Assembly (NCBI GenBank): GCA_037042915.1
Contig: CM073198.1
Location: 1,736,001 to 1,800,000, forward strand
Origin: Auricularia sp. M13
Taxonomy: Eukaryota > Basidiomycota > Agaricomycetes > Auriculariales > Auriculariaceae
Reading direction: 5' to 3'
DNA length: 64,000 nucleotides
Each line of letters starts with the position of its first letter. Within the stretch, counting starts at the first letter, position 1. Made by a program: the position numbers and the translations under genes. Positions 1 through 64,000 of this stretch are shown here, in pieces. A model generated the notes under the pieces. That model was not told where the DNA came from. It did no database searches and saw only the letters and a list, made by a program, of their open reading frames with translations.

Positions 1-265
1 GGTCCAGCAGTAGAATTCCGACGCTGGGTTTCTCAAAAGACGAGCATGTATGAAAATCCTCCTGTACCAGCCTGCATAGTGCTTAGCTGACACATCGGCG
101 ATCGAAGAAGTTTGTGCATTTTAAAACACAGTGGATGCTATTCAAGCACAGATAAGCTCAAATGCCGTCGCGAAGGCATACAAATCGAATACAGAGCTCA
201 GTAAATACATCAGTGGCACGCACAAGCGAGGGGTGGGAGATCTAAGGATAGTGGAGGGTCAAGAT

Positions 266-2311
266 CTACTTGCCCAGAAAGATGACAGAAAGGATGCGCA
301 GATACACGACCAAGAGAAAGTCGAAGACAGCCCGCAAGCCCGATACCTCGACGACGCGGAAGAAGAGCGCGAGCGGCTTATTGGCCCTATGCTTACGGTC
401 CGCGCTACGTATTTCAAATGGAGATTTGGCGCCGCAATAGTCTGCTGCAGCACGCATGCCGGAGGTGAAGCCGTCCTCGTGGAACCCGTAGCGGGTCCAA
501 GCCCCGGCGAACGAGATGCCTCGTTTATTTTGGATGGAGTCGAGCATCGACTGTGCTTTGGTTGCCTGGCAGATCGGTCAGTAACGCAGAGCGAGATCAA
601 ATGAGAGCATGAGCGGCCAAACTCACAGCACCGTCAAGCACGGGATGATCGTAACTCCACCGGCCCAGAGTTTTATCGGGGTGTGGTTCGAACGGCGGGT
701 TAAGCGTGACGAGAACAGGGCCATGCCTTGCCTCGTCGATGTGCTGCAGCGCGTTCATGCCATCTGGTGTTTACAATCAGCTGCGCGTTGTAACATCACT
801 CGATCCGTGTTTCTTACAGGTTCTAAAAACGATCGTCAGCACAAGTCGAGCCACGCACAAAATAAAACTCACAATGCCACCTGATTGACGTTCGCTTTCA
901 CACCGCCATCGTCCGTTTTCTCGGACGCAGTAAGATAGTTCCAACAGGCCCAGGCCATGCGGCTCCGAGGCATAAGCTGATGAAAAGGACCCGCGATCAC
1001 TGAGATGGACGCCCGGTCTGCATGCTGCAACGTACCGTGGTGTCACTGTGGAGGACGGCCTCGTTCTTGTTCCAGCTGATCAGACCGAGGATCTCACGTT
1101 CAAGCTCCGTGGCGCCCTTGCCGTTGTTGAGGATCCGCAGCGATGTGTCGGAGTGGCACGCAAGGATGACATGGTCATACACTTGTTCCTCCCCACTGGC
1201 CGTCTTCAAGATCACCGACCCCGGCTTGGATACCGTGTCGAGCGATTCAATGGGCGTGCTAAGGTGTAGGGACTGAGGCGGAAGGCGCCCAAGAATCTGC
1301 TTGACGTATTTGTGGCTGTCAAGTTAATCGTGAGAACCATCCCACGTATGATGGGATTGCCGAATACCTTCCACCTGAAATCGTGAGCCAGGGCGGCTTC
1401 CCAATGAGCTGGAGAAGGTGATGGTTTGCCATGAACTGGATCTGCACAAAGATGAAATTTGATTAGGGTCGCGTCGATCCCTATTTCATCAAGACAAGAG
1501 CCATACCAACGTGCGCGTCGGGAAACCGAGAGAGCATTTCTCCGGGGGCGTTGACCAGACTGCGCTGGTAACCGGCTGAAGCGAAATGAGCGCGGGAATT
1601 GCGAAGCGCGGCAAGCCTCAGCAACGCACCAGGAGGTAGTCGTCGCGGAATGCGGCCGAGTAACCATGTTTATCAAGATAGTCGCCAATGCTGAGGTCGC
1701 CGTCCGCGCTGCCCGGCTCAAGGACTTCGAGCACGCAGGCGTTGAAGCGCAGGATGTCCCAGATCATGCGCCACATGTCCGGGCGGAGCAGGTTGCGCGG
1801 CTGGCAGAACACTGTGGCAGGGTTGGGCGTTCCAGCCCACTCAAACGCGCCCCTGTCGCGCGAAACGGAGAAAGTCATCTGGGTATCGACCGTCTCGACG
1901 CCCTTCAGCTTGAGGAAGCGCAGGAAGTTCGGGTACGTGGCAGGGTTGCACACGATCTACATAGCCCAGGCGGCGCCCATCAGCACCTCTCCTAGCTGTG
2001 AGACGTCGCAGCCCAACGCACAAAACCACTGAGGGATGGTCAGCCGCGCATTGGAAATGGATGTGCGATCCTCACGTGTCTACAGGAACGCGCGCCGTGT
2101 GCCCGGACGCTTTGGGCGGGACGAACTCGACGGTGTTGGCATGTCCACCGGGCCTGTCATCAGCCTCGTAGAGGTGGACCTCGCAGTCGCTGTGCTCGTT
2201 AAGGAGCTGATGCGCGACATCAGGGAGATGCTAAGCCATTGGAGGGTGACTCACCCAGGTCGCGGCGAGACCAGCGCACCCACTGCCAACGACGGCGACG
2301 CGCTTCACCAT
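266..2311 (-). CDS. COG2907-type FAD/NAD-binding amine-oxidase-like protein, multi-exon
   Basis: The start MVKRVAVVGSGCAGLAATW is a Rossmann dinucleotide motif, followed by LYEADDRPGGHANTVEF, the FAD-ribose region. Later blocks match the predicted NAD/FAD-binding proteins often encoded beside cyclopropane fatty-acid synthase in bacteria: VDTGFIVCNPATYPNF, FSVSRDRGAFEWAG, AVWSTPPEKC, DHVILACHSDTSLRIL, NKNEAVLHSDTTLMP and WACWNYLTASEKT. The C-terminus (plus about 270-370) has a hydrophobic stretch, LRAVFDFLLVVYLRI, that could be a membrane anchor. The substrate is unknown; a flavin oxidoreductase role is inferred from the family. At least seven introns are needed. Two exons are extremely short (7 nt at 2022-2028, 5 nt at 818-822), and both are required to keep conserved motifs in frame. 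No internal break was seen once these are spliced in. It is tail-to-head with TSR1, about 310 bp away on the same strand. Confidence 0.85.
818..822 (-). other. 5-nt microexon of the COG2907-type gene
   Basis: The minus strand has ...GTG GCA TT, a GT-AG intron ending tttttag, the five bases AACCT, a second intron gtaaga...ccag, then ATGGCATGAAC. Splicing gives VALTYGMNALQHI, matching the family motif LTYxMNxLQHI. Skipping the five bases shifts the frame. Confidence 0.75.
2022..2028 (-). other. 7-nt microexon of the COG2907-type gene
   Basis: The minus strand reads AG, then TGGTTTT, then GTGCGT. With flanking introns of about 47 and 65 nt removed, the codons GTA GAC AC/T GGT TTT/ATC GTG TGC AAC give VDTGFIVCN, a family hallmark. 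Reading through either intron loses the motif or the frame. Confidence 0.8.
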
Positions 2312-2622
2312 GGGGGAAAAGAAACAGGGAAAGAGGGAGAGGATCCCGAGGAGTCACAAGCAGCGTTTACTTTTAATCGTCCCGGCCAATTCAATCCTTG
2401 TCTAAGCGAGTGCGAAAATCCTATGCACATGACGGCGTCACAGCACGATCTCTTGATTCATCCACAGGGGCGCCTTCGACAGTGTCCATGCGCACATGGG
2501 TTCACATACTCGGCCATCAAACAGTCACGCTATCGCCATTACACGCCGACCTGGCAGTGGCAGGGATCGGTGCGCCGTGCCCGTATCACGGTGATACCGA
2601 TCAAAAAACCTCTGGGACTGCA

Positions 2623-5600
2623 TCACTCCTCCATGATTGCGTCCTCCACCGCATTCGGACGCGGGGTCCAGAGGGTCGCCCACTTCGGAAAGACTCGCTT
2701 GTAGAGCGACATGCAAATCGTGTCCATCTGGTTGATTGGCTGGTCGAAATGCGCCTTGAAGTATCCGTGCGTGCCGAGCGATTCGCGGATATGCCCCACC
2801 CGCCCATATTTGGTATGGAGCTGCACCGGTTTGTAATACATTACGTCCTCTGCCAGCCCAGATGTAGAAGAGGATTATAGATAACGGCGGTCAGAGTCGT
2901 ATGATCGCAACGATGCAAAAACGCACCAGCGTTGAAGAACATGTAGCGAATGGTCGCCGTTTTCTTGTGCACCTTGTACGGGTGTCCGGTCAGCACGACA
3001 CGCTTCGCCACGATGCGTGTCGGGTCCGAGTGAAGGAACGAGCCCGCAGCAACCAATCGTGGTGCTGTGGCGTCACAGAACATTCAAGTCAGCGCACAAG
3101 ATCTAATTCTAATTCCCACGATTGACACATACCGTCCTGATCCCCGGTCTCGCGGAGCAGCACGCACGGCTGGTGTCCAAATACCACGGGCGCGAACACC
3201 GTCGCCACACTCGTCACGCCGGGGCGCAGGAAACGCTCGAACTTGTGCACGTTGTTGACGCCCTTGCCGCCGCCGCGCGTGTGCTGGCTGAAGATCGGGT
3301 TGACGGCGAACCTCCGAGGCCCGACGCACAACACCAGTGGGTCCTAGATTGATCATAATCTTTCATGAGTTTCCGGGTTTAGACGCAGGGCCCCGAGGCG
3401 TGCGGGCTGCGGAATCAGCAGGAAGATGGACACGCACCTTCGACCGCACGGGCTCGGTGTACTCCGTGTTACGCTGCACCGCAAAGTTGAGCACGGTCAT
3501 CTTGTGTTCATGCCTGAAAAGGCCAAACAACACGAAGGGCCGCGTGGGGCTGAAGGCGTCCGCTGCTTCTTTCGCCACGCTCTCGATGACCACCTCGACC
3601 CTCGTTCCAGCCTGCCATCATGATCATGCGTGAGATAAGGTTCTATCACGACAGATTTATCCAGCGCAGCGACATGCGTACCTGGACGAGCCCCGCGTCA
3701 TCCTCAGCGCGGCGCATGATGGCGCGCTCGGTGCGCTTGAAGTCCTCGAACTGGAAGATGCGCGCGTAGTCGAGCGGCAGATTTTCGTACGGGTCCCACG
3801 GGCTGGTGCGGAACGAGCGGAGGCCGCGGTACCGCTGGAAGCGTGTTCGCGCGGGCACGTCCTGGGGCGTGTCAATCTCGTCGGGGAACTGGAGATCTTC
3901 CTCTTCCTCCTTCGCGCGAGACCGGTTCCGCCACGAATCCAACCTTGATAATGCATGTTAGACAGATGGGTTCATATGAATTTTAAGCATAACCGGAAGA
4001 CAGATAGGGGCTGTGTGCTGTGCAAGGGTGGGATACGTACTGTTGTTTCTCCTCATCCATCGGTAGATCCTCGAAATGCACGCCGCGCTGCGCCTCGAAC
4101 TCGGCCTCGGTCTCGGCCTCGGGTACCAGGTCCTCCATCTCCTCGTCATCCGCGCCCTCCTCCTGCATCTGCGCGTCACCGCCGCCGCCTTCTTCGCCGT
4201 CGGTTTCGTTGTCGTCCTCGTCGCCCTCGTCATCGTCGAGGATCCACGCGGCCTGGTACTCGCTCGTGCCCTTCGGCACGCGCTTTATGCGGCGCGGCGT
4301 CGTGCCAGCCTTCGCGTCCGGAATGCTTGCGCCTGCGTCGCCGTTGGCATTGTTGCTGTCCGCGTCCCGCATTTCTTCCTCGGTGGGCCACGTCTGCTCG
4401 TTGGCCATGGTGTCCGGCTCGTTGGTCGACACGAGCGAGTCGGCGTCGTCCTGCACGCGCTCCGCGAGCACCACAGGCTCGATGTCCATCGCCGCGCCCT
4501 TCCCGCCGCGCGGCAGTGGCGCAGAAATTATCTTGAATCCAGATTAGCGACAAGTACCAGTATACGATGATAATGAAGGAACGAAAATAAGTCGAAGGCT
4601 GAAATAAACAAAAGGAGATGTGGGTTTTGGAGTTGCCGCGGAGCCCCTAATCTGTGAAGCAAAACTCTCATGCTGAACAGGAGTTGTCGCGAGCAGGTGC
4701 ACGTACGGTCCCAGGCACAAACAACATGGCTTGTGCCTCGAGTCCATCCCTGTCACATTCGCGCGCGCGAATGTGGGATTCAACGACCGGCGGAAGTCAA
4801 CCTTGGGATACGGATATTCTACGGCGTGATAGCGGCAGCATGCTCGCAATGTGTTGTTCAATTACGGCCATCGCAATGGTCGGCCAACATGACCAACAGA
4901 GGTGCCCGGCACGAAAGGTAGAAAGGGTGACAAGCCAGCCGCAGCGGGCAGGTCTCGTCAACGAGGCTGACGAGGTAAAAACCAGCAGCGGGGAAGATGT
5001 GCTTGTTGTCTCTTGACTGGTCGCGCGGGAGGAAGAAGCGTATTCCGAACCGCCAGAAGAATGGCCGCAAGAGCAACAGATCGCGGAAATGGGAAGAAAA
5101 GAACAAAACAGGTCAGAAACACGTACTTTGGATATCTGATAGTCTCCGAACCCAGGGAGATGCACGAGCCTATTGGCCGAAAGCCCAGCGCCGCGTACGA
5201 AGCCAGTGACGTGCAGTGTGCTGTCCGAATCGTCCCAACGCACGTTCTCGGCAAGCAGCCATCCACGGCCCTCGCGCCAACGTACGTCGGCCGGCAGGCC
5301 TTCGCACAGCGCCCGCAGCGCGCTCGTGGCGTCTGCAGCCGCGTCGAGAGAGAAGACACGGGATTGTGAGGGCACGAAGTACTGGATGAAACTGAGCAGC
5401 GACTTGAGGATGCCCGTGCGCGCTTTCGGCTCGACGGCGTGCGCGTGCTCGGGTCCGACGACGGAGACGACGTCTGGGAGTCCCTGCGCTTGCAGACAGC
5501 GTAGGAGCGTGTCGCCCCATGCCTCCACTTCAGTGAGCGGCGAGAAGACCAGCAGCGTGTAGTCTGCCGCCTTTGCAGCGTCCAGCGCGTCGTACAGTTT

Positions 5601-6210
5601 GCCATACGGCAGCAGGACGAACTGCAGCGAGGTTTTGAAGCGCTCCGCTCTGCATTTGCGTCAGCTACGTTCGTTAAGCATAGGTCAATGGCGGCCGAAC
5701 TGACTTGAGCCGCCAAATGCCTTCAGTTGGGCAGTCGGACGCGTCGACGTCGAGCGCGGCGGCGAGCGCCTTCACCGTCGCCTGCGCGCTGACATCCGGG
5801 CACAGCGGCACGACTGCGACGACGCGAGGCGTGCCGTCGACGCCGCTGAAGAGCCGCATGGCCGAGACGAGGCTCTGCCGCTTTTTCGTCTGCACCTGCT
5901 TGGCAGCGTTGCGCCGGTTGGCGCGTAGCTGGGCAGCGCTCGCCTGCGCGGACGTCGTCTTAGGCGACTGGCGCGTCACTCGGCCTAAAATACGTATAAG
6001 AGTGCGGCATATGGTAGCTAGACGGTGGGAGCACCCTTTGCGGCCTCCTTGAGCGACGATTTTGAGGCATGCCGCGACTTGAATGCTTTATTTTGCTACA
6101 ACGAAGAAAAAAAAAAAGGCAAAGGTTTAGCAGTCACGGCGACAATTCACGAGCGTTCAGCGTACTTGCTTGAGCGTCGAGCGGTGGTGGTGCGCCTGTG
6201 TCGCAGTCAT
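2623..6210 (-). CDS. TSR1: Ribosome biogenesis protein TSR1 (40S subunit maturation)
   Basis: TSR1 is a GTPase-like factor (BMS1 relative without GTPase activity) that acts in late cytoplasmic 40S maturation. The start [15 protein letters not shown] is the basic N-terminus typical of the family, followed by [17 protein letters not shown]. The middle contains [20 protein letters not shown] and GDYQISK. An acidic central stretch (plus about 4080-4260) follows, then [19 protein letters not shown], and then [20 protein letters not shown]. The C-terminal block is [40 protein letters not shown] and LYKRVFPKW. The protein ends VEDAIMEE. There are about nine introns, most 45-190 nt, with one outlier of 595 nt at 4532-5126. 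The start is the first ATG before the basic N-terminus. It is divergent from COQ5, and the shared upstream region holds a tRNA-Gly gene. Confidence 0.95.
4532..5126 (-). other. Unusually long (595 nt) TSR1 intron
   Basis: The exon ends ...QISK before GTACGT, and the next exon opens [12 protein letters not shown] after ...ATTCAAG, as in other TSR1 proteins, so no coding sequence is missing. Most other introns in the window are 45-65 nt. The intron contains a 22-bp perfect palindrome at 4754-4775. I saw no clear C/D-box snoRNA. Confidence 0.75.
4754..4775. repeat. 22-bp perfect palindrome inside the TSR1 intron
   Basis: CACATTC, then GCGCGCGC, then GAATGTG reads identically on both strands. 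Its function is unknown; it could form a hairpin in RNA or a dyad binding site in DNA. Confidence 0.9.
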
Positions 6211-6317
6211 GGTATGTGCTGAAGTGGGGTGAAGCAGCCACCGTAGAATGACTGTATATTGATGTACATTTGCTATTGCGGGAACCTCATAAATATAACG
6301 GCGGCACCCTATCGCAA

Positions 6318-6397
6318 GCGTTAATGGGGTAGTGGTAACCTTGATCGTTGCCACTTGCTGACTCGATCAGCCGGGGGTTCGATTCCCCCTTAACGCA
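6318..6397 (+). tRNA. tRNA-Gly (anticodon GCC) with a 9-nt intron
   Basis: The acceptor arms GCGTTAA/TTAACGC pair fully. The D arm is GGGT-AGTGGTA-ACCT, and the T arm is GGGGG-TTCGATT-CCCCC, which doubles as the B box. The anticodon stem GATCG/CGATC closes a 16-nt loop. With GCC at 6350-6352 and A at 6353, a 9-nt intron (6354-6362) leaves a normal 7-nt loop. The mature length is then 71 nt with discriminator A, the usual size and identity for tRNA-Gly. A T-run follows within about 10 nt. It lies in the TSR1/COQ5 divergent spacer and is identical to the copy at 26042. Confidence 0.88.
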
Positions 6398-6572
6398 GTA
6401 ATATTTTCGAATTAACTGTTTTGGGCGAGCTCTTCACGTATGCAGTTTGTCATGTATTTTATTGCCCATTGCTGCACTCGTAGCCCATAAAATCCCTTTC
6501 CTTTGTTTGATACGTAAGTGCCTCTCCACTGATGCGTCGGCAAATTTCGTAGCTCCTTGACTCCGTACAACC

Positions 6573-7661
6573 ATGCTCGCCCGACGGCATATACTGCGGC
6601 TCACACGGACGCGCATTCAGGCGCGTCTGTACTCTATGGCGTCGCAACCGCGTCCGCCTCCGTCGCAGCAGGCATCGGAAGCCATACCAAATGCTTCGAC
6701 GAACACGACGCATTTTGGCTTTCGCGAAGTCCCGAGGGATTCCAAGGAATCCATGGGTGAGCTCTGCAAGTGACTGCATGTAATCGGGATCCAATCTATT
6801 GCCCACAGTGAAGGAAGTGTTCAGCTCGGTCGCGTCGTCGTACGACCTCATGAACGACGCGATGTCGCTCGGCGTGCACCGGCTGTGGAAAGACGCGTTC
6901 GTCGGCCAGCTCGACCCCGGCCGCACGCCCGCCATGCGCTGCGTCGACGTCGCTGGCGGCACCTGCGACATTGCCCTGCGTATCCTCGACCACGCGCGCG
7001 AGCGCCACGCCGACCGCGACATCGCCGTCGACGTCGTCGACATCAACCCCGACATGCTCGCCGAGGGCGCCAAACGCGTCCGCAAGACCATGTATTACAA
7101 CAGTACGTTTATGCTGGGCGTTTTGTTGATCAAGCCTCAGAGTCAGAAGTCTGAGTCTGGCCCCCCAGCACCGCAGATCGCGTTCCATGAGGGCAACGCG
7201 CAGGACATGGCCGCGTTCAAGGACAACTCGTACGACCTTTACACCATTGCCTTCGGCATCCGCAATTGCACGGACGTGCCCGCTGTATTGCGCGAAGCGT
7301 ACCGCGTGCTCAAGCCCGGCGGGACATTTGCGTGCCTCGAGTTCAGCAAGGTCACGCAACCGCTTTTCGCGCAGTGCGTCGGATCCCCTTGCTTCTTGTG
7401 CCGATGTTGACCTCGAATCGCAGGATATACGATTCCTATTCATTCAGCGTGCTCCCATTACTGGGCACGATTCTTGCGGGCGACCGCGAATCGTACCAGT
7501 ATCTCGTCGAGTCGATACGACGCTTCCCTCCTCAGGAGGAGTTCGCGAGTATGGTCCAAGAAGCAGGCTTCAAGACCGGCGGTCTCTGGGAAGGCCGCAA
7601 AGGCGCGTGGACTGACCTTTGGGGAGGCATTGCGAGCATCCATACTGGGGTCAAGTTGTAG
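6573..7661 (+). CDS. COQ5: COQ5, 2-methoxy-6-polyprenyl-1,4-benzoquinol methylase (mitochondrial)
   Basis: This SAM-dependent C-methyltransferase of ubiquinone synthesis acts on the matrix face of the inner mitochondrial membrane. Four exons (6573-6756, 6809-7102, 7169-7373, 7424-7661) sum to 921 nt and give 306 aa with consistent phases. The N-terminus, MLARRHILRLTRTRIQARLY, is Arg-rich without acidic residues, as expected for a mitochondrial presequence. UbiE/COQ5 signatures follow: VFSSVASSYDLMNDAMSLG, HRLWKDAFV, CVDVAGGTCDIALRI (motif I), IAFGIRNCTDVPAVLREA, RVLKPGGTFACLEFSKV and YQYLVESIRRFP. The protein ends IASIHTGVKL, close to the family's C-terminal AIHSGFKL. It is divergent from TSR1. 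Confidence 0.96.
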
Positions 7662-8454
7662 TCGGCATTTTAGAAGGACAATATATTTTAGATGTGATGA
7701 AGGCTGACTAGAATCTCTTAACGCAAACGGAGTGGCGTCTTTGGATTGGTGATATTAGGGACATAGAACCGAGCATACGTGCTTGGAATCCATGCATCAT
7801 ATTACTTGCGTCAAGGAGCGAACTCTACGCTTGTAACCTGCGCCTAGTCGAAATAAAACCTCATCTGGAAAGATACACTGGGAGCAGGGTCGAGAATCCC
7901 TCGAATGATTATTGAGTATCTCACCTTGACATTGCACGAGTATCCCAAGAGTATACTACCCAGAAATTGGTTGCTGACCAAGCAGGTTCAACTCGGAGTC
8001 AGAGGCGCGCTTTGAGACTCCGTCCCGATTGGCCGCGTCGCGCTCGGTTTTGAGCTCAAATACATTTGTATAGAAACCTTCACGCGTTGCTGCACACCTT
8101 CCCAGAGCGAAAGACACAGGGTGGCCGAATGTGCTCGTCCTGACGTTTCACACATGAGTATGGCATGGACTGTGGTTTTGTGAGAACAGACTCAGGACAG
8201 TCCTTACGCATGCTCCTCGAATAAAGCACAAGCATGTAGCCCGGGACCTTGTGAGCACCCAGTGAGCGTCGCAACGTCAGCGCCCATACACCAAAATCGG
8301 CGGACAATAGTGCGAGCTGTGATGTGATCATCGGGCCGGGTGCCGGTGGCTGCTGGGCTTCAAAACGCGGTTGCGCGGCAAACAGCGGGCCAAGAGGTTT
8401 TCCTTCCTGCTACCGCTACCTTGAATATCGCACCCGCACACCCGCGCCTGCACG
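7662..8454. other. Intergenic, no gene recognised
   Basis: This is the 3' flank of COQ5 and the 5' flank of the next gene. Only short open frames without family resemblance are present, and no repeats or RNA genes were seen. Confidence 0.6.
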
Positions 8455-10498
8455 ATGTACAACGCCGCCATCTCGTTCGTCCGGCGCCTCTCTGGGGCTG
8501 CCGACAACGACGTCGACGACCTGCACCAGCCGGAAGATTTGTCCAACCACCACAATGCTGAAACCACTCGCGACGACGATGGAGAAGAGTACGATGAGGA
8601 AGAGGACGACGAAGAGGACGAAGAGGACGACGACGAGCAGATGCCCGAGAGACGCGTTGGGCTGGTCGATTATGACAGCGACGAGGCCGAAGACGACGAC
8701 GACAGCGAAGAGGCCGAAGACGACGACGACAACGGCGAGCGCAACGACGGCGAGCGCGACGATGGTGAAGACGAGGAGGACATGGGCGGGCCCTCTGTCG
8801 ACGACCTCTTCGGCCCCGGCGAGCTCGAGAGGCGCATGGCTGAGGAGGCGGCCGGCATCGACCCCTACGCCGAGGAGTTCGCCGGCATCGACCCTTATAT
8901 TGACGAGTTCGCGGAGGCCCGCACCGAGGTCGACGACGACGACCTCGCGGCTCGCAGCGGCGACTTCGACGAGGACGTGCCAGAGATCAGCGAGGAGGAG
9001 CGCGCAGTCACCGAGGCCATCTACGCCGAAATTCGGCGCAAGGTGGCCGAGGACGAGGCTGCGAGGGCCGCCGCGTACGACACGCCCTACGTCGCGTCTC
9101 CGTCGTCGTCGTCGTCGTCCGCGGGATCGGAGAGCACCAGCACCGGCTCGGATTTCATGGGCTCATGCGCCGAGCCCGCCAGCGGTGCCCGTGAATTCAG
9201 GACGCCGCCGCCGGAGGACCTTGACGAGCCGACGACGCCGGTACTGAACGCCCTCCCGCTCACCAGGGAGGAACTCGTTGTCCCGACTCCGGACATGGTC
9301 GCGTCGCTCGCCGGCGCTGCTAGGGGGCTCATCCTCCGCACGATGCTCGGCCACGGCCATCGCACGGTCATCCGCCCCAGCAGGCATGGCCCGCCAACGC
9401 CGTTCACGTCGCCGCGCACCTCCCCTGCTCCGGACCTTGGCATCGACGATGCAGATAGTCAGTGCTTTTTCATTCATCTTCGCCGAGATGTTGCTGATGT
9501 TAGCCCTGCAGATGCGCACGCACCAGCAGCGCCGACCGCCGGCCCCCGCAACGCCCTCAAGCGTACAATGAACGCCGACTACTTCCTGGCCGACGGAAAC
9601 GGCGGTTACTTCTCCACGCGTGCCCAGCACCAAGTGAACCGCCCCTGGGAGCCCTCGTACGAGGAGACCATGCGGCTCAACGAGCGTCGTCGCGTGGAAG
9701 CAGCCGCCGCCGCCGCCGCCACCGCGTTGTCCGTGCCGCCGCCTGCACCGCCTGTGAGGTCGCCAAGTGTGGAGTCGGACGACGTGGACATGGCGGGCTT
9801 TGACAGCGCTGAAGAGGATGACGGTGACTGCTCCCCCTCGCCCGACGAGGGGATGAGCTCCCAGATCCAGCAGGCTGTCGAGCCGCCGGTCCATATCGCG
9901 ACGCCGCCGGCCTCGCCCGTGCCCAGGCTCAAGCGTACTCGTTCGGAGGATGACGTCGGGGAAGATGCGGAGAAACGGCGTCGAGTCGAAACCGAAACGC
10001 AGCCGGGGTCGCCGGCAGCGGAGCGCGTTCGCGCGGGAAGGCGCACAAGCGCACAAGCGGGCACGTCCACTGCGGCGGCCCGTTCTACGGTTCAAACTTT
10101 TACCACGACGACCGTTGCTCCAGCTCCTCTGAGCGCTGGACTGGACGTTGTGGATAACGATGTAGACGTTGACAATGAGTCCGATGAGGTACGTTCACTG
10201 TGTTTTTCATTCGTGCGCGCTGATGCTCACCTGCGCTGCTCAGATGCACGTCGAGTCCCTGATAGCCGAGGCTGGCCCGTCAGCAACAGTGACCTCGCCT
10301 GCCGCTACACCGAAGCGCCAGTCGCGCCGCCGCGGCCGCGCCGTGCAGAAAACGCCAACCTCACCCAGGCGCAGCACGCGTATTCGCGAAAACGCGGCCC
10401 GGCGCGCGAAGGCTGCAGAAGACGCCCGCGCTGCCGCTGCCGCCGCGCAAAAGACGGTGGCCCGTCGCGGGAAGCGGAGCGGCAATGGGCGCGCGTGA
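8455..10498 (+). CDS. Uncharacterised acidic/basic low-complexity protein, probably nuclear
   Basis: I do not recognise this gene. Three exons (8455-9457, 9512-10188, 10244-10498) keep phase and give 644 aa. Residues about 40-150 are extremely rich in Asp/Glu. A short near-repeat (AGIDPYAEEF / AGIDPYIDEF) follows, then Ser/Pro/Ala-rich stretches including an Ala run. The C-terminal about 85 residues are strongly basic (RQSRRRGRAVQ, RRSTRIRENAARRAKAAED, RRGKRSGNGRA), like nuclear-localisation or nucleic-acid-binding tails. The first intron is 54 nt and divisible by three, so its retention would not break the frame. A long plus-strand frame continues past 10498 only by reading through the second intron, and I treat that as chance. 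A chromatin or histone-chaperone-like role is possible from composition alone. Confidence 0.7.
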
Positions 10499-11113
10499 GT
10501 CGTGACGCGCTGCCTTTTGTAGCTTCGAACATGAGGCCTGAGGTGGCGCGTCGACTGCCACCTCTCGCACGCACCCCACGCCACGTCCACCCGCCGCCAT
10601 ACAGCCGACTGACACCAAGGACCCCAAGCGCTAAGCCCGCCTTCATCGTCGTCGGCGTCTCGCGTTGCCCCATTGCGTCGGCCGACCGCGACAGAGCTTA
10701 CTCGTCCGGCGTCGTCGCAATCGTAGCACTCGCCACCCCCTCGCTATATTTTGTGCATACCTGTAACACCCCATCGCCGCACATAGCCCCCTCCCCGTGT
10801 CACGACCCCTCTCCTATAACGACCCCCGGTGTCGGTCCAGCCTCGGTTTCTGCATCGTGATGTCTGCACATTTTGTCCATCCTCTTGTTTTTTTTGGTAC
10901 ATACCCTCCTGTCGCCTTCCTCCTTTGTCTCCCGTTTGTGTTGCTTGGTCTTGGTTTGGAATTGATTGGCCTCGATTTGATTTTTGAGCTGCAGTTGAGG
11001 GACGCGAGCGAGACTGAGTAGGGCGACGTGGAAATGGAATCGATGAGAGCGTGTCAGCGGTGACGGCATTCGGGCAGCCCTGCCGGTCGGACTTGACACG
11101 CTACTCGCACCGC
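10499..11113. other. Intergenic, no gene recognised
   Basis: GC-rich, then pyrimidine-rich 3' flank of the preceding gene. I see no conserved coding sequence. Confidence 0.5.
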
Positions 11114-11474
11114 TACCGCTCTCCGCACATCATGAGCTGGGCCTCCAGCTCAGCGAGCGTGTTGCGCAGCGATTTTTTACCAGCAGAAACTCCACATGGA
11201 GAACGGCTCTCTGGCTAGGATCATGTTCACAGCAAGTAATCGGTCACAAATGCTCAACTGGTGCTCACCGGTCACCTGGCGCACATGTGTGCAACTCCGG
11301 CTCCACGTCTGTATCTTCCAGCGCAACGAGCTGTGCAACGTACATGCGCGCCTGAAACGCGAAATTTTGCTGCTGTCTGAACATGATACAGCAGATGCAG
11401 CACCTCACAGTTACCTCTCTGATTTCAGCAATGGCCGCTCTCCGACGGGCGTTCATCGTATGGAACTCCTTCAT
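11114..11474 (-). CDS. Possible small uncharacterised gene (weak)
   Basis: Pieces of coding appearance are MKEFHTMNARRRAAIAEIRE (11415-11474, followed by GTAACT), then ARMYVAQLVALEDTDVEPEL (after tttcag, from 11351). A final stretch GKKSLRNTLAELEAQLMMC ends at a stop at 11114. Residue composition suggests a short helical or coiled-coil protein. The junction into the last piece is unresolved and further 5' exons may exist. No family was recognised and this may be chance. Confidence 0.25.
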
Positions 11475-11833
11475 ACGCACAGTCGGATGCTCAGTGTCGC
11501 CCTGCGTCGTGCAGAGCTGTCGTCCTCGCGCCCGCGTCGGGCCTTTTCTGAGCGCCAGGCTTTCTGCGCAACATTGATCACTGTCAAAATAACATCGGAG
11601 TCACTCTTCACGGTACACAGGGGTTATACATTTATTTTCAACCAGCTAATCTACAACTGCGTGTCATCTCCCGTATTGTTGAAGTTCGCCATCATCTACA
11701 ACAGAAGCATGGTTAGCCACATACAACACTCATCTAGCTTACACTTCCACCGACCGTTTCTAACGTATGCTCGAAGAGCGACACATACTTCGCCCGGCCG
11801 TCCTCTGGTGGTCGTTGCGGTCATTCGGCTGCA

Positions 11834-14188
11834 CTACAATTCTGACAGGAAGCTGCGGTACGCACCATAGTCCGTAATAAAGTCCCATTTCTCAATAACA
11901 TCCTCAGGCGTGAGACGCCGGTCGTGGCGGAACGAATGCCCGCCAGAGCGCAGCCAGCAATCCTGGCCGACCCAGCTGCCGCCGACCTCGATCAGCGCGC
12001 CGTTCGTCTCTCCAACGGCGGAGTCTGCGGCTTCCCATCAATAATTGAATGCAGCGTGGAAAACTGCCCTAGCGCGTACCCTTTCGCACAAGGAAGGCCG
12101 CGACGGCCGCTACGCTGGCATTGTCCACTAGCTTGTCCGAGGACGGCGCTACGATGTTGGCGAGGATGCCGTGCGGCTTGCCTTCCAGTGCGAGGGCGCG
12201 TGTGAAGCCCATTACTGCGCCGTTGGCAACGGAGAACTGAGAGTTCGGGTGTTAGTAAATTGCTGTCTACCTACTTCCCAGTGAGCTCTCACGGGTAGTT
12301 TCTTCTCCAGCCCATCTGAGAAGGAAATATCAGAGCTAGAACTCATGTGGGGTGGCTGAGGCTCACGGATGCCGGCTGTGGACGCTGTCGTTACGATGCG
12401 TCCAAACTTCTGCGCCTTGAAGATCGGCCAACATGCTTTGACGAGCTACAGCAAGAATGTGAGAGCTTGATAGGGAGCTTCGCGCTGCGGTACAGTGTAC
12501 AAACCTGGTGCGTCGTTCTATGCCACAATTCAGACAGAAATAAGTAATCGGCGAACGCGTGCTTACCGCAGATGGACAGTCAACGTGTCGTTCCATTTTC
12601 TCGTGGATACTTGCGTGAGGGATCCTGTGGGTGATAATGCCGCGCTGGCGACTATGGCATGCACTCCGCCGAAAGCATCCAGAGCAGCCTTCACGGCGGC
12701 TTGTCCCTCCAGTGTCGTCGCGAATGCTCTACCTCCAGCAACATCAACGATCTCTCGCACGAGTTCCTGCAGTGCGTCCGAGTTGGCTTCGGAGTCGGTG
12801 GCTACGACATTTGCGCCGCACTTCGCAAGTGCTAAGACATGCGCCCGTCCTTGTACCGAAGTCGCGTTCGTCACGATGACCGTGAGGCCGTCGTACGAGT
12901 CAGATGGGAGGTCAGAGAGCGACTGTACTCCAAAATCAGGCGCAACGTCGGGCCACCGGGTCCGAAGCTGAGATACCAAGTTTCAGTTGTTGGAACGGGT
13001 TCCAATGTTATGACCACCCACGGAAGACAAGTCAAGGACTGCATCAGCTGGAAATTCCACTCCCTCGCTGCGTTCCGACTTGACTTCAGCGATCCAGCCG
13101 GCAGCGACTTCGAAAATGCGGCCTGTAACGTCGAGTCCATCCTCACGATGGGTGAGCGCGAGGACGAGCGGCGCGATGAACTCGGGCTAAGCTATTTTGT
13201 GAGTGGTATATAATACTGCTCTTACATTCTGCGACGCACGCTGATGCCTCTTAATATTTCCTGCGGCAGGACGGGATTGGTCATTCCGGATGCCGACACC
13301 TGTGCGCAAGCCGCAGCGGATCAATTGGAGAACGCGGACAACCTTACCCATTGAAAGGTCCTCACCGGAGCGATGGCGTTGGCCTTGATGCCATACGCCG
13401 CGCCTTCCTTCGCGATGGCCTTGGTGAATGGGATGATGCCCGCCTTCGCAGCGCTGTACGCGCTCTCCTCGTGGTAGCCTTGCGAAGTTCGACATTCAGT
13501 TCACGAAGGCTCGGACAGTCATCGTTGTGATGCTACGCACCGAAGAGTGCCCAGCAGGACGTCGTGCTAACAATGCGGCCGTAGCCCTGCGCGCAGAAGA
13601 TGGGCCAGACGGCCTGCGTGCAGGAGACCGTGCCCAGGATGTGCGTGTCGACGACGCTGTTCCATTTGTCGTCCGGGTAGTCCTCCAAGCTGTGATATAA
13701 ATGCTGTTACTCCCAACGTAGCATGAGCAGCGGGAAGGCGGCGCACTTGCTGATGCTATAGAAGGTCAGCTAGCTTCTCGCAAGTGCGTAATAGCACGAA
13801 CTGCACGGTTCCAGCGTTGTTGACGAGGATGTCAATGCTCCCGAACGCGTCCACGGCGCTCTTGATGATCGCGTGGCCGTTCAGGACCGACGACGTGTTC
13901 GCTACGGCCCTTCCTCCGGCTTGTCGGGATGGAGTTGAGCTCTTGCGCGGATTTCAGGTATTCAAGGACATGGCGCACCTGCAGTAATCTCGGCTACAAC
14001 CCTGTCAGCCGCATCCTGGTTCACGTCGTTCACGAGCACGTTGGCCCCGCGCTCCGCAAAAGCGCGTGCATAACTGAAACCCTGAATAAACGCGCATGCC
14101 TGGGAGCAGGGAGTAGAACGCACGCGCTGCCGATACCGCCGCCAGCGCCGGTCACAACGACGGTCTGTTTCCTGAACGAGAGCTGCAT
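11834..14188 (-). CDS. FOX2-like tandem short-chain dehydrogenase without MaoC hydratase domain
   Basis: There are two SDR domains in the order seen in the fungal peroxisomal multifunctional beta-oxidation protein (3-hydroxyacyl-CoA dehydrogenase part). Domain 1 (minus strand, 14188 to about 13330) has the cofactor motif TGAGGGIG, NNAG, STTS and the catalytic YSAAK (in EESAYSAAKAGIIPFTKAI), so it looks active. Domain 2 (about 12980 to 11834) is degenerate: the glycine motif is TNATSVQG, and the catalytic segment reads FSVANGAVMGFTRALALEG, with Phe for Tyr and Asn for Lys. The end, NGALIEVGGSWVGQDCWLR to FLSEL, matches FOX2 linker sequence, then stops. There is no MaoC-like hydratase and no obvious PTS1. 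A 9-nt exon (13747-13755) is needed to join NNAGTV to LEDYPDDKW. Beta-oxidation is the likely pathway, but loss of the hydratase means it cannot be a complete MFE2. Confidence 0.8.
13747..13755 (-). other. 9-nt microexon of the FOX2-like gene
   Basis: Minus-strand AG/CATCAGCAA/GTGCGC. Splicing ACC GTG CA / C ATC AGC AA / C TTG GAG GAC gives NNAGTVHISNLEDYPDDKW, matching the family pattern NNAGxxRxxxxxxMxDxxW. A matching 9-nt exon is recognisable in the decayed paralogue at 29524-29532. Confidence 0.8.
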
Positions 14189-15930
14189 GGTAAGAGGACA
14201 AGCCGGGCGAGGGCTCCGAGGACTTCCGTCGTAGAACTCGAAGCAGATGCCCAGGTCGAGACAGCGATGCCCTTCGACTTCCTCCGGCCGTTATGACCGC
14301 CGCCGGCGACCATGACTGATGACTATGATGCCTCCGCGCAGTACAGCAGGGTGGCACGGGTGGCCGAGGAAGGAACGATTCCCATGGGCAGCTACGCAGA
14401 TGAGGATGAGTTAGGTGTGCTGGAAGTCAGCATAAGGGGGACACTGAAGTTGCCCCCAAGATCATTGCTGCTGCCATTAGCTCGGCCTTGTTTTGTGTAC
14501 AGTTTGCGGTAGTGAGCGGCCAACTAGCCACACAAATTGTCGATTTGCAGAGTACCAAGATGTCCGGGACAAAGTTTGCATGTCGGAGAGCACCGGCGAA
14601 GAATGTTCCTCTTCCTCCTTCCTCCACGGACCACTCGTCCCACGATGTTCAAAGCTAGTAGGGTCTAGCATTCTGTGATCCATTTGTGTCGCGTATGTGT
14701 AAGAAGGCTCAACTGCACGCATATGCCGCTCGCAATCATCAGCAAAGTAGATTTCAGCTTGAGCTTGCTCGAGCATGCGCTAGGTTTTTGTGCTCGTTGG
14801 TCAAGCTCAAACACTTTGAGCAAGCATCTGAAAAAAAGCCAGAGCTTCGATTCTCTTGGAGGTCCGCCGAGCATGACGAAGGGCTCCAGCCGCGCTAAGT
14901 TCTCGTTTGAATTACCGTCGCAGGTGGTATTCGACACAATATCCTCGAGCTCTAGACAGGATACGTATCGTTTCAAGTTGTCAAACCCAGGATGATAATT
15001 TTGAAGAGCTTTGACGTAGGACTCCGAGACGGCTCAACTCGAAGTACCATGGCACGATGCTTAATTAGCCCCTAGAGTCGAATCCACGACAGGGGAAATT
15101 TTGACTGTATGAAAACACGCCGGAACGAGCGAGTTTTCATAACAGTATTTCTCACCAATGTCTCAGGGTCGTTCACGAAACCGAGCAGTCGGCAGACTCG
15201 TCGCAGACCTGTGGACCGGGTTACTCCAGAGCATTTGCCGGACACGCTCAGGTTCGCAGCCGCAGCCGTCTGGAAATAGCGTCACTCGTTACCCTCGTGC
15301 AACACAGCATTCTCGGTGACCGTCAGCTCGATATGCGCCTCAAATCGCAAGTGGAGCTGGACTTGGGCGAGAAACCGGACGGCGGACGCACAGTATCTCC
15401 ATTCGACGCACAGGTTTACGATTATCCTCAGGCGACTCACAATCCGCTGTAATCAGTGCTCCTGGCGGGTGCGGGAGTCCGTGCTACCGCTCGAGGCGCG
15501 AGCAAACAAAGGGAGTAGTCACCAAGACAGAGCACAAGTATATTGACCCGGAATACATAAACACCAACCGTAGGTAATTCTCTCCTGTGACACAGAATAC
15601 TTTAGGAGATACCGAACAAAAACAGGCTCTTTTCAATTCAAAAGCTCTGGTATTCCCTCGGTATAACTCCGATATCGCATGTCACAATACTCATGCAATA
15701 CCTACGCGGGCAGGGTGTACATATTCCGAAGTTAAATGCTTATCTCCCAACTATGCTCGAAACGTAACGGCTACAGTTGGCACTCGTTGCGCGCGCGGTC
15801 GTGCTCACCAGGGCAGTGCTTTACTATATATGGACCCAGAATACTCTGAATCTAACCGCGACGGCCACGTGATTCGCTGTCTGCTTGCAGTCAACATTGG
15901 CAGTGTCGTCTCGTGCCTTTACACTGTGCA
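14189..15930. other. Intergenic, no gene recognised
   Basis: Only short open frames without similarity or splice-consistent motifs are present. It contains an imperfect inverted repeat at 15104-15146. Confidence 0.55.
15104..15146. repeat. Imperfect inverted repeat (hairpin)
   Basis: ACTGTATGAAAACACGC faces GCGAGTTTTCATAACAGT across about 8 nt; the arms match except for one bulge and one mismatch. It may be chance or the remnant of a small transposon. Confidence 0.4.
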
Positions 15931-15931
15931 G

Positions 15932-16421
15932 CAGGGACTGCCACTGCAAGGAGGATGAGCGTTTGTACTGGCCATGCAGTTCCTGACATCCCAGCGTGGG
16001 ACGGTCCCGGGATTTCAGGACAGAGCTGCAGGCTCGCAATTTCCGGATTGTAACAGACGCTTGTATCAGGGAGTCGTCTCTATCGCCGCGAGACTCGCGA
16101 TATGACTGGCGGAAAGAACTCGAGGCCTGCGCGTGCTGTCATCTTCCGTGTAAGGGAGTTGTGCCGCAGTTTGACTCGGTCGACGGTGCAGATGAAGCTG
16201 CTTGTCCTGGATGCAGATGCAGCTGTAGGATGCCACTGCGAGGAGGATGATCGTCTGCAATGGCGCTGTGAAGTTCCTGAGATCCCGGGACACAGGCTCG
16301 CAATTTCCGGATCGGGACAGACGCTTGCAGCAGGGAGCCATCTCTAACGCCCCGATACTCGCGAGACTACTGGCAGAAAAAACTCGAGGCCTGTGCGTGC
16401 TCTAAGTAACCGTCTGTGTAA
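15932..16421. repeat. Diverged tandem duplication (about 200-220 bp unit) abutting the Harbinger element
   Basis: The unit starting near 15932 recurs near 16226. Shared blocks include CCACTGC(A/G)AGGAGGATGA, GGCTCGCAATTTCCGGAT, ACAGACGCTTG, GGGAG(T/C)C and CTCGAGGCCTG. The second copy ends at TGTGTAA, exactly where the Harbinger terminal repeat begins. The first copy continues through GTGTAAGGGAG, so it resembles an unoccupied version of the target site. Confidence 0.7.
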
Positions 16422-16437
16422 GAGTGCGTTCGGTAAC
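16422..16437 (+). repeat. Left terminal inverted repeat of the Harbinger element
   Basis: GAGTGCGTTCGGTAAC, preceded by TAA. Similarity to the right end does not extend clearly beyond 16 bp. Confidence 0.9.
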
Positions 16438-16653
16438 CGAAGCGCAGCTCCGGAAATGATGCGGACACCCAGATTTTCGGGCGGAGCATCATCCCGGGCC
16501 GAAGTGCGTTCGGTAACAAATCGCCGGCCTCAAACCTTGAAGCGCCGCTTCGTCCGGCTTCGCTTTCTGGGGCTCGGCTCTAGAGGTCCGCTGCAAAACC
16601 GACACCGACGCTTCGCCGCTCCGCCACCGCTACTGCCGCTGCCAATCACAGCC

Positions 16654-17863
16654 ATGGCCGACTCTGATTCTAACACCAGCAGCAGTGACTCGGAGCAAGA
16701 CAAAAAGAAGAAAAAGAAGAAGAAGAGCACCGCCGAAAAATGCAAATGGCTGTCTGCTCAATCGGCGGCCATGCTCGACGTACTCAAGGAGCAGAAGGCA
16801 CAAGGCCAGCAGTCCGAGAGTGGCTGGAAGGAGACCGTGTGGACAGCCTGTGCCGAGGCCCTCCAGGAGGAGTTCCCGGATGCTCCGGGTGCCGTCAAGA
16901 CCGCGGCAAAGTGCCAGGACCATTTCACCAATGTACGTACCATGTGCATGGTCTCTTCTGCTATTATATGGTGACTGCCTCTGTATCAGCTCAAGGGGGA
17001 CTACAAGGTTGTCAAGGAGCTTGAGCACGCTCTGGGCTGGGCTGGGATGAGGCGGGGTGCATGGTAACCGCCTCGCCCGACGTTTGGGACAAAACTTGCA
17101 AGGTGTGCGCTTTCTGCTCATTTGCATGTTGTGTAGTAATTGCTATAGGCCAACAAGAAGTTCAAGAAGTTCCGAAAGAAGGCCTTCCCACTGTACGACG
17201 CGCTTGCGGACCTCATCGGCGACGTCGTTGCAACCGGGGAGGGTGCGCTTGTGCTCTCAACTCCCGCCGTCAAGAAACCCGACACAAAGCCGCCCAAGAG
17301 CAAGGCCGAGAAGGAGGAGAACGAGGTATGTGTTTTTCTATGTTGATTTCGCACTCCTGATCTCCTGGTCAGGAGCTCAAGAAGCGCCGTCGTAGCAGCA
17401 CTGGATCTGAGCCCATTGAGATTGAGACCAGCGATGACAATGTGAGTGCCTAGCCCGATTTCAGCGCCGCTAATGCAAGGTTTTGTGTAGATTACTCGCT
17501 CTACTGGTGCCTCCAAGCGGCAGAAGACTGCAACGGGCGGGCGCAAGCCTTCGGGTGCGTCGGCAGTTCATGGTGTTGCTGGCAGCCTCGACAACCTGAG
17601 CAACACCCTCGCCGATGTCCTGGGCAACAAATCGGCTGAAGCAGCGGAGTCAAGGGTCGCCAAACGGCGCTCCGAGGCGGTTATTCTTGTCTCCAACATG
17701 ACGGACCTTCCTATTGCCCAGCGCGCTGCGCGGTCGCCTATTTGCGGACCAGCTCAACGTTGACCTTCTCCTGGAGATACCGGTGGACGAGCTCAGGGTT
17801 GCATTTGTGCAGGAGCTACTTTCGGCAGAGGATCGGAGGCTAGGTACATCTCGCACGTCTTGA
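16654..17863 (+). CDS. Myb/SANT-like DNA-binding protein of the Harbinger element, frameshifted
   Basis: The start MADSDSNTSSSDSEQDKKKK is acidic then Lys-rich. A Myb/SANT-like domain follows: WLSAQSAAMLDVLKEQKAQG, WTACAEALQEEF, AAKCQDHFTN, then LKGDYKVVKEL, GLGWDEAGCMVTASPDVWD and NKKFKKFRKKAFPLYDAL. The second protein of fungal Harbinger elements binds DNA and assists the transposase. There are four to five exons. Two single-base frame shifts are needed to follow the family: one after KEL (before GLGWDE) and one after DLPIAQR (before ALRGRLFADQ). The 3' part then reads VDLLLEIPVDELRVAFVQEL and ends at 17863. The gene is therefore probably dead, or the assembly has errors here. Confidence 0.75.
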
Positions 17864-17872
17864 GTATCTACA

Positions 17873-19221
17873 CTAGCGGCGACGGCCGCGTCGTCGGCGT
17901 TCACAATAGTCAGCCCACATTTCCTCTGCAATGCGATCACGGCGCGCATCTGCTCTCCTTGTCTCGGCACGGGATACATTGCCACCGAGTTCATCTTCAT
18001 TGATCTGGTTCGGTTCGGTGTCGTTTCCCAGGTCTGGGTCGTTGAAGAGCTCGTCATCGGGGTCGTGGATGCGAATGAAGTTGTGAATAACAAGACACGC
18101 AGGGATGATACGAGCCTGGCCCTCGATGGGCAGGTTGCACGGTTCACGTAGAACGGCAAAACGCTTCTTGGCAACACCGAAGCAACGCTCGATGACATTG
18201 CGCGCACTGGCATGGCGTTTATTGAACAGTTCCTTGGCATTCTGTGGTCTGAAAGCAAGTCAGAGGACAACTACAAGTTGAAAGAATGCGCACTCCTTGC
18301 CACAAGTTGCCCATTCCTTCAGATGGTAGCGCACACTACGGTACGGTACGAGCAGAGCATCACAGTGTCCATAACCAGCGTCAGCGAGGTAGTAGGCGCC
18401 AGGCGGGACTGCAAGGTCGGCTCCACGCGCATAGGTGAAGACAGTTGTGTCGCAAGCGCTGCCCTCCCAGCCAGTCAGAACATATGAGAACCGCATGTCA
18501 AAGCGGCAAGCAGCAAGGACATTGTGGGTGAGGTCGCCCTTCCTGTTGCGGTAGCGGCCGCGGATATCGCAAGGAGGGATAGCATCAAAGAAAGAGCCGT
18601 CGAGAGCACCACGTGCATCCTTGAAGAACGGATAGAAGCGGTTGTCCTCCTCGATCTCCTCCGGCGTCTCGTCCTCAGGAAGAACCATGTACATGGTGTA
18701 GAACTTGCTGCCAGTGAGCGCATGCAGCATCTTGTTGTAGAAACTATTCACGCAGTGAGAACTTGAATACGAAAGGACAGTGCCACGAACTATGAGACAG
18801 TGGATCCGCTGCGTTGAAAGCGTTCCTGGAGGCTTCGATTGGAGCGGTTCTCCCGGACACCAAGCAGGAACATTGCCACCTGCTCCTGTGCTGTCACATA
18901 TCTAGTGTCCAGGATGTCGCCGTACTTGCCCAGGGCAGCAACAAGGCGTCTAAAAACATGCTTGTGCATACCCAGGGATTCATGGACACGCCTCGGGCTT
19001 TCGGCATTGAGGAGCTCTTGAACCCACATATTGCCGGTCATCATGCTGTTGTGGACCCGGATCTTTGTGAGGAAAGCATCGTGGTAATAGGCAGAAGTGA
19101 CGGCGGCGGCAGCGGCAGCGGCAGCGGCAGCGACGACAAGCACAGCAATACGGCGGCGCTTTTCAGGGTCCTGGGAGCGTGTATCTGCCGTCCGACGTGC
19201 GACAACCGACTGCACGGCCAT
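17873..19221 (-). CDS. PIF/Harbinger DDE transposase (HARBI1-like nuclease)
   Basis: Three exons join in phase across two introns of about 45 nt (SGSTVS/YFYNKML and TCGKE/PQNAKELF). The N-terminal helical part has an Ala run, then HKHVFRRLVAALGKYGDI and RSLQERFQRSGSTVS, the usual helix-turn-helix-like region. Catalytic acids are visible: Asp in ALDGSFFDA, Asp in YYLADAGYGHCDALL and Glu in ARNVIERCFGVAKKRF. The C-terminus is acidic then basic, ending CERRRRGRR. ATG 19221 (MAVQSVVARR) is the start chosen because a longer open frame runs out of the element. No internal stop was found, so it could still be active in trans. Confidence 0.85.
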
Positions 19222-19393
19222 AGGGCCGTTATGCGCGTGTGTAGCAGAAGCAGAGATTATTTTATTTGACTTTGTGTACAGCGCGGCCTGGAACTGTTCG
19301 GTAACGCCGAGCGATGCCGACGCATCAGATTGCGCAGCGCCGCCAGCAGGTTGGTCACCGGGCGTAGCCTGAAGCCGAGGCGCAGGCCGGCCC

Positions 19394-19409
19394 GTTACCG
19401 AACGCACTC
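19394..19409 (-). repeat. Right terminal inverted repeat of the Harbinger element
   Basis: Exact reverse complement of the left end, followed by TTA. Confidence 0.9.
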
Positions 19410-19412
19410 TTA

Positions 19413-20183
19413 CTCCCGCGCAAGAAGTCCAGTATGGGATGCTTATTTTGCACCATTGGACCCTACTATTAGCCATCCGTTCTCCTGGCCGTGCCGATCC
19501 CGTTTCCGATTCACAAATAGCCTCGACCAGACAATGCCGTGCGGTTTCTCTGAGAGACAATGTCAAAGACTCCCGCAGATTCCATGCCCCGATTGGCACT
19601 GTTGTGATCCTTGCATTTGCCCGACCGGACTAGTCTCCTTCGCAGACTTTACGTTCACGATCGGACACTTTGAGTGGAGATGTTTGCACTTCTGGAGCCG
19701 CCGTTGGTTGTTTTATAGACACTCTTAGACAGATTCCTTGCCAAATCAACGGCATCGTACCCATTTCGAATATGGGAACCGAGGCCAATTCCGGGGCAGT
19801 CGTTGCGCAGATCTGTAGATGTCTGTAGCACAGACTTTTCAGTACATTGCCGGTGTCCGTTGCTGTAGCTCCCACAGAATCATGAAACATACCACGAGGA
19901 TAACATTTGCGCGTCTCGTCGTATGAGGTGTCGACGGGCAAAGGACTGGGAAACGAGGTTGAACCGTCACGGTGGGAACGGTTCTTGCCAACCATTTCTT
20001 GGCTTCTGCCTAACTTGAATTTCGAGAGGTCGCTCCTACCGCTAGACGACCATAATACTTATGACTGAACTCGGAATTTCGCCCAATTACTGCTCTATGA
20101 CCCAATCATGATGTTCCAAGGCGTACTGACAGTTCGTCTTCGTCGAGATGGCAGGCCGCCGCCGCCGCCGCCGCCAGCACCTA
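19413..20183. other. Intergenic, no gene recognised
   Basis: Sequence between the Harbinger element and the MITE. A (GCC)n-type run sits at about 20155-20175; otherwise nothing was identified. Confidence 0.55.
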
Positions 20184-20361
20184 CAGTCGAAGCCCTCATA
20201 AGCCATAGCCCTCTTCGTCCATAACCCACAGCCGGCCAGAGCGTTTGGCCACCTCCGGAATCGCAATTTACATACAGATACCCGCCCTCTTAGGCCATGA
20301 TTCACATAACCCATAGGTTTTCGGGGGTCCCAAATGCCATGGCTTATAAGGGCTTCGACTG
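20184..20361. mobile_element. 178-bp MITE with Tc1/mariner-type ends
   Basis: The left end, CAGTCGAAGCCCTCATAAGC, is matched in inverted orientation at the right with one mismatch over about 24 bp. Both sides are flanked by TA, the Tc1/mariner target duplication. The interior is non-coding with subterminal repeats of the same flavour (AGCCATAGCCCTC, CATAACCCA). The class was called from TIR and TSD only; I saw no autonomous partner in the window. Confidence 0.82.
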
Positions 20362-20532
20362 TATACCGTTGGAAAACAGACCAAGTTTGATCAGTTGATT
20401 GATTCCGCTTCCACCTTCGCCTGCGACCATGATCAATAAACTTATAAAGGTCTGTCCTTGCATAGACCGACTGTGGGCTATGTCGGGAACATGTACCTCA
20501 TTTATTCACGATATTTACAGCACGAGTTTGCA

Positions 20533-21570
20533 ATGGATAAATCACAAACTCTGCATGAGCAACCGTTGGCCACGTATATTCAGTCGCTCCAGGGGCATAT
20601 GCGCGGCGCGCTCGAGAGCATTGAGAGCAGCGACAAGAAATTCGTGGCATACTGATACACACGCGCTGCTGGCGCAGGCTTTGGAATCTCTAGCAATCTC
20701 GCCGGCGGGGCAAGCGTCGAGAAGGCTGGCGTCGGTGTCTCCGTGTCTAGACGTCCGCTATTGCCAGCTGCGATACAGCAGATGCGCGCAAACCACGCTG
20801 AAATGTCTTTTGATATGGGCGACGCGCAGAACCCGCCTTTGCTGGGAGCTGCTAGCAACTCGCTCATCGTCCACCCGCGTAATCCCATGGCGCCAACCAT
20901 GCATATGAACTACCGCTACTTCGAAATCGTAGAATCTGTCGAGGGCGGGAACGTGCCAAAGGTGAATGCTGCTCCGCTCGCGTGGTGGTTCGGCGGTGGG
21001 TGGCATCCTCGGACGCCGTCGTATGTGTTCCAAATGTGTTCGAGGAAGACGCTATGCATTTTCACACGACCATCAGGACGGCATGCAATGCGCACGGTGC
21101 GGCGCTCTACCCGGCATTCAAACTATGGTGCGACGAGTCGTCGAGTACTTTTTCATTGCACACCGGGGCGAGGCGCGCGGACCTAGCGGCATATTTTCCG
21201 CGACCTTTCCGGGCTCCCGCATGCCCGCCTACCTGAAGCAGACGGTATAGGACGGCTGCCAACGACGCCTGGAGCCATTTTCGATTTCCTGCGTGAATGC
21301 GGCGACGCGTTCGAGCCATCCTACATCCCCATTCTTCAGCGCGGTGTCGACATGCCGTTCACGGAGGACGAGCGCAGGTGGCAGCTCCTCCGTCGCGGGC
21401 GCTACGTTGAGTTCTACCTCATGTACGACCGCGGCACCAAGTTCGGTCTGAGCCAGGTCTGAGCGCGCCCGGCGCACGCTGAAAGTTTCCTGATGAGCCT
21501 GCCGGAGATGGCTACGGGGAGTACTGCACCGACATGGGCGCCGAGGGGACGCGTGAGGGTGAGCTTTTGC
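20533..21570 (+). pseudogene. Decayed coproporphyrinogen III oxidase (HEM13-like)
   Basis: HEM13 oxidatively decarboxylates coproporphyrinogen III in heme synthesis. Family blocks occur in order: GGASVEKAGVGVSV, LPAAIQQMRANHAEMSF, SLIVHPRNPMAPTMHMNYRY, WWFGGG, EEDAMHFHTTIRTACNAHG, YPAFKLWCDE, VEYFFIAHRGEARG, FLRECGDAFEPSYIPI, DMPFTEDERRWQLLRRGRY, YDRGTKFGL and ESFLMSLPE. They fall in different frames: shifts lie after YPAFKLWCDE, between APGAR and ESFLMSLPE, and before the last block (EYCTDMGAEGTREGELL). The usual IFFDDL reads IFSATF. Several breaks remain that introns cannot explain, so this copy looks non-functional, and a working gene should lie elsewhere. The MITE lies about 170 bp upstream. 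Confidence 0.88.
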
Positions 21571-21696
21571 CCTGTTACGCACTCCCAAGAATTCGTTGCC
21601 TCTGGACTGAACTTGTTCTGCGACCGAAATAGACGCCTCAGCATCCTGACAGCGGTTATGACCGAGTTGCAGCTCGACTTTTCGCTCATCTCCATC

Positions 21697-22677
21697 ATGA
21701 CGTTCGTGGGTGAGCTCAAGTCGGCCAGATCCTGGGCGAGCATTCCTCTCGACCCGGAGCTACTGTCATTGCGTCCGGACGAAGCAGCGTTCTTCAAGAG
21801 CCAAACAGGCATTACTGACGACGCGGAGTTGAAGCAGCACATTATCACTGTGCAAGCGGACGCGTACAAGGTCGCGCCGTATCCCTGCATCCGTCGATTT
21901 GGATTCACGAGGTGAGTATGCACAAAGGCTTGCTAATATACTTGCTGAGTGTTATTCTAAAGACTCAAGATCTCTCGGCACCCGGCCTACCAAAATATAT
22001 TGAACATGGCTCACGCTCGAAGCGACGCATTGCTTCTCGATTTTGCCTGCTGCGTGGGCAACGACGCCCGCAAGATCGTTGCAGATGGCTGGCCTGCTGA
22101 TCGCGTATTCGCGTCCGATTTGCACGCAGGTAAGCAAGCACACTGCATCACCACACACCAGAGAAGCGTCATATACACACTCAATTTATGAATAGAATTC
22201 TGGGACATAGGCCATGAGCTGTTCCGCGCTCCTAGTGCGATTCGCTTCGTACCCGCCGACCTGTTTGACGACGTATCCTTGGGCCGCCTGGCAGACGAAG
22301 GACCGTTCGCAGCTATCCACGTCGCAGCATTCTTTCATCTATTCCCTCTCGAACAGCAGAGATCTGCCGTCAAACGCATTCTCTCGCTCTTATCGCATGA
22401 ATTCGGCAGCGCAATCTTTGGCTCCAATATAGGGTCTGATCTCGAAGGCTCCAGTCTTGGGCGACTCCCGTACCTGCACAACGCTGAAAGCTGGAAGGAG
22501 ATGTGGAAGAGTGTGTTCAGGGCGTCGAATGAGCCTGATCATGCGTGGGCATGTGAAGCTGAACTGCGCACGCTCGACGGCTATCTAGGCGAGGGGGTTT
22601 CGAGGAGACGTGGTGCAGACGAGGCTGGTGAAGATATGAAGTGGCTCGTATGGAGTATCCAGCGCAGACAGGTTTGA
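21697..22677 (+). CDS. Class I SAM-dependent methyltransferase, fungal family of unknown substrate
   Basis: Three exons (21697-21911, 21963-22129, 22196-22677) sum to 864 nt and give 287 aa in phase. A conserved N-terminal block is LSLRPDEAAFFKSQTGI followed by YPCIRRFGFTRLKISRHPAY, and then the SAM-binding strand ALLLDFACCVGNDARKIVAD. Acidic SDLHAEFWDIGHELF and AAIHVAAFFHLFPLEQQ follow. This matches a family common in Agaricomycetes, often near secondary-metabolism or lineage-specific genes. Motif I usually reads LDIGCCFGND; here it is LDFACCVGND, lacking the first glycine, which might weaken SAM binding. It starts about 125 bp after the HEM13 remnant on the same strand. The upstream ATG at 21658 is less likely as start. 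Confidence 0.8.
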
Positions 22678-22891
22678 TGGCAGTTCTGTTAAATTCAATG
22701 CTTGTAAAGGTGACCTTCCTGAGCGTTGCGGTCGTCTCTCCATCTCAAGACTGTAAAAATGAACCGGCCCAAGGCGGCCAGGTTCCAAAGGGTATTATTT
22801 CATATCCGAAGAAAGCTTTAAAGAAAACGACAGCGGTATGTGCGCAAAAACGCTACAGATAGGTATGCAAGGAGGGGTTTCGACCGAGGTG

Positions 22892-25341
22892 TCAGTTGCT
22901 CGTGCACTTGCCGCCGACAAGACATGTCGCGCACGTCGCGCTGTTCTTAGCGCAGAGTGCCTGGAACTTCAGGCATTGCGCTACTTGCGCGAGGGGCACC
23001 TTCGTGAAGCACTGCAGGCTCTCTTCGAAGCACTTGCCGACGGACGCGCTATCGACTACCATCAGCACGACAAAGACTTCGGCTCGGGTAAACGCTCACA
23101 AGCAGCCCTTGGCATCGGTGAACGGGGGCAGCGGCGCGGCGCAGTACGACCCGATCTTGTACGCGCAATCAGGCTCTGGTTCCTCGGGATCGGAGGGGTT
23201 CTCGGGCTCGGAGGGCGGTGTGGAAGGCTTGCAGATGTTGACGTGGAAGACGCTGGGGTCGTGGTCGCTAATGCGCGCCTTGAACGAGACAGCGTGCGTG
23301 TTCACGTGTACGTGGTCGACCTGTGGCCCACGGGCAGCAAGGGCGGGCGAGATGAAGATGTGGTCGAGCTGCTCGCTGTTGGCATTATACGCGTACGTGT
23401 AGCGCTCGACGGGCGGCACGTGCGCCGCCTCGTCGATGTCGACCAGCACGCCGTCCAGTTGGCTGTAGACGCTCGGCGTGAAGACGAACTCATTCCAGTC
23501 ACCAGACGTGATGACGGCTGCGTCCTTGTCCTTCGCGAGGATAGACTTGACAAAGTTCTGTAGGAAATATCAGTGTTTGCAACGACAGAAGGCTTATGAA
23601 ATGGAACTGACAGTAAGCGCAGCGACCTGTCCTGCGCGCTGCTCAACGCCGCCGTTCACGGGAGGGCGGGCGTCGCCTTGGTCTGAGCTGGAGCCGCCCT
23701 TGGACGTGAAGTGGACGTTGACGGTGAAGAACCGGTTGCCTGCAGGAGCGCCGACCTTCTCCCACACAGCAACAATAGGCTTGCGCGAGGCGTCCCAGAC
23801 ATCGCTAGCGGGTTCGATGCGGCCGGGGTTGAACTTGAGGTTGAGCTGGCCGTCCGCGTCTGTGGTGACTTCATTCGCGTCGAGGGCGCCGCCCACCGTG
23901 CCGGGCACGAGCGTGACGCGGTCCGCGAGCCATGCGTAGGCAACGCGAATGTTGCCGCCCGGCTGGCCGCCGTCTTTGTTGTTTTCGGGCGCGATGTCGA
24001 CGAAGGAGTACTTGAGCGTGCCATTCGAGACCGACGCGATGGTGTCGACGAGCTTTTGCAGCGTGCCGTTTGCGGACGTGTTGCCGTTGTCCGTCGCACC
24101 GTTGTCGTCCTGGATCTCCTGCAAGAACACGATCTCGGGGCCCTTCAGGCTGTTGACGATGTGGTTCGCCGCGGCAGGGAGGTGTGACGAGTTGACGCTC
24201 ATATTCTCCGTATTGTAGTCGCCGGCGAAAAGCACGCACGCGTCCTCCGATTTTTCGAGCTCGGCGACAGGCGCTGTCGCGTTGGCAGTGTTAAGGACGG
24301 TGGCATTGGTCAGCGGGAGAATTGAGTAGAAACCGAAAATGTATTCGACAACGCCTGTGATGTCGTCCAGCTCAGCGCCCATGAACGTGATTGGGTGCTT
24401 GGTGCCATCCAGCGGGCTGCCGATAATGACCGCCTCGGGGTTCATGTCGGGGCTGCCATCTGGGTCTGTCAACTAGCGTCAGATATACTGGTGCATGAAT
24501 ATGCGCAAAGAAACATACTTCCGGTCATCGTGAGCCCGCCACGCGCGTTGAGGCCGGTGACAGGGTAGTCGCCGCGCACCCAGAATTCGCCTTGAATAAT
24601 TAAGCAATGAGCATTCATAGTCACTGGAACATAATTGCGTACCATATTGGTTCTCAAAGTTGAGCGCCACTGGCTTCTTGATCGTGACAAGCATGCCCTC
24701 GAGGGATTCCCAGAAGTCAAGGCCGTACTTTTCGGGTTCCAGAGCAGGGTTGACAGCCTGAAGCTGCGAACCGTTATTGGGTGTGGCTAGGAATCCGCCC
24801 GCTATCACATATGGCTCAATACGTCGTCCGCGACACGGGGAATGATACGCACGTCCAACGTCAAGAGAAGTGTAAACGGATGTTGGTGGGTTACGATCAA
24901 CACCAAGAACGATCGGTTCAACGGTGTGGCCGCTGGAGAGCACAGTGATGTTCGTTGGCGAGCCGAGCTCGGTCAGTGTAAGATACTGATCCTGCGACCT
25001 AAATTCCTGCACTTTGCCGTTCACCGAGACCTATGTGACGCATCAATACTCGCCGAGCAAAAGCTATAGATAAGGACGCCTACCAAATCTCCAACCTGAA
25101 CCGCATTGCGCACAGTCGCCGAAGTAGAATAGACATGTAAGCCGCTCGACACGCGCGCATCGTCCGTGGGTCCGCTCTGGATCCAGAAGCCCGAAGATCC
25201 CTTGGCCGTGACAACGCCAGTGACGGCAACGTTTTGGTTCGCCAGAGGGGAGGCGAAGGAGGAGCCCTGTACGTCGGTCGCGTTGTAGACCACCGCGGCA
25301 CGCGCCGCAGCGACAGCCAGAGCAAGGACGGCAGCAAGCAT
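22892..25341 (-). CDS. Secreted endonuclease/exonuclease/phosphatase-family nuclease (ExeM/NucH-like DNase)
   Basis: The start MLAAVLALAVAAARA is a signal peptide. Then comes an OB-fold-like segment (VAVTGVVTAKGSSGFWIQSG to SGLHVYST), as in the YhcR-type nuclease family, a middle domain with SVYTSLDVG and ESLEGMLVTIKKPVALNFEN, and the DNase-I-like catalytic domain. Catalytic-domain blocks are LFAGDYNTENM, PEIVFLQEIQDD (metal-binding Glu), NIRVAYAWLADRV, FFTVNVHFTSKGGS, SEQLDHIFISPAL and RISDHDPSVFHV (catalytic His/Asp). A Pro/Glu linker is followed by a Cys-rich tail (CFEESLQCFTKVPLAQVAQC to CTSN) reached through a short intron ending gatag. There are at least six introns. It probably degrades extracellular DNA for nutrients. 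Confidence 0.88.
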
Positions 25342-26041
25342 CGAAGCAAAAGGAAAAAAGAAAGCCGTGGCAAGGGCGAACAGCTGCGGGCCGCATTTTC
25401 GTCGCTGGCCTTGCTTTTATCTCTGCACGCGCATCGCATCACGGCGGCTTGACGCGGGTTTCCAATGTCTCCGTGTCAGGTCCTGTCCTCGAGGTGCCCA
25501 GCAGCACGTGGGCACAATTGCTCCCCGACGCATGCATATAGTACGTCGAGCCCAGTACGGTGATTCTGTCTGTCGAAGAGCGGACTTGTCGAGAACGCGC
25601 ACGTTCGTATCTGACTGAACAAGATGCAGTGCAGCCTCCAGATGATTATCTTGGCACGGCGGTCGACCTGAAAGATAATCAAGTATTTTCAAATTATTTT
25701 GCCACCGCCCCCGCCGTTCGCGGCCGATAGTCTGGCAGAGTGGACTGGGGGCGAACGGCGCAGGACTTCTGGCCGGCGTTGGACGTTGAGGACGCAGATG
25801 TTCGAGAAGCGGGCTTTTTCAGTGTTCTATACGCCATGCCAGACGTGTCAAGTGCGCGTAGAGCGGGGTATGCGTTGGTGGCATTCCGTTAACCATGCAG
25901 ACACCGTCCGTTTTGCTGTAAGCATTCGAGATGGTCAGGGCGCTAGCAAACGATGGTGGTTTCATCGGAGTTCGAAAGCGTGCCAAGTTGTGTATTTTGA
26001 CTTTTTTGCTTTAAGTATAGTAAATTACTCACTTTTTGCAA
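25342..26041. other. Intergenic, no gene recognised
   Basis: Upstream region of the nuclease gene and 5' flank of the tRNA. Nothing recognisable apart from short open frames. Confidence 0.55.
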
Positions 26042-26121
26042 GCGTTAATGGGGTAGTGGTAACCTTGATCGTTGCCACTTGCTGACTCGATCAGCCGGGG
26101 GTTCGATTCCCCCTTAACGCA
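26042..26121 (+). tRNA. tRNA-Gly (GCC) with a 9-nt intron, second copy
   Basis: Identical over all 80 nt, including the putative intron, to the copy at 6318. The flanks share only a few bases (GCAA before; A after). TTTT follows a few bases downstream as a Pol III terminator. The arms and anticodon assignment are as for the first copy. Confidence 0.88.
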
Positions 26122-26639
26122 AAGTCTTTTGTACGTGAGCTTAATACATGCCTTTGTCATGGTATTTTGTTGTGGCACTGCGTTTGGGTGCAATGTTTCG
26201 TTAATTCTGACTTCAGGAGAGAACCTCTTGCATGGTTCTATCCTAAACATGAAGAGGTTCTACCCTCAAAGCATTCGAACCATATCGCTCTGCAACGAAT
26301 CTCCTGCCAGACAGACGCCCCTTACCATCGTAAAGCTTAGGCTGGCTGTTCTGTTACAGAGTACTTCTACTGATACACGGCCACGTTGTAATAGGTACAT
26401 CGTATTGATCCAGGGGGATGTCACCGTTGCCGCGGATGAAGCTCATGCTTGACTGCGACGTTATCAAAGTTGGCCATCATCTAACTGAAGACAGAATGTG
26501 CAACCTTGGAAGTAAGAGGCTAGATTCATACCGCTGCAAAGGTGTCTTCAACGCTACTGGGCTTTGTTGTGCGACCATCCGCTGTAGGGTTATCAGTAAT
26601 CCGATGCTCTCCGATGTGCCCTGATGCTTACAGAAATCT
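26122..26639. other. Intergenic, no gene recognised
   Basis: AT-richer sequence between the tRNA and the SDR remnant. No supported feature. Confidence 0.5.
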
Positions 26640-27340
26640 GTGATATTTTCCACACCTTTGCTAGCGAGGAAGGCAGCGACTGAGGAAATGCTTGCGGGAT
26701 CGAGCTCCTGGTCGTCTCAATGGCAGGATGACGTTGACAAGAGCGTTATTCGACTTTCCCTCGAGCCTCCGTTTGCACTAGAAAACTGAGATTTGTGTGA
26801 GCACTATGGTGGCAGGGTTTCTTCGCGCACTGCTGCTTTGTTTTCGGCTCCATCTATCACGGAATCGTGTCACAATCGTCCTGCTGGAACCCACTGTGTC
26901 TTACTCACTTATTACTAAAGGCTACACAGCGCGTCCGCCCGCTCGCCGGTTTAAGGACGCGCTGTAAGTAGTGTCTGCTTTCAGACTATCACTTAAGCCC
27001 GCAGAAGACGCAGTAAAGACCACACGACCGTAGTTCTGGTTCTTGAAAATAGCCTTCGTGATCTATATTCGCAAGTCAGCTCCTTGCGCCGCGAAGAGAG
27101 CGGATTGAGGTGCACTTTATAAGCAGCGCCGAAAACTCATGCTAAGTTAGACTGTTGGTAAGTAATCAGGATTTGCTCACTGAAGATGCGCGTTGATGGT
27201 CTCATCCAACTGCTCGCGCGTAACCTGGGGGACGGCCGTAACAGGGGAAATATCTGCATTCATAGCGAGTGCATGGATTGCGCCGTACGCATTGATTGCA
27301 GTCTGCAGGATTGAGGCCGCATCGTCAGCATGTAGTCACC
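26640..27340 (-). pseudogene. Decayed FOX2-like SDR fragment (second-domain region)
   Basis: Translated minus-strand patches resemble the second SDR domain of the gene at 11834-14188. AINAYGAIHALAMNADIS with VTREQLDETINAHLQ corresponds to DAFGGVHAIVASAALS...WNDTLTVHL. ITKAIFKNQNYGRVVFTASS corresponds to KACWPIFKAQKFGRIVTTAS. LDPASISSVAAFLASKGVEN corresponds to NASVAAVAAFLVRK. Stops and lost segments separate the patches. No open gene can be drawn, and I infer a dead copy. Confidence 0.65.
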
Positions 27341-28841
27341 GCCTTTCCATCATCTGAAGAAAGAATGAGACGATCATCATGAAATTGGGAAAAACATTGT
27401 ATCGCAGTACCTGCAAATGTAACTGCTTGGCATATCCCGAATTGCATACAATTTCTCACATTGTATGTAAGCGAGACGGACCCTTACTTTTAAATGTAAA
27501 CTCAACTTTACGATACCAGAATCTCGTCAGCCTGGGCCAGCAATTGGAAGGCCGGTCAGCCGGCTGTCAAGCTTGTGTCCGCTGCTCAACACAATACAAG
27601 TTGACCAGCGGTCTGGGTAAGCCTGGTACCTCAGTGACAAATCTACCAATTGCTACGGACTGCATTAGCTACACAGGCCCCGCACTCATACAATGCAGCT
27701 CTGAACGCACGGCCTTCGCTTTTGCTCTCGTCACGAAACTGTACGAAAGGGATAATTTATGCAAGTATATTGTGCAATCATCAAGTCTACATGGCGCGGA
27801 CACGGTATGCAGGATGGGGGGAATAACGACAACGCACGAGAGTGTGGTCACTGCCGCAGAAAATTGGATATAGAACGGGTCAGTATACGTAGAGGATAAA
27901 GCGAGCCACAGCGAGAAGATCAAGATTCAGAAAGAGTAGCCCCAGCTAGGAAACTGAAGCAAGACCAAGCCTAGAGCCAGCGCACAAGATGTCCCGGGTA
28001 GCACCAAACAAAGTAAACCCAATGCGAGCGAGCAGAGCAACAGCAGTATCAAAGGAAACCCAGCAGCGGCAAAGTGGAGTGATGGAATGCAGAAGAGCAA
28101 CAACGACGAGCAGGGTGATGAATGACGAGACGGGAGCACACGGTTGCGTAGGCCAGTGCGTGGGCTTGACGGAGTGTCTTGAGCCGCTCGTTTGTCGACG
28201 CTTGACGAGTCGACGCTTGACGAGGCGACACTTGACGAGGCGACGCTTGACGAGTCATGGAGGGCGTGGATCTGGCCGGACTTGCTCGGAGCGATGCGAC
28301 GAGGAAAAGAGTTGTTGAAGTTCGTTTCGGACTCCGCGGTTTGTTGACTGAAATAGTTCCGCTGCATAAGGTTCCGCTCCGGCAGCAAACGGATGCGGAT
28401 ACATAACGGATGCAACCGCCCGAGGACGGGGACAGCAAGGACCGGTGGCTGGATACAGCATCGGGGTCGGGTGCATAGACGAGAATTTATTTCAGCTAGT
28501 CCATTAAGACTTGAGAAATATTTTGAGATGCTTGTTATGAGGAGGTATATGCATCACAGCTCCCATAGTTAAATCTCTACGTATGTTTCCGCTCAATATG
28601 TTGTCGGTATGTCTCCCGGTTACACATATTATAATATATTGTAATATCCTATTCAGTCATATGTTCGTTTGCACGTGCCTATCATTCGAAGTCCGCGGAT
28701 GTAAGAGCCGACAATAGCACTGTCAGGCTGATTACGGGCTTAGATGATCATATAACAGACTGTAACAGAATGCAAAGGCCCACTTTCAATGTAACCCTAT
28801 ACATTAGCCTACCATCTTTTTCCCCATTTCATGATGATAAA
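27341..28841. other. Gene-poor stretch with a 15-bp minisatellite
   Basis: A 164-codon plus-strand frame (27379-27873) has no family resemblance. A minus frame across the minisatellite has a hydrophobic end but no support. I call no gene here. Confidence 0.5.
28194..28253. repeat. 15-bp minisatellite, four units
   Basis: Four tandem units close to GTCGACGCTTGACGA, with one or two substitutions among units. On the minus strand they would encode the repeat SSSVA/SSSVD, but the surrounding frame is not convincing as a gene. Confidence 0.85.
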
Positions 28842-28996
28842 GCAAACGGCCAAACCGTGCTCATCACCGGCGCGACGACCGCCCTCGGTTGTGCATACAC
28901 CAAGCTTTTCATAAGCCTTGGTGTCGATATAGTTCTGCATGACCTCGACGAAGCGAGCGTGAGATCTTTTGTGCATGACATCGTCAAAAGTCGGGA
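28842..28996 (+). pseudogene. FOX2-like SDR fragment (Rossmann start), plus strand
   Basis: NGQTVLITGATTALGCAYTK followed by LFISLGVDIVLHDLDEASVR reads as the beta-alpha-beta start of an SDR domain (cofactor motif TGATTALG). It continues to VHDIVKS, and no further SDR sequence follows on this strand. It faces the minus-strand remnant at 29100-29977. Confidence 0.6.
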
Positions 28997-29099
28997 TCTT
29001 GTCTCCCCTGCCGTGAAAAATAGGGCGCAACATCTCCCCGCATTTCTAGGAGCTGCAGTCTACGCGTCATCCTCTTTAGCGCCAAATGTTATATAGGGA

Positions 29100-29977
29100 T
29101 GCGACGCACGGTTGCTGGGGCGAGCGGCTTGTCCGCGCTGAGCGCGACCCCCTTCGCATGCACCACTTTGACTCTACCATCCACCCCGCAGCAACTTAAA
29201 AAAAACAGCCTTCCCATTGCATTTGGGCTACCGTCCCGGTGAGTGAGAGCAAGAACGATGGGAGTCATGAAGTCAGGCTGACTCTGCGTGAGCAAACGGA
29301 TTCCATTCGCAGATTTCGCCGCGTCGACGACTCACAGATAGCCTGCTCGTGGTGTTAATAATGTAGCCGGGTTTCCGTGCACAGAATATCGGCCAGACCG
29401 CCTGCGTGTAGGATATGGCCACTGAGGCGCACACCGATGAGAGCATCCCAATGATCGTCGGTCAATTTCTCAAGGCTATGTCCACGGTGTCAGATTGGAT
29501 TGAGACGAAGGTGATCCACGTACCTCGCAATGCTACATGTGGAATCAGCGCCCGAAACAACGAGGAGGAGGGTTGTACTCACCGGGCAGTACCCGCGTTG
29601 TTGATGAAGATGGCCACTCCGCCGTACATCTCAAGCGCAATGCGAATAATCGCTGCGCCATTAGTGATAGTGTGAGTATCTTTGATAGCCTTCCCGCCTG
29701 CTGGCAAGTTGAGATGAGACGAGAACGGCTGTAGTCTGAGTAAAGATTCGCGCACCAGCCGTGATCTCCTGAACAACTCGGTCCGCGGCCTGGCCAGACA
29801 GGTCGTTGACGACGACATTGGCACCTTGCTCAGCATACGCCAGCAGCGCATATATAGTCAAGGATGGTGAGTCGGACAGTCCATCGGCTGCGAGTCCGAG
29901 CAGGGAACGTGCGAGCGTCCGATCTTTCTACCTGTGCCAGTGATGACGACAGTCTGTCCTGCGCATGAGATGGACAT
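29100..29977 (-). pseudogene. Decayed FOX2-like SDR copy (first domain) retaining a 9-nt exon
   Basis: The start MSISCAGQTVVITGTG matches MQLSFRKQTVVVTGAG of the intact relative. YALLAYAEQGANVVVNDLSG, AADRVVQEITAG, GGVAIFINNAGTAR and LEKLTDDHWDALIGV follow. A 9-nt exon (29524-29532, CATTGCGAG) is needed between NNAGTAR and LEKL, as in the intact gene. A frame shift after GVRLSGHI then breaks YTQAVWPIFCA and IINTTS. The catalytic YxxxK segment is missing, and the sequence resumes at DFMTPIVLALTH and KPLAPATV. It is therefore a host pseudogene. Confidence 0.8.
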
Positions 29978-30724
29978 AGCGAAGGATAGTTTGCATGCGT
30001 CAATCCCGTGGGATTTGTACTCGGCGCTGCTTCGTGATTCAAAGGGACCGAGATGACGATCTGTCCAATTACCTTGAGATATGGGTGCCTAAGGTCCTGG
30101 GTGAATCTTCGAGTCGCTACCATGGCGCGGGGAATCCTCGTAGCATATCGGCATGGCCTAGACGCGTATAGAGCCTTGAATGAGGTGGAAAATCCACAAA
30201 TATAGACCCCGGACAGCAGTATGGCTTTTGCATAAGCCGGCAGAGAAACAGATCAGCAGCGGAGCCCATTTAGAACTTCCCCAGCTTCCTCGGAGCCACT
30301 CTGGCAAGGGCGCCGAGGAAGCAGAAGCAGCCACGTGCTTGTCGGCGCCTGCGCCTGGCCAGAGCAGAAAACGTGGTACATCGAAGCAGCTAGAGGGCTA
30401 AGTAGAGCGAGCAGGTTGCAGACTTGTACTGCATGTGTCGCTGCTGCCAGGTTTCACCGTTTCGGTTTGCGAGCGCAGCTCCAAACAAGGCGTGCAGAAA
30501 CTACGACACGCAAAGGTGTATTTAGACCGGGAGCGTTGTGCAGAAGTCGTCCAATCGTTCGACATGGCGGTGAAGGACGAGGAGGAAAAGCCGCTTGCAC
30601 AGCCACGCGGGGCGCCGGTGTTCAACCGGGATAATCTAGCCCAGCGATCCGGGTCGTCGTTCCGGTTCGGAGTCATCACGCACTCACGCACACACTCTGT
30701 CTCTCCTATCCACGTCTGGGCAAC
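29978..30724. other. Intergenic, no gene recognised
   Basis: 5' flank of the GNAT gene. The minus-strand frame at 30398-30871 overlaps the GNAT start and has no family resemblance. Confidence 0.5.
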
Positions 30725-31447
30725 ATGGCATACGCGCGCAAATTCGTCTACCCGCTCGAGGATCTGGCCAACGATCGCGTGAGGCTCGAACAATTCGACG
30801 TGCGTACGCTTTGAGCTGTGGCATGTGTCCCTCACAAACCTGCGGTCCTGTAGTACGAGCGCGCAGAGCATCAGGAAGTCATCGACCTAATGATCCAGCA
30901 TCCCGAGCTGCATCGCCATTTCCCGCGCCAGGGGTGGACAGAACGCGCGCATTTCGAGGCGTGGTACGCAGAGCGTGTGTCGAGCACCGACACGGCGTGC
31001 CTCTTCGCAATCTTCAACACGGCCGTGTCCCCGCCCGCTCCCGCGGGTCTCATCGGTCTCATACACGCCGACACGAACAACGAGGTGGCCGAGCTCGGAT
31101 TCCTCTACATCCTCCCGAAATGGCAGCGCACGCACGTCTTAACAAACGCTGCTGGGCTGCTCATGCAGTACACCATGGACGAGCTAAAGCTGAGACGGCT
31201 TTACTGGCTCGCGAGCACGGAGAACCCCGCGTCGAGGCGCGCGGCGGAGCGGCTGGGCTTTGCGTTCGAGGGGATTGCGAGGTGGTACGTCAAGACGGCC
31301 GAGGGGAAGAGGGAGGAGGACGGCCATCGACGAGGGGATGAGAAGAGGCTGGGCATGCATGTTGCCACACTTGCTGTATGCTGGGATGATTGGGAGGAGG
31401 GTGGGGTAAGGGAGGCGTTGGTGAAGCAGATGCAACGCACCGCGTAA
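30725..31447 (+). CDS. GNAT-family N-acetyltransferase (Acetyltransf_3 type)
   Basis: Two exons (30725-30799, 30854-31447) give 222 aa. The start MAYARKFVYPLEDLANDRVR leads into the strand-helix N-terminus. LFAIFNTAVSPPAPAGLIGL and VAELGFLYILPKWQRTHVLT form the acetyl-CoA-binding core, and LRRLYWLASTENPASRRAAE followed by RLGFAFEGIARWYV forms the C-terminal part typical of RimJ/RimL-like enzymes. It is probably cytosolic, acetylating a small molecule or a protein N-terminus; the substrate cannot be told. The 54-nt intron joins LEQFD to YERAEHQEVI in phase. No breaks were seen. Confidence 0.88.
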
Positions 31448-33047
31448 ACAGCTGGAACCAAGAACTGCTTCAGTTGCATTGCTCAAGTCCCTCTAGAAAA
31501 AGAAATATATCCTGAACAAAGCTGTGATCGAGGAGACGGAATCGCAGTATACGGGACTTTGATACCCTCGTTCCATCTTGAAGCTATTTGGTCGAGTGAA
31601 ATACCCACCAGCCGCTCGGTGTTAAATGCCTGTGTCAACATATCTTCGCTATTCAGTGATATATTCTTGAGGCAGTACGTTCAAGGTTGAGGTTGAATTC
31701 TAGGTTATAGGGCCATCTCGTCCGCAATGGAGAGACAAGTATGCGGCATCCGCTGCGAGAGGGCATTCTGATCCATAGACTGGTGAAGGCAGCTCGTATC
31801 GTACAAAGCACTGATGATGTCCTAGCCCAGATCTGGCACCAGGAGACTAAGAGAAAAGGATAAGACACTGCCGCGAACAGCATAACCAAGCCAGTAGTCG
31901 CAGGAGATAGGACATGCTGAATCAAGCCAGGTTGTTGTCCTAGAAGGTAAGTTCCCGACTGTAACAACACGAGTGCAAGCTTGCTCCGAGTCCTCGGTCA
32001 CGATCGCAGACCCAAGGGAGGTGTGGGAAAGTCACGACACCCTGCGGTGCGTCCGGACCGCTGGACTGCGCTGTCGTCATTTGGCATCGGTGTAACAGCT
32101 CGGGAAATTGTCGACGGCCGCGTGCGAAAAGCCTGGGAATCTGATTCTCGCAGACCACTGCTCCGCGCCTCAGGACACCTATCGCGACCGTGCGGCCTAC
32201 CCTGAGATAGTCGGTGGCAATCTGTCCATTAGTGTGCGCTTGACCAACGAGGAAGGCGAGGAGAAGTGCAGGAAGCCGTTCCGTCGCCAGACTCAGATTT
32301 CGCAGCAGGAGTCCGAACCGAGGATACGCCGTGGCCGCCCAAAGCTCAATGGCGCAGAAAAAGCCTATCCGCTCACTGCGTGTACGGGCAGAGAAGTACG
32401 CGCGAATGTAGCTCCCCTTCGCATTTCTCCATGTGCTGGGGTTGCGGGCCGGACTGTACGTGTCGACACAGGACGCCGCTTGAGGACATGTATATAGGTT
32501 GTGATGGGAGGAGAGGGTTCCAACATCCCTGCCTGCTTTTGACGTCAATGGCCGTGGTACAGCACGCGCCCTCGCGGCACTGCGCTCGACGCTATTCGCT
32601 GAGAGATGCTGTCCGCAGCGGGAGCGATGGTCAGACGAGTGCGGCCTGGGAGACGGCCGATCCGGCTGTTCGGAGCGGCAACGCCGTCCGGCGGCTCAAG
32701 CGGGGTAATTCTCGGCCCTTGAAAAGGGGCACGAGCGCGCCGCCCGCGACGCTTAAGGTCCCTCTCACCCACCAATTGCTTGCACTGCCTGTCATGGTGA
32801 GCGCAGTGTCGTCGAGAACGCCGCACGCGACGCTGACGTAAATTTCTGCACAGAGTAACGCGTCGGCTCGTGTCCTCGATGGCGTACGCACCCGCCAGTG
32901 TCGCCGTCGCCGCGCTTGTAGCTGACCATCGTTGCGCAATGCAGCCCGCGTTGGCTGGAGCCGCCGTCGCGAGCAAGGCGCAGAAGGCGGCTACCGCTGC
33001 CGTGAGCGCCCAAACCCTGCATGGAACGCTGACCGTTTTTTGACTCT
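31448..33047. other. Intergenic, no gene recognised
   Basis: Several short minus-strand frames (for example 31940-32548 and 32545-32976) lack family resemblance and consistent splice structure. A hydrophobic Ala-rich minus frame near 33000 has no start codon. I call nothing here. Confidence 0.5.
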
Positions 33048-35526
33048 GTGCGAAAGCAGCAGTCGAATGCCGGCGCCAAACCGGCGTTGAACCGCGCCTC
33101 CAGCGGTTCCGCCGTCAAACTCGTCGAGCTCGACAATGCTCACTGCTCCCTCACAAGCCCAACAGCCATGCCATTGGCTGCTGGCTTTTTATGGAACCCT
33201 CGCATGATGATTCACATGACGGCCAGGGGGTATGCCACAGCTCAATTCATGCAACCAGAACCCTCGAAATACGCCCACGCTCCGATCATGGAGGCCAAGC
33301 ACTTTATGCTCCCCGAGCAGGGCACGTACGCTCACCACCCTGGTCGCTTCTTCTTTGTCAAGGATCGCGATAGTGGGAGTCTCTTCTCAGCGCCATACGA
33401 ACCAGCGCGCGCACCTGTAGACAGCTTCCGATTTGACATTAGCCCCAGTCTCATTCGCTGGGACATCTCCGCGCAGGGCGCCCGTGTCGACCTTCGCCTT
33501 TCGCTACCGGTCGACGATGCATGCGAGCTCTGGGAGGTTCGCCTGACCAACGTATCGACTACCAAGAAGCGCTTGAGCTTTTATCCTGCGTTTCCTCTTG
33601 GTCTCATCTCGTGGATGTACGTGTGACCTGCACTACCTGCTGCATTTACGGTACTGACATGAGAATCTGTCGATCAGGAACCAGTCAGCCACATACAATC
33701 GCGAACTGAACGCCATCGTCGCGGACTCCGTCACCCCGTACCAGAAGACGAAAGACTATTTCAAGAATAAGGACTTGAAGGACAAAGTCTATTTGCTTAG
33801 CGAACAGCAGCCAGAAAGCTACGAGACGCGCCAGACCGCCTTCGAAGGCGAGGGTGGCCTGCACAACCCCGATGCTATCACGGCGGAAATGATGTCTGGC
33901 GGCGACGCGTCGTACGAGAATCCCATAGCCGCGCTGCAATTCGACCACGAACTCGCGCCAGGCGAAACAACGACCCACCGTTTTCTATTCGGTCCTGCCT
34001 TTGACAAGGCCGAGATTGCGCGAATTAAGAACACTTACCTGTCCGCCTCCGCCTTCGCCAACACTCAGCGCGCTTTCGAGCAGTACATCACCTCCGGCCG
34101 TGGCGTCGTCCGCTCGGCGTCTCCAGACCCCCACTTTGACGCGTTCGTCAACACTTGGCTGCCGCGCCAAGTTTACTATCACGGCGACACCAACCGTCTG
34201 TCCACCGACCCGCAGACACGCAATTTCCTACAGGACGCGATCGGCAGCGTATATGTTGCCCCGGAGACGGCGCGCAAGACTTTGTTGAAGGCGCTCAGCC
34301 AACAGCATGAGAACGGCGCGCTGCCAGACGGTATCAAACTCTACGACGGCGCCGAGCTGAAGTACATCAACACGGTCCCGCACGTCGACCACTCGCTGTG
34401 GCTTGTCCTGTTTCTCGACGCCTACTTGAACGAGACCGACGATTACGCCGTTTTGGACGAGCTCGTCGAGGCGCAGGAGGACGGCAAGAAGCTGAGCGTG
34501 CGCGAGCGCACCGACAATGCGATGCGCTACTTGGTCGGCGCCGTCGACGAGCGCAACCTGCACTACATTCTCGAGGGCGACTGGAACGACCCGATGAACA
34601 TGGTCGGCTGGAAGGGCAAGGGCGTCTCGGGCTGGATGAGCCTGGCCTCCGCTTACGCGCTCAAGCTGTGGGCGGGCATCTGCGCCAACGAGGGCCGCGA
34701 CGGCAGCGAGTTTGCGGCGGGCGCGGACGGGCTCAACGCGGCGGTCAACAAGCACATGTGGGACGGCGACTGGTTCGGACGCGGTATCACGGACGACGGC
34801 GTGCTGTTCGGCGTCAAGATCGACGACGAGGGCAAGATCTACCTGAACCCGCAGAGCTTCGCGCTGATGAGCGGCGCGGCGGACAAGGACCAGGCCGAGC
34901 GCATCGTGCGCGCCGTCGAGCAGCACCTCGAGGGGCCGTACGGCGTCGAGATGCTGGGACCCGCCTACACGCACATGCGCGAGGACGTCGGCCGGCTGAC
35001 TCAGAAGTACCCCGGCGTCGCGGAGAACGGCTCCGTATACAACCACGCGGCGGCGTTCTACATCTTCGCGCTGTACGGCGCGGGCTACTCCGAGAAGGCC
35101 AACAGTCTCCTCCGGCGCATGCTGCCCGGGCCGGATCTGCAGGACTACCTCGTGCGCGGCCAGCTGCCCATCTTCGTGCCCAACTACTATCGCGGCGCGC
35201 ACAGGACAAACCCCAAGGCGGCCGGGCGCTCGAGCCACCTGTTCAACACGGGCACCGCGGCGTGGATGTATCGCTCCGTCGTCGAGGGCATGATGGGCTT
35301 GCGCGGCTGCCGCGCGGGCTTGCGCGTCGAGCCCAAGTTGCCCGCGGCCTGGCCGTCGGCGCGCGTGACGCGCCGGTTCCGCGGCGCGACGTTCGACGTG
35401 CACATCACTCGCGGCGCCAAGATCGGGGTCTCCTGCAACAGTAACACTGTGAGCGACGGCCTTATTACCGGCATAGAATCTGGGAAGACGTACCAGGTTG
35501 AGGTCGTGCTTCCCGAATCGCAATAG
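33048..35526 (+). CDS. GH94 glycoside phosphorylase, cellobionate/NdvB type
   Basis: Two exons (33048-33616, 33678-35526; 61-nt intron) give 805 aa, the usual GH94 length. There is no signal peptide, so it is intracellular. The N-terminal beta-sandwich carries [32 protein letters not shown] and [20 protein letters not shown], typical of fungal cellobionic-acid phosphorylase. The (alpha/alpha)6 catalytic domain carries VHSLW-like [14 protein letters not shown], the general-acid motif [46 protein letters not shown] and THLFNTGT-like [14 protein letters not shown]. The family phosphorolyses beta-linked disaccharides to a sugar-1-phosphate. Cellobionate is the favoured substrate by sequence, and chitobiose or cellobiose are alternatives. 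ATG 33048 was chosen as the first in frame; 33168 (MPLAAG) is another possibility. It is bacterial-like in origin as a family. Confidence 0.92.
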
Positions 35527-37059
35527 CTTGCGCGCCGTGTCGCACTGCAGTCGCACTCAGGCTGCTGTCATTATCTTGTATTGTTTCCGAGACGCGTATA
35601 TGGTGTGTGTAATGCAATAGACGCACGTTCATCTCCCTTCAGCCTAGTAGTAGCCTATATTCCGAGGCTGTGTCGAGGAGGCAGGTAACATTTTCGCAGC
35701 ACTCCCTCTGCAATATCAGCAAGCGGACGGGATTGCTGAGGGAGCTCGTCGCCCAGGATCATCCGGACGTTCAAGCACCGTAATTCGGACTTTCTATAAC
35801 GTCCCAGAGGATGCGAATCCCAAATTTTATGCTGTCCGTAGTCCTTCACCCTTCACTGCAAGGGGGTATGCGTGAATGCTCGGGAGTGCTGAAGCGCTGA
35901 AGCGCAGGCGACGAGCCAACAAAAGTTGGTACAGGAGCTTCTGAGTCCAATCATCAACAATACATGCCACCTTGAAACTGACCATCACGAGTACCCTCTC
36001 AGTACCATCCCACTCTATGTGGCAGGATCTGATAATCTAAGCTGGCTGGACCCTTTTGCCAGCGGGACAGTTGATTCCAACCGAATTCTTCACTTTGCAC
36101 CGTCAGCACACCACATTGCAACGCTGCGTCGATAGATTCGCCACTCCGAGCACCGGCTAGATGACAAAGCAGTTTCATTGACTGGAGAAGCTTCCTGCAC
36201 GGCGAATCATCAGAATGCCCTTCGTTCGTCGACGACCAATTCTCCGATGTGGTAACCTAGAGCGTGCGGGCCGATGAATTCTAGAATGGAATACTTCAGC
36301 AAGAAGAGACTCAGCTGGTGTGTTCAAGGCTGATGTAGCCCGGAGTGAGCCATGCTGCGAGCTCTGTGCTTCCTGTGAGCGGGATTGCGACACCGAATAC
36401 GAAGTTGACGTTGCTGTGATAGCATTGTCAAATCAGAAACGAAGGTCAACGCAACGACCGTAAGGCGTGCTATGCTGTACCGTTCGCCGAAGCGTCGTTA
36501 GTCAGTATACCGCGACGCAAAGAAACTAAGTACAAACCTACAGGAAAGCGCCGACGAGGGGCATGACGGCAATTTGCGACACTCTTCCCCGCACCATGAC
36601 CAGCTTGAATGCCCGACTGCAAAGACGGGAGCTCTTGCCCGCGTGCGCTCTGCTTTTCTCGAACCGCATTACGGAGCATCGATGCATGTGAATCAGTCCA
36701 AAGGCTTGGCATGAATCGCAGCAGATTTAGCAACAACTTCTTGACAGCTGCTTGACCGTGCATCGCCGGCGCATCGCTTGCATTATCAAATCTCATATCG
36801 GAGAACAGCACTAGTACTCATGGACGATCTTCCTTTTCCTATCAACCACGGTCGTTGCACATGCTCTGGTCTGTCGCGCTGGAGAAGAAGAACCCCTTTG
36901 CATGTCGCACGCCAGAGTTCTGAAAGCTGATGCTTGGATCGCGCAAAGTGTGCCCATTGGATCCGTCCATGCGCAGAGCTCGAGTACAAATACCTGTGTC
37001 GTGGCTCTCAGTTTTGGTCGTGCTCCCAGTACTCTCGGTTGTCACACACGTTGTCTACG
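35527..37059. other. Intergenic, no gene recognised
   Basis: Between GH94 and the subtilase. Only short unsupported frames are present, and no TATA box is convincing near the subtilase start. Confidence 0.5.
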
Positions 37060-38585
37060 ATGTTCGTCCTCAAGGCTGCCGTTGCCGCTGCTCTCGCCCT
37101 CGTCGCGTCCGCCGCTCCCTCCAAGCCTCTGCACACCGTGCAGACCTACGACGGCGCCGTCAAGCCGAACTCGTATATTGTCAAGCTCAAGGCCGACGTC
37201 AACAAGGACGAGCTTCTGGCTTCGCGTCCTGACATCGCGTCTGGCGTTACGCACCCTGAGTGGGATGCTGACCTCCTTAACGGCTTTGCCGGCTCCTTTG
37301 ACGCTGCTCAGCTGTTCGCTCTCCGCACCAGCGACAAGGTCGAGAGCATCTCTCAGGATGGCATCTTCACGATCCAGACCACGCAGTAAGTGGTCAAGAA
37401 CACAAGATGCAACCCAAGCTGACTCATACACTAGGACCGATGCCCCGTGGGGTCTCGGACGCCTCTCCTCCGAGAACGCCCTCTCTGGCTCCACGACGGC
37501 GTTGAACTACACTTACACTTACGACGACGCTGGCCGTGGCAGCGGTGTCGACATCTACATTGTCGGTGAGTACTGTCTTCCTCCGTTACCCCTCCAAGCT
37601 TGACATCGAATTCGCAGACACCGGCGTCAACATCCAGCACGTGAGTTTTAATATTCCACTTGATGCCGTCGGTTGACATGTTTCCCTTCTTAGGTCGAGT
37701 TCGGAGGCCGTGCTACTTTCGGCTTCGCTGCCAGCAGTCTCCCGCAGGTTGACGACCACGGCCACGGCACTCACGTCGCGTTAGTATTCCGTGTGTCATA
37801 TCGCGCAGAGCCTGATTGAACTCAGGGGCATTGCTGCCGGCGCTCGCTTCGGTGTGGCTAAGGACGCCAACATCATCGCCGTGAAGGTGCTTAACAGCGG
37901 CGGGTAAGCCAAGTCTTCTGGATCCCGGCACGGGTTCTAACAGTTCTGTAGGAGCGGCACCCTCGCCGATGTTGTCTCGGGCTTCAACTACGTTCTGACT
38001 GCCGCTCGCGCATCTGGCCGCCCGTCGATCGCCAGCGCGTCCCTTGGTGGTGGTGTACGTTCGGCCTAGATTCCCAGTCCTTCCATACTAACTACTTTTC
38101 AAGGCCTCCACCCCCATCGATGACTCCGTCGCCGCGCTCACCGACGCCGGCGTCCACGTCGTCGTCGCTGCTGGCAACTCGAACGTCAACGCCGCCAACA
38201 CCTCGCCTGCCCGCGTCCCGAGCGCCATCACGGTCGGTGCCATCACCATCGGCGATGCTAAGGCCTCGTTCTCCAACTACGGCCCGATCCTCGACATCCA
38301 CGCGCCCGGTGTTGACGTGAGGAGCTCTTAGCAATAAACATTCACGCGTGAGACTCATCGTGCCCATAGATCACCAGCGCCTTCATTGGCTCCACCACCG
38401 CCACCCACGTCTACTCCGGCACCTCGCAGGCGACGCCCCATGTCTCCGGCCTCGCCGCCGTCTGGATCTCGCTCAACGGCAATACCTCGCCCGCCGAGCT
38501 CATCAGCTCGCTCTGGTCGCAAGATGGGAAGATCTCGGGTCTTCCGACTGGCACCGTCAACCGCCTCGCTCACTCCCCGGCGTAG
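37060..38585 (+). CDS. Secreted subtilisin-like serine protease (S8, proteinase K family)
   Basis: A signal peptide (MFVLKAAVAAALALVASAAP) is followed by an I9 propeptide (NSYIVKLKADVNKDELL to VESISQDGIF) and the mature enzyme from about TDAPWGLGRLS. The catalytic triad is visible: Asp in DIYIVDTGVNIQH, His in DDHGHGTHVAG and Ser in YSGTSQATPHVSGLAAV, with the oxyanion Asn in VVAAGNSN. GTSQATP replaces the usual GTSMATP. There are about eight short exons. One is only 23 nt (ACACCGGC...CAGCAC, near 37617-37639) and carries the triad Asp region DTGVNIQH. The protein ends NRLAHSPA. It probably digests extracellular protein. Confidence 0.95.
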
Positions 38586-39354
38586 AATGTCACGCATACG
38601 CATGTTGTACGAACTCAATGTTTCATTACCATCCACTCTTCCTTGGTTCATTCGGGAATAGAAGGTCTTTGTTAAGTAGAAAGCTTTGTGTCATCGTATG
38701 ATTTCAAGGAAACTCGCATGAGTTAGAGCGACTTAGTCTACACTGTGATGCTCAGGTATTCCGAAAGTCTCTCGACAAGCCTGGCGGGGCTTCGGAGTTG
38801 TCTTGTGGCTCCCGACGGTTATTGCAATGATTACTAGACGGAGTGAACTTCAGCTTTTGTAGCTAATTTATTGAGGACGAAGAGCGGCCATTCAGGTCGA
38901 TCTGAGCGGGCCTGGTTAATGCTCGAGTAATGGTTGAAGCCGGGCCGAGTTGCGGTCTGCCGTCGCCGGATCTATATTTTCGTTTACTCCGCTTATCGTT
39001 TCTTGGACTCGTACCGTCACTAGCGCCGCTCATGAGGACAGTGGTACGCCTAATAGCTCAGTACTGCGCGCACTGGGCTTAATTGCTGCATTGCGGCTGC
39101 TTTCATCCTCTCACAGCTATCGGAGACCATCATTGGGTCTGAGCTTCATCGCTCACGCTCGACGACCGTGCTCACCCTTAAGCGCAGGCTCAGCCACATG
39201 CGGTAGTGCGTGATATTATTCTATCTCTGGGCTCACTACTCACATTATGCTTAGAGTCGTCTGGGCTGCATAGAATGCCTCATGTTGTGGCCGTCTGCGG
39301 GCCTGCTGCTCGCTCCGTCCGACCACGACCCCGTAATAAATCCAACTGACGGCT
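38586..39354. other. Intergenic, no gene recognised
   Basis: 3' flank of the subtilase and 5' flank of the F-box gene; the latter's first coding exon may lie here but could not be placed. Confidence 0.5.
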
Positions 39355-41142
39355 TTGACTAGGATCCAGCCATTCCGGTTGCTTGCGCTGCCAGAAGAGC
39401 TCCTGACCCACATCCTTGCTCAATTGGACCACACATCGCTGTTGCGCTGCTCGCAGACTTGCTCCTTTCTCAAGAACCACATTCGGAACTCCCTCATCCT
39501 CCAATATCACATCGAGCTAGCACGTGACAGTCTCAAACCGGTTGGCAATGCGCGGCACAGCACAGCAGAGGCCATGGCTCACCTGCAGCGGCGACGGCGG
39601 GCATGGGCGACCGTAGAGCCGACGTGGACGGCACGCGTCTCGCTAGACGGTGATTGCCATGCGTACGAACTCGTCGGCGGCGTTTTCGGCAAGGCCATGA
39701 GCGCCGGTGGCACGGTGTTCGCTGCCTCGCGCACCCTGGCGTTCTTCGCATTCCCTGACGGCAGTGCCCCTGAAGGGACCAGTCCGCATCTTTTGCGCCG
39801 CGAAGACATAGGCTTGTCAATTCGCGACTTCGCCATTGACCCTGGTCAGGACCTGCTCGTGCTGGTACAAACGGAAAATCTGGTCCAAGGCGCCTCGTGG
39901 GTGTTTTGCATTGTCCCATGCTGATTAAATTGCTCACACTGACCTCCAGAGGCTCGTCGGATTCATTCCTTCTGAGCGTGCACTTGCGCAATATGTCGCG
40001 CAATTTGACGCACCCGCATGCGGCTCACGCGACTCTGCAGCAAACATTCGCTGCGGCCATGTCTGCGCTCGTGATCCACATAGCGGGCGATGTCGTCGCT
40101 GTCTTTGGATGGGTTTTCTCGAGTCCACACTTGCTCATATGGAACTGGCGGAAGGGCTGCTTGCTCGTTTCGTTTGCGCTGGACGGCGTTGTGGGCCAGT
40201 TCGACGACTTCACGCTTCTTTCGCACGATACCTTCCTCCTGACGCGCTTGTCTCCTCATGGGTCACTCGAGCTATTCCGCTTCGCAACCGACACTGCCGG
40301 CCTCAACCCCCCACCGGACCCGACCCACCTCATTACGCTCCTTCTACCTGAGCTTGCCCCGGGCTCAACTTACTTCTACGTCGGCGCGCACACGGGACCG
40401 TTCCTCACGCCGCAAGAGGACGCGTACGCGCCGCTGCGTAGCCTGCAGCCATTCACGCACGACTTTTCGACGGCACGCACGCGCAAGAACCGCATCGTCG
40501 TGCTGAGCGTGTCCGTGCGCCCGCCGGGTGTGGCGGCAGGGACGCCGTTCACCGTCTTCGTGCACGCCGAGGCGCTGCTGCGCCTTGTGCCCGGGCGCGC
40601 GGGCGGCACGGGCGGGTACGCGGAACCCGACGCGGCCTGCTGCTTCCTCACGCGCGACCACCAGCGCGCACGCGAGGCCAAGGGCCCCGCGCTACCGTGG
40701 GCGGCGTGGGGTCCGCCGCGCACGCGCTGGACGGACGACGTGCACCAGCCGCAATGGCTGCGCTACGTGCACGGCGCGCGCTTCGTGCGCGCCGCCGAGG
40801 AGGACGAGAGCCCGCTGGACCCGCAGTGCAAGGGCGCGTTCGCCCTGCTCGAGTTCGATGTAGACCCGCACGAGAAGGGCAACTGCTTGCGCCCGGACGT
40901 CGTTGTCGAGGACACCATTGTCGAGGCTGATGACCTGTTCGCGGAAGATGTGCACAGCAGGCTGCCGTATCGTGAGACGATCCGCGGGACGGATGTCGCG
41001 TATTCTGGATATATGATCGACGAGGACCGTGTTATGGGCTTGATTGTGCGTATCATTCTGTCCAGTGTGTGCAAACGACTAATGGCTCTTCCAGGTTGAT
41101 CAGACGGGAAACCTGACCGGAATCGACGCAATGATATTCTGA
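39355..41142 (+). CDS. F-box protein with a beta-propeller-like C-terminal region
   Basis: The N-terminal F-box reads FRLLALPEELLTHILAQLDH followed by TSLLRCSQTCSFLKNHI. It likely recruits a substrate to an SCF ubiquitin ligase via SKP1. The C-terminal about 500 residues have repeated beta-strand patterns (VAVFGWVFSSPHLLIWNW, TLLSHDTFLLTRLSPHGSLE, RIVVLSVSVRPPG), suggesting a propeller-like fold. Exon 1 ends at 39896 (donor gtgggt), and exon 2 starts at 39950, giving QGAS/GSSDSFLLSVHL. A last intron joins VMGLI to VDQTGNLTGIDAMIF. The true start is unresolved: the open frame begins at TTG 39355 just inside a possible acceptor (tgactag), so an upstream exon with the ATG is likely. Confidence 0.75.
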
Positions 41143-41770
41143 GGATGGAGGCATAGACTGACAGGTACATTTTGCTTTTTCGCTTTCGATTTTGTAAACC
41201 ACTGCACGGACGGGATCGTCTTGGAGGGGAAGCCTGGTGTAGGATATGTAAATGCAAGCCTTGGTCCGTAACAACACGCATCGAGTTTTCTCGTACCTCA
41301 TTTGATGTGTGCGTCGCTGTTCATTCTGCACGGAAGAGGGTCACCTGCAGCGGTCCGCAGGGGCTGGAAGGAGGTATTTTATCGAAGCAAACGTTTTCGG
41401 GCGGAGTTGCAGAGCGCGAATTCTTCGGTATTCCATCGCCATTGATATTGTAGCGACAACGGCTGAACCTGTAGCTTTCGATTTGCTATGTTTTCCAAGG
41501 AAATATAATTCACCACGTTTTCCATATTTAAGTACCTGTTGAATATAGACTTGGTAACAAACTCGCTCGCGGGAACTTCGGGCATATCGACCGTCGACTA
41601 CAATAGTGACAATACCGAAATTTGCATTGTGTGTGTGCCCCCCTTGTCATCGATCGCTACGATCCGCTTGTCCTGAAGTTTTTCTGGTTTGAAAACGTGG
41701 TCCGCGGATTGCCGATTGCTCTGCTTGCCGTCTCCCTCCGCTTTCGGTGTACTTCACTCGAGGATTTTTG
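41143..41770. other. Intergenic, no gene recognised
   Basis: Between two F-box genes. Nothing supported. Confidence 0.5.
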
Positions 41771-42778
41771 ATGTCCAGCGCTACTAGTCTGCCTGTCGAG
41801 CTCGCTGAACAGATCATTCGGCTCGCGTGGACTGATGCTCGCCCTTGGCTTGCACGCCGCCGTGACCATCTTGCGTTCTCCCTAGTCTCCCGTACATGGA
41901 ACGAGATCTTAGGTCGCGTGGGGTTGCAGTATCTGCATGCCGATCTATATTCTCTGGACACTCTGAAGCAACGGTTGCAAGCTCATCAAGACGATGCAAT
42001 TGACTCAAGGCCGCGCGGACACCTGTGTCGTTTTGCTGCATTCAGAATCGACTACGATTGGGACGAGGCCGAGGGCTTCCTTTACCGCGCAAGCGAGGTC
42101 TTTGCGCGAGCTCCCTGCGTGACTCACGTCCTGTTCGACTTCAGACCGATCCACCAGGAGCAAGATCCATATATCGACATCGCACTCCGGGCGCTCGCAC
42201 ACGCGCCGGCCACGTTAACCGGGCTGGACGTCGTCTGCGGCTGTCCGTCCGTTCCATTTGGTCAATCAGTAGCCACTTCACGGCAAATGCGCACCTCGTT
42301 CCCGAACATCCTCCGACTCTCCATGGACTGCGACGACGTCGTGTTCGTGCTGGACATGGTCGCCCGGTGCCCGAACATCACCTCTCTGCGGCTCACATGC
42401 GCCTACGGCGCCCTGGCACGCGTGCAGGCCCTCACGCCTCACCTGCACACTCTCACGCTCTACGTCGGCCCGCACCCGCGTGTCCGCCTGTCCAGCCACG
42501 GGTCATTCACCTGGAAGCGCTCGCCCCTAGAGAACTGGCAGCTGGCCGCCGCCATCTGCGACCGCGTCCTCTTCAACCAGTCGTCCGCGACTGCATCCCG
42601 CCTGCTGGAGCTCGAATTTACGCGCCCGTGGAGTATTTCGGAGGCGGACATCCAGGCTCTTGCTGCCGCGTGCAAAAATACCGGTGTCCGGGTTCAATGC
42701 GTCCCTCTCACCTCCGCGGAGGCACCATGCTTTCATTCCCGGTTTTTGACGCCTGGTCAAGAGAGCAACATTCCTTAA
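41771..42778 (+). CDS. F-box-like/LRR-like protein, intronless
   Basis: A single 335-codon frame from ATG 41771. The F-box-like N-terminus reads SLPVELAEQIIRLAWTDARP to FSLVSRTWNEIL. The rest has irregular leucine-rich strands (ITSLRLTCAYGALARVQALT, HLHTLTLYVGPHP, ASRLLELEFTRPW). This fits the large Agaricomycete F-box family, probably substrate receptors of SCF ligases with unknown targets. The upstream in-frame GTG (41747) is not used as a start. Confidence 0.78.
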   Translation: MSSATSLPVELAEQIIRLAWTDARPWLARRRDHLAFSLVSRTWNEILGRVGLQYLHADLYSLDTLKQRLQAHQDDAIDSRPRGHLCRFAAFRIDYDWDEAEGFLYRASEVFARAPCVTHVLFDFRPIHQEQDPYIDIALRALAHAPATLTGLDVVCGCPSVPFGQSVATSRQMRTSFPNILRLSMDCDDVVFVLDMVARCPNITSLRLTCAYGALARVQALTPHLHTLTLYVGPHPRVRLSSHGSFTWKRSPLENWQLAAAICDRVLFNQSSATASRLLELEFTRPWSISEADIQALAAACKNTGVRVQCVPLTSAEAPCFHSRFLTPGQESNIP

Positions 42779-43042
42779 AGGCGATGGTTTGTCCTTCCCA
42801 GTATTTCGGCTGGATAGCTATAGATGTTGTTTTATTGCGGCCATAAAGACAGAACAAAGTACAGACCGCAATTCTAGCTGGTTGATCGCCCTTGCTTGCA
42901 AAGTCACAGCCGTCTCAGCCTACATAGTCAGCATCTCTCTGCAGTGATTCCTCTCAGTGCAAAAAGGCAGAAATCAATTTTGAAAGGCAAAGTGCCGCTG
43001 GCGCTCTATTCCATTTCCCGGAATCTACGACGTACGTGCGCT

Positions 43043-44404
43043 TCAGGACGCAAGAGGTGTGCCGCCTACAGCGATAGGCCGCGTATCCGTCTGGTCGCTA
43101 GCAAGATGCGCCTTGTACTGCTCCAAACTCTCCAGAGTGATGTTGTACCCCCCGCACACGATAAACACCACGGTCTTCTTCCCGACCGTTCCCTGTGCGT
43201 TGAAGAGCTTGCTAGCCAGACGCGGTTCAAATGCTGGCACGAGAGCGGCGGAACATGCTAGTTCCACCAGGATCTTGTGCTCGTCTACACAGTATCTCAC
43301 AAGATCAGCGCTCGACCGACATTTTCGAATGATTGCGCACTAGCAAATGCAATCGCAGCCTGCATGGCGTTCTCGTCAGTCAACACGACGGGAGTGACCC
43401 CTCCCGGATGTGCGAGTGCCAGCTTGAGTATACCAAGTGACGGCGAGCGTGCTCCAAGCGAGCGAGCGAGCGAGGTGATAGCGTCTTGCGTGGCGAGATG
43501 GGGTCCAGAGGGTTCGGGACGTGATGCTTTGAAATCCTCTGGAAGCTTGTAGTCGGATACCGTGTTGAGGAGAAGAGAATGATAGAAACACGAAGCGCCG
43601 TGTGTCTCCAATGCCACAATTGGGACTGCCCGCTCGTGAGCTTGCATATCGCGATGACGCTGGTATTGCCCACCATTCGACCATCCCGAATTGGTGCACC
43701 CGGTGATGATGCCACCTAAGAGCCCGCCGCCGCCTACGGCACAGAGAATTGCGTCGGGGGTCGTCCCTTCTGGCAGTTGTTCCGCGATCTCCGAGACGAG
43801 CGATGCATGGCCTTCCCAAACCCATTCATGATCTACAGCATATGAGACTTGTACGAGGGGAAAAAATTGCGTCTTTGAACTCACCATAGGCCGGCACCAT
43901 AACCTTGACCCTCAATAACGCGCGTCAGACTGTCGTTGAACTCCCCATGAACAGACGACGCACTGATCGCGGTCGTCCTCGAGGAACGACTGAGCCTCGC
44001 GCAAAGAAGCGAGATAGTCTTCTCCAGAGAGATGCACATCTGCGCCCTGTCGCTCAACGTAGGCCACAACGCTGGCGGGCGTGACGACAGGCATGAAGGT
44101 GCTGCACCGCACTCCGACCGCGCGGGCTGCACACGCCGCGGCGATGGCAGCGTTTCCTCCCGACGCGATGACCAAATGAGCAGAACTGCCCTTGTCGCGC
44201 TTGACTTTCTGTACGAAGTGCGACATCCCGCGGTACTTGAACGAGTGCGACGGTTGCAGTGTCTGCGGTTGGTCAAAATTATAGAAAAATTGGGATATAT
44301 GGGCAACTGACATCGAGCTTGAGATACGCCTCACATCCTATAGCTTTGGAAATACTGTCTGAGCGCACGAGCGGCGTCTTCGTCCACAACGGTGACAGCG
44401 CCAT
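43043..44404 (-). CDS. L-serine/L-threonine dehydratase (PLP fold type II)
   Basis: Start MALSPLWTKTPLVRSDSISK. Intron removal gives GCEAYLKLDTLQPSHSFKYRG, with the PLP-binding Lys in SFKYRG. The phosphate loop SGGNAA (in VIASGGNAAIAAACAARAVG) and the Gly-rich cofactor loop CAVGGGGLLGG follow. A 54-nt intron ending ttgag joins DRDQ to VKVMVPAY, and the next joins AY to DHEWVWEGHASLV. C-terminal blocks are TVGKKTVVFIVCGGYNIT and SLEQYKAHLA. It deaminates serine or threonine to pyruvate or 2-oxobutyrate plus ammonia; family members (CHA1-like) serve amino-acid catabolism. No breaks were seen. Confidence 0.9.
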
Positions 44405-45404
44405 CCAAGTTGATTACCGATCAGTTACCGATGAACACGGGCCGGTCCCCGTCCACATACCAAAAACGGATGTCAATCGATCCGTGATCTTCAGGAGCGA
44501 GCAGAGGCCGGCTCCCTGGCGCCGGATATATATTCTTTAGCAGTCTGAATACCCAATGACTGTGCGAGTATGGCTCGTTGAGTATAATCACAGTTCATTT
44601 GCTTGACCCCAACTGTCCAACTATCCTGTAGACAGCAACACCTCGCAGCAACACCACCGGAAGTTGGCCGGAAGCCTTGTAGCTGGTTAGAAAACAAGAT
44701 GCATGAGTTTGGGCATGAGAAACTCGAGTTGACCTTGGCAAATTGTGGATGCTTCAGCGTCGCCCACTTTGCCAGCGGCGCCAGTTAAAGGCAGTCGTTA
44801 GCAAGACCTTCGGACAGTATGAGAATATTGCTAGGCACTGGAAGTAACCTGGAAGCTGCCTTCGAGTAGGCAGTTGCCTGGGCAGCCTCGCGGGATGAAT
44901 AATGAATCGTGATACAAGGCGGTTCGACCGCTCGATGAGCTCAGAGCTGCTTCCAGCGGTGTTAGGAGCCGCGATAGGGACGTAAGTAAGTAGGACGGCG
45001 AATTCTTGCTATAGCATAGAGCTCTTTGTGTAAGCTCGCATGCTTGAGATATGTCTGAAAATGAGCTCGGTAGCCCGAACGGTGCAGGAGTTCCTGGTCC
45101 GTGAGTGCCCGCACGGTGAGATCATTGGGACGAGCAGTCCGGGATTTTTAGCAGTAAATTCGAATTTCGTGTGCTTTGGATCTATCTGCTTGTGATCTTG
45201 GGCTGAAGTGTTGTTCCCTGAAACGAATATCCCTGTCCTGACGTGGACTCATAGACCTGGCGCGCAGTGTAGTAAGCAAAAATATGCTTCAGCGCTGACA
45301 CGTATCGCGCGCCAGAAGTACGAGCGTGTACGCCATCTGAAAAAAGTGTCGGAGGAGCCACGTGTGCGGAGAAAGCGCGTGTAGCGGAGTTTCCCAATCT
45401 TAGA
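44405..45404. other. Intergenic, no gene recognised
   Basis: Divergent spacer between the dehydratase and ALG7. No feature could be supported. Confidence 0.5.
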
Positions 45405-47050
45405 ATGCGACGTGTACCCTCCGTGCTCGTCGCGGGGCTCGCCCCGCTGGCATTATGGCTCATAGCACGCCCGTCGCTGGCTGACCAGCCGCCGACGCTT
45501 CCCGTGCTCTCAGTGTCGCTCGGCTTCGCCCTGCTGGCGTTCTGCGCGACGGTGGAGCTCATCCCGGCGCTCGCGCCAGCATTTGCGCGCGCGGGGCTCA
45601 AGGGGCGTGACCTGCTCAAGCCGGACTCGACGGCCGAAATGTCCGTGGTATTTTAATCGTGTGCCTGGATGCTGATGGTAGCGTGCAAGCCCAGAGTCGG
45701 CCGGCTTGATCGTTGCGGGCGTGTACATGCTATTGCTCATCGTCTTCATCCCCTTCATGTTCGCCGACGCCCTCCGGCCGCGCAAGGCGGCTGATACGCC
45801 GCTTATTGAGCTCACCAGCAAGCCGTTTCCGCACCAACAGGTCCGCAGAGCCCAGTTAGTACTGGCGACGGCGAGGCTGACTCTACGGTGCTGTAGCTAT
45901 CAGCGTATTTGTCGGCGCTGCTGTCGGTGTACACGGCGACCCTCCTTGGATTCCTGGACGACGTGTTCGACATCCGCTGGCGGCACAAGCTGCCCATACC
46001 TATCGTAGCGTCTGTTCCGCTGCTCATTGTCTACTTTGCAGACGGCGGGCTCACCTCCGTCGTCGTACCGAAACCTCTACGCGTTCTCCTCGGGCGCGTT
46101 GTCGATCTTGGTGCGCTCCACGCCTCGCACGGGACGAGTACTCAAAACCGCCAGGCCCATTGTATTACCTATATATGGCCATGGTGTCGACATTCTGCAC
46201 GAACAGTATTAATATCCTGGCTGGTATTAACGGGCTGGAGGTCGCCCAGGCGCTTGTCATTGCTCTCAGCATCGCCGCGAATGACCTGCTGTACCTGCCA
46301 TGGCGTTTCACAGGTCAGGAATGGGGTGCCGGCAAGGCATACGGTTCGCCCGCGCTGGTGGAGCGCCACCTACTGAGCCTATACTTCATGCTCCCGCTTA
46401 TCGGGGTCTGCTCGGCGTTGCTATACCATAACAGGTACGCTTCTTGCGTTTCCCACTCTCTCTTATTTATAGTCCTTGAGGTTTCCTGCAACGGTCTTCC
46501 CAGGCGACACGCTATGCTACTTCACAGGAATGACGTTCGCCGTCGTCGGCATCCTGGGGCACTATTCCAAGACACTCCTGCTATTCTTCATCCCGCAGGC
46601 ATTCAACTTCGTCCTCTCCGCGCCGCAACTCTTCGGCCTCGTGCCGTGTCCGCGACACCGCATGCCCAGGTGATTTTGCCCTTCCCCGACTCCCTCACCT
46701 TGCGGCCTGTCCACTCATCACTCACTGCCGGTCCTAGAGTCGACCGCAAAACGCTCCTCCTGCATCCCTCCACTGCTCTCTTCGAGCGTCCGCCCGGAAA
46801 GCTTGCCTCACTTGCGCTCAACGTCCTGGCCGCCCTCCGGCTAACGCGCGTGACGCGTCACCCGCGTACAGGCGTTGTGATGGAGGCGACGAACCTTACG
46901 GTGCTCAACGCCGCCCTGCTGTGGACGGGCCCGCTCAGCGAGCCCGCGCTCGTCCGCGCGTGCGTCGCGCTACAGCTCGCCGGGAGCGCGTTGGCGTTCT
47001 TCGTAAGGTATGGGCTTGCGGGTATTGTGTATGATGGGGATCGCAGGTAG
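45405..47050 (+). CDS. ALG7: ALG7, UDP-GlcNAc:dolichyl-phosphate GlcNAc-1-phosphate transferase
   Basis: This catalyses the first, tunicamycin-sensitive step of dolichol-linked glycan synthesis at the ER membrane. The protein is rich in membrane helices: [71 protein letters not shown] and [20 protein letters not shown]. Catalytic-loop motifs are [48 protein letters not shown] and [13 protein letters not shown]. The C-terminal cytosolic/ER tail ends [11 protein letters not shown]. There are about six short introns; that after STAEMS (before PESAGLIV) could not be pinned exactly. ATG 45405 is the start of [12 protein letters not shown]. Confidence 0.93.
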
Positions 47051-47657
47051 GAATGTGTAGGAGGATTAGTGTCGGAGGATTAGGGAGGAAGGTCGGTGGG
47101 GCTGCTGTTATTCAGGGCCGCACAGTAGGTGATATAAAACTAGACCTGGTAATGTATACATACCTCTCGCTCGAGCTCTGTGTCGCTGTCCTAATTTATC
47201 GGTTCGGTTGCGGGAGCGTGTTGCCTATCACGTTCGCCCAGTTTTCGTGGCAAAAACAAATCTAAGATACTGTCAAAGTCTGCAAGGGTGAACAAGGTAG
47301 AAGTGAAGGTAGAAATAATATATATTGCCATCGAAAACGGATGCAAAAGGACCTATTGCAGCCTCAGGCGCTTCACACAAGAACGTACAAAGAACTCGCG
47401 TCGGCGCTCGGCTGTAATCTCGAGGCTCTGCTTCTTTACTGCTGTCGCAACTTGTTTAAGAAATAGCCGCAATTCCTTGAACTCCCCCAATTGACACTTG
47501 CTCCGTCATATTAGAGTTAACATTGTTCTCAGTTAAACTCACAGCTGCAAACTCCGCTTGAAACTTCGACTGCGGGTACCTTCGAGTCCTGATTCATCGT
47601 TTCCGCCCTCCGTGCTTTCGTCGTCGCATCCTTGCTCGCAGGGCGCTTGATACGACA
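47051..47657. other. Intergenic, no gene recognised
   Basis: 3' flank of ALG7 and promoter of the next F-box gene. Nothing supported. Confidence 0.5.
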
Positions 47658-49196
47658 ATGTCACACACCGCGCAGGATATCCGCAGGCGACGCCTACTCG
47701 TCGAGCAGGATACCATCGCGCGACTGGAGACTCGCCTCAGCGGCCTTCAGAGCGCGTTGAATGACGCCACTCACGCATATAACGCCGCTTTGGCTGTTAA
47801 GAACGAGCTTACGGCTGAAGTCGAGGACGTCAAACGGGAGCACTGCGCAGCTAGCGATCGTTTTCGGACGGTCCAGCAAGTCTATCAACGCGAACTCATG
47901 GCGAAACTGCCAGGTGACATCGTTCGCCTCATATTCCAGCAGCTGTTGCCGCTCCGCGAGGTCTGCGATGTCATGCTACTCCAGCCTGGACGGTTCGGCT
48001 GTTTCATTCAAGACGTCGGCTTCTCAGTCCGACCATTTGCGCTCGCTGGTGTCTGCCATAAATGGCGGGAAGTCGCACTGGGATTGCCTGCTCTCTGGTC
48101 ATTTATCGACATCAAGAAAATAAATCCCAATCAGCTGAAGCGTATTAAGCTGCTGCTCGAGCGCTCGAAATCCGCCCCACTCGATGTTGTCATCAGGCCG
48201 TTGGAGATCAGCGACCCAGAACTTCATCAAGCTATATTCGACGCGTTGCACGAACACTCCTGGCGACTGCAGCAGATACACGAGTTGTTTCGGGAGACCG
48301 ACCTCGCCAACATATCCCTGATCCAGCGTGCAGCGCCCCATTTGCGACGATTACAAGTGAATGTCAGCGCTGCAGCGGTGCCTGGGGCCGCCCCCGGACT
48401 GCACCTATTACAACTCGGTCCTTCTCTTGAACTGCTCCGAGTCAGCGGCAGCCATTCTATCATCACCCCTAGGCAGCCGTATGTTTTTCCAGCTCTTGTC
48501 TCTTTGAGCTGGAATCAGCCCGGCTTTGGGCACGCATGGAACATAATCCTTGCTGCGCGCGAAACTTTGAAGGAGATACTGTTGGCGCCGAGGTCTGGGT
48601 CTTCCGACGTCCCTCCTTTTGCGCCGACGTTCCCTGTCGTCATCCGCAACCTCGAGCAGTTACATATCCTGACCTACTCGCACTGGAGCGCCCCCACGTA
48701 CCTCCCCATGCTGAAGACACCGAAGCTCACTACCTTGACTCTGCCTCTCCCGCTCCCTCAAATGATTCTGCAATCGTTCGTCGAGGCCGTCGGTCCTACA
48801 GTGACGACACTCGTCCTCCTCGGCGAAGTCCAGCCCGTCAGCTTGCAGAAGCTGTCTGTACTCACCAAGGTCGAGCATCTGCTGTTTTCTCGCGCGCCGG
48901 CAGTGTTCACGGTGGCGTACAAGGTCGCTGACACGTTCTTCGCCGACCTTGCCACTCCTCCCACCGTGGCAAATGCGTCGCCGTCGTGGATCTGGCCGAG
49001 GTTGTCTACGATTGCCCTCTCAAAAGCGGGCTCGTTCGAGGCTGGGACCGGCGAGAGCTTCCTTCAATTTGTCCGGTCGAGGCTCGGGCCAGATCTCGAC
49101 GACAACTCGACGCCGCGTCGCCTCACCAGTGTCAATATGGAGGACACCGCATCGCCAACCTGGTTACGCAAAGAGGTCGCCCGTATATTCGAGTAA
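47658..49196 (+). CDS. F-box protein with N-terminal coiled coil
   Basis: An intronless 512-aa frame. Residues about 1-75 form a coiled coil (LLVEQDTIARLETRLSGLQS to VEDVKREHCAASDRF). The F-box follows, MAKLPGDIVRLIFQQLLPLR, then FALAGVCHKWREVALGLPAL and WSFIDIKK, the layout of the very common Agaricomycete F-box family. The C-terminal half has leucine-rich strands (LRRLQVNVSA, LEQLHILTYSHWSAP, KLTTLTLPLPLPQM). It is probably an SCF substrate receptor with unknown target. Confidence 0.85.
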   Translation: MSHTAQDIRRRRLLVEQDTIARLETRLSGLQSALNDATHAYNAALAVKNELTAEVEDVKREHCAASDRFRTVQQVYQRELMAKLPGDIVRLIFQQLLPLREVCDVMLLQPGRFGCFIQDVGFSVRPFALAGVCHKWREVALGLPALWSFIDIKKINPNQLKRIKLLLERSKSAPLDVVIRPLEISDPELHQAIFDALHEHSWRLQQIHELFRETDLANISLIQRAAPHLRRLQVNVSAAAVPGAAPGLHLLQLGPSLELLRVSGSHSIITPRQPYVFPALVSLSWNQPGFGHAWNIILAARETLKEILLAPRSGSSDVPPFAPTFPVVIRNLEQLHILTYSHWSAPTYLPMLKTPKLTTLTLPLPLPQMILQSFVEAVGPTVTTLVLLGEVQPVSLQKLSVLTKVEHLLFSRAPAVFTVAYKVADTFFADLATPPTVANASPSWIWPRLSTIALSKAGSFEAGTGESFLQFVRSRLGPDLDDNSTPRRLTSVNMEDTASPTWLRKEVARIFE

Positions 49197-50567
49197 CGGA
49201 GTCGTCTACACCGGTAGGAAAGCCGCAGGGGCACCTGCCTTTCTCCTACTAATTCGGCTAGTGATGACCTATTACATCTCCCAATTTTCGACCACCATTT
49301 ACTTGTATCAATGCGAATATACCATAGAAAATGCCTGTTAGGTTCGCAAGTTCAGCGTCCCAAAGCTAGCATGCAATTATGGAAAGCCGGACTGACCAGC
49401 TTCGGATCTGATGCAGGATCAAGCTCGGAGCGATCCATCGAGCGTGTTCCGAGAGATAAACCTTTGGTGCAACAATGTGAACGGAGGTAATGCCTTATGC
49501 CCGCGAGTATGTCCGGTGGTCAGAGCGGTATACAGTTGCCTCCGGAATTTGGACATCTGCCTCCGGAATTTGGACATCATTGTCATTGTCAAGGGCGAGC
49601 TGCAGCATAGCAAGCGCTGGGGCTCTAGCGGCAGCCGAAGGAAGCCCCGACACATTATATAAGGAATTACGGACAGGGATGAGATGTAATAGCGTCAAGA
49701 CGCCCACCGTCGACGACGAGACCGTGTTCTCGCACCGAGCGGATGCAGTCCGGTATGATTCGCCGCCAGGCTTGTCTCCGCGCAAACAGACGCCTCTACC
49801 AGCCAGAGCCGCCGACGCCGTTTCACTCTATATGCCCGAGAAAGTCCTTCTGCAGCTCCGTGTCAGTGTTTAGCAGTCCTTCCCGGTATCTGTCTGTCGC
49901 TTTATTGTAGACTCTATGACGATGTGTATGAACAAGATCGAGAATTGATACTTTGTCACTGGTAGAAGCTCGAATCAGGGTAAATTGTTCTCACCCAGGA
50001 GCGCAAGGAGAAGCCTGCAATCTCTTTCAGTATATGGATCGGACCGAAGAGGATGTGCTTCTCACTCCTGAGGCACCAAAGCTATCCACACATGCGACTG
50101 AGGCCATCCTTGGCCTTGAGAAAGATGTCAGTGCGTGCATGGCATCACGTGCCAGATCCCTCTTGCAGAGCAAGGTAGCACAAATTGGGCAAGCAAACAT
50201 GGTGAAGACGATAGCGGACATATTATGTGAGAGCGCCCAGGGAATACTTGGCCTGCCTGTCAGGGCGGTGACGCTGAGCAGGGAATGTTGCCTTTTGCCC
50301 GGCCAAACCTTTACGCTCTCCAGCAAAACTGCTAACTGCTTTGGCTCAGAAGGCGGCACAGCAGCGACAAAGCATGTGGAGGATGCAGCATAGTGCGGCT
50401 CCATTTTCTCGATTCAGAGCGGGATCAAGGTTGCAAGGTCGCAAAATCGGGACTCTCAGCATTGAGAACGCAGGGTCCGTTGAGACCAGTCCTGAAAAGC
50501 CCTTGTTTGTACCGCAGTATCACTCATCCACAAAGATATTTTTGCAGTCGAATCGTTTGCGTGGAAG
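49197..50567. other. Intergenic, contains one arm of an inverted duplicate
   Basis: No gene recognised. It holds a 21-bp direct repeat (two units with the core CCTCCGGAATTTGGACATC, about 49540-49580) and the left arm of the inverted duplication. Confidence 0.5.
49365..49515 (+). repeat. Inverted duplicate, left copy (about 150 bp)
   Basis: This matches the reverse complement of 51905-52050, with substitutions and small indels. Shared blocks include TATGGAAAGCCGGACTGACC, CAGCTTCGGAT, ATCCATCGAGCGTGTTCCG and CCGCGAGTA. The two copies flank the small secreted-protein gene. Confidence 0.82.
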
Positions 50568-50574
50568 TATAAAA
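50568..50574 (+). promoter_or_regulatory. TATA box of the small secreted protein gene
   Basis: TATAAAA lies 98 bp upstream of ATG 50672, with no intervening gene. The spacing fits a short 5' leader. Confidence 0.65.
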
Positions 50575-50671
50575 GCGAGGGGATGCTCCCACTCGGAGCT
50601 CTGTGCCAGTCAGGACTCCCTGCCTCGTTAGCACTCAGCACCTTGCCCAGGTTCAAACAGTCTCAGCCTCC

Positions 50672-51176
50672 ATGCACTTCAACACTCTCACCATCGTCGC
50701 CGCGCTCGTAGTCTACGCGCCGGCCGAGTCGGGCGCCATGGTCAAGGGTCGCGACACCCCAACCTGCGTTCTGCAGCCGAATCCTCAGAGTGAGAGAGCT
50801 CCTTTAAGTCCCTTCATTGCCAATTAATTTACTGAGAGAAATTGTTCTCAGTATGCCCTGGTAACGTCGTCGGCAACATAGACAGCTGTTTCGCCAGTCT
50901 CGGGACGGGTGAGTAAATACTAAATACTGGACCTTCCCTTTTGCTCGCTCACCCAATCCCGAACCCCAGAGTGCGGCCTTATGCTCTCTGTACGTGCTGG
51001 ATTCACACTGCTTTCCGGGTCGTTCTGGATTACTGAACCGGTTTCTTTCTGGCACTCCGTAGGCCGAGTGCTGCAACTGTCTCAGGAAGGATACCGAGCT
51101 CAAGGAGCAGATTTATGTCCTCAAAACGCTTGGCGTAAACGTGTGCCCCGTTAAAGAGGCCACTGAGTCCAAGTAG
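50672..51176 (+). CDS. Small secreted cysteine-rich protein, 102 aa, effector-like
   Basis: Four exons (50672-50789, 50852-50908, 50970-50989, 51063-51176) keep phase throughout and give 102 aa. The start MHFNTLTIVAALVVYAPAES is a likely signal peptide. The mature part has eight cysteines in the order C-C-C-C-CC-C-C (TCVL, ICPGN, DSCF, ECGL, AECCNCLR, NVCP). This is not the hydrophobin spacing. No family was recognised. One exon is only 20 nt. Secreted Cys-rich proteins of this size are common in fungi as effectors or fruiting-body proteins; which applies here is unknown. A TATA box lies upstream, and inverted duplicates flank the locus about 1.2 and 0.7 kb away. Confidence 0.85.
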
Positions 51177-52439
51177 TCCCCATTGTCGCATTCCAGCAGC
51201 CTTGTCCCTGGTGTTGTCATTATTCAGTGGTTCAATTCTCATTTGTGGCATTCCAATGACGTTGTTGCGAGTGTGCTGTGCCGGTGCAATGATACATGAC
51301 GGTGTGCGCGATGCTCGCGATTCGTTACAGTCCAGGCTTCCGGCGCGTTGGTGATGCAGCTGTAGCATGATGTGCACAATGTCTGCGCAGGAGGGCGCGG
51401 AGAAGCGAATCCTTGACCATTTCCTCGTGGAAGACGGCAAGCAAACTCGTTGAAGTCAGATCAAGAGCTAGCAGCACTACGGTCAAGGTAAAAAAAAAAC
51501 AGGCAAAGCACAATCGGCCATGAACTCCGACTCCTCCCCCTACAGTCCGTCGTCTAACTGTGTGCCACAAAGTTGGCCTGAGAATAGGCATTGTCGCATG
51601 GATGGGAATCGACGAAAGAAACAGGCTCCTCCGTGTAGTCGGTTCCGGCGTCGTATCTGCAATCTATGACATTAATCGTGACGAGCTCGAGAACGGGATC
51701 GGCCCCCCAGGAATAGAGCATGGCGAACAGAAGCGATGTCCGCGTATCGGATGTTCGTTCTCCTTTCAGAAGACTCGGACGATTCCTTTTCTATGCCTGA
51801 GGTGGGGGAAACTGGGATTAGGACTCATGGTTGCGCTGGAAGCTCCGCCGAACTGTTGGACCGGCTGATCACACTGATCTTGCGGAGGCTCGGTGAACCC
51901 ACGGATTTACTCGCGGCCGTAACAGATTACGTCCGCGCATATCGTTGCGCCATTGATTCGTCTCTCGGAACACGCTCGATGGATTGCTCCGCGGTTGGCT
52001 GGGCATCAAATCCGAAGCTGGTCAGTCCGGCTTTCCATATGCAATAGCTTCATTGGTAATACTCATAACCTCAATAAGCAATGCGCTCGCCTTTGCCGAA
52101 CGAGCGGTCCGAGCTCATCGTCCAGCTCGACATGGCTGAGCGGCTACAGTTCGATGAGCAGAACTTACAAAGGGCTTCCGGCCAACATCATTTTATGCTC
52201 GCTCGAGCCTCGCTCGTGATGAAGGTGAAACGCACGGTGCATCTTCCCCGCGGGTGGCGCACGCACACTTGAAGACCGTGTCCACGAGCACATTCTGAGT
52301 CCTGTCCCCCATGGCGAGCGCGACGATGGTACCACCTGCGCGCTATCGCAGGAGACGGTCACGGCCTTTCCGGCAGCTGTTAAGAAGAAAGAAAAAAATC
52401 AGCAAAAGGTCGAGGAAGGCATGATGTGATGTTTGAATG
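51177..52439. other. Intergenic, contains the right arm of the inverted duplicate
   Basis: Short open frames such as 51736-52047 and 52081-52272 have no family resemblance. No gene called. Confidence 0.5.
51905..52050 (-). repeat. Inverted duplicate, right copy (about 145 bp)
   Basis: Reverse-oriented partner of 49365-49515, at roughly 75-85% identity by eye. No coding sequence is evident in either copy. Confidence 0.82.
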
Positions 52440-53045
52440 AGTAACTTGCCCGTCACAAGCTCTTGCGCCAACGCCTTCGCCCGTCATGGAGGTCGCGTGC
52501 CACGCGGTTAGCTCCTGCACGCGCATACGTCTTCGTGCAACCTTGGCTAGCGGCGCCGGTGATGATGACGGTGGACGGTGAGGGAAAGGCAACGCATAGA
52601 AGAGGCGAGCTGCGCTGGCCATATCGACAATCTGTATGTACTTGTGCATCTCAAAGAAGGGCGACCGCCTAGGTGTAGGAGACGGTGCCCGTGACATGCA
52701 CGCTGGAAGGATTTCGGCGTTGTCGACGATGGTATGCAGCCCGCAGAATGCGTCCAGCGCGCCTTCGACAATTGTATCAGTAAGGCTTTCACTGACAGAC
52801 GCGACGACAGTGGCGGCCATTTCTCCAGTCGTCATTCTCGTCAATCTTGTGCGTTCAGGACGACGTTCGGATTCGCGCGGTGCGTTACGGTGCAGCGACC
52901 TCTGCTTTGACACTTCCGTCCGATGGGAGCCATTCAGGGTGTTCACGCGCGTGCGAGACCACGCCCCGGCGCCGGTCTGTCCTTTCAACGCGGTGGTGGA
53001 CATTCTGTATAGAGCGCGGCAGGAGAGCTTCAAGTTGTAGTCCAA
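52440..53045 (-). pseudogene. Decayed FOX2-like SDR copy
   Basis: An open minus frame exists but only patches fit an SDR. ALKGQTGAGAWSRTRVNTLN is a scrambled Rossmann start. VEGALDAFCGLHTIVDNAEI corresponds to VDAFGSIDILVNNAG. QIVDMASAARLFYA corresponds to RIVNTASAAGLF, and in another frame TVIITGAASQGCTKTYARAG corresponds to a second Rossmann start. The YxxxK region is absent and frames disagree, so I read it as a dead, partly rearranged copy of the family at 11834-14188. Confidence 0.6.
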
Positions 53046-54760
53046 GGCTTGTCAATCCGCCACAGACGCAGAAGCCGACGAGCTGTGACGCCAAGCCGTG
53101 AACAAGGTCGTGATTGCGCTGGTAACTAGAAAAACAACACGGTGGTCGGCTCGCAGACGGGGGGGGAGGAGCAAGGAGAGGTTATTTGGAGAATATTTCA
53201 AGACAGGACGGTGTACAGTTTGCCGTTCTATAGTTATAATCTGACTCGCATAAGTTAGTGGTGCGCATATGCACTAGAGCGTACCTATAGCTCACCTGGG
53301 TATGGTGGACAAGTAGTGCGCGTCCGAGTCAGGGGTTGGATGGACACGGTCGTCGGACAACTCCGCTAGCAGACGTGCTTTCTCCGCAACGGTCATCTGG
53401 CTGCTCTGCGCCGGTGCGTGCCCGCGCCCAATATTTGCTCTCTCTTGCCTGCGTACATCATGGCCTATTATAGCGCCCGGTGCGATGGATACGCGCGTCG
53501 TATGATGATTCTCAGGCTGAAGACGGTGCTTCGTCCACGACCGGGGACTATGATTACACCGGCAGCGTTGGGGCGCGCGAGAACTTATCTGTGGCGACTG
53601 TCTGGCCCCTGCGCATGCCCTAGCCTGGAATATGACGCGCCCCTTGCTTGAACCTTGGTCTAGGCAACCGACAGGACGCGTCGCGCTCACTCTTGTTTCT
53701 CGCCGCAATGATCCCTGGTGTCGATAACTGTCAAGGGCTCAGGCTATGCGCGCACTCTCTGGTTTCGACTGGCCAGAGGTTCGGGAGCTCGCAATATATT
53801 CCTGGCGAAATGTGCCGTGACTCTGAGCCTGTGCAGCGCGTGTAGCATGTCTTGGACTCGTATGGTATTCCGGCTCCAGACTCCATGCATCGATGCTCGC
53901 GGCGTGTTCATTTGTCTTTCTGTCTGGAACCTCGGCTTTGCTGCACAACGTTGGCAAAAGGGTCTGTTCTTGTTCGATTCTGCGCGCAACCACTGCAGGC
54001 GACAGTCCTGAGGACACCGCTAGGACTTTCTAAGCACCAGGACCTCGATGCAATTGCATGGCTGGACGGAGTTGACGACAGTCAATAGCTCGATTTATGC
54101 AGCGAAGCGCGACGTGGCCGCGGATCGTCACACGGCAATACAGACTCATAGTCAAGCGTGAGCACGTCCTCGCTCACCGCTCTCGTGATACAGCGCCAGA
54201 TACGGTTCCGGCAGCGGCGCTGTGACTGTTCTGAGCGCTCTGTTCGATCGCTTCCTGTGCCGCACACGTTGAAGTAACAAAGTAACAAAGCCACACAGCG
54301 CCCAGTCTGCCCTGTGTCTGCGCAGTAGAGAATTCAGACGCTCTGGCAATCGGACGGTGCGCGTTCTCACGGTGCACCGTGACGGTGGCCATCATGACTA
54401 CATGCGGCGCGCGATATTGAAATCAGGATTACGTCGTGCCTGGAAGATCGTTCCAGGCGAGCGCGGTGAGCGTGAGAGGCGCATATATGCGGCCCAGAGT
54501 CTGTCTGACGGGCCGTCCGAAGTCGAAGTTATGCATTTGCACAAGGGGTGACGTACCACCAGGGCCGGGTCGATGGGACGACGATCCGACGACAGGGGCA
54601 GGTTGCGTTGTCGAAAGAAGACAGACGACGACGCGCGTCGACAATGCAGACGATGCGTGTCGGCCACCGCCACTCTAAGACCAGGCCGCCAGGCTGCCGT
54701 GTTTGGCGGATGGCGCTGTGCCCGTGCCAAAGGCCTTATCACGCGGGCCGGCCAGTGAGG
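53046..54760. other. Intergenic, no gene recognised
   Basis: Long stretch between the SDR remnant and the UTP3 promoter. Small frames on both strands lack family resemblance. Confidence 0.5.
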
Positions 54761-54761
54761 G

Positions 54762-54768
54762 TATATAA
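54762..54768 (+). promoter_or_regulatory. TATA box upstream of UTP3
   Basis: TATATAA in GGTATATAAGG, followed by a pyrimidine-rich initiator-like stretch (TCTCAGTCTCTCTGTCC). A leader of roughly 200 nt would precede ATG 54994. Confidence 0.55.
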
Positions 54769-54840
54769 GGCGGCGCCCCTTCTCAGTCTCTCTGTCCTTT
54801 TCCTTTTCCCGACTTCTGTGAGTCTGAGTCTGAGTTGGGC

Positions 54841-54930
54841 ATGGCCGGACACGGTGGTCGTTCGGAAAGGCTAAGCGGCACCGGACTGCGAAAAAGGAAG
54901 AAGAGCCGCGGCACGGACCGGGTAAATTGA
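54841..54930 (+). CDS. Upstream ORF in the UTP3 leader (29 codons)
   Basis: ATG GCC GGA ... AAT TGA encodes MAGHGGRSERLSGTGLRKRK followed by KSRGTDRVN, and ends 63 nt before the UTP3 ATG. If transcription begins just after the TATA box, this uORF would be scanned first. No AG acceptor follows that would splice it away. A regulatory role is inference. Confidence 0.4.
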   Translation: MAGHGGRSERLSGTGLRKRKKSRGTDRVN

Positions 54931-54993
54931 CATCTTACACTCCTCCCACAACCCGTCTGCGTTTTCCTCACCCCCGCCACCCTCGCCCCGACA

Positions 54994-57333
54994 ATGGCCC
55001 GGGCACACGCAAAGTCCAAGCGCCAGAAGACGGGCCCGGCGACCCTCGAGCGCTGGGACAAGGCGGCCGACATCCCGCTGGACGCGCAGGAGCAGTGTGC
55101 GTGCGTTTTGTCAGCGCTTTCTCTTGAGCTTTGTCGTCGGGATGCTGAGACGGCCTCGCAGTCCATGAGCAGCGCGATCGGATATTGCTCGAGGGCGAGG
55201 AGGACGCGGACGATGATTTTGCGGAGGACGACGAAGTGTTTGCGCTTCGTGGCGTCGGCGACGATGACAGCGACTCCGACCCCGGTTCTCCCTCGGCATC
55301 CGACGACGACGACGAGCCGGTGATGACGACAAAAGCCAAGTCGAAATCGGCGGGCAAAAAGAAAATTAAAAGCAAAAGCGCGCAGCAATCGGACGAGCAC
55401 TCGTCGGACTCGTCATCGGAGGACGAGGGCTGGGGGCGCAAGAAGAGCGCCTACTACGCGGACGACGACGTCGCAAGCGACGACGACGAGGCCGCCGAGC
55501 TGCAGGAGGCCGAGGTCCGGCGCGTGCAGGCAAAGGCGCGCGCCGCGCTCACCGACGACGACTTCGGCCTCGGCGACCTGCGCATCGCCGACACCGCCGC
55601 GGCCCCCGCCGAGTGCGCCTACCGCCCCCGTCCCACGCCCTGTATGCGCTGACTGTCGTCAAGCAGCGATCCGGATGCAGTGACGCTGGCGCCCGCCGCA
55701 CCGCCACCGCCCCCAGACCTGGCGCGCCAGAGCCCGGAGACGCTCGCGCTCGCGCGCGAGTGGGACGACGTCGCGCACGCCGTGCTGCGCGCCGAACGCG
55801 CCGTCGAAAAGTGCGTGTCGCCTCATTTATGCATGCGTGATGGCGATGGCATGGGCTGGCGGCCCCTGACCCGACCCAGCCGCGCGCGCATGCTAATCAA
55901 TCGATTAAACTTCCGCGCCTGACCGCATATGCGCACATCCATCCAGGACACAGCAGGCCGACCCGGACGCGCTCTCGCTGGGCCTGCTGCACGTGCACCA
56001 CCGTACGCATTCAATATCCGGCGCAAGATGATTGAGACTGATGCGGCGTGATGGTGGCGCGGATAGAGACGCTGCTGACGTACGCGACGACCCTCGCGTT
56101 CTACTTCCGCCTGCGCACGTCGGAGCGGTACACTGCGCGGCCTGCATTGCTACGCGAGCACCCTATCCTGCGCCGTTTGCTCGTGCTTAAGCAGGCGCTG
56201 TCGACGCTTGAGGACCTCGATTTCGGCGGCGATAGCGATAGCGATGAGCTCAGCTCCGATGCTTCGGACGACCTCAGTACCGATGCGGACTTGGATGACG
56301 AGGATCTGGACGCGGACGACGGCTGGAAACAGCTCGAGCTCGCCGAGCTGCTTGCCGATTCGAAGAAATACGGCAATGGCGAAGACGACTTTGGCGAGGA
56401 CGTCTCAACGGCCAAGCGTAAACGCCGCGTCGCTGTAAAACCCGCTGCGCCCCCGCCGCTCGAACTCGCACCCAAAAGCAAACCCAAAAAGAAGGGCAAA
56501 AAGAACGCGGATGCCAAACAGGTATTCGACCTCGTCGAGCCGGCGTTCGTCGCGTCGCGCGCGCCTAAGCTGCCCACGGTGTCCGAGACGGACGAGTTCG
56601 GCGACCCGCTGGCTATGCAGGCCGCCGATGCTGCCGACAAGAAGGCGCGCCGGCACACGCTGCGCTTCCATGCCGCGAAGATCGAGAGCGCCAGCGCGCG
56701 CCGGAAGGGCAAGCGCGTCGAGATGGGCGGAGACGAGGATGTGCCGTATCCTGAGCGCAAGAAGGAGAAGGAGAAGCGGCAGGCGGAGGAGCTCGAGAGA
56801 CGACGAGCGAAGTTGGGCCTCGGCGGCGAGGATTTGGACCCGGATGCGGAGGACGAGCCGAAGCAGAAGAAGAGGCGGCGCGAGGAAGAGGATGGGATGG
56901 AGGTTGATGGGGACGAGGATGCGGACGGGTATTACCAGCTCGTCGCTGGTGCGCGCAAAGCGGCCAAGAAGGCGAAGAAGGAGCAGTACGACGCCGAGCG
57001 CGCTGCCCAACGGTGCGCATTTTCACCAGGCCAATATTATGCGAAGCTAACTACGATTTCTGTTCACGCAGCGTGGTGGAAGACGATGGCGCGCAGGACG
57101 GCCCACGAGCCCTGACGCGCGCGATCCTGAAGAACAAGGGCCTGACGCCGCACCGCGCCAAGAGCGTGCGCAACCCGCGCGTGAAGAAACGGTTGCGGTA
57201 CGAGAAGGCGCAGAAACGCGTCGCGAGCCAGCGCGCGGTGTTCAAGGGCGGGCTTGCCAGCAGCAAGGGCGTGTACGAGGGCGAGCGCAGCGGCATCAAC
57301 CCGCGCGTCGTCAAGTCCACCAAGCTCGGCTAG
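54994..57333 (+). CDS. UTP3: UTP3/SAS10, small-subunit processome protein
   Basis: This nucleolar U3 snoRNP/SSU-processome component is needed for 18S rRNA processing. Start MARAHAKSKRQKTGPATLER. After the first intron come FHEQRDRILLEGEE and a very acidic stretch, then WGRKKSAYYADDDVASDDDE and EVRRVQAKARAAL, characteristic of the family. The central Sas10/Utp3/C1D domain is LLTYATTLAFYFRLRTSERY to HPILRRLLVLKQALSTLEDL. The C-terminal Sas10 domain is RALTRAILKNKGLTPHRAKS, RNPRVKKRLRYEKAQKR and FKGGLASSKGVYEGERSGIN. It ends KSTKLG. There are about five introns; the junction before MVARIETLL is not fully resolved. Confidence 0.93.
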
Positions 57334-57769
57334 GCGTGAGGCAGCGAGCATTGACAGTGCGCTGCAGCAGTGGGCCTGCGCTACCATCTGGAGGGAGTTC
57401 ACGGAACGTTCGGGCGTCATGCGCCGGGCTGGTGCTGACGCTGACACATTCGTGGTGGGGGCACGTGCTCGCCTTGCCGGGAATATTCGGATTTCAAAGC
57501 GTGGGATGGGGAGTGCATTTTTCTGGTTTTCTTATTGTCCTGTTCGTGGTAGGGCTTTTGTTGTCGCGGTGTTTGTAGCGTGCGGCTGTTCCCGGTAGAG
57601 TCGCGGGAGGGCAGTTTATAGCGGGCGTGAAGACCCGCCGGGCCGGGTTCTTTGTAGAGACTTCGGCGTAGGGCGCGAAGTCAGACAGGCCCGCCGCCGC
57701 CCACCCAGCCCTTCCACGCCCGCCGCGCCCCTGTGCACTCTCCACATAACACCTTATCCTTTATCCACC
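57334..57769. other. Intergenic, EPL1 promoter region
   Basis: No gene. The EPL1 start has a good context (CCACCATGG). Confidence 0.6.
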
Positions 57770-60700
57770 ATGGGCGTCCGCGAGAAGACCCGGGCGCGTG
57801 GCCCGCGGATGACGATGAAGACCCGGCTGCGCGTGCTCGTCGGCGACTACGATGTGGAGCCCATCCCGCTCGAGGACGACGAGGAGACCGCGCGCGGCCT
57901 GAGTACTGCCGGCGTCGACGCGGAGGACGCAAATGTGAGTGCGCTGCTGGCCTCGTTTGTGCGCGCGCGGGCGTGGGCCCCCATTGGCTCGGCGGGGGCC
58001 GGTGATGCTCCGCCGGATGCTTGCTTCCGGACCCTTGCCCGCTCGTACCCTGCCACCGCAGCATGCTGACGCTTGCTGTAGGAACACCACTTGCAGGCGG
58101 TGCTCTCCGCTGCTGCGCTGAAGCAGCAGGCGCTGCATGCGCCGCGCCATACACGCTCCCATCATGCCCATAACGACGCCAAGGCGAGCTCGTCGCTCAA
58201 CGTGGCCATCCCCGTGCCCGACGCGACGGGCGTCGCGGACAATTGGGAGGAGCTGTACCCCCGCGGCGTGTTCAAGGAGCCGGTCACGATGATCCGGTTC
58301 TCGGACACCGTCGAGGAGTCGATCCGGGACGGGCTCGCGGGGGACAACGCGACTTACTTTATGGACGAACAGGACCGCAATTGGCTCGACCGCTATATTT
58401 CGCGGAAGGCGAAGGGGAAGGGGAAGGAGAAGGAGCGCGAGGACGAGGGCGCCCCCGCCAATATCACCGAGGATGAGTTCGAGCTCGTTATGGGCATGTT
58501 CGAGCGCCATGTTGCGCGCGCTAATATGCACCTCGATGTGGTGCGTGTTCGCGTTCTGTTCTGGTTTTGTTTTTTTCTTGACCGTTGCTCATGTGGTTGT
58601 GTGTAGGATTTTCGCAGGGAGAACTTGCCCAAGTTCTCAGAATTCGAGCCCGACTTTCGCAATATTAGCCAATACGACTTCGCCGCTATGAAGACTCCAG
58701 AATGGCTGCCTCCCCCTGCGCAGCTGGTGCGCATCGCCCAGGCGGTATACCAGCACTGGTGCATGCGACGCGCCAGGCGTTTTGGCAGCCCGCTCGCGCC
58801 GACGCTCCTCGTGAGTTCACGAGTCTATGCGCCAAACGCACCGGTGCTGACTTATGCTTCAGATGGATGAGACGGCAGACAACGAGAACGACTCGTATCT
58901 GTGTTTCCGCCGTCGTGAGGTCAAGCAGTTGCGCAAGGCTCGAAAGCAGGACCAGGTCACCGTGGACAAGATGATCCGGCTCCAGACGACGCTCAACAAG
59001 AGCCTCGAGCTGGCGCAGCTGATCGTCGAGCGCGAGCGGATGAAGAAGACCGCGTGCATGGAGCAGCGCGCGGTGCTCGAGGCCCGCATCGCCATTGCGA
59101 TGCTGAAGCGCAAGCACGCGGATATCCAGACGCAGGACGACGAGGACATTCTCTTCGAGAAGGAGCGCCGGAAGCGCCCCCGCGTCGAGCCCGCGCCCGT
59201 CGCGCCCGCGCCCGCCCCGGCGCCCGCGGTCCTCCCGCCGACCAAGTCGGCGCGCACAACGCGCAACACCACCGAGCGCCGCGCGACGTCGTCGACGCCG
59301 CCCGTGCGCGTGCTGCCCGATATTGTGAACCGCTATGCGCAGCGGCAGAAGGAGATTACGAACGCGGTCGACCAGGAGCTCGCGAAGCGGCGCGAGGCGG
59401 ACGCCGGGTTCGAGGATGCCTTCGACGTTGCGTTCCAACCGCCGTCCGCGCCCTTGCCCGTGCGCAAGTTCCATGCTGTGGAGGAGGGATCGAGTCGCGC
59501 CGGTGCTTCTGTGTCGCGCATGCGCGTTGGTCGTGGAGGGCGCGTCCGTATGGACCGCATGGTCCCTCGCCCGCCGCATTCCTCGCTGTTTGCGGGTCCC
59601 GCGTTTACCGGCGAGCCTTTGGACGACCACCTCATCCGGCTTTCGTCGCAGTGGAAATTCGATGCGGACACCCCAGCGTCTTCGACTGTGGACCAGGACG
59701 CCGACCGGTTCTTGGTGGACGAGTGGGAAGCAAGGTATATGGCATCTGGGCTCAATCTTTTTGTTTTGTTACTGACATTTATCGTTGCAGCCTTATTAAA
59801 GGACGCATTGGCCTTTTCACCGACACCGACGTTGCGGAAGCCATGCGCATAGAGCAGACCGTGCTTCCGCAACGTCCCACCGTCACGACCACCGTGTCGT
59901 CCTCTGCAGTACCTACGGTGGTGCCTGCAGTAGTTTCCGAGCCTACCCTTCCTCGCATATCGCAACTCTCGACAGCCGCGCGGCAACGGGATATTCGTCC
60001 ATCGCCACCGGCTGTAGTAGCACCACCTGCGGTTCCTGCTGTTCCCTCACCTTCGCCTACGACGGCCGTTCCCCCGCCAGAGCGGACAGCTACGCCGACT
60101 TTCACCCCTATGCCTCCTGCCCCAATTCCGACACCCATTCGACCGCCAAGCGTGGCTCCCGTCGCAGTGGTGCCCCATGCGCCACCACCCCAGGTCCCGT
60201 CCACGCCCCGTCCGTCGACGCCGGCTCCGATTAATATCGCTCGCTCTGGTACGCCTGCTGTGCCAATGCTCCCGCTCCGCCCCGTCAACAACGTCGGCCC
60301 GCGCCTTGCGCCGACGCCAACGCCCAAACCGTACAACGTCCCGCTTCCTTCCACGCCGAACATGAATCACCAGCACCAGAATGTCATGAACGGCATGGAC
60401 GCGGGAATGCTGGCGAACGGGCACAATGGCATGCCGAACGGCATGATGATGCCTCCCAATGGCCACCATCCCACTATGAACGGACATGGACACGCGGGAG
60501 TAATGGCCGGTATGAATATGGCGATGGCCAACGGTATCCGCCCGATGTCACGCGCGACGACTACGACGCCGAACGGGTTCCCCGCCGGCGGCATGCAGGC
60601 GCATATGGGCGTCAATGGCGACGCGTCGGGCAGCCAGCAGCCGCGTGTGCCGTCGCCTGTGCGCCAGAAGCAGCCCGGCGCGAATGGGATGATCAGCATG

Positions 60701-61342
60701 GCGCAGTACAATGCCTGGAAAAGCAACGCTGCGATGATGCCACCGCCTCAGCCGATGAACGGCGCTGTGACCTATGCCGCGCAGGCGCAACCCAGCGCGG
60801 CCCAGCATATGTACTATCCCACGCCGCACACCAACTCCGGCCTCGAGCCTGCTCAGATGACTCAGCTGTTGCAGGCGTTCCGACCGCAACAGTACGCCCA
60901 GCAACAGCAGGCGCTCGCTCAGCACCAGCAACAGCAGGCGCAGGCTCAGCACCAGCAGCACCAGCAGCAGCCACAGCAGCAGCAGTCCCAGCACATGCAG
61001 CAGATGCCCCAGATGGTGTACAAGTCCCCGCAGGGCGTGCGTATGATGAGCGCGAATCAGGCGCAGCAAGCGGCGTACTACTACGCCCAGCAGCAACAGC
61101 ACCAGCAGGCGCAGCAGCAGCAGCTTGCGTTCATGAACATGGCTGCGGCGAATGGCATGGGTGGCGTCGGTGTCGTGCCCATGCAGCAGCATATGGTGCA
61201 GGGCCAGCCGATGATGATGACCGCGAACGGGCAGGGTATGATTTACGCGCCGATGCAACCCCAGCAGGTCGTCCAGCAGCAGCCTCAGCAGCCGCAGGCG
61301 TCCGGCTCGCAGCCGAACGGCGCGCCCGTGCCCGCGCACTAG
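57770..61342 (+). CDS. EPL1: EPL1, enhancer of polycomb-like subunit of the NuA4 histone acetyltransferase
   Basis: EPL1 links the catalytic module to nucleosomes within NuA4. The start MGVREKTRARGPRMTMKTRL is the basic N-terminus. EPcA-domain blocks are WEELYPRGVFKEPVTMIRFS, ATYFMDEQDRNWLDRYI, ITEDEFELVMGMFERHV, NISQYDFAAMKTPEWLPPP, HWCMRRARRFGSPLAPTLL and ENDSYLCFRRREVKQLRKAR, followed by a long helix (LNKSLELAQLIVERERMKK). The C-terminal third (about 59790-61342) is Pro/Thr-rich, then Met/Asn/Gln-rich with long broken Gln runs, ending PVPAH. The last intron joins DEWEA to SLIKGRIGLF. There are about five introns. Confidence 0.93.
60880..61310 (+). repeat. CAG-rich tract coding for broken poly-Gln in EPL1
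   Basis: Clusters of CAG/CAA codons interrupted by His, Ala and Met (QQQALAQHQQQQAQAQHQ and similar). Such tracts vary in length between strains. Confidence 0.8.
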
Positions 61343-62278
61343 CCCCTTGCCACTGGCATCTGTTCTCCGTTGTCCCTGCTTTCCCATCTCTTCCAGGATC
61401 GGAACAGTCTGTTGCTCGTATTTCGTTTTCCTTGTCTCTTTTCTGCCTTTTTTGACGATTTATCTCTTCGCTGCTCGTCTCTTATCAAGACTGGATACCA
61501 CTATCACGCCGTTACCCCACCCCACCCGCCCTCCCCTCTCCTCCTTGCCCTGCCTTGTTCACGCCCACCGCAACCTCGCTGTCGATAACACTTGCTTTCT
61601 GGCCGCGCACCAAGTATTATTACTATCGTATCCCTTTTGCATTCACCACCACCATCCTCCATCTTCCCGACACCCTTCCCCCTTCCGCCCCTTGCTTCCG
61701 CCCGCACACACAGCACACCGCATCCAGTCTTATTCGCTCTCGCATCTGTCTCGGTTTGGTTCTGGTCTCGTCTCGTCTCATCTCGTCTGGTCGGTTCTCG
61801 TGTATTATTATATCGCGCCTCCTTTGTTGCTGTCGTGTGCCTCCCCGAAACAAACAGATTTGTGCAGTTGTACTTTGCCCCATACTTTTTCTCGCCTGAC
61901 TGCAAGTCGTCCAATGATAATGGATTTCCATCAGAAATGAACTTGACGTTTGCAAAGCATCGCGCAATGGGCAAGCGCTTGGTCGATCTCTGCGGAAATG
62001 TGCAGAAAACTGCTCAATGATGTCTATAAATTCCTTCCTAAGGATGATGTTGGCGCGACGGGGAGGCATAGAAGTACAAAGGAATAAATGCGGCGCGATG
62101 GGGCGAGGGGCGAGGTGTGGGATCACTATAGAATATAGCGCGGAGGGGCAGGAGAGCAGTGCTAGCTAGTCAGACAGCGGGGTGAGTCGGGACGGGGCAC
62201 AGATACACGACACATACATAAAATCCGAGAGGAGAAACAAAGGAGAAGCTCGACGAAGTTTGGACAACAGTGCAATAA
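61343..62278. other. Convergent intergenic region, pyrimidine-rich, no gene
   Basis: 3' flanks of EPL1 (+) and the transcription factor gene (-). The strong C/T bias on the plus strand makes open frames by chance. Confidence 0.6.
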
Positions 62279-64000
62279 TTACTGCTGCTGCTGTTGCTGA
62301 GGGGAGAAGATAAGTGGGTATGGCTGCGCCGCACCCGGCGGCGGCGTGTGCTGGTTGCCGAGCATCGGCGACGCGTTGTAGAGCGGGTAGTCGGCCTGCA
62401 CGTGGTCGCCCAGGCCCATGAGGGCCTCTGCGCCGGCAAGGACGGACCCGTCTGCGGCAGTGTGCGCGGGGTGGCCGAAGCCGTTCTGCTGGAAGTGCTG
62501 CAGCCCGTCATGCGGCGCGAAGGGCGCGTGCTGCATGAGCTCGAACTGGGGCTGCATGGGCAGCGCGGGCTGCGGCGGCGTGGGCTGCGGCGACGGGTCC
62601 GCGGAGATGCTCCGGAAGATCTGCTCGAGCTCGTCCGCCTGGTCGAACGCGTCCTCGTACGCGACGCCGTACTGCCGCAACCCATGGATGCAGATCGCCG
62701 TCTCCGGCCGCCCGAGCCGCGCGAGGTGCAGCCCGGCGGCGTACGCGCTGTAGTGCATCACATTCGGGTCCAGGCGGAGGTAGTTCTGTTGCGCGAGGAC
62801 GTTCATCTGCGCGCGCATGCTCGATCAGCCAAACCAGCGGCAGAAACATGTTTAGACGGGGCACGGATACACACCAGCTCCGCGATGCGCAATGCGCCGA
62901 GCCCGGCTTCATTGTGCAGTTTCGTCCGCGTCTCTTCAAATCGCGACAACAGCGAGGGGTCGAGGTGGACGTTTTCCGGCGCATTGATCGGCGCGTCGCT
63001 GGCCATCGAAACAAGGATGCCCGCTTCGCGCAGCTCGCGGATGCCAAATTCCTCGATCGCGTTGAAGAGAATGATCCCTGTGTGGCGGATTAGACACAGA
63101 GGTTCCAGCAGAAGACAACGGCGATAAACATACACATCGTGTGATACGTGGCGTCGCTCGCACCTGTACACAGCGTTTGAGATCTCTGTCGCGGCGTTCT
63201 CGGCATGAATAGGACGGAGAACTCACACATGCTGACGGCTTCGAGGAAGCCCCACTCGTTGCGCGCCGCAAAGTTGGTGAAGTTGGGCATCCCGACCTTC
63301 TCGAGGTGCTTGACGCGCCAGTCGTCCAGCGCCGTGACGATCGCGCAGAGCTGGTCGTACGGAACGCCTTCAGCTTCCGTCTGTGGCACCCAGAGCACCC
63401 GGCACATCTGTCGGGCGCACTTGGTCATGTGGTCTGCGGCGGGATACCAGTGCTGTGGGAAAAAGCGGGTGAGTTAGCACAGTTTAGGTGCTCGGTGTTT
63501 GCACAAGACGGCCGTACCACGAATCCCTGTTGTTCAGGCGACGGCGAGGGCGCCTTCTGATGTGGCGACGACGAGCCCGGGATATCGTAGTGCCAGAAGT
63601 CGACGTTCGAGTCGTTGTCGTCCCTGTGGGAGATGAAATGGCAGTGATGAGCCTGCGCCACTAACATAACAGCATGCGGGAGCCCGAGTACTCACACCAG
63701 TGGCTTGCGACGGAAATAGACCGCGGAGTAAGCATCCGCGAACACCGCCATCCACCAGGCGAAGGTCATCGAGCCCCGCAGGTCAGGGTCTGGCAGGGAT
63801 AGGAGTGTTTGACGGTGGTTAATCTGTGCAGGCACTACCGTCAGCATGGTGAATGCTGATGCCAGGGACGTCGTCGCTTACCCGAAGCTCGACGAGGTGT
63901 CTGATAGCGCAGTTAAGCCAGTACCCACGAAAGCCTGGCCACAGCAGGCGTATCAGTACTGTATGTAGAGTGCATCGGATTGCTGCGGACGGTGCGCACC
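62279..64000 (-). CDS. Fungal-specific transcription factor (fungal_trans domain), C-terminal part, cut by window edge
   Basis: On the minus strand from the right edge: GYWLNCAIRHLVELR; then (after an intron of about 115 nt) DPDLRGSMTFAWWMAVFADA and YSAVYFRRKPL; DSNVDFWHYDIPG; HWYPAADHMTKCARQMCRVL; LDDWRVKHLEKVGMPNF; ILFNAIEEFGIRELREAGIL; SMASDAPINAPENVHLDPSL; and SAYAAGLHLARLGRPETAIC. It closes with a Gln/Pro-rich tail ending FSPQQQQQQ at 62279. This is the layout of the middle-homology and C-terminal regions of Zn(2)Cys(6)-type regulators. The DNA-binding domain would lie beyond 64000 and is not seen, so the class is inferred. At least five introns are visible. Confidence 0.8.

Follow-up and report, generated by a model that had tools for sequence, protein, structure and literature searches.

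Microexons have been described in fungi as well as in plants. In Fusarium CYP621A, an exon of a single nucleotide is supported by RNA reads (PMC12940212), and the predicted genes of the white-rot fungus Phlebia radiata are noted for very short exons, the smallest being 2 nt (PMC6540522). The P450 genes of Phanerochaete chrysosporium include a 6-bp exon and frequent introns of 45–55 bp (PMC1184071), and an 8-nt exon inside a conserved motif is cited for the same species in PMC12940212. Codon-sized microexons are mentioned for Tuber (PMC4986451), and a regulated microexon of 20 nt is described for Trichoderma (PMC11121469). Plant microexons of 1–15 nt include 5 nt among their sizes, may occur twice in one gene, and are often missed by annotation (PMC8831610).

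Here, we analyzed two microexons, of 7 and 5 nt, in one gene of Auricularia sp. M13. The gene lies at the beginning of the window, that is, the 64,000-nt stretch comprising positions 1,736,001 to 1,800,000 of contig CM073198.1 (assembly GCA_037042915.1). Like the present exons, the exon of Fusarium CYP621A was deduced from the reading frame, a motif, a doubled intron length and an intron-free relative serving as yardstick. It differs, however, in being 1 nt long and confirmed by RNA, and the proposal made for it is that a cryptic exon rescued the frame, not that an intron was gained (PMC12940212). The Phlebia exons are comparably short, but the text concerned is a general remark on gene models and contains no analysis of microexon origin (PMC6540522). 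The Phanerochaete microexons belong to P450 genes and are discussed as candidates for alternative splicing (PMC1184071), and the plant microexons, which come from a different kingdom of organisms, are supported by RNA-seq and RT-PCR (PMC8831610).

Fungal exons of 5–7 nt and smaller are already in print, and the present pair adds a further case. A literature search, in which the gene name was not among the terms, retrieved no paper reporting exactly these exons. A preceding interpretation of the same DNA, hereafter the sequence-only reading, had placed 5 and 7 nt at the lower limit for exon definition; the 1-nt exon of Fusarium (PMC12940212) and the 2-nt exons of Phlebia (PMC6540522) do not agree with such a limit. 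The gene illustrates how microexons escape notice in fungal genes and how, even without RNA, they can be recognized with high confidence by means of frame, paralogs and family motifs. What remains most interesting about the pair is its origin, which was probably the gain of an intron immediately next to an older one.

Gene structure

The minus strand of the window carries, from position 2311 to 266, an intact gene for an FAD oxidoreductase. With both tiny exons included, its 11 exons encode 496 residues free of stop codons (Table 1). All ten introns are of the GT-AG type and measure 47–65 nt. Exon 3 lies between CAG and GTGCGT, and exon 9 between TAG and GTAAGA. Both exons are internal and shorter than the 15 nt set as the upper limit for a microexon, and both have AG before and GT after them. 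Moreover, their inclusion is required for the frame and for conserved residues: neither 7 nor 5 is a multiple of three, so that the frame shifts if either exon is omitted. With both included, the protein contains VDTGFIVCNP and VALTYGMNALQHI. The sequence-only reading had proposed a 7-nt and a 5-nt exon at the same coordinates, with the same peptides and the same AG and GT neighbors; it had further claimed that their inclusion restores the two motifs and that their omission breaks the frame. All of this was borne out. At positions 2623–2841 of the minus strand lies the end of a neighboring gene, which encodes a Tsr1/BMS1 C-terminal domain (PF04950).

Table 1. Exons of the FAD oxidoreductase gene and the introns flanking its microexons (window coordinates)
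Feature	Coordinates	Strand	Length	Description
Exon 1	2255..2311	-	57 nt	Start codon; GxGxxG stretch, which we take to be the FAD-binding motif
Exon 2	2076..2206	-	131 nt	Ends with ..GTAGACAC, phase 2
Intron 2	2029..2075	-	47 nt	GT-AG; coincides in position and phase with intron 2 in either paralog
Exon 3	2022..2028	-	7 nt	Microexon TGGTTTT; finishes T63, codes for G64 and F65
Intron 3	1957..2021	-	65 nt	GT-AG; missing in both paralogs
Exon 4	1630..1956	-	327 nt	Starts with IVCNPATYPN
Exon 5	1507..1575	-	69 nt	
Exon 6	1368..1441	-	74 nt	
Exon 7	1036..1315	-	280 nt	
Exon 8	873..976	-	104 nt	Ends with ..GTGGCATT, phase 2
Intron 8	823..872	-	50 nt	GT-AG; coincides in position and phase with intron 5 in either paralog
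Exon 9	818..822	-	5 nt	Microexon AACCT; finishes L350, codes for T351, starts Y352
Intron 9	764..817	-	54 nt	GT-AG; missing in both paralogs
Exon 10	627..763	-	137 nt	Finishes Y352, continues with GMNALQHI
Exon 11	266..565	-	300 nt	Stop codon

Protein family and conservation of the microexon residues

The encoded protein scored 84.6 bits against Pfam family PF01593 (Amino_oxidase; curated cut-off 19.8) and 49.5 bits against NAD_binding_8 (cut-off 21.9), thus passing both thresholds. The cut-off for hydroxysqualene dehydroxylase HpnE (TIGR03467) was not reached (43.2 vs 283.05 bits). We presume that the protein belongs to COG2907. A sequence-profile comparison identified the amine oxidase LkcE (PDB 6f32, 6f7l, 6f7v; best E 6e-34) as its closest solved relative. 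The alignment with LkcE consists of two stretches, profile positions 2–47 and 151–450, which leave the TGF region outside and comprise the second microexon site.

For residue comparison we aligned 33 relatives, that is, 31 bacterial proteins and two paralogs from the same genome. The bacterial proteins came from 31 of the 33 loci L031–L063 (L033 yielded none, and L031 and L032 represent a single gene). Of the residues encoded by the 7-nt exon, T63 and G64 are each conserved in 32 of 33 relatives and F65 in all 33. The residues of the 5-nt exon are equally constrained: all 33 relatives have V or L at position 350, T or S at position 351 and Y or F at position 352. Two neighboring positions deviate from the family. 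At the position of G353, which adjoins the 5-nt exon (window 759–761, minus strand), 31 of 33 relatives carry W, and at that of C68, close to the 7-nt exon (window 1948–1950, minus strand), 32 of 33 carry Y or F. When each bacterial relative was scored against the three fungal proteins, the protein with the microexons, and not a paralog, ranked top for 29 of the 31.

Scanning of genome contigs yielded 27 pattern-matching stretches, one of which encodes a relative, a bacterial protein from a Rhodobiaceae MAG. Among 101 genomes from the order of this bacterium, 94 gave a match at E 0.001 or better. The match was long and strong in 60 of the 101 (E 1.1e-75 or better), and the others were weak and mostly N-terminal. 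None of 50 pattern-matching stretches from viral contigs encodes a relative, and no fungal orthologs of the gene were obtained from the collections searched. At two of the bacterial loci, L031 and L036, the relative adjoins DUF1365. L031 also carries a gene for a sigma-70-type factor, and L036 the start of CMAS (cyclopropane synthetase) and a gene for a ChrR-type cupin. These neighbors hint at a role of the family in lipid modification.

Constraints on the splicing pattern

To determine how far the sequence itself dictates the two exons, all candidate splicing patterns (parses) at each site were enumerated, with introns of up to 140 nt and at most two introns per parse. A narrow search admitted only sites between the flanking exons, GT-AG borders and introns of 40–140 nt. 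It gave 20 parses at the 7-nt site, six of them in frame, and 27 at the 5-nt site, 11 of them in frame; at either site, a single in-frame parse was also free of stop codons, namely the one with the microexon. Full retention of the sequence around the microexons gave no in-frame, stop-free parse in this search. In an extended search, splice sites could lie as far as 45 nt inside either flanking exon, GC donors were also accepted, and introns could measure 35–140 nt. Under these conditions, 36 of 384 parses at the 7-nt site (six with GT-AG only) and 92 of 967 at the 5-nt site (36 with GT-AG only) were in frame and stop-free. The family motif, however, was restored by just one of the 384 and one of the 967, and both times this was the microexon parse. 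A single intron across the site would measure 119 nt (7-nt site) or 109 nt (5-nt site) as compared to 46–66 nt for the remaining 18 introns of this gene and its two paralogs.

The frequency of equivalent exons by chance was estimated from 50000 dinucleotide shuffles. We counted AG/GT-flanked exons of the right size that spell TGF or [LVIF][TS][YF] and leave approximately 40 nt or more per intron. Such exons occurred in 12 shuffles for the 7-nt site and in 238 (about 0.5%) for the 5-nt site. In a cruder test based on alignment scores, the 5-nt exon did not stand out: scores as high as the real one were obtained in 1034 of 2000 shuffles, and in 629 of 2000 the aligner picked an internal exon no longer than 12 nt. 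For the 7-nt site, the best alignment of the query fragment missed the site, and no usable value was obtained. When a single one of the four inner splice sites was disabled, the spliced-alignment score of the full gene fell by only 8–20. Since the raw alignment score does not support the 5-nt exon, the case for this exon is built on the reading frame, the exact residues encoded, the splice signals and comparative data. A spliced aligner that had not been told of the microexons returned both exons when given the protein of either paralog alone. We conclude from the sequence that exons 3 and 9 are very probably both real coding exons.

Tiny exons elsewhere in the genome

Seven further loci were examined by spliced alignment. 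They represent a small, hand-picked sample, with reference proteins used as queries. Internal exons of 7 nt or less were found in four of the seven. The GAPDH gene (L078, contig C7, about 706.3–707.7 kb) has a 5-nt internal exon, ATTCG, within NGFGRIG, and actin and two actin-like genes (L064, L065 and L066 on contig C1) have a 6-nt internal exon within GFAGD. Skipping of the latter would keep the frame but remove conserved residues. The alignments of the actin-like genes are incomplete gene models: one has a gap of 30 residues, and the other breaks off at residue 360. The count does not include the last coding pieces, 8 nt long, of two actin loci. At three tubulin loci no exon of 7 nt or less was found; exons of 12 or 16 nt were present. 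Among the in-frame, stop-free parses, those bearing the motif numbered one of eight for actin, one of seven and two of five for the actin-like genes, and one of seven for GAPDH.

As far as these alignments indicate, tiny exons are frequent in this sample, housekeeping genes included, and the microexons of the FAD oxidoreductase gene are ordinary for this kind of genome. The sequence-only reading had suggested that this lineage splices microexons efficiently. Recurrent use is evident from the 5-nt exon of GAPDH and the 6-nt exon of actin and the actin-like genes; efficiency would follow only indirectly from this recurrence. For annotation, the result serves as a warning: if even GAPDH and actin hold exons of 5–6 nt here, gene callers may skip such exons.

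In two regions of contig C5, at about 2.68–2.71 Mb and 3.18–3.22 Mb, EF1A-like and actin-related matches occur twice, at a distance of approximately 504 kb and with scores that are equal or almost so; a duplicated block, or one assembled twice, would look like this.

Alternative explanations

Each site might instead hold a single, longer intron whose splice site is shifted, the encoded loop being shorter or altered and the arrangements AG-TGGTTTT-GT and AG-AACCT-GT coincidental. Indeed, two single-intron GT-AG parses per site are in frame and stop-free once sites inside the flanking exons are allowed. They require introns of 127–140 nt, however, well beyond the 46–66 nt of the 18 others, and they remove residues that are conserved in 32–33 of 33 relatives, which makes this explanation very improbable. 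Even less credit is due to the notion that the gene is decaying and the microexons merely appear to rescue its frame. The changes of W353 to G and of Y/F68 to C, both beside the microexons, would suit a decaying gene, but 496 residues are open across 11 exons with GT-AG introns, and the protein outscores the paralogs for 29 of 31 bacterial relatives.

A third possibility accepts the exons as real, and in this it overlaps with the explanation preferred here, but takes them to be regulated, with skipping or retention shifting the frame and switching the protein off. Skipping of 7 or 5 nt, neither being a multiple of three, would indeed break the frame, full retention leaves no in-frame, stop-free parse, and a switch-like fungal microexon is in print, the 20-nt exon of Trichoderma Xlr2 (PMC11121469). 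Against regulation stand the similar exons in actin and GAPDH of the same genome, which argue for routine inclusion. We consider regulation unlikely and constitutive use of exons 3 and 9 probable.

Splicing signals and proposed mechanism

The introns flanking the microexons measure 47, 65, 50 and 54 nt; in this gene and its two paralogs taken together, the remaining 18 introns average 55.0 nt. All four flanking introns contain a match to YTNAY (CTGAC or CTGAT) 11–23 nt before their end; in 17 of the 18 others, such a match lies 8–45 nt before the end. None of the four has a donor or acceptor score outside the span seen in the 18 others, whose donor scores run from -1.1 to 10.7. With donor scores of 2.9 and 1.8, introns 2 and 9 rank below 16 of the 18.

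The short lengths and the separate branch-site match in each flanking intron fit the earlier suggestion of intron definition. According to this model, each short intron would be recognized as a unit of its own. The two introns beside a microexon would presumably be removed one after the other, because a stretch of 5–7 nt is too short to accommodate two complexes simultaneously. As soon as the first intron is removed, the microexon would become the edge of a long exon, and its size would thus stop mattering. For basidiomycetes, intron definition has been predicted from retained-intron patterns (PMC2397502). For plant microexons, it has been argued that the two flanking introns cannot assemble at once and therefore compete (PMC8831610).

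Paralogs and origin of the microexons

The genome (52.1 Mb, 14 contigs) contains two paralogs of the gene, one on contig C1 and one on contig C2. Their proteins are 43% and 47% identical to that of the microexon gene and 60% identical to each other. Each paralog has six introns, at positions identical between the two. Five of these six positions match introns 2, 4, 7, 8 and 10 of the microexon gene in alignment column and phase, and its introns 1, 3, 5, 6 and 9 have no counterpart in either paralog. At the 7-nt site, both paralogs have a phase-2 intron after the AC of a threonine codon and then read T[G/A]FVVFN without interruption. Likewise, at the 5-nt site, both have a phase-2 intron at the same place, followed by [L/V]TFWMN, again unbroken. 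Intron 3 starts 7 nt and intron 9 starts 5 nt downstream of the intron shared with the paralogs. Thus, the upstream intron of each pair is common to the paralogs and the downstream one is peculiar to the microexon gene, so that the microexon consists of the bases between a shared and an extra intron.

This arrangement of one shared and one extra intron offers a simple, testable route to the origin of a microexon: a new intron may have been gained 7 nt (exon 3) and 5 nt (exon 9) downstream of an older one. We moderately favor such intron gain, given that the two paralogs resemble each other more than the microexon gene and so amount, in effect, to a single comparison within one genome. Gain is also the simpler assumption, because loss of introns 3 and 9 from the paralogs by conversion with a reverse transcript, with the nearby shared intron left in place, would require the conversion to end inside a gap of 7 or 5 nt, and this twice. 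A broader proposal, which we put forward only tentatively and regard as somewhat doubtful, is that this lineage makes microexons by intron gain near, and downstream of, an existing intron, with sites beside introns being favored or especially tolerated, as the repeated occurrence within this gene would suggest, and the resulting pair being removed sequentially.

Tandem duplication was considered as a source of the second intron. The similarity of introns 2 and 3 was matched by 918 of 1000 shuffles and that of introns 8 and 9 by 675 of 1000. The introns of each pair are therefore dissimilar in sequence, and a recent tandem duplication is not seen.

Contigs C1 and C2 also carry two Amino_oxidase matches of equal length, score and E-value (C1:5671766-5672464 and C2:2546192-2546890), which perhaps represent a recent duplicate.
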